Virus record (IMG/VR): IMGVR_UViG_3300042936_000610
Location: 1-32,321 of that record
From: a virus
DNA length: 32,321 bases
Reading direction: 5' to 3' (one strand)
Shown here: piece by piece, positions 1-32,321 of the stretch
How positions within the stretch are numbered: position 1 is the first letter of the stretch
Layout of the letters: every line of letters begins with the position of its first letter
Program-made: the position numbers and the translations under genes
Notes under the pieces: model-generated
Databases searched by the model: none
The model's input: the letters and a program-made list of their open reading frames with translations, nothing else
What the model was told of the DNA's origin: nothing

Positions 1-185
1 ACGATTCAGTAGTTCAAATAGACGTAACAAAATATGAACTATATAGAGAGATGGTGGGAACACTTTTATCGTATAATGAGGAAATAGATAATAGAATGGG
101 TAAAGTAGCCTTAAATGCAACGTCAGTCCCATTTAAACTAGCGTACAACACTCTTTTAATGAAGGGTATAATAAGAGAATTATAA
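1..185 (+). CDS. C-terminal end of an unidentified protein (partial)
   Basis: An open frame enters from the left edge (first full codon at base 3) and ends with TAA at 183-185, giving the last 60 residues of a protein. The visible part has a helical, charged stretch (YELYREMVGTLL) and ends LLMKGIIREL. I recognise no family. It lies directly upstream of two glycosyltransferase genes on the same strand, with a 21-base gap, so it is probably in the same transcript. The 5' end and most of the protein lie outside the window, so no function is offered. Confidence 0.55.
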   Translation, partial: DSVVQIDVTKYELYREMVGTLLSYNEEIDNRMGKVALNATSVPFKLAYNTLLMKGIIREL

Positions 186-206
186 ATAATAATAAAATAA
201 AATGCT

Positions 207-1337
207 ATGAGTGAACAATTAGAAAAAATTAAAGAATCAATTGGAAAAATAGAGAATAAAGATTTCGGTATTTATTTCTTTACAATTGACACCAAAGGTA
301 ATCCTACTGCAGGTGTCGCAACAATTTACGAACACGTAAAAAAACTTAGAGAATTGGGATATAATGCCAATATTCTTCATGATAAGAATGATTATAAACT
401 AAGAGAAGATGAAGAAGGTATGGGTATTGCTGAATGGTTAGGTGAAGAATACGCTAACTTACCACACGTATCTATCGAATCACAAAAATTACAGGTTGGA
501 CCTTACGATTTTGTAGTAATACCTGAAGCATTTGCTAGTATTATTAAACAAACAGTTAATTTCCCTTGTAAGAGAATTGTATTCTTACAGTCTTATGAGT
601 ACATTTTTGAAATGTTAGAAATCGGTGAAGGTTGGGAACAATTTGGAATTAGTGATGTAATTACTACAAACGAAAATTTGAGTAATTATGTTAATTCTAC
701 ATTTAGAAATTTAAGAACAGATATTATCCCAATAGGTATTCCCGAATATTTTAAGAATTCTAACGAACCGAAAATACCAACTATTGCTATGTCCGCTAGA
801 GATAAAAGAGAGTTATTGAAAATTGTGAAAATTTTCTATCAGAAATATCCACACTATAGATTTGTAACATTTAGAGATATGTCAGGTTTACCTAGAGAAA
901 TGTTTGCAAAAGAATTGTCAAAATCTTTTGTTAGTGTTTGGATTGATGAACTATCTAGTTTTGGTACGTTCCCATTAGAGTCTATGAGAACTAAAACACC
1001 TGTTATTGGTAAAATACCGAGAATGGTGCCAGAATGGATGGGATCTATTGATGAGAATGGTAACCTTAATCTTAATGATAATGGTATTTGGACACCTAAC
1101 CTTAATTCTATTCCCGATATTATTGCAACTATGGTTGGGTTATATTTAGAGGATGCTATTCCTGAAAACATAATGAATGGTATGAGTGAATGGGAAAACA
1201 AATATAGTACAGAAGAATCAGATAAAATTTTATCTGAAGTTTATAAAGGAATTTTTGATAGGAGGATTGTTGAGTTACAACACACTTACGATCAACTAAA
1301 ACAAAAAGAAGAAACACTAACAGTAGAAAACAATTAA
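207..1337 (+). CDS. Glycosyltransferase, GT-B fold (GT4-like)
   Basis: A 376-residue protein with the layout of a GT-B glycosyltransferase. The N-terminal half has a Rossmann-like opening in which a beta strand (IYFFTID) is followed by TAGVATIYEHVKKLRELGYNA, typical of the acceptor domain. The C-terminal half contains FPLESMRTKTPVIG at about 251-264, which matches the E-x7-E / PVI nucleotide-sugar-binding region of GT4 enzymes. The tail (about 345-376) is charged and likely coiled coil. No signal peptide is seen, so it should act in the host cytoplasm. The next gene, 4 bases on, is another glycosyltransferase, so the pair may decorate virion proteins or surface sugars; this is inference. The start ATG has no Shine-Dalgarno sequence, only an A/T-rich leader. 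Family confidence is fair; the donor sugar and acceptor are unknown. Confidence 0.75.
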   Translation: MSEQLEKIKESIGKIENKDFGIYFFTIDTKGNPTAGVATIYEHVKKLRELGYNANILHDKNDYKLREDEEGMGIAEWLGEEYANLPHVSIESQKLQVGPYDFVVIPEAFASIIKQTVNFPCKRIVFLQSYEYIFEMLEIGEGWEQFGISDVITTNENLSNYVNSTFRNLRTDIIPIGIPEYFKNSNEPKIPTIAMSARDKRELLKIVKIFYQKYPHYRFVTFRDMSGLPREMFAKELSKSFVSVWIDELSSFGTFPLESMRTKTPVIGKIPRMVPEWMGSIDENGNLNLNDNGIWTPNLNSIPDIIATMVGLYLEDAIPENIMNGMSEWENKYSTEESDKILSEVYKGIFDRRIVELQHTYDQLKQKEETLTVENN

Positions 1338-1341
1338 AATT

Positions 1342-2118
1342 ATGACAAAAATAACAGTATTAGTACCAGTTCATAAGTTAGAAGGAGAATATCTAACTAG
1401 ATGTATTGAAAGTATTAAAAATCAAAAAGTTAAACCACATGAGGTTTTATTTATCACATCAAATGATAAGGATGTAAATAAATTTTTAACAGAATATGAT
1501 TACGGTGATTTAAAAGAAATCACTAAAGTAATTGAAAACGAAACTGGTGAGTATGATTTCCAGTCACAGATTAATTTTGGTGTAGAAAAATCTAGTGGAG
1601 ATTATTTCACTTTTGTGGAATACGATGACGAACTTTCACCAATATGGATTAAAAATGGAATTCAATATTCTGAATCTTATCCTGAGGTTGGTATATTTTT
1701 ACCAATAGTTTATGAAACTGACGAAAATGGTAGATTTATTTCCTTCACTAATGAGAGTGTGTGGGCAAAAGATTTCACTGAACAATCAGGATATTTAGAT
1801 AATAATACATTACAAAGAGTTCAGAACTTTAATTTTGATGGTATGGTTGTTAACAAAGAACTTTTCTTAGAACACGGTGGGTTAAAGAAAAATATTAAAT
1901 TAACTTTTACCTATGAGTTTTTATTGAGAATGTCATATTTATCGATTCCTATTATGGTAATTCCTAAATTGGGGTATAAACACACAAACAATAGAGAAGG
2001 TTCTTTATTTGTAGAATATAAGAACACTATCGATGTTTTAGAAAGTAAATTTTGGGTTAACAAAGCTAAAAAAGAATATTTTTTCACTGAAGATAGGGAA
2101 ATAACATATGAACCATAA
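1342..2118 (+). CDS. Glycosyltransferase family 2 (GT-A fold)
   Basis: A 258-residue protein that opens with TKITVLVPVHKLEGEYLTRCIESIKNQ in two parts: the strand TVLVPVH and the helix YLTRCIESI, the classic GT2 nucleotide-binding start. FVEYDDELSPIW at about 93-104 supplies the DxD-type metal/nucleotide-sugar motif (YDDEL). A later stretch with LFLEHGGL at about 173-180 corresponds to the acceptor-side helix seen in GT2 enzymes. Length fits a single catalytic domain with no membrane segment. The gene starts 4 bases after the preceding glycosyltransferase and ends 9 bases before the sigma factor gene, so the three are probably co-transcribed. The likely role is to add sugars to a phage structural protein or a host surface component; the substrate cannot be read from the sequence. 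Confidence 0.82.
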   Translation: MTKITVLVPVHKLEGEYLTRCIESIKNQKVKPHEVLFITSNDKDVNKFLTEYDYGDLKEITKVIENETGEYDFQSQINFGVEKSSGDYFTFVEYDDELSPIWIKNGIQYSESYPEVGIFLPIVYETDENGRFISFTNESVWAKDFTEQSGYLDNNTLQRVQNFNFDGMVVNKELFLEHGGLKKNIKLTFTYEFLLRMSYLSIPIMVIPKLGYKHTNNREGSLFVEYKNTIDVLESKFWVNKAKKEYFFTEDREITYEP

Positions 2119-2127
2119 ACATTCGTT

Positions 2128-2862
2128 ATGTCTGAAGAACCTAAAAAAAGGGGTCGGAAGAGAACGAATAACCTATATTTTGGTCCTGAACAGGAAGAAG
2201 CAGTAGTTAAATTTTTAACAAGTGAATCGTATAGCGAAAGAAATAGAATTTATGTTGAATATCTAAAAGACCCTATTAACAAGATGGTTGAATCCATCAT
2301 TAGAAGATACAAGTTATATAGAAAAGAGTATGATTATGAGGATGTACATTCTGATACTCTTTCTTTTTTAATAACAAAAATGCATAACTTCAAACCCGAT
2401 AAGAATAAAAAGGCTTATTCTTATTTTGGTACGATATGTAAACATTATCTTTTAGGACAATTAATAAAAGATGATAAAAAATTAAAATCTGATGTATCAT
2501 ATGATGATGTATATAAAACTGTCGAAACGATGGATGATTTTATATACCATATTGATGATCAAAAATTACAATTAGATGAGTTTATTGAAGAAATCTCTGC
2601 GAGTATTAAAGCGGATATGAAGTTTGGTAAATTATCTGAAAATGAAATAAAGGTTGGTGACGCATTAACTAGAATTTTAGATAATTGGGAATCTATTTTT
2701 GAACAAATAGAAAGTGGTAATAAATACAATAAAAATCTTATACTTTCATATATAAGAGAAATATCCGATTTATCAACTAAAGATATAAGAGTTGGTATGA
2801 GGAGGTTTAAAAAAATGTATTTATTACTTAAGACAGATAAAATTGATGATGATGAAATTTAA
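2128..2862 (+). CDS. gp55: Late-transcription sigma factor, T4 gp55-like
   Basis: A 244-residue protein whose middle part resembles T4 gp55 and sigma-70 region 2. The segment ITKMHNFKPDKNKKAYSYFG, then TICKHYLLGQLIKDDKK (about 87-123), aligns with the T4 gp55 stretch around [26 protein letters not shown]. The preceding EYDYEDVHSDTLSFL fits the region 2 helix that binds the RNA polymerase clamp. In T4, gp55 replaces the host sigma factor and, with the sliding clamp, directs late transcription from promoters with only a -10 element. This protein is longer than T4 gp55 (about 185). Its C-terminal third contains SDLSTKDIRVGMRRFKKMY (about 215-233), which may form a helix-turn-helix. It is the natural candidate to read the ATATTTAT elements in this window. 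Assignment is from remembered motif similarity, not a search. Confidence 0.78.
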   Translation: MSEEPKKRGRKRTNNLYFGPEQEEAVVKFLTSESYSERNRIYVEYLKDPINKMVESIIRRYKLYRKEYDYEDVHSDTLSFLITKMHNFKPDKNKKAYSYFGTICKHYLLGQLIKDDKKLKSDVSYDDVYKTVETMDDFIYHIDDQKLQLDEFIEEISASIKADMKFGKLSENEIKVGDALTRILDNWESIFEQIESGNKYNKNLILSYIREISDLSTKDIRVGMRRFKKMYLLLKTDKIDDDEI

Positions 2863-2876
2863 AATTTTAAAATTAG

Positions 2877-2884
2877 ATATTTAT
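2877..2884 (+). promoter_or_regulatory. Late promoter element ATATTTAT
   Basis: GATATTTATAGGAAAATAC lies in the 38-base gap before the gene at 2901, with 16 bases between the core and the ATG. It fits the shared core and A-rich downstream box seen before other late genes here. Promoter function is inferred from the repeated placement and orientation. Confidence 0.6.
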
Positions 2885-2900
2885 AGGAAAATACATTAAT

Positions 2901-3281
2901 ATGTCTAGACCAAAAAAAACTAAAATCAATATAGATAAAAACAGTCTTCAAGAACTGATGCAGGAAATTTATAACGATTGTAGTAACGTTATGAATAATG
3001 CAAGAAGAGAATTGACTGAACGTAAAGTACGTGTTGACATACAGGACATAAACGATGAGTATCAAATAGGTAAAGTTAATAATGAGACATTAAAAATCAT
3101 TGAAACTACCATAGATAAAAAAATCGCCTTAGCAAAATTACAATCTCAAATTTTAGGAGGTAAGTCTGAAGATGAAACCCAATCAAATGGGTCGGGTATC
3201 ACTGAAGATGATAAGAACTTACTAAGAGAATTGTTTAAGGAAAAGTCAAACAATAAAAATACTGAATACGATATTGATTAA
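2901..3281 (+). CDS. Unknown small helical protein; possible small terminase-like
   Basis: A 126-residue, charged, probably all-helical protein. The N-terminus is basic (SRPKKTKINIDKN). The middle (about 30-80) has two long helices separated by DINDEYQIGKVNN, and the tail is polar (GKSEDETQSNGSG, then ITEDDKNLLRELFKEK). I recognise no family with certainty. The helix-loop-helix core with an acidic D-Y loop faintly resembles the central part of T4 gp16 (small terminase), but the similarity is weak and the terminase large subunit is about 14 kb away on the other strand. The gene has its own ATATTTAT promoter element and is followed 6 bases later by a large structural-type gene. A small virion or assembly protein is equally likely. 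Confidence 0.5.
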   Translation: MSRPKKTKINIDKNSLQELMQEIYNDCSNVMNNARRELTERKVRVDIQDINDEYQIGKVNNETLKIIETTIDKKIALAKLQSQILGGKSEDETQSNGSGITEDDKNLLRELFKEKSNNKNTEYDID

Positions 3282-3287
3282 TACATT

Positions 3288-4997
3288 ATGAGTGAAAAAT
3301 TTAGAAATGTAGTTTGTGAACCTAAAGATATAATTGCCGATATCAAACGACAGATATTGGAGTTAATTTCTTTGAATAAAACTACTTGTAATAATTTACC
3401 TGATTTATCTATACCTAACGTATTACCTGATTTGTCAGATTTAAATCCTAGTCAAAAGGTAATTGATTTCTTAAACGACATTTTGGCGTTAGTAACAGGT
3501 ATTAATTTTGATGAAATGAGGATGCAGTTAATTAGTTGGTTAGTCGAACAATTAACTCCTCTATCAGAAAACCTATCAGTAAATTTAATTAATTCTATTA
3601 AAAGTTGTTTCGCTTGTAAAATTGATCCAAAAATACCTGGATGGTTATTTGTTACTGACCCAACTACAATAGTTTTTGACGCAAACGGTACTCCATTACC
3701 AAACTCAGGTAGTCCTGGTATTGGGATGAATATTGAGTTAAATAAATTAGACTTGACTTGTTTATTTGCGGTTGACCCTAATAGTGAAGTAGGGCAACTA
3801 TTTTATGATGGTGACGAGACTAATGACTTAAACGCATTTTTGTGGAAAGTAATACAAGAGAATGGTAATCCTTTAATTTGGGCGGATCCAATAAATGGAA
3901 AACAAATTGTTGAGGTTAGGTATTTTGAAAACTCCCCAACTGCATTTATCGAATCGGATGGTACTGTGGAGTATCAAAATATTGAAGCAAGACCTAGAGT
4001 TTTTAATGTTAGATTAATAAATCAAACTTATCAAAGTAAAACACTTATATCTTTTTTAAATGATTATTTTAATAGTCAAAATCCATTATTTAATGTGGAT
4101 AAAGTTGTACCCGATATTATAAATTTAATTTATGGTACGTTAACTAATAAGATAGATTTACCTGATGAATGTTTACTACGGACAGTAGAAACGGAACAAG
4201 CCATCAGTGATTATATTGATAATGGTATTGATAATCCTGAGATTAGTTTAGATGATAGTTTTTATGAATTTAATTCAAAACAAATTACTAACATAAAACA
4301 AATAGCAAAACAGAAAAAATTAGGCGTTAAACAATACGCTAAATGTTGTGGTAAACAAACTAGTTCTATTTCATACGAAACGGTAAAATCTATAAATGAT
4401 GAATTAACTGCATCATCTACACTACAAGAAAAAATTAATACATATACAAGATCTTTAGATGCACTAATAAGTGAGTCTACTGAAGGTGTTAAAAATTTAG
4501 ATAAAAATTCTGCATCTGCAGAATTCTTAGCGAATTTCATTAGTTCCTTACAAATTGCATTAACTAAAATAGTACTAACACCCAAAAATTTGATGATGTT
4601 AAATTTATTCTATTATTTAGTTAATTCATCGCCAGTTAAAGAAGTCTCCGTAAAAAAGATTTTAAAAGAATATGAATGTATTATACGATGTATAATTGCG
4701 GAAATTTTAAGAAAATTAATTTATGACTTTTTATTACCTTTGGTTATAAAGTCACTTAAAAATTTAATACTTTGTGTTATAACAAAAAAAATAAAAGAAC
4801 AAAGTATAAATTATTTTAAATCCAAATTAAGTTTATTACCTGGATTTGTTAATGAAAATTTAGAAAAAATAAATGAAATATTTGGTAAGGGTGAAGATTT
4901 AGTTGATTTGGCTCGTGGTTTTACAGATAAAATAAACTTAAATTCTTTAAATAATACTAATTTATCTTTTAATAAAAAAGGTAGATTTTGTGATTAA
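3288..4997 (+). CDS. Large tail/baseplate-type structural protein, unknown family
   Basis: A 569-residue protein with no motif I can name. The N-terminal 60 residues repeat leucine/proline units (LPDLSIPNVLPDLSDL), followed by helices. A mid region at about 115-260 looks beta-rich, with NSGSPGIGMN and a run of short strands. The C-terminal half is helical, with paired cysteines at KCCGK (about 352-356), ECIIRCII and LILCVITKKI (about 490-500). The hydrophobic helices near 455-505 might be buried rather than membrane-spanning. It lies in a tight run of genes (6-base and 11-base gaps) that also includes an OB-fold baseplate protein, so a baseplate or tail role is likely by position. It is translated from the transcript starting at 2877 if that element is a promoter. 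Confidence 0.6.
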   Translation: MSEKFRNVVCEPKDIIADIKRQILELISLNKTTCNNLPDLSIPNVLPDLSDLNPSQKVIDFLNDILALVTGINFDEMRMQLISWLVEQLTPLSENLSVNLINSIKSCFACKIDPKIPGWLFVTDPTTIVFDANGTPLPNSGSPGIGMNIELNKLDLTCLFAVDPNSEVGQLFYDGDETNDLNAFLWKVIQENGNPLIWADPINGKQIVEVRYFENSPTAFIESDGTVEYQNIEARPRVFNVRLINQTYQSKTLISFLNDYFNSQNPLFNVDKVVPDIINLIYGTLTNKIDLPDECLLRTVETEQAISDYIDNGIDNPEISLDDSFYEFNSKQITNIKQIAKQKKLGVKQYAKCCGKQTSSISYETVKSINDELTASSTLQEKINTYTRSLDALISESTEGVKNLDKNSASAEFLANFISSLQIALTKIVLTPKNLMMLNLFYYLVNSSPVKEVSVKKILKEYECIIRCIIAEILRKLIYDFLLPLVIKSLKNLILCVITKKIKEQSINYFKSKLSLLPGFVNENLEKINEIFGKGEDLVDLARGFTDKINLNSLNNTNLSFNKKGRFCD

Positions 4998-5008
4998 AAT
5001 TTTATAAA

Positions 5009-5455
5009 ATGGCAACAGAATCATGTGGTGGTAGTAACAATGAATTAGCGAAAGCCGCTGGTATTGCAGGTACTTTAGTTGCGATTGCAGCAATCTTAAA
5101 AAGGGCGTTTAAAGTACAAAAAAAATTAACACCTCTTAATAAAGAAGAAATATTATTAGGTGTTCAGTTTAGAGAAGGACTAAGTGCGATTGACGTTGCT
5201 TCAAAAATAATTGAGAGAAAAAAAGAAATTGGTGTTGGAATTGGTCCGTTACCTAGTGGTGCGGAAAACATAGATTTACAAATGGAAGTAATAAGGATTG
5301 AAGAAATTATTAATGCAATTAAAACAAAAATGAAAGTTGAAGCTGCATTCCCACCTGGAGTACCAATAACTGCGACTGGTGGTAACGCTGGTGGACCAAT
5401 AGTAGTACAAGGTGCTACGACTCAATCAGTAAAAGTAGAAGGTGTTGCACAATAA
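5009..5455 (+). CDS. Small protein with N-terminal hydrophobic helix, tail-module gene
   Basis: A 148-residue protein. Residues 14-30 (KAAGIAGTLVAIAAILK) form a hydrophobic, Ala/Ile-rich helix followed by a basic patch (RAFKVQKK), which could be a membrane anchor or a buried helix. The centre is amphipathic (IDVASKIIERKKEIGVG; IIRIEEI-type helices), and the C-terminus from about 112 is rich in Gly, Pro, Val and Thr (GGNAGGPIVVQGATTQ), likely a flexible or beta tail. No family is recognised. It sits between a large structural gene (11-base gap) and two small genes leading to the OB-fold baseplate gene, so a virion role is the simplest reading. The start is the first ATG after an A/T-rich leader without a Shine-Dalgarno sequence. 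Confidence 0.55.
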   Translation: MATESCGGSNNELAKAAGIAGTLVAIAAILKRAFKVQKKLTPLNKEEILLGVQFREGLSAIDVASKIIERKKEIGVGIGPLPSGAENIDLQMEVIRIEEIINAIKTKMKVEAAFPPGVPITATGGNAGGPIVVQGATTQSVKVEGVAQ

Positions 5456-5458
5456 ATT

Positions 5459-5647
5459 ATGGATAAGAAAATAGATTGGGAAAATTTAAGTAATTCATCT
5501 ATTAAGATGAACTTAGAGAGTTTATTACATGAACAAATATCTCTTAGAGATAGGATTTTAAAACTATCAGAAAAACTAGAAGATATTGAAAAAGAATACT
5601 ATTTTGGTAATAAAATTTTGGTAAAAAGATATAAAGGGGAAGATTAA
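5459..5647 (+). CDS. Very small coiled-coil protein
   Basis: A 62-residue protein, mostly one amphipathic helix from about residue 13 to 47 (MNLESLLHEQISLRDRILKL, then SEKLEDIEKEYY), with the heptad spacing of a coiled coil, and a basic tail (KILVKRYKGED). It starts 3 bases after the previous stop codon. Its own stop codon overlaps the start of the next gene in TAATG (5645-5649), a typical translational coupling. That tight packing, in frame with both neighbours' reading direction, is the main evidence that it is real. It may be an assembly chaperone or a small baseplate component; neither is shown by the sequence. Confidence 0.6.
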   Translation: MDKKIDWENLSNSSIKMNLESLLHEQISLRDRILKLSEKLEDIEKEYYFGNKILVKRYKGED

Positions 5648-6951
5648 TGAATAATTATTATAAGGATAGTACTAATACTAACGTCATACCCATTATTAGG
5701 GTTGGTGAGGTTGCATCAGTGATTGATACAACTAAATCTGGTAGGATACAAGTTAGGATAACAGGTGTAGATGATACTGAGAGTGATACGTCATTAATAG
5801 AATGTGTACCACTTCTACCGAAATACTTAATTACCTTACCTAAAGTTGGTGAGTGTGTTTTCGTTTTCCAATATGAACACAACGATTCATCACCTACTGC
5901 ATCGTTTAAAAATAAGCGTTTTTGGATTGGTCCGTTAATTACTCAACCAACTAAACTTGAGGGGGAGGGATATAATTCTGCAATGTCTATCCTACCTGAT
6001 GGATACACCAAACTAAAAGATCCAAATCTAGATATTGGTGCGTATGGTAACGATGAGGATATTATATTACAAGGTAGATTTAATACTGATATAATACAGA
6101 AAGATAACCAAATGTGGTTAAGGGTTGGTAAGACTATTGAAGGTCAACCAAACAAATTTAACGATAAAAATTTAGGTTATGTACAGTTAAAATATGGTGG
6201 TGAGAAGTTAAAAAGAGAGGTTGAGGAAAAAGAAGTTGTAACATATGTAACACCTTCTCCAGATACGTTAATAACTGTAACAATGAATACCGTTACTAAC
6301 TCAAATATTATTTTATCGGGAGATTTACCACAAAGTAGGTATACACAAAATGACATTAATAGAACTGAATTATTTATAACAGTTACTGATGCGAACACAG
6401 GTAATTTAAAAACTTCTTTCGAAAATGAAAACAGTTTTATTGGTTCCACATCTAGAGATCAAGCCTTATCGGCAGCAAAAATATTTATAGACCTTAATAA
6501 AGGTGCAAGATGGAAAATTAAAACTAAGGCAGACGATTTAATTAAGATTTATAAGGGTAGTGATGGTATCGCAATGTTTGACGCAGTACCTGTAGAAGTA
6601 AAGAAAAAAATTAAAGAGTTAAAAGTTGTAAAAAATAAGAGTGAAAAAAGTAGTGTTATAAATATTGTCGCTAACAAAATTAATTTAATTAGTCATGACG
6701 GTGAACATACATTTGAATTGGCAAACCCAAAAGAATTAATAACTGACGATGAACAACAAAAAATAAATAATGAGGCACATCCATTAGTATATGGGGATAT
6801 TTTATTAGAGTTTTTAGAGTTAGTAAAAAAATATGTCCAACTACACGTACACCCTTATCACGGTTTAAGTGCTGACCCTAGTACTATTACTACAGATGTT
6901 TTAAGATTTGATTTAAATAAGATTTTAAATAAGAATATTAATAGTAATTAA
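5647..6951 (+). CDS. Baseplate protein with gp5-like OB-fold domain
   Basis: A 434-residue protein. Residues about 14-90 look like the OB-fold domain found at the N-terminus of T4 gp5 and related hub/spike proteins: VGEVASVIDTTKSGRIQVRI, followed by CVPLLPKYLITLPKVGECVFVF, that is, an opening strand, a G-R-I-Q-V strand and the P-x-x-G-E-x-V strand. A middle region is beta-rich. Near the C-terminus (about 396-413) is YVQLHVHPYHGLSADPS, an HxHPxH motif like the histidine-rich, metal-binding ends of other phage baseplate or spike proteins. No lysozyme domain is visible, unlike T4 gp5. It closes the co-transcribed tail gene run. Baseplate hub or wedge placement is an inference from the fold and neighbours. 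Confidence 0.62.
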   Translation: MNNYYKDSTNTNVIPIIRVGEVASVIDTTKSGRIQVRITGVDDTESDTSLIECVPLLPKYLITLPKVGECVFVFQYEHNDSSPTASFKNKRFWIGPLITQPTKLEGEGYNSAMSILPDGYTKLKDPNLDIGAYGNDEDIILQGRFNTDIIQKDNQMWLRVGKTIEGQPNKFNDKNLGYVQLKYGGEKLKREVEEKEVVTYVTPSPDTLITVTMNTVTNSNIILSGDLPQSRYTQNDINRTELFITVTDANTGNLKTSFENENSFIGSTSRDQALSAAKIFIDLNKGARWKIKTKADDLIKIYKGSDGIAMFDAVPVEVKKKIKELKVVKNKSEKSSVINIVANKINLISHDGEHTFELANPKELITDDEQQKINNEAHPLVYGDILLEFLELVKKYVQLHVHPYHGLSADPSTITTDVLRFDLNKILNKNINSN

Positions 6952-6952
6952 G

Positions 6953-6960
6953 ATATTTAT
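6953..6960 (+). promoter_or_regulatory. Late promoter element ATATTTAT
   Basis: AGATATTTATTTATAAAAGAG is placed directly after the stop codon of the OB-fold gene, with 13 bases between the core and the ATG at 6974. It carries the full core plus a TTATAAAA downstream box, one of the best matches in the window. Confidence 0.65.
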
Positions 6961-6973
6961 TTATAAAAGAGAA

Positions 6974-8386
6974 ATGGTTTATAGAACTTATATAGATAAA
7001 GATAATACAATTGTTTATAACACATTAATAAACACTGGTAAAAACCCAATTGCGGAATTATATTATGGTGGTAAAGAAAACCAACCAGACTACACCAGAC
7101 ATTTAATATATTTCGATGTTTCGGATTTACAAACAAAATATAGTAATGGTGAATTAGGTGATTTATCTAATGTAACCCATACTCTTAGAATGACTAATAG
7201 TTCCTTTTTTGATAGGGACTTACAGGCACAAAGAGCCTTAGACAATAAAGTAAGAACATCATCTTTTAATTTAATTCTTTTTAGGATTGATGAATTTTGG
7301 GATGAAGGTTGTGGGTACGATTACCAACAATACGAAGGTATACAACCGCATGATAATATAACTTTTGTGGAATCTGCAAGTAACTGGTTATATTCTAGTG
7401 GGGCGACACAATGGACTGAACCTGGTGTTTATTCAGGATCACCATCTGCGATTACAATAACTATACAACATTTTGATCAGGGTAGTGAAAATATTGAGAT
7501 GGATATCACTGATGAGGTAAATACTTTAATTACTGGTGGTACTGGTACCACTAATTACGGTTATGGTATTGCATTTGAGAGAGATTTAGAGATAATAGAG
7601 GTAATACCTTCAAGGTATGTAGGTTTCTTCACTAGACACACACAAACGTATTATGAACCATTCGTAGAAACAGTTTATGATAGTGTAATTAGAGACGACA
7701 GGAAGAATTTTTATAGAGGTAAATTAAATAGATTATATTTCTACACAAATTTAGGTGGAGAACCCGTTAATTTAGACAGTAACCCTACTGTAGAAGTAAA
7801 AGATGGGTCAGGTGTACTATTTTCTTCATACACATCTAATGATGTCGTTAGACAAACAAAAGGTGTATATTATATTGAACTATTTGTACCTATTACGGAA
7901 TCAGATTGTACTATATTTACTGACACATGGTCAGATATAGAAATTGGTGGTATAAATAGACCAGACGTAACATTACAATTTGAAATAAAAGATGATACTG
8001 AATACTATCGTTTCGGTGATGATGAGTCTTTACCTATAGAATATGGAATGAATCTATCGGGTATTAGGAGAGATGAAAAAATCAAAAGAGGTGATTTAAG
8101 AAAAGTATTTGTAAATGTAAGAGAACCATATACTATTAATCAATCGTCAGTGATAGATGGATTACAATATAGAGTTTGGATAAGAGAAGGAAACACCGAA
8201 GTTAATGTTATTGATTGGATGGATGTAAATAGAACTTATCTTAAAAATTACTTTATTTTAGATACATCTTGGATGATACCTAATGAATACTATATAGATA
8301 TTAAATTGACTTCTAATTTATTAGTAAAAACATATACTAATACAATGAAATTTAATATAGTTAACCAAGTTGACTACCTACACTAA
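6974..8386 (+). CDS. Beta-rich virion protein, unknown family
   Basis: A 470-residue protein, strongly beta-rich and aromatic, with no membrane segment. The N-terminal domain (about 1-200) has the pattern of a jelly-roll with short edge motifs: AELYYGGKENQPDYTRHLIY, FDVSDL, SFNLILFRIDEFWDEG, then TEPGVYSG and MDITDEVNTLI. This layout recalls DNRLRE/CBM-like domains that attach to polymers or particles. The C-terminal part (about 235-470) appears to be two Ig-like or beta-sandwich repeats, with FYRGKLNRLYFYTN and RGDLRKVFVNVREPYTINQS at equivalent positions. It has its own late promoter element and is the last + strand gene of the tail module. Its last 26 bases overlap the end of the convergent gene. 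A tail, neck or fibre-type part is likely. Confidence 0.6.
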   Translation: MVYRTYIDKDNTIVYNTLINTGKNPIAELYYGGKENQPDYTRHLIYFDVSDLQTKYSNGELGDLSNVTHTLRMTNSSFFDRDLQAQRALDNKVRTSSFNLILFRIDEFWDEGCGYDYQQYEGIQPHDNITFVESASNWLYSSGATQWTEPGVYSGSPSAITITIQHFDQGSENIEMDITDEVNTLITGGTGTTNYGYGIAFERDLEIIEVIPSRYVGFFTRHTQTYYEPFVETVYDSVIRDDRKNFYRGKLNRLYFYTNLGGEPVNLDSNPTVEVKDGSGVLFSSYTSNDVVRQTKGVYYIELFVPITESDCTIFTDTWSDIEIGGINRPDVTLQFEIKDDTEYYRFGDDESLPIEYGMNLSGIRRDEKIKRGDLRKVFVNVREPYTINQSSVIDGLQYRVWIREGNTEVNVIDWMDVNRTYLKNYFILDTSWMIPNEYYIDIKLTSNLLVKTYTNTMKFNIVNQVDYLH

Positions 8387-9206
8387 CTACTATAGGTTCT
8401 ACACCTGAAGGTAATTGAAAAGTTGTAGATTTAATTTTTTGAATAACGTCTTCTAATATGTTTTTTAATATTTGAGTTGCCGAAGTCACATTTAATGGTT
8501 TTGGGTAAGGTGCGTTAAAACTCATTAGTTTTTGAGGTGTTTCATCACCACTTTTACCTGACCTATATCCCACCTCAATTAAGAATTCATCTAAATTAAT
8601 TTTACCATTTTCATAGTCATCGGTTCTCCAAATATTATGTTCAAGTTTATTTCCTTGACTATCTAATTGAAAAAACTGAATATCTACTCTTAATGTTCTA
8701 GCGTCCCTATCATCCATATCAATATAAATTCTTCTATAATCATCTACAATATGAAAGAAATTAAAAGGTATATAAAGTGACATTGAGTTGTATCCTGACC
8801 ACAATCTAACGTCTCTGACATCATTAAAACCTTCATCACCATTAAAATGGACTTCTATTTGCCCATATGTCTCATCATTATATGATTTAACTAAATTACC
8901 AGTAAAATCGTGAATTTTAGAAAAAAACAATTCTGCCATAGGCCATTTTTTTCTTAATGGTTCGTAAACACTAAATAATTTAGAGTTCTCCCAATAATAT
9001 GATTTAGATAATTCAAAAGCAGTCTCATAATCTAAATTAAAATCTTCGATTAACCATGCGGCAACATCAAAAACACTATAATTGTATTTGTCGTCTTTGT
9101 GTTTTTTATGTATTAATTTTAGTATTCTTTTTTCGTTATCATTAAATTCATTAGTAACGTCAATTAATAGTGACTCTAATAGAACATATTTTTTCTTTAC
9201 CCTCAT
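8361..9206 (-). CDS. Unknown late protein after the capsid gene
   Basis: A 281-residue protein if it starts at the ATG at 9206 (MRVKKKYVLLESLL). The frame stays open to 9245, but only from a TTG, and that region holds a promoter element, so the ATG is preferred. The N-terminal half is helical (RILKLIHKKHKDDK; FDVAAWLIEDFNLDYETAFE); the middle (about 110-230) is beta-rich, with many aspartates and aromatics (YIDMDDRDARTLRVDIQFFQ). No family is recognised. It begins with a basic patch followed by LLE at 9-11, a possible gp21-type cleavage site. It lies just past the capsid terminator and has its own late element, so it forms a separate transcription unit. It overlaps the convergent tail gene by 26 bases. 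Confidence 0.6.
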   Translation of the reverse strand: MRVKKKYVLLESLLIDVTNEFNDNEKRILKLIHKKHKDDKYNYSVFDVAAWLIEDFNLDYETAFELSKSYYWENSKLFSVYEPLRKKWPMAELFFSKIHDFTGNLVKSYNDETYGQIEVHFNGDEGFNDVRDVRLWSGYNSMSLYIPFNFFHIVDDYRRIYIDMDDRDARTLRVDIQFFQLDSQGNKLEHNIWRTDDYENGKINLDEFLIEVGYRSGKSGDETPQKLMSFNAPYPKPLNVTSATQILKNILEDVIQKIKSTTFQLPSGVEPIVVSVGSQLG

Positions 9207-9225
9207 AGTGATTACAAATATAATA

Positions 9226-9233
9226 ATAAATAT
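9226..9233 (-). promoter_or_regulatory. Late promoter element ATATTTAT
   Basis: Reading the minus strand, GAATATTTATTATTATATTTG lies 19 bases before the ATG at 9206 and just after the capsid gene terminator. It also contains TATATTTG, a chance or real TAnnTTTG match. It supports the shorter start of the downstream gene. Confidence 0.55.
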
Positions 9234-9244
9234 TCTATAAAACA

Positions 9245-9272
9245 AAAAAGGGTAGAAAACTCTACCCTTTTT
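9245..9272 (-). terminator. Rho-independent terminator after the capsid gene
   Basis: A perfect 12-bp inverted repeat (arms AAAAAGGGTAGA and TCTACCCTTTTT, loop of 4) lies about 20 bases past the capsid stop codon. The arms are A/T at the base and GC-rich above, with T-runs in both directions, so it could work on either strand. Its position fits ending the capsid transcript. Confidence 0.85.
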
Positions 9273-9292
9273 ATTGTTGATATTTTAATTGA

Positions 9293-11089
9293 TTATCTCA
9301 ATTCGTTGATATCGAATGTTACAACACCGTCAACTGTTACTACACCATAGAAACGGTTATTAACCATTTTCTTAGCGTATCTAGTCATAATCCCCTTCGT
9401 TGGTGCGAAGTTGAATGGGTTTTGTAATGTTGGAGTCAATTGTAATGGTACATACGGAGCGTAAATGTATCCAGTATCTAACAATGACTTACCTTTGTGT
9501 CCAATGATGATTGAGTTCGCTGGTGCGTAAGGATCACGATATACAGTATATCTTCCACCTAATGAACCGATTTTCTCAATACCCATATTGTACTGATCTT
9601 GCTCTGGAGAAGCGTTAGATACGTGGAAGTATTCTAAGTCATCAAAAATTGCTGATACCTCAGAAGATACTACTACGAAGTTAGCGCCACCTCTCAAAGT
9701 TGATTTGTGAATTTGTGCAGAAACTTGATTGATTTTAGTAATCAATGTTTGATTCCACTCTTTTTGTGTGTATGCGTTGAAACCACCGCCAGAGTTAGCT
9801 CTCTTCCATCCGTTATAGTCCCATCTCAATTGCCATGCTGCACCTCTTCTTAAGTCTCTTAAGATCTCTCTATCGATCTCAGCAGCAACCTGCTCAGATA
9901 ATAGTGCCGTAAGTTCAGCTTCAGCATCGATGTTATGGAATGCACTAACGTCTTGTGCTAATTCAGGAGACCAAGTTGCTCTTAGTTTTCTTTCAGTTAC
10001 AGATACAACTACCTCATCCAATTCAAAAGAAACCTCACCCATTTCTGTAGAGTATTCTAAAGAAGCGTATTGTACCCAACTTACGTCAAATGTAATCCCT
10101 GAATAAGTAGCATTAGTACTTCTAGTTAAACCAGAATTTGCACCAATGTATCCATCAAGTGTTGCATCTGAACATGACACACATGTTGGGTGTGTTAAAT
10201 CTACTTCTAAAAGTAATGAACCATCTGCAGTACAGATATTACTATAATCTACGATACCTTTACCGTATTTTTGAGTAATAAGTCTAAAAGGTACTTCTCC
10301 ACCACTCGCAATAATAAGATTACCGTTATTATCTTTAATGTCTCCACCTCTAACAACAACTTTAAGTGATGCTAAAAATGATTCAGTATCCATCTCATTT
10401 CCGTCTGGTCCTGTTAATCTACCAGCGTTTTGGTTGTTAAATCCTTTTACACCTAATTTAAGGTATCTAACTGAATTATCACCCGCTAACGCTTTTTGTG
10501 CTCCAGCAGCATATTCATCATCAACAGAAAGTCCTGAAAGGATTAATACGTTACCAGTGTTATTAACGTTACCAACCTCAACGTTAAGAGTAGGCTTACC
10601 TTTAGATGCATCATACAAACCATCGTTGTAATATAAATCGTAAAGACTTTTTGCGTAGAATGTTGTTGCAGATACATCTGTACAATCTCCGATTACACAT
10701 TCTGGTAATGCACCGTTAGTAGTACCATTATCACCATTCAATGGAAACTGTCCATCAGATGTTTTAGGTACAAAGAAGAATAATTTACCGATTGGCATGT
10801 TCATCGCTTGTACTGATACGATATCGTTAGCCAATAATTTAGAGAATACTCTTCTCACAATTGGGAAAACTACAGTTTCGAAAGAACCTGATGAGTCTGC
10901 AGAAGTTGATTCATTCAACAAAGCAGATGCTTGGTTTTCATACAATTGAGCGATGTTCTCTTTTACGTGACCTTTTAAACCTTCTAAGAAACCTAATTTG
11001 TTCCATTTAGAGATAGTTTTAGATCTAATTTGCTTTAGGTGTTCTAGTCCGATATTTCCGACTTCACCTGAGTTTAACAAATGTCCCAT
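9293..11089 (-). CDS. gp23: Major capsid protein, T4 gp23-like
   Basis: A 598-residue protein (T4 gp23 is 521). The N-terminus contains LGFLEGLKGHVKENIAQLYENQ (about 32-53, in two runs), matching the gp23 delta-domain pattern of helices ending in a FENQ/YENQ motif. ALLNE-STSAD at 56-65 is a good prohead protease site ((I/L)xE) after residue 60, close to the T4 site after 65. VRRVFSKLLANDIVSVQAMN, then MPIGKLFFFVP, fits the start of the mature HK97-type fold, and DTGYIYAPYVPLQLTP with KGIMTRYAKKM near the C-terminus fits the conserved end. It forms the hexamers of the head shell. No late element lies in the gap upstream, so it is probably read through from the scaffold gene. A strong terminator follows. 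Confidence 0.95.
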   Translation of the reverse strand: MGHLLNSGEVGNIGLEHLKQIRSKTISKWNKLGFLEGLKGHVKENIAQLYENQASALLNESTSADSSGSFETVVFPIVRRVFSKLLANDIVSVQAMNMPIGKLFFFVPKTSDGQFPLNGDNGTTNGALPECVIGDCTDVSATTFYAKSLYDLYYNDGLYDASKGKPTLNVEVGNVNNTGNVLILSGLSVDDEYAAGAQKALAGDNSVRYLKLGVKGFNNQNAGRLTGPDGNEMDTESFLASLKVVVRGGDIKDNNGNLIIASGGEVPFRLITQKYGKGIVDYSNICTADGSLLLEVDLTHPTCVSCSDATLDGYIGANSGLTRSTNATYSGITFDVSWVQYASLEYSTEMGEVSFELDEVVVSVTERKLRATWSPELAQDVSAFHNIDAEAELTALLSEQVAAEIDREILRDLRRGAAWQLRWDYNGWKRANSGGGFNAYTQKEWNQTLITKINQVSAQIHKSTLRGGANFVVVSSEVSAIFDDLEYFHVSNASPEQDQYNMGIEKIGSLGGRYTVYRDPYAPANSIIIGHKGKSLLDTGYIYAPYVPLQLTPTLQNPFNFAPTKGIMTRYAKKMVNNRFYGVVTVDGVVTFDINELR

Positions 11090-11126
11090 TTTAATTTTTA
11101 TTTTTTATTTTGTTATTTTATTATTT

Positions 11127-12623
11127 TTATGAGATTCTTCTCATTAAATCTTTAATTGCCGTAATTTGTGGATCTACATAAGCAGTAGACTCATTCAAAT
11201 TAGTGGACTTAGAAGATTGGATTGTTTTATTAACTTTATTTTCTACAGATTCATTCATAGGGGATTTATTATCTAATTCCGTTTTGATAGTTTTGTAGAT
11301 GTTTTTAGATTCTTTAATAGTCTCAGCATTATCAAATCTCTTAAGAATATCCATTTTTTCTTTCTTAGTAGTTGAATGCTCAGTAAATAATCTATTAACA
11401 TAAGCCAAGTTAGTGTTAAACAACGCAACTTCGTTTAGTTTTTCTTTGAATACATTAAGTGCTTTTTTATACTCTTCGTTTTTAGTTTTCAACTCTTTGT
11501 ATTCTCTCATTATTTTGGATTCGGAAACTGTGTTTTTTGTTGGTTCTCTACGAACTATAGGTTTACTTGTTGTTCTAGATTCTCTAGCCGCTAATCTAGC
11601 ACCATGATATCTTTGTTTACCACTAGTTCTAGAGTGTCTTTGCAACTTATCCTCTTCAATGTATGCACCTTCTTCAAAACTTTCAAGATCTTCAAAATCT
11701 TCAATCGGTCTACTTCCAGCATGTCTTCCTTCTGGAGTATCTCTTAACCATCTTGAAGCATCATCTGAATTGTTTATTTTAAAATTCATAGTTGCATCTG
11801 AAACTTTTCCTCCTGGTACATAATCTCCAGGTACATAATCTTCCGATGGTTCATTCATTTCAATTTCGTAGACGATTTCATCTTTTTCTTCATACATACC
11901 TGAACCACATTCAGAACAGTATTTACCTTCTTCGTCTTCGTACATTGCGCCTGAACCACATTCAGAACATTGTTCACCTTCTTCGTGCATAGAACCCCAT
12001 CCTTCTTCCATAGATTCCTTAATATAATACTCTGCACCCGTTCCGTTATCTTTTAGATGAATACCTCCTTCGTCTTTAACTACCTCTACTTCGTCATTAT
12101 CAGAAAGTTTTTTAAATACTTTAACTACTTCTTCATCAGAAGCACCTGTTAAATCTAAAATTTCTTCACTTTCATCATCTGAACCCATCATAGGTAATTC
12201 TAAACCTAAACCAATTTCTTCGTCATCATCTTCTACACCTTCACCAGCATCTAAGTCTAGGTCAGTGTCTAAGTCTAAGTCAATTTTATTTGGTTCCTCA
12301 TCTTCATCATCTTCATCATCACCAAACTGTAATGAATCATCTTCATCAGATTCTTCTTCATCGTCAAGATCTAACTTAACGTCTTCTTCATCATCGGACC
12401 CTTTAGTTTCTACATCGTCAACACTAATCTCATCATCTTCTTCTTCTGAGATTGGTTCTTCTTTCTTTTCACCTTTATTTTTTAAAGATGACTCAACGAT
12501 GCTTTCAATTTCTTTCGACATATGTGCCGCAAGTATTTCTTTCGTGTTGGCTTTTAAGGCATCCTCTAAAGACTTTGCTTCTAGTAAAGCCTCTTCGATG
12601 ATTGATTTCTTTTTTTCAGCCAT
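11127..12623 (-). CDS. gp22: Acidic prohead scaffold / core protein (gp22 position)
   Basis: A 498-residue protein lying between the protease and capsid genes, exactly where T4 has gp22, the main scaffold. It has a helical N-terminus (IIEEALLEAKSLEDALKANT) and a very acidic region (about 55-170, Asp/Glu/Ser runs). At about 208-247 it has two copies of a cysteine knuckle (CSECGSGAMYEDEEGKY, CSECGSGMYEE), then a basic/polar region, and finally a long charged helix (about 365-460) like a scaffold coiled coil. LNE-S near the C-terminus (NLNESTAYV) and (I/L)xE motifs at the N-terminus are possible gp21 cut sites; T4 gp22 is degraded in this way. The cysteine knuckles are not part of T4 gp22. Sequence similarity to gp22 is not obvious; the call rests on position and composition. 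Confidence 0.65.
   Translation of the reverse strand: MAEKKKSIIEEALLEAKSLEDALKANTKEILAAHMSKEIESIVESSLKNKGEKKEEPISEEEDDEISVDDVETKGSDDEEDVKLDLDDEEESDEDDSLQFGDDEDDEDEEPNKIDLDLDTDLDLDAGEGVEDDDEEIGLGLELPMMGSDDESEEILDLTGASDEEVVKVFKKLSDNDEVEVVKDEGGIHLKDNGTGAEYYIKESMEEGWGSMHEEGEQCSECGSGAMYEDEEGKYCSECGSGMYEEKDEIVYEIEMNEPSEDYVPGDYVPGGKVSDATMNFKINNSDDASRWLRDTPEGRHAGSRPIEDFEDLESFEEGAYIEEDKLQRHSRTSGKQRYHGARLAARESRTTSKPIVRREPTKNTVSESKIMREYKELKTKNEEYKKALNVFKEKLNEVALFNTNLAYVNRLFTEHSTTKKEKMDILKRFDNAETIKESKNIYKTIKTELDNKSPMNESVENKVNKTIQSSKSTNLNESTAYVDPQITAIKDLMRRIS
11899..11969 (-). repeat. Tandem 51-base repeat encoding cysteine knuckles
   Basis: The 20-base string CCTGAACCACATTCAGAACA (+ strand) occurs at 11899-11918 and again at 11950-11969, a period of 51 bases or 17 codons. 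Each copy encodes CSECGSG. The duplication lies inside the scaffold-like gene and keeps the frame. Confidence 0.8.
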
Positions 12624-12686
12624 TTTTTTCTTTTTTTATTTTTTTTTATTTATTATTAAATAACGCAAAATATTTCGCATTTCTTA

Positions 12687-12694
12687 ATAAATAT
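12687..12694 (-). promoter_or_regulatory. Late promoter element ATATTTAT with a long leader
   Basis: GCATATTTATTAAGAAATGC on the minus strand lies in the 101-base gap between the protease and scaffold genes. Unlike the other elements, it is 63 bases from the start codon (12623), so the scaffold-capsid transcript would have an unusually long A/T-rich leader. Confidence 0.55.
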
Positions 12695-12724
12695 GCAATA
12701 CTTTTAAAAAGTGTTATTTTTTTA

Positions 12725-13414
12725 TTAATCCAGTAAAAAATTATTTAAAGAGTCTTTTAAAAGATTATCTTCATTTTTAATTTTAGATTCTGACATTTGT
12801 TGTTCTCTAGAAGGTTCTTCACTATAAATCCAAGAACCTGGTGTTGATGGTGATGTGACAATATCCCAACAAATCAATTCGAAGTCATCTTGTACAATAT
12901 TTTTACCACCTTCTTTTTCTAAAGAACCTACACCTCTTGACGATACACCAATCTTTAAACCTTTTCTAATGTAATTAGCAACTCTATCACCCTCACAAGA
13001 AATTATTCCTTGATTAACAAATCCTGGTGACATAATAATTTCTAATTTACCCATCAATACATTACCTTCCCACCACAAGTCAACTACGTTGTGAGAAATT
13101 CTACTTACTGCAACTATTGAAGATTCTGGGTGATCTGCCTCACCTAACGCTCTTTTTTCTTTGATTAATTTTAAATAGTTTTCTGCCTCTCTCCTTAAGA
13201 TGGCTTCAGGGTATATCCTACCATTTCTATTTTCTACACCATACTTTTGCATTACGGCATAAACAACCAAAGGTTCTTCTATAATAGGTTGACCTTTGGT
13301 TAAGTTTGACATCTCATTCACAAAATGTCTATTATCTTTTGGGGAAATGTATCCTGCGTCGTATTCAACAAGGATACCTTTTATATTTATTTCGTTTTTT
13401 TTAAGAATTTCCAT
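12725..13414 (-). CDS. gp21: Prohead maturation protease, T4 gp21-like
   Basis: A 229-residue serine protease of the herpes/T4 prohead type (T4 gp21 is 212). The N-terminal half has RNGRIYPEAILRREAENYLK (63-82), the usual strand and helix of this family. ALGEADHPESS (89-99) carries the catalytic His95, and GLKIGVSSRGVGS (152-164) carries the nucleophile Ser158 or Ser159 in the S-x-R setting. DFELICWDIVTSPSTPGSWI (177-196) is the conserved strand ending at the S-P-x-x-P turn. It cuts prohead proteins after (I/L)xE once the prohead is assembled. The gene has its own late element and sits between a core-region gene and the scaffold gene, as in T4. The last 30 residues are polar and may be removed by self-cleavage. 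Confidence 0.92.
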   Translation of the reverse strand: MEILKKNEINIKGILVEYDAGYISPKDNRHFVNEMSNLTKGQPIIEEPLVVYAVMQKYGVENRNGRIYPEAILRREAENYLKLIKEKRALGEADHPESSIVAVSRISHNVVDLWWEGNVLMGKLEIIMSPGFVNQGIISCEGDRVANYIRKGLKIGVSSRGVGSLEKEGGKNIVQDDFELICWDIVTSPSTPGSWIYSEEPSREQQMSESKIKNEDNLLKDSLNNFLLD

Positions 13415-13434
13415 AACAGTGATATACTTTTATT

Positions 13435-13442
13435 ATAAATAT
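13435..13442 (-). promoter_or_regulatory. Late promoter element ATATTTAT
   Basis: GTATATTTATAATAAAAGTA on the minus strand ends 20 bases before the gp21 start (13414) and carries the full A/T box. An imperfect inverted repeat (13417-13427 with 13439-13449, CAGTG arms) brackets it. Confidence 0.65.
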
Positions 13443-13459
13443 ACCACTGTAGTAAAAAA

Positions 13460-13897
13460 TTACTTTTTAGATTTATGGAAAGTAAAAACTGAATTGTTTT
13501 CTAAACACTCGTTTACCACATCATAGATTATTCTCTTACTATTTTCTATGATATTAATTTTATTAATTGGTAAATGTTTTTTTTGATATAATGTTATTTC
13601 ACATGACATAAAACTTCTTTTGTTTACATTTAACCCTGAAGTCCTCATATCTAAATCAACAATGTATTTATTATCGTGAAATAATTCTTTATTGATATTG
13701 TTACTTATTTTTTGTTTTATTTTTTTTCTTATATTACTTAAGAAAAATTCGTAGTTAAAATTTTCGTAATTTTCTTTTAACTCACCCCATGCACACAAGT
13801 TTAAATATAAACTTTTTGATTCTTTATTATTTACGGTACCGATTTTTGTTTTATAGTTTTCTAATAAATCTAACTTGATTTCTTTTCCTAATTTCAT
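13460..13897 (-). CDS. Unknown 145-residue protein in the prohead-core position
   Basis: A 145-residue basic alpha/beta protein with no recognised family. It has a helical N-terminus (KEIKLDLLENYKTKIG), a central lysine-rich helix (FFLSNIRKKIKQKISNNI) and a beta hairpin around DLDMRTSGLNVNKRSFMSCE (about 81-100), ending in a helix. It lies between the portal-side core gene and gp21, where T4 has gp67 and gp68, but it is basic and not like those acidic core proteins. It follows a strong terminator, so it must have its own promoter in the 84 bases upstream; no ATATTTAT core is there. Ribosome binding shows no Shine-Dalgarno sequence. Reality is supported by its full use of the gap and fit between neighbours. 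Confidence 0.6.
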   Translation of the reverse strand: MKLGKEIKLDLLENYKTKIGTVNNKESKSLYLNLCAWGELKENYENFNYEFFLSNIRKKIKQKISNNINKELFHDNKYIVDLDMRTSGLNVNKRSFMSCEITLYQKKHLPINKINIIENSKRIIYDVVNECLENNSVFTFHKSKK

Positions 13898-13981
13898 TCA
13901 TAAAATTTTTCATATATTGTTATTTTAAAGTTTATGTAATTATACTATTAAAATAGTTAGTAGTCAAATTATGGAAATAAA

Positions 13982-14004
13982 AAACCCCTCTTTCGGAGGG
14001 GTTT
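13982..14004 (-). terminator. Rho-independent terminator
   Basis: The arms AAACCCCTC and GAGGGGTTT form a 9-bp perfect stem around the 5-base loop TTTCG. Read on the minus strand, the stem is followed by GTTTTTTATTT, a good U-run. It begins 5 bases past the stop codon of the gene ending at 14009. Confidence 0.88.
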
Positions 14005-14008
14005 GTAT

Positions 14009-14773
14009 TTAATCTATCGATTCTTTTAAATTGTAAATTTTACTTATCTGTGAGTTGAAATTTTCATAATCAAAATTAGTGTTTAATAACTTATCTTTTA
14101 CTTTTAATAATTTATCTTTTATCTCAACATCTGATGATTCATTTACTTTATTATCTATATTTTTTATACACTCTCTTTTTACTGTTTCGAATAAAGATTT
14201 TTTATCTTCTTTATTACCATTTAAAACCGTTTTAATTATTTCTTTTTCAGTTTCATTTATTTCAGAGTATTTTGTATTGAATTTCGTAACTAAAATATTT
14301 GCCAACATACTAGGTGGTAAATCTATGGATTCAGTAACTACAGTTTCTTCCTCCTTCTCCAACATCCTATTAGTTATATTATTAATTGATTCTTGAATTT
14401 TATTGATATTAGATGCGTTTTTATTCGTATTCACTAAAAAATTAATATCATTGTAAAAAGATTCGTTTTCCTTAACCAACGATACACCTTTAAGTAATTT
14501 GGTGAAATATTCATTTCCACTATCAATATGTTTTTTATTTAATGATTTTAATAAATCAATATTCTCTTTTATATATTCTTTTGCCTCAGTGGAATCATCA
14601 AACTTAGTATTCTGTAAATTACTATAGATTAAATACTGTTCCTTTAAAGTATCATTATTACCAATAGTTTTTAAGAATTTATTAAACAATTTTTTACCCT
14701 TATCATCTTTATTAATGATAGACTCAATCATTAACTGTTTAAAAGTATCTTTTATATTACCAAAATTTTTCAT
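14009..14773 (-). CDS. Probable prohead core protein, family unknown
   Basis: A 254-residue, highly charged (Lys/Glu/Asn), almost entirely helical protein, lying just downstream of the portal gene. This is where T4 places its prohead core proteins gp67 and gp68. It starts with a helix (TFKQLMIESIINKDDKGKKL), has VTESIDLPPSMLANILV at about 145-161 and ends in NLKESID. The (T/K)ESID repeat and the LKE-S site are candidates for gp21 cutting, as expected of a core protein. No catalytic motif or membrane segment is visible. It is a single-gene transcription unit: its own late element lies upstream and a strong terminator directly downstream. The core role is inferred from position and composition only. 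Confidence 0.6.
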   Translation of the reverse strand: MKNFGNIKDTFKQLMIESIINKDDKGKKLFNKFLKTIGNNDTLKEQYLIYSNLQNTKFDDSTEAKEYIKENIDLLKSLNKKHIDSGNEYFTKLLKGVSLVKENESFYNDINFLVNTNKNASNINKIQESINNITNRMLEKEEETVVTESIDLPPSMLANILVTKFNTKYSEINETEKEIIKTVLNGNKEDKKSLFETVKRECIKNIDNKVNESSDVEIKDKLLKVKDKLLNTNFDYENFNSQISKIYNLKESID

Positions 14774-14789
14774 GTGTTAGTTTTTTATA

Positions 14790-14797
14790 ATAAATAT
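14790..14797 (-). promoter_or_regulatory. Late promoter element ATATTTAT
   Basis: TAATATTTATTATAAAAAAC on the minus strand, 16 bases before the ATG at 14773, is among the closest matches to the consensus. Confidence 0.65.
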
Positions 14798-14816
14798 TAA
14801 ACTTTTATAAAAAAAC

Positions 14817-16712
14817 TTATTTAGTTAGTTTATCTATTTCTCTAGTCATTTCACTAATTTTAGAATTTAACACATCAGTACCTTTTTCAAAAGAATCTAA
14901 ATTGTAAATATGATCATTTTTTTCTAAACTTTCAGTTAATCGTCTTAAATATATTCCCTGATATCTTTTAGTTTTTTCTTCATATATTCTTCTTTTTTCT
15001 TCTGTTAAAAGGTTACCGTCTTTTCTAAAAGATTCAGTAGTTGCTGGTTCTGCGGCTGGTTCTGCGGCTGGTTCTGCACCTGCACCCATATCTCCACCTG
15101 CACCCATATCTGCACCACCTGCGTCACCACCAGCACCTGCTTCGGCTTCACCAGCACCCGATAATAATGCGTCAAAGTCACCATAAAGTTTATCCACTCT
15201 ATCAAATATACCTGTCTTCTTAATAACTTCTGCAGTTTGTTCCATTTCCGCTGCTGCCGCCTTTTCTAATCTTTGTTGTTCTAAATCATTTCTGATTTCT
15301 TCATCAGACATACCTAATATTTCTTTTTTGGCTCTAGTCATAGACATTGCACCAAAACCATTACCTGCGTCTGCAACAGAATCTTTATAAAGAGTTACCT
15401 TAAGTTGAGTTTGCTCAACCTTCAACATCTCAGCCTGAGTAGATGGGTTATTAAGTGAAAGTGTAAAATTTTCTAATTCATCCTCTAAACCTAAAATATA
15501 GAGATGGATAATTGCAATCTTATTAAGTTCTTGCAACATTGATTGTTGTATTCTATTAATAGTTCTAGCAAATCTAATATCTTGTAACGCCAAATTTTTA
15601 CCATCACCATTTGCTTCTTCGAAACCTAAGAAAGGTTTGGGTACTCTAAGTGCAGTGAATAACTTTTTTTGAAGGTATTGTATATCTGCAATTTCAGAAA
15701 GGTTAGTCGCACCCGCCAATGTATCAATAGGGCTCGGTGCATTTGGATCTCTAACAGGTATAAAATAATCCTGATCCTGTGCCATTTGATTATATCTAGT
15801 ATCTATCTGTCCAGTTTGTTGATCAATAACTGGACTTCTTTTAAAGTTATCTGCAATTTTATTCACATATGCAGGTACATCTTTTTCGTCTATATTACCT
15901 ACATATATTTTGAATATTCTTCTTTCAGGTGCTCTCGTTACTCTATATATTAACATCGCATCCTCAGATAATAATAATTGTTTCCATATCCTTCTAGCCT
16001 TCTCCAACATAGATGTACCATAAGGTAATCTTCTATCATCCCCTAATAATCTAAAATGAGCAATTTGCCACGCATTAAATTCTATGTTCCTCTGACCCCA
16101 AACAAATGTGACAGGGTTAAATTTATCACTATCAGGAATAGTAGAATTCTCACCAAAACCCTCATTCTCTTTTCTACTTATTTCAATATTAGGTAATTGT
16201 TTAACACCTGTGATACCTTCATCACTATTAATACTTAAGAATAAAAAATTATCTCCGTATTTACATGTGTTTCTTGTCCACATAGGTAGTGAAGTGTGTA
16301 TATCTAATCTATTGAAAAATAAATCTTCTAATATTCTTCTAACTCTTCTACTTTCAGAAAAAATATTTAAAACTTTATTTTCTGAATTTAAAGTTGTAGA
16401 TTCCTCCATCATTATATCTAATGCTGCTGCGATTTCGGGAAAAAATTCCATACCCTCAAAATCTGCGTAAGAGGCTAACCTAGTTGTTTCATAATATATG
16501 GAGTGTTGATATATCTCATTATCTACTTTCTGCCACATATTCGACAAATAGGCGTCTTGTTGTCTTTTAAGTTTTTCGTATTCAAAATCCTCCTTAGATT
16601 TAGTTTTAAGGAGTTCCTTATCGTTTATAGAATATCTAGATTTATTTTGTGCCCTTTTTACCTCAGGACCAAACAAATCATTTAATTGTTGAAATATCGT
16701 TCTTTTAGCCAT
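14817..16712 (-). CDS. gp20: Portal vertex protein, T4 gp20-like
   Basis: A 631-residue portal protein; T4 gp20 is 524. Family features in order: YETTRLASYADFEGMEFFPE, then IAAALDIMMEEST (about 75-106), the conserved gp20 start of the wing; VRRILEDLFFNRLDI; MWTRNTCKYGDNFLFL; and WQIAHFRLLGDDRRLPYGTS, then MLEKARRIWKQLLLSEDAML (about 216-255), very characteristic. FGAMSMTRAKKEILGMSDEEI (about 451-471, in two runs) is the usual helix before the crown. It forms the 12-fold ring through which DNA enters. The extra length is a C-terminal tail: a Gly/Ala/Pro-rich linker (about 530-562) followed by a charged helical segment of about 65 residues ending EMTREIDKLTK. The gene has its own late element. 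Assignment is firm. Confidence 0.95.
   Translation of the reverse strand: MAKRTIFQQLNDLFGPEVKRAQNKSRYSINDKELLKTKSKEDFEYEKLKRQQDAYLSNMWQKVDNEIYQHSIYYETTRLASYADFEGMEFFPEIAAALDIMMEESTTLNSENKVLNIFSESRRVRRILEDLFFNRLDIHTSLPMWTRNTCKYGDNFLFLSINSDEGITGVKQLPNIEISRKENEGFGENSTIPDSDKFNPVTFVWGQRNIEFNAWQIAHFRLLGDDRRLPYGTSMLEKARRIWKQLLLSEDAMLIYRVTRAPERRIFKIYVGNIDEKDVPAYVNKIADNFKRSPVIDQQTGQIDTRYNQMAQDQDYFIPVRDPNAPSPIDTLAGATNLSEIADIQYLQKKLFTALRVPKPFLGFEEANGDGKNLALQDIRFARTINRIQQSMLQELNKIAIIHLYILGLEDELENFTLSLNNPSTQAEMLKVEQTQLKVTLYKDSVADAGNGFGAMSMTRAKKEILGMSDEEIRNDLEQQRLEKAAAAEMEQTAEVIKKTGIFDRVDKLYGDFDALLSGAGEAEAGAGGDAGGADMGAGGDMGAGAEPAAEPAAEPATTESFRKDGNLLTEEKRRIYEEKTKRYQGIYLRRLTESLEKNDHIYNLDSFEKGTDVLNSKISEMTREIDKLTK
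15044..15114 (-). repeat. Short tandem repeats encoding a Gly/Ala/Pro linker in the portal
   Basis: Three copies of a 12-base unit (CTGGTTCTGCGG on + strand, the third ending differently, from 15044) are followed by two copies of an 18-base unit (15079-15096 and 15097-15114, CCTGCACCCATATCTSCA). They encode AEPA-type and MGAGGD-type repeats and are unusually GC-rich for this genome. Confidence 0.75.
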
Positions 16713-16741
16713 TTTTATCTTTATACTTTATTACTATTATA

Positions 16742-16749
16742 ATAAATAT
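16742..16749 (-). promoter_or_regulatory. Late promoter element ATATTTAT
   Basis: TGATATTTATTATAATAGTA on the minus strand, in the gap between terminase and portal genes, lies 29 bases before the portal ATG (16712). It has the core and a close A/T box. Confidence 0.62.
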
Positions 16750-16765
16750 CAAAAAAAAATAAATA

Positions 16766-18562
16766 CTATCTTATCCCAAACAACCAATTGTATTCACCAT
16801 TATCATTATTACCATTATTCCCTTGTTTTGGGTGGTAAGTTGGTGTATTAGTGTAGAATGGGTTAGTATATTTTTGATTAGACAATAGAGGTTCAACTGA
16901 CTTTTTTGAAACATTTACCCAACTTTCTAACATAGCCTTAGTTTGTTTCTCTACCATCTCTAATTTTTTGAATGATGTTTGTACAATAAATATACACATA
17001 GCGTATGCCATTATTATATCATCATGATAACCTTCCATATGATCAGGTCTACCGTTTTTATAAACAAAAGTTCTCAATTCCGAAATTAAACGATGTGATC
17101 GTATTATAGTTTTATTCTCTCTAATATGTTCCTCAAATTCGGAAACTAATTGTAATCTAGTGTTACCCACATTAAATCCAGGTACTTTATCCCCTTCACT
17201 ATATTTAGTTTTAGCGTATTTTTCAGACAATTTTCTACTTTTAGGGTCATCGTAGTGTAAGAAGTTATATTCCATCTCTAACAGTTTTAATACTGTTGCA
17301 ACACCCATTCCACCTGTGATGTCTACTATCGTATAGGCACTATACATATTACCATATTTATAAACCACTTCTGCCAACATATCTGGTGGTAGTTTATATT
17401 TAAATTCCGCAACTTGTTCTAAATTATCAAAATCTAAAATAACTATTGTGGAACTATCTTTACCGTCACCCCTACTAACGTCTACCCCCATAATGTATTT
17501 ATGCCCAACCTCAGGTTTCTTCCATATCCACATAGCCTTTTCTAATTCTGCGGAGAATTCAGGATCTTTGACAAAATTTTCTTCGTGATATGAAATAAAT
17601 TCGTCATCTATAACGTTACCTCCTGAACCAATAAATGATACATCAAGTTCTTGTGCAATCTTTTTTGGGTCACCCATATCTGCCGCCATCTCTTCGTACC
17701 AAGGGGATAAAGGTTTCCACCCTTCTTTTACCATAACCTCGTAATATTCTATGGTTGATTCATCGGTTTCATAAATTTTATCTAAATATTCCCATCTCAA
17801 TTTAGTCCTACTTAAAGTTTTACACTCTATCTTTTCATCTTCACCCCTAACCCAAAATAATCCTCTGTTGTATCTAACATCCTGATACCACTTCATTTCA
17901 ACTACGTTGAAATTGTTTTCTTTATTTTTGGCACCATCATAAGTTTTATAATATAGTGGATCCATACCATTTGGTGTAGATATCAGTGCAATCTTACCAC
18001 CTGTACCTAAAGACGCCAATGCTGCCCCAAACACATCTGCACCATTATCGATAAAGGCTGCCTCATCCATTACTAAGAATGTTGGTGTAAAACCCCTCAA
18101 AGCATCTTTCGATGTTGCTAACGCTCTAATTTCACAACCATTAGATTTTAATTTTAAATGTCCTTTAGAATTTATTTCTAAATAATCGGTACCCTCATCT
18201 AACCCCCATACCCAATAAGGTATTTGATCTAGAAATTCCTTTATTTTTTTTAAGAACTCTTGTGCCAATGTTTGTTTGTTGGCTAATATTAGTACCTTAT
18301 GTGGGTTTTCTGGATCACCAAATGCAGTTTTAACTGCAATATAGGCTGCGGTAGTAGTTGACACACCTGCCTGTCTGGGTTTAGTTACTAAATTACGATT
18401 ATATTTTTCGTAAGATTTTATTATTTCTTTTTGTTTATGGAACAATTTAAAAGGTACCATACCTTCTTGAGTTAAATCGAATGTCTTTAAAAAAGTTTCG
18501 ATTGCATAAATTGGTTCACCTAAACAACGTGCAAATATTTTTAGTTGTTCTCCTCTATCCAT
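16766..18562 (-). CDS. gp17: Terminase large subunit, T4 gp17-like
   Basis: A 598-residue DNA-packaging motor (T4 gp17 is 610) with an ATPase and a nuclease domain. ATPase: KPRQAGVSTTTAAY (61-74) is the Walker A-type loop, lacking the usual lysine before Ser/Thr but with K61 and R63 just upstream, as in other terminases. TFLVMDEAAF (161-170) is Walker B with D166 and E167, and STPNG (195-199) is the coupling motif. Nuclease (RNase H-like): GVDVSRGDGKDSS with D361, IVDITGG with D414, and GYHDDIIMAY with D514/D515. It docks on the portal and cuts concatemeric DNA. It starts 10 bases after the preceding gene and has no late element in the gap, so it is read with the two upstream genes. Confidence 0.96.
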   Translation of the reverse strand: MDRGEQLKIFARCLGEPIYAIETFLKTFDLTQEGMVPFKLFHKQKEIIKSYEKYNRNLVTKPRQAGVSTTTAAYIAVKTAFGDPENPHKVLILANKQTLAQEFLKKIKEFLDQIPYWVWGLDEGTDYLEINSKGHLKLKSNGCEIRALATSKDALRGFTPTFLVMDEAAFIDNGADVFGAALASLGTGGKIALISTPNGMDPLYYKTYDGAKNKENNFNVVEMKWYQDVRYNRGLFWVRGEDEKIECKTLSRTKLRWEYLDKIYETDESTIEYYEVMVKEGWKPLSPWYEEMAADMGDPKKIAQELDVSFIGSGGNVIDDEFISYHEENFVKDPEFSAELEKAMWIWKKPEVGHKYIMGVDVSRGDGKDSSTIVILDFDNLEQVAEFKYKLPPDMLAEVVYKYGNMYSAYTIVDITGGMGVATVLKLLEMEYNFLHYDDPKSRKLSEKYAKTKYSEGDKVPGFNVGNTRLQLVSEFEEHIRENKTIIRSHRLISELRTFVYKNGRPDHMEGYHDDIIMAYAMCIFIVQTSFKKLEMVEKQTKAMLESWVNVSKKSVEPLLSNQKYTNPFYTNTPTYHPKQGNNGNNDNGEYNWLFGIR

Positions 18563-18572
18563 ATATTTTAAT

Positions 18573-19415
18573 TTAAAACGCTACTACTTTACCTTGTTCC
18601 CAGTCTTTGAAGTTTGGACCTAATTCATATGTAATATTATTACCACCCCCTACTTTTTGTATGATACCTGATTGATTGGCTGCACTCCAAAAAGTAGAAA
18701 GTTGTCCACCACTTTCAGTTTGTCCTATATGATTTAAAAAACCTCTTTTAGTTTTTTTAGGTGAAATTGATACATCTTTAATATAATTTATTAAATCCCT
18801 AATCCTTGATTCATCACCTTTTTGGAATGTAATCCCCTTATGTTTTGGTATTAGTGTAATACCGTTTTTATTGGCAAAATCTTTAACTATTGGTACAATA
18901 CTTTCTATTCTACCACCTATTTTATCTTTTATTATTGATAGTTGTGTTATTGCCTCAATGGGAGTTTTATTATTAAAAAGATATTCTACTACATCATATA
19001 ATATTACACCTACCGCATCGTTTAAAATAACATTTTCATATTTCCACGGAAAAGTTTTTTCTAACCTAATTAACTGTTTTATTTTTTCTAATGGGTTATT
19101 ATTACTATTTAAAATTTTTTTAGATTCTCTTTCACTGATTAAATCAAATATCTCTTCAATCTTACCCCCATATTTCATAGAACTATTACTATAATAATCA
19201 AAATTTTTCCTAAAAAAATCTAAAAATATGTTATAAAATGTTTCATTATTTAATAAAATTTCTTTATCTAAACCAAACGTACTAAAAAAATTATTTAACC
19301 ACTCTTCAATATTTTTATTATTGGTATTATCCTTAAAATACTGAATAAATCTATCCCACCTTTGGTTATTTTCAACCAAAAGTAAATGTTGTCTATTATT
19401 AATTATTACTTTCAT
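18573..19415 (-). CDS. Unknown protein upstream of terminase, possible winged-helix C-terminus
   Basis: A 280-residue protein of unknown family. The first 200 residues are helical and Asn/Lys-rich, with a hydrophobic segment at about 130-150 (ILNDAVGVILYDVVEYLF). The C-terminal 60 residues (KTKRGFLNHIGQTESGGQLS, then TFWSAANQSGIIQKVGGGNNI and TYELGPNF) look like a compact winged helix: a helix, a turn with SGGQ, a recognition-type helix and a wing ending TYELG. A DNA-binding role next to terminase, for example as small terminase subunit, is thinkable but unproven. The N-terminus has LVE at 13-15, a possible gp21 site. The start codon overlaps the preceding stop (TAATG at 19417-19413), so the genes are coupled. 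Confidence 0.6.
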   Translation of the reverse strand: MKVIINNRQHLLLVENNQRWDRFIQYFKDNTNNKNIEEWLNNFFSTFGLDKEILLNNETFYNIFLDFFRKNFDYYSNSSMKYGGKIEEIFDLISERESKKILNSNNNPLEKIKQLIRLEKTFPWKYENVILNDAVGVILYDVVEYLFNNKTPIEAITQLSIIKDKIGGRIESIVPIVKDFANKNGITLIPKHKGITFQKGDESRIRDLINYIKDVSISPKKTKRGFLNHIGQTESGGQLSTFWSAANQSGIIQKVGGGNNITYELGPNFKDWEQGKVVAF

Positions 19416-20428
19416 TATAAATTAGAAATTACGTGTTCCGTCATGTCCTCTTCTACCCTTCTACTGTCAGGATAAAAATTATCAATATTCGGTCCTCTCA
19501 ATTCATCATCTTGTTCAATTAAAACCTCATCTAAAACTTCTAAAAAATAGTTAGCGTTATCACCAGGAAATTTACCAGTGGACTCAACATACAGTTTTAA
19601 ATATTGGTAAAATATATTCGTAACATCAAACTTTAATATGTGATTGATTTTATCACCTTTTTTAATCTCATCCCAATCACCCTCTGAACCTAAAAATGTA
19701 GTTATTGTTTCTTTTATACCATTAAACAGTTCACCTTCAGAGGCACTATTATAAGACCATCTATACATATTTTTTAATTCCCATTTTAAGTCATTAAACA
19801 TTTGTTCTTCGTCTATTAAGTGAAAAAGTGTGTATTTATCTTCTAATAATTCTTCAGTTAAAATATCCCCATACTCATCATCTAACGTATAAATCTCTTT
19901 ACCGATAAAATCATTTTCTTTGATGTATTCTCTAATATGGTTAATTGCCTTATCACTTAACACTTCAGTTACATCATTTTCGAAACTAATATCAAAATCA
20001 CCGAATATTTCTGACCAATCAGGATCCAATATATCCTCAACTAAAGTTTTATCGTCTACATCAAATAAATCTGCCAAATCCTTCCATTCACTACAAAACA
20101 TATATATCCTATCACCCGATTTAATTATATCCCCAAAATCTGAATAGAAAGCCTCATTATCTGTAAGGTATTTGTCAAACCAACCAATATTTGTTAGTAT
20201 TGAAAACATATCATCGTTACCCACATAATAATCCAATTCTATATCAACCTCATCAAAAGGGTTTTCACCTTTATTCATTAGATAAGTAAATACACCCTCA
20301 ATTACATCACTATAACTTAATTCTAATAACCCTTTTATATAGTCAATTACCTCAATATAATCTTCAAGTTCACCGTATTTTTTTTCAATAATCTTATTTA
20401 TTGCGTTTTGTACCCTTTGATTTATCAT
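19415..20428 (-). CDS. Acidic protein of unknown function
   Basis: A 337-residue acidic protein starting at the ATG at 20428; the preceding codon is GTG and could extend it by one residue. It is Asp/Glu-rich and helical with many aromatics (IELDYYVGNDDMFSILTNIG; FCSEWKDLADLFDVDDKTLV). No cysteine knuckles, membrane segments or catalytic motif are evident. It opens a transcription unit: a late element lies 15 bases upstream and a terminator for the previous unit just before that. The next gene starts in its stop codon, and terminase follows, suggesting a head or packaging role. Surface charge would also fit a DNA mimic, but nothing specific supports that. Confidence 0.6.
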   Translation of the reverse strand: MINQRVQNAINKIIEKKYGELEDYIEVIDYIKGLLELSYSDVIEGVFTYLMNKGENPFDEVDIELDYYVGNDDMFSILTNIGWFDKYLTDNEAFYSDFGDIIKSGDRIYMFCSEWKDLADLFDVDDKTLVEDILDPDWSEIFGDFDISFENDVTEVLSDKAINHIREYIKENDFIGKEIYTLDDEYGDILTEELLEDKYTLFHLIDEEQMFNDLKWELKNMYRWSYNSASEGELFNGIKETITTFLGSEGDWDEIKKGDKINHILKFDVTNIFYQYLKLYVESTGKFPGDNANYFLEVLDEVLIEQDDELRGPNIDNFYPDSRRVEEDMTEHVISNL

Positions 20429-20443
20429 CACTTTATTTTATTA

Positions 20444-20451
20444 ATAAATAT
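20444..20451 (-). promoter_or_regulatory. Late promoter element ATATTTAT
   Basis: CAATATTTATTAATAAAATA on the minus strand, 15 bases before the ATG at 20428 and immediately after the terminator at 20467-20487. It heads the unit that includes terminase. Confidence 0.65.
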
Positions 20452-20466
20452 TGGTAATAAATAAAA

Positions 20467-20487
20467 AATCCCACTTTTGGTGGGATT
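20467..20487 (-). terminator. Rho-independent terminator
   Basis: The arms AATCCCAC and GTGGGATT form an 8-bp stem with a 5-base loop. On the minus strand the stem runs into GTGGGATTTTTTAT, giving a U-run. It lies about 25 bases past the stop codon of the gene ending at 20511. Confidence 0.85.
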
Positions 20488-20510
20488 CTATTATTTTATA
20501 ATCTTTTTAA

Positions 20511-21938
20511 TTAAACGTATTTGTGAAGTTCTTCTACCTTTTTAAAATCACCTTTGTCCAATGCATCATCAATTAATTTCATTATTTCATTTTTAGACAT
20601 TCTACTATAATCTACTTCGTCTGTTTCTATGTTTTCCACATCATCTTCCTTAGGTTCTACACCTAAATTATCTATAATATCTTCCATATCATCATAACCT
20701 GTGTCATTAAACATATCTTCTATAGTATCACCCTTATCTTGATTATGTAAGTCTTTAAGTGTGTCTACAACCTCTTTACATCTTTGACTACCACTAAGTA
20801 TTTCTTTCATAAATTCGTGAAATTGTGATGCAGGTAACTTAGTTAATTCTCTAAATAACCATTGTTTGATGTCGTAGTTTTCAGAATCAATACATTCTAA
20901 GAATTTCTCCCACATACCAGGACCTAATCTCATTCCCCATATCTCACCTTCAGGTGTATCTGCCTTTTCAATAACCTCTTTTTGTTCTTCAAAATCTAAA
21001 TGATCGTCAGCCCAGTTAATTGCGGATAATTCTAATGTACCTTTAATTAATTCGTGTACTAATAGTGGGAAAATCCAAGCCTTAGCGACTACAACTGGAA
21101 TATCATCACCCTCTTCAATATCGATTCTTTCCATATCATTTTCTTCATCTTTGTCTTCAGGTTTTTCAGCCTTTCTCCATTCGATTTTTTCTACACCACC
21201 GACTTGTCCACCCATAACACTGTCAGGGATAATCCAATATTGGAAATCTGCCAATGACATAAGTTTACCGTATAGTCCCATTAATCTAGGATCCAAAGCG
21301 TCTAATTCATCTGCAACCATATGGAAAATGTAGTGACCTTTTTTGGCTGCACCTTGCATAAGTGCATTGATAACTCTCCTTTTATCAACCTCCATTTCCA
21401 ACTCTTCCATACGTTGAGCACTTTTAGGTTTTTTAGGTAATTCATAACCCTCACCTTCATCTTCGTCCTCATCTTCGTCTGGTTCAATACTTAATTCTGA
21501 ACCTGGAGGTGTTAACGTTGCCTCTAACATTTGATCAGGAATATCGAATTCTTCAGATACTATATCAATAGCCAATTGTTCCAATGCTTCTTTGTGTCTA
21601 GTTTCGATTTGACTAATCTCACCCATTATTTGAAACATCATTTGCATCATATTAGGTGTAATATTTCTAACACCGTGATATCTTTTAACTTTATTAACAA
21701 TTTCTTTGAATCTTTGTCCCGCAATTTTTTCAGAATAATTTTGTGACTCAGAACCAACTGGAATTGATTTACTCTTTCCGAATAAGTGTTCCCCACTTCT
21801 AAGTCTACCCTCTAAATCTGGATTCATCCTTTCTGGATGCTCAGGATCATATTCAATAGCCTCAACTAATTTGTTAAGTCGATATTTTTCTTTAATAACT
21901 CTATTAGTTACTTCGTTAATGATATTTTTTCTTCTCAT
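20511..21938 (-). CDS. Acidic head-module protein, unknown family
   Basis: A 475-residue protein from the ATG at 21938 (MRRKNIINEVTN). A GTG at 21977 would add 13 residues but overlap the upstream gene. It has a basic N-terminus with INE at 7-9, a helical segment with many Met/Gln (NMMQMMFQIMGEISQIETRH, about 95-114), and an acidic spacer (EPDEDEDEDEGEGYE, about 152-166). The central domain (about 190-300) has HYIFHMVADELDALDPRLMG, then DFQYWIIPDSVMGGQVGG, and PVVVAKAWIFPLLVHELIKG, whose HEL pattern is only loosely like a protease helix. A long acidic tail follows. It is the last gene of the unit starting at 25394 and is followed by a terminator. It may be an internal or core head protein; no enzyme family is claimed. 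Confidence 0.62.
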   Translation of the reverse strand: MRRKNIINEVTNRVIKEKYRLNKLVEAIEYDPEHPERMNPDLEGRLRSGEHLFGKSKSIPVGSESQNYSEKIAGQRFKEIVNKVKRYHGVRNITPNMMQMMFQIMGEISQIETRHKEALEQLAIDIVSEEFDIPDQMLEATLTPPGSELSIEPDEDEDEDEGEGYELPKKPKSAQRMEELEMEVDKRRVINALMQGAAKKGHYIFHMVADELDALDPRLMGLYGKLMSLADFQYWIIPDSVMGGQVGGVEKIEWRKAEKPEDKDEENDMERIDIEEGDDIPVVVAKAWIFPLLVHELIKGTLELSAINWADDHLDFEEQKEVIEKADTPEGEIWGMRLGPGMWEKFLECIDSENYDIKQWLFRELTKLPASQFHEFMKEILSGSQRCKEVVDTLKDLHNQDKGDTIEDMFNDTGYDDMEDIIDNLGVEPKEDDVENIETDEVDYSRMSKNEIMKLIDDALDKGDFKKVEELHKYV

Positions 21939-21949
21939 ATTTTTTGTTT

Positions 21950-22687
21950 TTATTGTCCATATACCGTACTTACCCACATTTTAAATGAGTCACCAGCCAT
22001 CTTTTCAAATACCCTTTGTACGTTTCTTAATTCAGTATTACCGTCACCATTTTCTATTCTAGCCAATGCTGCCCTTACTAAAATGTCTCTAATCTCTTGT
22101 TTATTATCTAAAAGATAGTTAATATGATTTAATTGTTCTTCCAATGAGTCTCTATCACCATCTGAATAACCCTCATCTTCATCCTCATCATAACTGTCTA
22201 AGTTTTCAATTTCTTCCTCTAAACTTTCAGGATCCTTACCCATTCCATATAACCATCTATGTAAATCATCTTTAGTCCAATTTAATAATGGTGATGCACC
22301 ATACATATTAATTAAACCACTTTGTCTAAGGTTCTCTAAAAATTTAAATACTTTAACTTTGTCTGCGGAAGGCATTTCTCTAATTACAAAATATTGTCTA
22401 CCACCACCATTATCTGGTGTTTCGTTAATCCTAACTTTAGAATTAATATATTCTACTAAATCTTTTTTCTTCATTTTAGGATTTATCGATTCGTCTTTTT
22501 TTCTATGTGATTTTTTTACTGAACCTTTGTAACCTATAGAATCAGTACAAACTGCGTATGGGTTATAATCAGTACCATTATCTTTATTTTTTTTCTCTAC
22601 GTCTTTAACACATCTATCCCACTTTTTAGTGTGAACAGTATCATCTTTTTTTTCTTCTTTAGACTTTTCAAAAATATTAATTCTCAT
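21950..22687 (-). CDS. Head-module protein with a conserved phage-type Cys/Trp segment
   Basis: A 245-residue protein from the ATG at 22687 (MRINIFEKSKEE); a GTG at 22696 would add three residues. At about 20-55 it has KKWDRCVKDVEKKN and DYNPYAVCTDSIGYKGSV, a W-x2-C-V / NPYAVC arrangement I have seen in small phage proteins but whose function I cannot name. The middle (about 95-155) has a helical domain (VKVFKFLENLRQSGLINMYG; DDLHRWLYGMG), then an acidic linker and a helical C-terminus. IFE at 5-7 could be a gp21-type site. It sits 12 bases before the next gene and 21 bases after the previous one, all in one probable transcript with the acidic proteins. Confidence 0.6.
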   Translation of the reverse strand: MRINIFEKSKEEKKDDTVHTKKWDRCVKDVEKKNKDNGTDYNPYAVCTDSIGYKGSVKKSHRKKDESINPKMKKKDLVEYINSKVRINETPDNGGGRQYFVIREMPSADKVKVFKFLENLRQSGLINMYGASPLLNWTKDDLHRWLYGMGKDPESLEEEIENLDSYDEDEDEGYSDGDRDSLEEQLNHINYLLDNKQEIRDILVRAALARIENGDGNTELRNVQRVFEKMAGDSFKMWVSTVYGQ

Positions 22688-22708
22688 AGTACTCACTATT
22701 ATAATTTT

Positions 22709-23017
22709 TTATTTTAAGTTTTTAGAATTTTTTTCACCCTTCCCTACACGTGTAGCCCTTCTTAAATACTTAGACTTACCCATAGAGTCTTTTTCCAATT
22801 CATCCTCCTCATTTACGGTTACTGAACGTATCTTACCCTCTTTATCTTTTACACCATAAGTACCTTTATCTAATTTATCAAAAGAACTATCAAATTCATC
22901 TTGATTGTAAACTGTCATCTCTTCTGCCTCGTCAACTGAATCAATATATTTTTCCATTAGTTTTCTTCTAGTGGCTCTTTTTATTTCAGATTCATAAATT
23001 CTAATTTTGTTACCCAT
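22709..23017 (-). CDS. Small charged protein with possible head-targeting N-terminus
   Basis: A 102-residue protein. It starts MGNKIRIYESEIKRATRRKL, a basic amphipathic helix that contains IYE-S at 7-10. The rest is polar: an acidic middle (SVDEAEEMTVYNQDEFDSSF), a short beta hairpin (TYGVKDKEGKIRSVTVNEED), and a basic C-terminus (KYLRRATRVGKGEKNSK). No family is recognised. The opening resembles T4 internal-protein targeting peptides in length and in having an (I/L)xE site. It lies 4 bases downstream of the previous gene and 21 bases before the next, in a run of co-transcribed genes. A packaged DNA-binding head protein is a reasonable guess. Confidence 0.55.
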   Translation of the reverse strand: MGNKIRIYESEIKRATRRKLMEKYIDSVDEAEEMTVYNQDEFDSSFDKLDKGTYGVKDKEGKIRSVTVNEEDELEKDSMGKSKYLRRATRVGKGEKNSKNLK

Positions 23018-23021
23018 AATT

Positions 23022-23420
23022 TTAAGTATTTATCATTTCTTTTTCATATTTTATTACCATATCCTTTTCGTATAACTTATCTTCTACCGAAGATAATGTC
23101 TCACCGAAAGAAAAGAATAATCTTTTTTCTGGGTAATCATCATACCCCTCCATATTTTCCCAAGCCAACGCAATTATACCGTCAACTGCGTCCCACATTG
23201 CAAAAGATTCAGAATCTTTAACTAAATCTAATTTTAATGTGGTAGTTAAAGAACCACTTTTTTTGATGTATTTATCTTCTGGTGGTTCAGGATTTCCCAA
23301 CGAAGGGTATGAGTCCCAACCATCACCATCTATATCTTCTAAAATATCAGAAAAGAGGAACTCGTAAACGTAGTTCCCCTTCCAGTTCTGTCCAATTCTA
23401 TTGATATATACTAAATTCAT
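23022..23420 (-). CDS. Conserved-looking phage protein of unknown function
   Basis: A 132-residue alpha/beta protein. It opens with strand-rich NLVYINRIGQNWKGNYVYEF, then LFSDILEDIDGDGWDSYPSL, and has DSESFAMWDAVDGIIALAWE (about 75-94), followed by the strand RLFFSFGETLSSVEDKLYEK. The G-x-x-YEFLFSD, GDGWD and WDAVDGIIAL segments look like a conserved small-domain protein of T4-like phages, as far as I remember, but I cannot attach a function. Its ATG overlaps the stop of the preceding gene (23420). It lacks the acidic runs of its neighbours, so it is likely a folded partner of them or of the head. Confidence 0.6.
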   Translation of the reverse strand: MNLVYINRIGQNWKGNYVYEFLFSDILEDIDGDGWDSYPSLGNPEPPEDKYIKKSGSLTTTLKLDLVKDSESFAMWDAVDGIIALAWENMEGYDDYPEKRLFFSFGETLSSVEDKLYEKDMVIKYEKEMINT

Positions 23421-25051
23421 TATCTAAACATTCCTCTTCTTCTGTACGATGGTCTGATTCTTTCTTCATCACCCATAGCCTTTGGTTTCGGATCAGCCTT
23501 AGGTCTCTTTATTTTGTCCCAATCTGTACCAGTTCCTGGTTTAGTTGTAGGTGTCTTAATTCCTGGTTCTTTAACTGGTGCGTTAGATCTTAAAAAGTTG
23601 ATGTCTAATTCGATGAAGTCATCGTCAAAAGAATTATCAGAATTCATTGAGAAGTCTAAATTACCATCACTGTTATTATCTAAATCCAATCTATTTGGTA
23701 TACCGTCATAATCTCTATCTAAATCACCTGTTGCGGAAAGATATCCTTGTCCTGTTTGTAATGCATCCATCACATCCATTTCATCCTCATCGATATGTCT
23801 TTTTCTTTTCATACTTCTTACTTTTCTTAAGTCGTCCGCATTTATTGTACCGTATGGTTTAGCCAAATCAATTCTTTTTCTACCATCTTTAAATCCATCG
23901 TATTCTTCTTCGTTCATTGGACCACATTCACACATCATACCCTCAACAAGGTTTCCACCTTTATATCCACCACACTCATTACAAATTTCTTTTCTTTCCT
24001 TTAAAACTTTTTTAATAGAATTTTTTGTACTTCTATTTAAAAAAGATTCTAAAAGTTGTTTTTTAGAAAATACTCTACCTCTACTTTCCGATAATTCTTC
24101 AGTACCTTCTTCAGGTGCTTCAGGACTTTCTTCTGGTGTTTCAGTTTCTTCCGTATCCTCTTCACTATCTAAAGTATCTAAATCTGAGTCGCTACCAAAT
24201 GAATCTTCTTCATCTTCACCTTCAAATTTAGATATGATATCCTCCTTATCACTTTCATCCATTTCATCTAAGTGTAATGCTGAAATAATAGAGTTGATGA
24301 CATATTTTTCTAATTTAGGATCAACCTCTTCAGAGTCTCTCAACATCTGACCGATTTTACCTGTCATTTTTTGTATTTTTTTAGTGATTTCATCATCACC
24401 TAAATCTTCAGTTCCTTCTTCACCAGTTGATTCAGTATCTTCTACATCAGTTTCAGACTCATCCTCAAATGAATCCTCTTCTGTATCTGTTTCACTAGAT
24501 GTATCAGAAAAACCAAATTCGTCATCTGACACTTCATCCTCAACAGGTGCTGCGGGAGTTGCCGATGCGGGTGCGTCTACTTTAAGTACCTTTTTTTGTT
24601 CTTTAATATCGTCATCTAAAATGATTTCTTCTTCTTTTTCTATTACAAAACCATATCCCGTACTACCTGCAACTGCATTACCGTCAGATTCAAAAATATT
24701 TGTATTATACTCAATACCATAAGATTCGTTTAACATATCAAATTTAATATTTAAATGTTTTAACGCTTCTGCGTAAGAATGATATTTTTCAGTACCCTTA
24801 TTTTGTAAACCACCAACGTATTGGAAATCCTCAGATAAAAATTTACCGTAAGGTTTATTTGATGTTTTTATAAAGTAATCGTGATTTTCTCTAACAATAC
24901 CATAAACAATACCGTTAGGTCCCTTTTTTATTAACTCCAATTCAGAAAATGACTTACTTTCATTAAGTGTTGCCATTTTACCCATAAGGTCTAACATTCT
25001 ATTTACCTTGTCTTGACCTTTTAATGTTTTAGGATTTACTATTTTTCTCAT
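23420..25051 (-). CDS. Acidic multi-domain protein with zinc knuckle and Ca-type Asp repeats
   Basis: A 543-residue protein. Residues 31-100 form a small folded domain (ELIKKGPNGIVYGIVRENHD; YFIKTSNKPYGKFLSEDFQY). Two acidic, low-complexity spans follow (about 165-225 and 275-325), separated by a helical region (ITKKIQKMTGKIGQMLRD). At about 360-385 is ICNECGGYKGGN and MMCECG, a cysteine knuckle like that in the scaffold-like protein. At about 446-468 is DLDRDYDGIPNRLDLDNNSD, an Asp-rich loop typical of thrombospondin-type-3/dockerin calcium sites. The C-terminus is basic (RRRGMFR). LNE-S sites occur at 29-32 and 107-110. It looks like an internal head or core protein that gp21 could process. 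It sits just downstream of a late-promoted small gene. No known family is recognised. Confidence 0.62.
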   Translation of the reverse strand: MRKIVNPKTLKGQDKVNRMLDLMGKMATLNESKSFSELELIKKGPNGIVYGIVRENHDYFIKTSNKPYGKFLSEDFQYVGGLQNKGTEKYHSYAEALKHLNIKFDMLNESYGIEYNTNIFESDGNAVAGSTGYGFVIEKEEEIILDDDIKEQKKVLKVDAPASATPAAPVEDEVSDDEFGFSDTSSETDTEEDSFEDESETDVEDTESTGEEGTEDLGDDEITKKIQKMTGKIGQMLRDSEEVDPKLEKYVINSIISALHLDEMDESDKEDIISKFEGEDEEDSFGSDSDLDTLDSEEDTEETETPEESPEAPEEGTEELSESRGRVFSKKQLLESFLNRSTKNSIKKVLKERKEICNECGGYKGGNLVEGMMCECGPMNEEEYDGFKDGRKRIDLAKPYGTINADDLRKVRSMKRKRHIDEDEMDVMDALQTGQGYLSATGDLDRDYDGIPNRLDLDNNSDGNLDFSMNSDNSFDDDFIELDINFLRSNAPVKEPGIKTPTTKPGTGTDWDKIKRPKADPKPKAMGDEERIRPSYRRRGMFR

Positions 25052-25070
25052 TTTTTATATTTTTTTATTT

Positions 25071-25394
25071 TTATCCGTTAGTTGGTAATCCAGTTCTAAT
25101 GTCAACAAATCTATATTCTTCTGTACCACCAGTTGTTGTTGATATTAATCCTGTTTGAAATAATCCTATAGGTTTAGGATTACCTAATAATGCGAACCCG
25201 TTATTTAATGTAGTGCCGCTCTGTTGAATTAATAAGTCTATTGTTTTACCTGCAACACCTGTTATTGAAGATCCGTTTATTGTATATGTACCGTTTGTGT
25301 TAAAATAAACTGCACTGTAAACGTAACTATCAAAATTAGTATTACCAGTGTTGTGTATTACTGTAAAAGTACCAGTTAAATAAGTTGAAGCCAT
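25071..25394 (-). CDS. Small beta-rich protein, possible virion surface protein
   Basis: A 107-residue protein rich in Gly, Thr, Ser and Asn, with few charges, unlike its neighbours. It reads as successive beta strands: TYLTGTFTVIHNTG, YVYSAVYFNTNGTYTING, GKTIDLLIQQSGTTLNNG, then EEYRFVDIRTGLPTNG. It has no signal peptide or cysteines. This composition suits a decoration or fibre-type protein exposed on the virion. It starts a transcription unit, with a late element 15 bases upstream; the acidic 543-residue gene follows after 19 bases. No family can be named. Confidence 0.6.
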   Translation of the reverse strand: MASTYLTGTFTVIHNTGNTNFDSYVYSAVYFNTNGTYTINGSSITGVAGKTIDLLIQQSGTTLNNGFALLGNPKPIGLFQTGLISTTTGGTEEYRFVDIRTGLPTNG

Positions 25395-25409
25395 AATTAT
25401 ATTTATTAA

Positions 25410-25417
25410 ATAAATAT
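25410..25417 (-). promoter_or_regulatory. Late promoter element ATATTTAT
   Basis: CAATATTTATTTAATAAATA on the minus strand, 15 bases before the ATG at 25394. It heads the unit that runs to the terminator at 20467-20487. A reverse-facing ATATTTAT (25399-25406) overlaps it as part of a near-palindrome. Confidence 0.62.
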
Positions 25418-25449
25418 TGCAGTTTTAATAAAAAAACAAAATTAGATTT

Positions 25450-26244
25450 TTATAAATTTTTAATTCTTATTAATGATTCGTCTAGTGTTAAAGATTTATC
25501 ATATGCCTTAGTTTCTATTTCACTTAATTTATCTAAATACATAGTTCTCCTTAATACTTTGAACGCTATATTCTCAAAAGAATACTCCCCTTCTCTATCT
25601 AATCCAGTTTGTCTCATCTTTTTGATTTTTTCTTTAAGATTGGTTATCTTCCTAATTGTTTTGTCATATTCACCTGACTTATACATAAAAAATATTTCAT
25701 CTATTGAATCTATAATACCGTTAACTTTTTGTTCTACCTTTTTTGCGTCAATATCTTTTTTAGTTGAGTCTGGTTTAACTACCCATCCATCCCATAAAAT
25801 AGAATATACCCCACTAGAAACGTGAGGTTCCTCTGTGTCTTGCATATATAACTCTACGTCATAACCTTTTATTGTTATGTCGTGTTTATCGTTCCATAAA
25901 TTTTTCTTTGAGTTGAAGTATTCTTTTACTAATTCTTCGTTTTCATCCACCTCTTCAAAATCCACTAATATATGTAAATCTACATCCGAAAATTTAGACC
26001 AATTAAAATTGGCTAAACTACCTGTTAATATAATATCGTCTATGTCTACCCAATCAACACTAAGGGTTTCAAAAAAATCATCTGCAATCATAAGAAGTCT
26101 TCTTCTTATTTCTTCATACATGTGTTGATCTTTATCGAAAATTTTTGGGTTTAAAGTACTTCTAACTTCAAAAGAGGATAAATCTATATTTTCTTTGTTA
26201 ATGATATCATTAACTTCCTGTTCTGTAATTTTTTTAATATCCAT
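25450..26244 (-). CDS. Pol-beta-superfamily nucleotidyltransferase
   Basis: A 264-residue protein with the nucleotidyltransferase signature: IILTGSLANFNWSKFSDVDL, then HILVDF (71-96), giving the GS motif (75-76) and the D-x-D pair (D87, D89). The third acidic residue is D129 or E131 in KGYDVELYM. A helix pair precedes it and a helical C-terminal domain (about 165-264) follows, rich in Lys/Arg, as in minimal nucleotidyltransferases (MNT-type). Such enzymes transfer a nucleotide to a protein, RNA or small molecule; which one cannot be read here. Two late elements are stacked upstream. The N-terminus has ITE at 6-8. The gene borders both the head module and the accessory block. The family call is good; the role is unknown. 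Confidence 0.8.
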   Translation of the reverse strand: MDIKKITEQEVNDIINKENIDLSSFEVRSTLNPKIFDKDQHMYEEIRRRLLMIADDFFETLSVDWVDIDDIILTGSLANFNWSKFSDVDLHILVDFEEVDENEELVKEYFNSKKNLWNDKHDITIKGYDVELYMQDTEEPHVSSGVYSILWDGWVVKPDSTKKDIDAKKVEQKVNGIIDSIDEIFFMYKSGEYDKTIRKITNLKEKIKKMRQTGLDREGEYSFENIAFKVLRRTMYLDKLSEIETKAYDKSLTLDESLIRIKNL

Positions 26245-26257
26245 AAACTATTTTTAA

Positions 26258-26265
26258 ATAAATAT
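26258..26265 (-). promoter_or_regulatory. Late promoter element ATATTTAT, proximal copy
   Basis: TTATATTTATTTAAAAATAG on the minus strand, 13 bases before the nucleotidyltransferase ATG (26244). It is the nearer of two copies in this gap. Confidence 0.52.
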
Positions 26266-26276
26266 AATCTTTATGG

Positions 26277-26284
26277 ATAAATAT
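26277..26284 (-). promoter_or_regulatory. Late promoter element ATATTTAT, distal copy
   Basis: AGATATTTATCCATAAAGAT on the minus strand, 32 bases before the nucleotidyltransferase ATG. It has the AGATATTTAT form shared with elements at 2877 and 6953, so it may be the functional one of the pair. Confidence 0.58.
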
Positions 26285-26290
26285 CTCTTA

Positions 26291-26317
26291 AAATAAGAAA
26301 CGGGCGTAATCTTATTT
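26291..26317 (-). terminator. Weak hairpin after the coiled-coil gene
   Basis: The arms AAATAAGA and TCTTATTT form an 8-bp A/T-rich stem; the 11-base loop holds AACGGGCGTAA. It sits at the stop codon of the gene ending at 26319 (2 bases short of it). There is no long U-run after it, so terminator activity is doubtful; the GC-rich loop pairs with a site upstream of the same gene. Confidence 0.35.
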
Positions 26318-26318
26318 A

Positions 26319-26729
26319 TTAGTCAGTTAATAATTCTTTATCTTTATTAAGACAAAATTTTGGGTTATTAACTAATTTATCTATTCTAGAATCAGTGTAT
26401 CTAAGACATTCATCATTGGTTCTACCAATTCTTTCGTTTAAAAATTCTATATCTCTACGAATAGCCTCTGTTTCTTCTTTTATTCTAATATAAACACCAT
26501 CAGTTCTAACATTTATAGTGTCATGTATATCTTTTATTTCATCTGAATAGTGATGTTCCAGATTTTCAAATCTACGATCAATATTTTGATCTAAATTGTT
26601 AATTGTAATTAATAAATCACGATTTTCTTTAATTAAATTTTTAACCTTAAGCGTAACCCATACAGTAACTGTACCCAAAAGCACAACTAATACAGAAGCC
26701 ACACCTAAAGCGAATGAAATTGTTTCCAT
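26319..26729 (-). CDS. Membrane-anchored coiled-coil protein
   Basis: A 136-residue protein with one N-terminal membrane helix (about 5-27, FALGVASVLVVLLGTVTVWV) and a long charged coiled coil (about 30-115) containing NLDQNIDRRFENLEHHYSDE and AIRRDIEFLNERIGRTNDEC. There is no cleavable signal-peptide pattern, so it is probably anchored with the coil on one side of the host inner membrane. The layout is loosely like a spanin or a membrane adaptor, but no lysis genes are seen nearby and no lipobox partner is present, so lysis is only a possibility. Flanking GC-rich repeats (26299-26307 and 26763-26771) enclose the gene. No late element lies upstream. Confidence 0.6.
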   Translation of the reverse strand: METISFALGVASVLVVLLGTVTVWVTLKVKNLIKENRDLLITINNLDQNIDRRFENLEHHYSDEIKDIHDTINVRTDGVYIRIKEETEAIRRDIEFLNERIGRTNDECLRYTDSRIDKLVNNPKFCLNKDKELLTD

Positions 26730-26772
26730 AATTTTTATTTTTTATTTTATTTGTTATTTTGAACGCCCGTTC

Positions 26773-26967
26773 CTATTTATTATTTAATATTTGTACTATT
26801 TCATATTTCCACCCACTATCAGTGTTTGTATTCAATAGTTCACATATCTTCATCGCCTCACCGAAACAATTAGTTTCGAAAACCTCACCTTGTGAGTTAA
26901 GTAGTATAACGTGTTGTAGTTTACCCTTTAACAACATTATTTTTTTAATCTGATAATTTTTTTCCAT
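26773..26967 (-). CDS. Small unknown protein
   Basis: A 64-residue alpha/beta protein: KIMLLKGKLQHVILLNSQGE, then VFETNCFGEAMKICELLNTN and GWKYEIVQIL, a strand-strand-helix-strand pattern ending NNK. The pattern fits a small folded domain, and the frame fills the space between two other minus-strand genes. A similar-length frame on the plus strand over the same bases is less convincing, with a Ser/Phe-rich composition typical of antisense. It starts 6 bases after the upstream stop codon. No function can be assigned. Confidence 0.5.
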   Translation of the reverse strand: MEKNYQIKKIMLLKGKLQHVILLNSQGEVFETNCFGEAMKICELLNTNTDSGWKYEIVQILNNK

Positions 26968-26973
26968 AGTTTT

Positions 26974-27246
26974 TTATTTCGCATCTTTCCAAACCCAACC
27001 TAACAATAATTTAGTGAAAAATCTATGAACAAAATTAGGTTTTTTTTGTAAATAAATATAGTAATTATTCCCTATCTTATACGAACCAATCATTTTTATT
27101 CCTTTGATAAGTAAAAAGTCATTTTTTACCCTATTATTATTCTCACCATTTTCTACTTTGCTTTTAGGTTTTCTATTTTTAGAATACTTTTTATAATTTC
27201 TAGTGTCACCACTAATAACTGTTTCCTTTAATATAACTTTTTCCAT
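26974..27246 (-). CDS. Small basic protein, unknown function
   Basis: A 90-residue basic protein. The first half is polar and lysine-rich (TRNYKKYSKNRKPKSKVENG), and the second half has two or three strands (LLIKGIKMIGSYKIGNNYYI) followed by an aromatic basic helix (HRFFTKLLLGWVWKD). No family is recognised. It starts 8 bases after the preceding stop and ends 6 bases before the next gene. An ATATTTAT core occurs inside it at 27052-27059 (minus sense) without a good A/T box; it could be chance. The aromatic C-terminal helix may associate with a membrane. Confidence 0.5.
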   Translation of the reverse strand: MEKVILKETVISGDTRNYKKYSKNRKPKSKVENGENNNRVKNDFLLIKGIKMIGSYKIGNNYYIYLQKKPNFVHRFFTKLLLGWVWKDAK

Positions 27247-27254
27247 TTCTTTTT

Positions 27255-27455
27255 TTATTTTTTTAATTCATTTTTATAATCTACCCATCCTATATAAAAT
27301 CCTACACCTACTACTATATTCATCCCTAAAGACATCAATATTTCATGAATATCTTGATACACTGTAGTCATAAGATGAATATGACCCACAGTCCAAAAAG
27401 GGATTGATAAATTTTGGGATACCCAGAGTAATGTATATTTTATAAACGACATCAT
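27255..27455 (-). CDS. Small membrane protein
   Basis: A 66-residue protein starting at the ATG at 27455, which overlaps the previous gene's stop in ATGA/ATGATG; the longer frame to 27482 begins with GTG and is less likely. The N-terminus (MMSFIKYTLLWVSQNLSIPF) is hydrophobic and aromatic, and a second hydrophobic stretch near the C-terminus (ILMSLGMNIVVGVGFYIGWV) is a good membrane helix followed by a charged tail (DYKNELKK). One or two membrane passes are likely. The size and membrane nature would suit a holin-like or other membrane-modifying protein, but no specific motif shows this. Confidence 0.5.
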   Translation of the reverse strand: MMSFIKYTLLWVSQNLSIPFWTVGHIHLMTTVYQDIHEILMSLGMNIVVGVGFYIGWVDYKNELKK

Positions 27456-27784
27456 TCTATTTTCTTTTCTACATATGTACACATTTCACCCGCATCGAAA
27501 CCTTTTTCTAATAATAAAGGTAATGATGCTGGTTTACACCATGCGTACGCTAACCACCCACTATATTTATCTGCCACATAATTCCATCTAGCCTCCCATA
27601 ACATTCTAAAAATACCTTTACGTCTATGATCCTCATGTACCCAAGCGTCTAAGAATTTTATTTTTAACCCATCTTCTCTTTCCATATAAATGTGACCGAC
27701 AATCTCACCATTAATCATTGCAATCCATGTCTCTAATTTTTGTGCATTACTCTTTAAGTGTACTATCTTTGCCTCTCCTACCAT
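27452..27784 (-). CDS. GNAT-family acetyltransferase
   Basis: A 110-residue acetyltransferase. ETWIAMINGEIVGHIYMERE gives the two strands before the motif, and FLDAWVHEDHRRKGIFRMLW, then EARWNY (about 50-75), gives motif A, with R-R-K-G-I-F as the R/Q-x-x-G-x-G/A acetyl-CoA loop. The second Gly is replaced by Phe, which is unusual. WLAYAWCKPASLPLLLEKGF fits motif B, a strand with the A-x-x-x-F/Y helix typical of GNAT. The protein is shorter than most (140-180), mainly because the N-terminal helices are reduced. It should act in the cytoplasm on an amine of a protein, small molecule or RNA; substrate unknown. Its stop overlaps the next gene's ATG. Confidence 0.75.
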   Translation of the reverse strand: MVGEAKIVHLKSNAQKLETWIAMINGEIVGHIYMEREDGLKIKFLDAWVHEDHRRKGIFRMLWEARWNYVADKYSGWLAYAWCKPASLPLLLEKGFDAGEMCTYVEKKIE

Positions 27785-27795
27785 ACAATTTTAAT

Positions 27796-28053
27796 TTATT
27801 TATTTTTTATAATCCATTCAACAACTTCTTTTCTAGTTAAACCAACTAACTTATCTTTATATTCTTCGTGAAATTTATCATTAAGATATAAAGGCATTTC
27901 GTGGTGTCTCCAAGTACACCCATCTATGTCTGGTTCACAAAAATATACTCTACAATAACCTTCTGTTGGCGGTGTAAGTTTTTCAAAGTCCCTGCCCGTT
28001 TTAAAAAAATGTTTAATTCTAACAATCCAGAATTTTATTATTAATCTAATCAC
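27796..28053 (-). CDS. Small basic protein after thymidylate synthase, unknown
   Basis: An 85-residue protein if it starts at the GTG at 28053, four bases past the thymidylate synthase stop; the frame stays open to a TTG at 28113, but that overlaps thymidylate synthase by 56 bases. The N-terminus is basic and hydrophobic (IRLIIKFWIVRIKHFFKTGR). The rest (KLTPPTEGYCRVYFCEPDID, GCTWRHHEMPLYLNDKFHEE) looks like a folded domain with three cysteines and histidines that could bind metal. It ends with a charged helix. No family is recognised. The start is uncertain, as no ATG fits. Confidence 0.5.
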   Translation of the reverse strand: MIRLIIKFWIVRIKHFFKTGRDFEKLTPPTEGYCRVYFCEPDIDGCTWRHHEMPLYLNDKFHEEYKDKLVGLTRKEVVEWIIKNK

Positions 28054-28057
28054 AATC

Positions 28058-29107
28058 TTAATTTGATAAAGGGGCTTTAATCGTTGGGTGTGATTGATAA
28101 TTTTCAACAACAAAATCCGTATTTTTTAAATGAAAAAATAAAGACGTATCTTCAGATAGTGATTTATAAAATTCATCTGTTTTCATATGAACCAATTTCG
28201 GTAGTTGGAGCGGTTCTCTTCTCAGTTGTTCAGTAGATTGTGATAGATGATTCTCATATAAATGAACATCACCTAAATTACCCACTAACTCATCAGGTAC
28301 CATATTTACTATACTACCTAAAATGTGTAATAGTAAACCATAACTGGCGATATTGAAAGGTAACCCTAAAAATAAATCTGCGGATCTTTGATTCCACATT
28401 AAAGAGATTGATCTGGTTGGTGTTGGTACATAATACGGATCATCAAAATTAGGCATTATTTCTTCACAATATTCCATACCACCCTCATAATTATTTGTAA
28501 ACCAAATATGATATCTTTCTTTATATGATAATTCCTTTGTATACACTTGAAATCCATAATGACAAGGTGGGAGAACCATTGAATCTAATTCCCCAACATT
28601 CCAAGCATTAACCATTAATCGTCTAGAGTCAGGATTTGTTTTAAGGTCGTTGATTAGATTTTTGATTTGGTCTGTGTTGGAATTTAATCCTTCCCAACTT
28701 CTCCATTGCTTACCGTAAATTGGACCTAAATCACCCCAATGTTTTGCAAACTTTTCATCGTTCTTTATTTTATCAATAAAATCAGTCATTGATAAAATCT
28801 TATCAGGCTCGTTACCAATCATTAACAATTGATAGTTCTTATAAGCATCACCATCCCAAATATGACACCCATTATCTACAAGAAACTTAATATTAGTATC
28901 ACCACGTAGGAACCATAATAGTTCTGTTGTAATTATTTTGAATGGCATTTTCTTCGTTGTTAGTAAAGGGAAACCTTCTATCATCTTATGACGAATTTGT
29001 TTACCGAATAAAGATCTAGTACCTGTACCAGTTCTATCACTTTTTTTCACACCTTTTTCTAAAACCTCAAAGAGTAAATCTTTATATTGTTTATCTAAAC
29101 TATTCAT
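28058..29107 (-). CDS. thyA: Thymidylate synthase (ThyA type)
   Basis: A 349-residue enzyme that converts dUMP to dTMP with methylene-THF. It shows RTGTGTRSLFG (25-35, dUMP phosphate Arg), LTTKKMPFK, ELLWFLRGDTN (62-72), HIWD (82-85), SRRLMVNAWN (161-170), catalytic Cys182 in VLPPCHYGFQVY, SLMWNQRSADLFLGLPFNIA (235-254), GDVHLYENH and a C-terminal TIKAPLSN. Compared with about 264 residues in E. coli, it has an insert between FQVY and MWNQRSAD (about 190-234, with YHIWFTNNYEGGMEYCEEIM) and other longer loops. All catalytic residues are present, so it should be active and raise dTTP supply for phage DNA. It starts 2 bases after the KTSC gene stop; no late element is nearby. Confidence 0.97.
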   Translation of the reverse strand: MNSLDKQYKDLLFEVLEKGVKKSDRTGTGTRSLFGKQIRHKMIEGFPLLTTKKMPFKIITTELLWFLRGDTNIKFLVDNGCHIWDGDAYKNYQLLMIGNEPDKILSMTDFIDKIKNDEKFAKHWGDLGPIYGKQWRSWEGLNSNTDQIKNLINDLKTNPDSRRLMVNAWNVGELDSMVLPPCHYGFQVYTKELSYKERYHIWFTNNYEGGMEYCEEIMPNFDDPYYVPTPTRSISLMWNQRSADLFLGLPFNIASYGLLLHILGSIVNMVPDELVGNLGDVHLYENHLSQSTEQLRREPLQLPKLVHMKTDEFYKSLSEDTSLFFHLKNTDFVVENYQSHPTIKAPLSN

Positions 29108-29108
29108 T

Positions 29109-29405
29109 TTAAAGATTTTTCTTTATCTCATTAATTTGTTCTAATAATGGTGTAACATCTAATGTATCTTTAGATTGTGTATATGGGTATTTTTTAAGGA
29201 TACTATGTAGAGTCTTACCCTGACTTTCAGATGATTCGAATTTCTTATAATCTTCATATTTGACACCTTCATAAACATATTGTCTACCAGAACCAAAAAT
29301 TATTGCCAACTTTTTATCTGTCATAATATATTTTGAACCCAAAATATTTGATGAATCGTATAGACATTCTATTGATCCATTTTCTTCGTACTTATTTAAA
29401 ACCAT
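29109..29405 (-). CDS. KTSC-domain small protein
   Basis: A 98-residue protein. Residues 30-70 match the KTSC domain pattern: strand KLAIIFGSGRQYVYEGVKYE, then DYKKFESSESQGKTLHSIL, that is, Y-x-Y-x-x-V, a Tyr-x-x-F, the S-x-G turn and a following helix. KTSC proteins are small and of uncertain function, often linked to RNA or to lysyl-tRNA synthetase-fused domains. The N-terminus (NGSIECLYDSSNILGSKYIM) has the strand and turn expected before the core, and a C-terminal helix follows. It lies 2 bases from thymidylate synthase and 3 bases after the next upstream gene. No late element is nearby. Confidence 0.65.
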   Translation of the reverse strand: MVLNKYEENGSIECLYDSSNILGSKYIMTDKKLAIIFGSGRQYVYEGVKYEDYKKFESSESQGKTLHSILKKYPYTQSKDTLDVTPLLEQINEIKKNL

Positions 29406-29408
29406 ATT

Positions 29409-29633
29409 TTAATCTTTATATATTTTATATGAATGGATGTCTTCCATTTGATAAATCCTTCCGTCTATTGTAGATGGTTCATCGATAGAAACTTCTTTTT
29501 CTTCAGTAATGATTACATAATTTCCTGTTATTATCATTGCCGAATCTAAATATTCTATCCTATCTGATGGTTTACCCTCTATATCTTTTAAAAGTAAAAC
29601 TATCTTCCTAAATTTTGGTGCACTAGGTATCAT
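29409..29633 (-). CDS. Small beta-rich protein, unknown function
   Basis: A 74-residue protein made mostly of strands: RKIVLLLKDIEGKPSDRIEY, then SAMIITGNYVIITEEKEVSI and GRIYQMEDIHSYKIYKD. A small beta-barrel or SH3-like fold is plausible. No family is recognised. It is the first gene after a 101-base non-coding gap, and a TAnnTTTG element (TAGATTTG, minus strand, 29666-29673) lies about 32 bases upstream of its ATG, so it may head the KTSC-thymidylate synthase-GNAT transcript. No ATATTTAT core is present. Confidence 0.5.
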   Translation of the reverse strand: MIPSAPKFRKIVLLLKDIEGKPSDRIEYLDSAMIITGNYVIITEEKEVSIDEPSTIDGRIYQMEDIHSYKIYKD

Positions 29634-29665
29634 TTTATAAGTATAATTAAATAATGTTATTTTGT

Positions 29666-29673
29666 CAAATCTA
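29666..29673 (-). promoter_or_regulatory. Possible host-type promoter element (TAnnTTTG)
   Basis: TAGATTTG on the minus strand lies in the gap upstream of the gene starting at 29633. It matches the Bacteroidota -7 consensus TAnnTTTG. The matching -33 TTTG is not clear, so this is a tentative call. Confidence 0.35.
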
Positions 29674-29723
29674 AATATAGATAAAACCTAAGATAAGTAA
29701 AGATAAAAAGTATTTCTTAAAGT

Positions 29724-29738
29724 GTGACACTTTGTCAC
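29724..29738 (-). terminator. Hairpin at the methyltransferase stop codon
   Basis: The arms GTGACA and TGTCAC (3-base loop) form a 6-bp stem overlapping the methyltransferase stop codon. A competing stem, AAAGTG with CACTTT (29719-29733), overlaps it. The following minus-strand bases are A/T-rich but not a clean U-run, so this is a possible, weak terminator. Confidence 0.4.
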
Positions 29739-30658
29739 GGGTTGTTAATATGTTTACCTTTAATTTTATAGTAATTGGCATCAATACCCTTATCCTCTAA
29801 AAGATTTTTAGGTATATATTCATCTCCAGTCTCTATAAAGTGATTTAACCGTTTAGTCCCAAACTCAACGTTGAATGGTACCAAATCTACGCCAATAAAC
29901 TTTCTATTGTTTTTAAGTGCCGCAATACCTGTGGTAGATGATCCTGCAAATGGATCCATAATTACGTCACCTTCGTCACTACCAATTCTTACAAACCAAT
30001 CAACTAACTCCACAGAAAATGGTGCAGGGTGTAGAACACTAGGGTTTGTTTCTGAAGCCGCAATTACTACATTATGTGGTAATGAACCTTTTTCGTTTAA
30101 TTCCCTCATTTGTGAGTCATACACACCATCCCTCGATCCGATAGTTGTCACTGGTTTAAGAAATCTTTTTTTAGTAACTTCTGAATGTTCAGTTCTACAA
30201 TTATCTGCCCTAAATTTAGGTTTATTAGAGTTGGAGAAATGGAAAACATACTCATATCTATCAATCGCCCTATATTTACAGTTTGTTGGGATTGCGTTCT
30301 TTTTAAACCATATATATGGTTTCGCAACCAAATACCAACCCTGTTTACGCATTTTATATTTTAACTCATCTAAAACTGGGTGAATCACCCCATCGTCTAT
30401 TTTATCGTTGATATTTAAGAAAAAACTACCATTAGGTTTTAAAACTTTAAGAAATAAATCAGTAAATTCTAAAAACCAATCCGCATAATCGTCAACGTGT
30501 ATCGAACCAACCTCACCATCATTATTACCGCTATAGTTCTTTCTCATAGAATAATATGGGGGTGATGTAAAAATCATATCAACCTTTTCATTCGACTCAA
30601 TCATTTCTTTTAACACATTTTTAGTGTCACCCAAAATAACTTCATATTGACTTTTCAT
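29735..30658 (-). CDS. DNA methyltransferase, beta-type (SPPY), N4-C or N6-A
   Basis: A 307-residue S-adenosylmethionine-dependent DNA methyltransferase. Motif IV is TSPPYY (31-36), and motif I, DPFAGSSTTGIAA (235-247), comes after it, so motif order is IV then I, as in the beta class. The SPPY form is common in N4-cytosine methyltransferases but also occurs in N6-adenine enzymes. KNRKFIGVDL (about 250-259) is motif II, and LKPNGSFFLNINDK is motif V-like. A target-recognition region lies between, about 120-215. No restriction endonuclease is next to it, so it may be a lone methyltransferase that protects phage DNA or changes its modification. It has a Bacteroidota-type promoter and no late element in its own direction. 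Confidence 0.92.
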   Translation of the reverse strand: MKSQYEVILGDTKNVLKEMIESNEKVDMIFTSPPYYSMRKNYSGNNDGEVGSIHVDDYADWFLEFTDLFLKVLKPNGSFFLNINDKIDDGVIHPVLDELKYKMRKQGWYLVAKPYIWFKKNAIPTNCKYRAIDRYEYVFHFSNSNKPKFRADNCRTEHSEVTKKRFLKPVTTIGSRDGVYDSQMRELNEKGSLPHNVVIAASETNPSVLHPAPFSVELVDWFVRIGSDEGDVIMDPFAGSSTTGIAALKNNRKFIGVDLVPFNVEFGTKRLNHFIETGDEYIPKNLLEDKGIDANYYKIKGKHINNP

Positions 30659-30681
30659 ATTTTATTTATTAAATTTGAATA

Positions 30682-30713
30682 CAAAGATAAGGATATTTAT
30701 AATAAAAAACAAA
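30682..30713 (-). promoter_or_regulatory. Host-type promoter of the methyltransferase gene
   Basis: On the minus strand, TTTG (30713-30710) is followed after 20 bases by TATCTTTG (30689-30682). This matches the Bacteroidota consensus of -33 TTTG and -7 TAnnTTTG with about 19-21 bases between. The ATG (30658) lies 23 bases beyond. The match is good, but by eye only. Confidence 0.55.
30693..30700 (+). promoter_or_regulatory. Late promoter element ATATTTAT before clpC
   Basis: GGATATTTATAATAAAAAAC lies 19 bases before the ATG at 30720. It sits inside the spacer of the opposite-facing host-type promoter of the methyltransferase gene, so the two would compete for polymerase. Confidence 0.62.
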
Positions 30714-30719
30714 TCGTAT

Positions 30720-32321
30720 ATGAAAAAGATTTTGCCTAAGGTGAAGAAAATCATAAATATGTCCATCAAACAGGCTAAATTTTATGGGGACAATGAAGTA
30801 AAGATTGAACATATAATCATCTCATTGATAAATGATTATAATAATAATGCGGTTAAGGCGTTAATAAGTATGGGTGTTGATGTAGATAAACTACATAAGA
30901 GTATTGAGAAGAAATTACATAAGGATAGGGACGATTTTAACACTATGTTGGTAAATAAAAAAGAGTTCCCTTTGGAAATTGTAACTGAAAATATTTTGAA
31001 GGGTGCAGAAAAAGAATGTGATTTGATGAATAATGAATATTTGGATACGGAACATATTTTGTTGGCAACATTAAAAGTAAAAAATGACATAAGTAGTATA
31101 TTAAAAGGGATGAAAATAAATTATAACAGTTACAAAACTTCTATCGAAAACTCTATTGAGCCAGTAAGTGGAGATGGTGAAGACAATTTCAGTAAAATAC
31201 CCAAACCAAAAGGTAGTACTAAATCCAACGACACCCCTATTTTAAATAATTTTTCTGTGGATGTAACTAAAAGGGCGTCTGAAGGTAAAATTGATCCTGT
31301 AATTGGTAGGGATGAGTCCATACAAAGAGTTGCACAGATTTTGGCTAGGAAGAAAAAAAATAATCCAGTCTTAATTGGTGACCCTGGTGTTGGTAAAACT
31401 ACAATTATTGAGGGTTTAGCGTTAAAAATTGCACAGGGTGATGCACCTAGAACTTTATTAGATAAGAGAGTTGTGTCATTAGATTTAACGTCTTTAGTTG
31501 CAGGTACTAAGTATAGAGGTCAGTTTGAGGAAAGAATAAAAGGTGTGGTGGATGAATTAATGGAAGTCGATAATGTAATCTTATTTATTGACGAATTACA
31601 TACTATGGTAGGTGCGGGTAACTCATCAGGTTCTATGGACGCTGCGAATGTATTAAAACCTGCGTTGGCTAGGGGTGATATACAGTTGATTGGTGCAACT
31701 ACTTTAGATGAATATAGAGAACATATCGAAAAAGATGGTGCATTAGCGAGAAGATTCCAACAAGTTCTAATTGAACCACCTACAATAGAGGAAACAATTC
31801 AAATATTAGATAAAATTAAATCTTCATATGAAACTTACCATAAAGTAACTTACCCATTAGTAACTATTGAACATTGTGTTAAAATGGCTGACAGATATAT
31901 TACAGATAGGGAATTTCCTGATAAGGCAATTGATATTATGGATGAAATAGGTTCAAAAAGTCAACTATCTATCAAACCACCATCATCTATAAGTAAATTG
32001 GAGGAGAAGATTGTTGAAATTAAGAACAGAAAAAGTGAGGTTGTTAAGAAACAAAAATACGAAGAGGCTGCAAAGTTAAGAGATGAGGAAAGGGAGGTTA
32101 ATGAAAAATTAGTTTTAGAAAAAGAAAAATGGTTAACAAATTTGAATAACGAAAGAACTGTTGTAACCATTGAGGATGTTAATGAAGTGGTGTCTTCAAT
32201 GACTGGAATACCATTAAAAAGAATTAGTGGGGATCAAGGTAAAAGGATGTTAGAGATTGAAGGTGAGTTAAAAAAATCAATTATAGGTCAAGAAATTGCG
32301 TTGGAAAAGATTGCCAAATCT
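30720..32321 (+). CDS. clpC: ClpC-type AAA+ unfoldase (partial, cut by the window end)
   Basis: The first 534 residues of a ClpA/B/C family unfoldase, which threads proteins into ClpP or unfolds them. An N-domain (1-145) has the twice-repeated EHIIISLI (30-37) and EHILLATL (111-118) helices. The first AAA+ domain follows: PVIGRDESIQRVAQILARKK, Walker A GDPGVGKT (220-227), Walker B ILFIDE (287-292), sensor region GATTLDEYREHIEKDG and Arg finger ARR (343-345). Then comes a middle helical domain with KYEEAAKLRDEEREV (446-460), the UVR-like segment typical of ClpC rather than ClpB, and the start of the second domain (SMTGIPLKRIS, SIIGQEIALEKI). The middle domain is short, against ClpB. Start: the ATG at 30720 follows a late element. 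Whether the ClpP-binding loop is present lies outside the window. Confidence 0.93.
   Translation, partial: MKKILPKVKKIINMSIKQAKFYGDNEVKIEHIIISLINDYNNNAVKALISMGVDVDKLHKSIEKKLHKDRDDFNTMLVNKKEFPLEIVTENILKGAEKECDLMNNEYLDTEHILLATLKVKNDISSILKGMKINYNSYKTSIENSIEPVSGDGEDNFSKIPKPKGSTKSNDTPILNNFSVDVTKRASEGKIDPVIGRDESIQRVAQILARKKKNNPVLIGDPGVGKTTIIEGLALKIAQGDAPRTLLDKRVVSLDLTSLVAGTKYRGQFEERIKGVVDELMEVDNVILFIDELHTMVGAGNSSGSMDAANVLKPALARGDIQLIGATTLDEYREHIEKDGALARRFQQVLIEPPTIEETIQILDKIKSSYETYHKVTYPLVTIEHCVKMADRYITDREFPDKAIDIMDEIGSKSQLSIKPPSSISKLEEKIVEIKNRKSEVVKKQKYEEAAKLRDEEREVNEKLVLEKEKWLTNLNNERTVVTIEDVNEVVSSMTGIPLKRISGDQGKRMLEIEGELKKSIIGQEIALEKIAKS

Follow-up and report, generated by a model that had tools for sequence, protein, structure and literature searches.

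The virus record analysed here ends in a gene that, judged by its sequence, encodes a functional two-ring AAA+ unfoldase of the ClpC family. The gene is a core member of the T4-like phage lineage to which the record belongs, and its phylogeny points to one old acquisition, or a common origin, near the ClpC proteins of Bacteroidota, followed by descent with the phages that carry it. The window is the whole of this IMG/VR virus record (32,321 bases), and clpC is cut only by the end of the contig.

Domain organisation and class of the phage protein

An ATG at position 30720 starts a frame that stays open to the last base of the window (30720..32321, + strand) and supplies the first 534 codons of an 821-codon gene. 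The full protein of 821 amino acids was read from L007, an overlapping IMG/VR record that is 99.97% identical to the window over 11,647 bases and holds a complete copy of the gene (L007:10046-12508). On the window frame Pfam recognised Clp_N twice (5.8e-17), AAA (1.2e-13) and AAA_lid_9 (1.2e-26); the Clp_N repeats lie on the + strand at 30774..30911 (E 1.1e-9) and 31005..31157 (E 4.4e-10). In the sequence of the first AAA+ domain (D1) the Walker A motif GDPGVGKT occupies 31377..31400 (+), with a Lys that is invariant in all rows compared, and the Walker B motif LFIDE occupies 31581..31595 (+), with an invariant Asp-Glu pair. The middle domain scores as a UVR motif (Pfam, 0.00019), and the UVR profile, the PDB match and the alignment all place the UVR-type coiled-coil of a ClpC middle domain at 32001..32102 (+). 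Against the PDB, the longer frame matches B. subtilis ClpC best (1.5e-124, residues 21-548), and the nearest solved structures are ClpC proteins of the B. subtilis and S. aureus type. The sequence-only reading had recognised a Clp N-domain, a complete AAA+ module and a ClpC-like middle domain, all of which are present, and its proposal that a second AAA+ domain and a ClpP-binding loop might be found past the contig end was borne out by L007: the second domain (D2; Pfam AAA_2 and ClpB_D2-small) and a VGF loop both lie beyond the end of the window.

The assignment to ClpC rather than to ClpA or ClpB draws on several features together. The N-domain consists of two Clp_N repeats, and both AAA+ modules have intact Walker, sensor, Arg-finger and pore residues, D1 being read in the window and D1 with D2 in L007 and relatives. 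Walker A and B, the sensors, the Arg fingers and the KY and GYV pore loops are kept in all nine window-clade proteins and are near-invariant across the remaining aligned sequences, phage and bacterial alike. The M-domain is of the short, single-wing kind with a UVR motif; Y447, R454 and D455 of the window protein correspond to F436, R443 and D444 of B. subtilis ClpC, and these equivalents (Y for F436 in the phage) are likewise kept in 9/9 window-clade proteins. The [VIL]GF docking loop expected in D2 of ClpC reads VGF in the nine window-clade rows (the window's own taken from L007) and [VIML]G[FY] in every other phage row aligned. In the tree the protein is placed with ClpC and apart from ClpA and ClpB, which were represented by few outgroup rows. 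ClpB was rejected, since the NCBIfam score of 851 bits falls short of the cut-off of 1232, the ClpP loop is present, and neither of the ClpB traits sought, a long two-wing M-domain and absence of the ClpP loop, was matched. ClpA was rejected too (757 bits against a cut-off of 993), since it is without the M-domain that is present here. A defence-system reading was set aside because the PADLOC matches cover only single AAA+ stretches of ClpC and look generic. One phage ClpC of 881 amino acids (L422; G034:18124-20517) is short of about 28 profile positions in D1, possibly through a D1 deletion.

The gene is under strong purifying selection, with a dN/dS of 0.025-0.058 between close relatives over its whole length. 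Identity between phage and bacterial ClpC is 27% in the N-domain and 64% in D1, and that between the ClpC proteins of Bacteroidota and Firmicutes is 32% and 63%. We dropped N-domain acceleration as proof of special retargeting because the two bacterial phyla have diverged from each other about as far. The match of catalytic, pore and M-domain regulatory residues to host ClpC, and the near-universal occurrence of ClpC/Clp relatives in Bacteroidota (117 of 118 genomes), are what might be expected if the phage protein joined or replaced subunits in host ClpC hexamers and so redirected or poisoned host proteolysis. We consider such a competing subunit improbable: with every catalytic residue intact it is no dead subunit, and identity to host ClpC is only about 54% in D2 and 44% in the M-domain.

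A core gene of one T4-like lineage

The window encodes T4-like gp23 (2.5e-72), gp20 portal (9.2e-77) and a T4-type TerL. A thymidylate synthase gene and a divergent N6/N4 DNA methyltransferase gene (29735..30658, - strand) adjoin clpC, and close relatives keep the latter next to clpC. A scan of IMG/VR yielded 33 loci, and at least 593 IMG/VR stretches that encode relatives turned up in a profile scan. Relatives of the window were found by portal and TerL searches, and their larger contigs were then searched for ClpC and pooled with the 33-locus scan. Every record reaching at least about 15 kb on the proper side of portal and TerL carries clpC (about 20 records, no exception). Contigs of relatives that gave no match fall short of the clpC site or barely reach it, and one, L148, stops inside the first codons of the gene. 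The gene is absent from the complete genomes of three distant T4-like phages, Flavobacterium phage immuto, Microcystis phage Mel-JY01 and Rhodothermus phage RM378, so it is core to the window's lineage and not to all T4-like phages. The earlier view that a full ClpC is unusual for a T4-like phage thus holds for these distant genomes and fails among the sampled close relatives, in all of which clpC is a normal, syntenic and conserved member of the gene set.

The position of clpC against the contig end is the one point in favour of bacterial DNA misassembled onto a phage contig, a possibility that the sequence-only reading had itself raised. Phage genes flank clpC on both sides in L007 and in many independent records, and contamination is scarcely credible as a source of the gene.

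The largest window-clade records suggest that genomes of this clade are probably about 150-170 kb, below jumbo size, and the host of the lineage is probably a member of the Bacteroidota. In one relative a gene for a small heat shock protein, HSP20, has been inserted close to clpC (L011:8458-8904). Shared N-terminal tags, among them MKKIIRLTESDLQRIVKRVIRE, MKTLNEEVNRIREMMGLLTE and MRIIITETQLKRVLLYE, occur on 21 of 210 predicted proteins in the L006 phage (L275-L283, 166 kb) and L007:13631-20494, with ends resembling the (L/I)xE sites of T4 gp21; four tagged proteins are encoded directly downstream of clpC. Such N-termini were found in 0 of 635 cases in Flavobacteriia loci, and the tags are candidate capsid-targeting sequences of the T4-like kind.

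Ancestry of phage ClpC

Fifty phage ClpC proteins form one clade beside Bacteroidota ClpC (SH-aLRT 99.7) in a tree of 92 proteins from which the longest branches, L030 (39% identical) and the RaK2-type ClpA, were left out; with long branches kept, support for the phage clade is 87. An AU test rejected a grouping of the window clade with Flavobacteriaceae (p-AU 3.3e-57), and ClpC identity tracks that of portal (Pearson 0.963) and TerL (0.930), with none of 2000 permutations as high. The single clade, the AU rejection and the congruence with portal and TerL together argue for an old origin and descent with the phages, likely beginning with an ancient capture close to the root of the Bacteroidota ClpC group. 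Sampling of ClpC outside the Bacteroidota was thin, and with two Firmicutes rows it cannot name the donor. The best bacterial matches are Bacteroidota ClpC proteins at 49-53% identity, which would fit a recent capture of a host clpC, and acquisition from a host had been proposed on such resemblance. As a recent event this is highly improbable, given the support for a single phage clade, the rejected Flavobacteriaceae origin and the congruence with the two structural and packaging markers. One huge uncultured phage, LR756502, has a ClpC that is nested among those of the Bacteroidota, which indicates that independent captures of ClpC occur elsewhere.

A promoter-like motif upstream of clpC

The octamer ATATTTAT lies at 30693..30700 (+), 27 nt ahead of the clpC ATG, and recurs before other genes of the window. 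It occurs within 50 nt upstream (at 20-37 nt) of 9 of the 31 genes in the window, where a first-order model predicts 0.57; the nine, which include the portal gene, start at 2901(+), 6974(+), 13414(-), 14773(-), 16712(-), 20431(-), 25394(-), 26244(-) and 30720(+). We found it upstream of clpC in 10/10 window-clade loci and in none of three more distant loci tested. It is distinct from T4's octamer TATAAATA and is a candidate for the late promoter used by this lineage, late timing being suggested by the identity of the genes that carry it. The attribution to clpC of a late promoter of its own is thus upheld as far as the promoter-like motif goes, and is plausible as to lateness.

ClpP in related phages

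No ClpP gene was found in the window clade, including records of 166, 152 and 127 kb. Among larger IMG/VR virus records with ClpC, 13 of the 24 tested encode ClpP, as do G020 and three named phage records (RaK2 and two huge uncultured phages). The phage clpP genes (G175-G182, G184, G185, G187, G189, G193 and G020; L036 and L459-L467) are unlinked to clpC. The search for a phage ClpP proposed with the sequence-only reading gave nothing in the window clade and succeeded among these larger records. The Ser-His-Asp triad is in place in all eleven phage ClpP sequences read. The one sequence scanned against NCBIfam matched true ClpP best, at 241.6 bits (below the equivalog cut-off), versus 75 bits for the head-maturation family. 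The presence of ClpP in related viruses suggests that proteolysis in the cells they infect is probably run or reprogrammed by these phages.

A branch without the N-domain, its UVR neighbour and inteins

One monophyletic branch of phage ClpC (support 100) is without the N-domain, and a separate N-domain gene was found near none of these clpC genes within the loci examined. At 21 of 49 distinct loci of this type the divergent gene directly upstream, on the opposite strand, encodes a protein of about 120-160 amino acids with C-terminal UVR repeats (L026, L295, L406, L411-L413, L417, L421, L424-L427, L429, L430, L435, L438, L445, L446, L450, L455 and L456). It is found at 0 of 53 loci whose ClpC has an N-domain (Fisher 1.2e-8, a value that overstates independence, the sequences being related), and no such neighbour lies near clpC in the window clade. 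UVR motifs are found both in the M-domain of ClpC and in McsA, an adaptor of ClpC, and for that reason the neighbour is a candidate ClpC adaptor. The genome of L006, a close relative of the window, encodes an unlinked 160-amino-acid protein with one C-terminal UVR motif (L325:1105-1584; G002 24667) that is possibly an unlinked adaptor.

Inteins with splice-type residues (C...HN|T) break the P-loops of several phage clpC genes. They occur as single-ORF inteins in D2 (L014, 9998-13516; L017), as fractured or split inteins in D1 (L019, 10025-13234; L031; L032) and in both D1 and D2 (L029, 10079-15786; L034, 5293-13875). Several are fractured into more than one ORF, their halves being set apart by endonuclease-like or other reading frames. 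The window clpC has no D1 intein, and our search of the literature on phage ClpC inteins returned nothing relevant.

Proposed role of phage ClpC

We favour, with somewhat better than even confidence, a late-expressed phage ClpC that docks on host ClpP and brings its own choice of substrates. Inherited with the structural genes of its T4-like lineage, the protein would most likely be made late in infection; its diverged N-domain may pick substrates, directly or via an adaptor, while the middle domain would restrain it as in bacterial ClpC, the D1 and D2 pores would thread the substrates and the VGF loop would dock the ring on host ClpP for degradation. Sister phages would bring their own ClpP. 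The role linked to ClpP is preferred because the docking loop has been kept through a long separate history, which argues for its use with ClpP, and because sister phages encode ClpP. Against it stand the lack of ClpP in the window's own clade and the position of clpC among structural genes, which would equally fit a role in assembly.

An unfoldase or disaggregase that acts in virion assembly independently of ClpP, for instance by remodelling head or tail intermediates or by unfolding internal capsid proteins before they are loaded, is the next in rank, and is in our judgement unlikely. It would account for the structural neighbours and late-type motif of clpC, for the four proteins with a T4 capsid-targeting-like N-terminal tag directly downstream, for the HSP20 gene in L011 and for the ClpA-like gene of RaK2 that sits among virion genes; it would leave the ClpP loop, kept in all phage rows, and the ClpP genes of many relatives to be explained. 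A more ambitious extension of the ClpP-linked reading, which we offer tentatively, is that a broad T4-like branch has a long-evolved ClpCP module of its own, with ClpC in all members and ClpP in many, that a dedicated two-UVR adaptor replaces the N-domain in the branch without one, and that the window clade represents the variant whose ClpC is coupled to host ClpP.

That Clp ATPases are core or common in large phages is already known. The occurrence of ClpP in over half of the larger ClpC phage records tested is new, and a partial literature search found no description of the ClpC-type (rather than ClpA) identity of this clade, of its monophyly and descent, or of the N-less branch with its UVR neighbour and the P-loop inteins. 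Nor did the literature surveyed demonstrate what any phage-encoded Hsp100 unfoldase does. A conserved phage ClpC with clear motifs, matching ClpP proteins in relatives, a natural N-less variant and a candidate adaptor give concrete material for asking which proteins a phage breaks down or unfolds at late stages of infection.

Comparison with known systems

Bacterial ClpC, as in B. subtilis (ClpC/MecB) and the Bacteroidota, has the same two Clp_N repeats, D1, single-wing UVR-type M-domain and D2 as the phage protein, and shares with it the F/Y-R-D regulatory residues and the [VI]GF ClpP loop. The phage proteins differ in forming a separate clade at about 50% identity overall, lowest in the N-domain, and in the late-type promoter motif and phage neighbourhood of the gene.

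Moraphages, large phages predicted to infect Bacteroidota, list 'ClpA' (VOG02072) among their shared VOGs, with 24 occurrences (Table 2 of PMC12619734). Like the gene described here, it is a Clp ATPase conserved in large phages whose structural genes are of T4 type, and VOG02072 is probably the same gene group as several of our phage ClpC proteins. It was named ClpA (PMC12619734), whereas the M-domain of ClpC, which ClpA is without, is present in the phage proteins we examined; the window clade is also probably below jumbo size. Jumbo phages encode ClpP, ClpS, ClpA and ClpX (PMC7824862); seven Clp-like proteins are encoded by Atu_ph07, and most RaK2-like phages share a conserved ClpA (PMC6102473). 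In these RaK2-like jumbo phages, as in the ClpC relatives studied here, an Hsp100 unfoldase is conserved in the lineage and ClpP is encoded elsewhere in the genome, but their unfoldase (PHROG_4871; NC_019526 ORF069) is of the ClpA type, 34% identical and far off in the tree. Small phage proteins are known to modulate host ClpCP. SPO1 encodes an adaptor-like modulator of B. subtilis ClpCP (PMC6873191). It likewise acts on host ClpCP, through an adaptor-like protein, whereas the window phage supplies the unfoldase itself.
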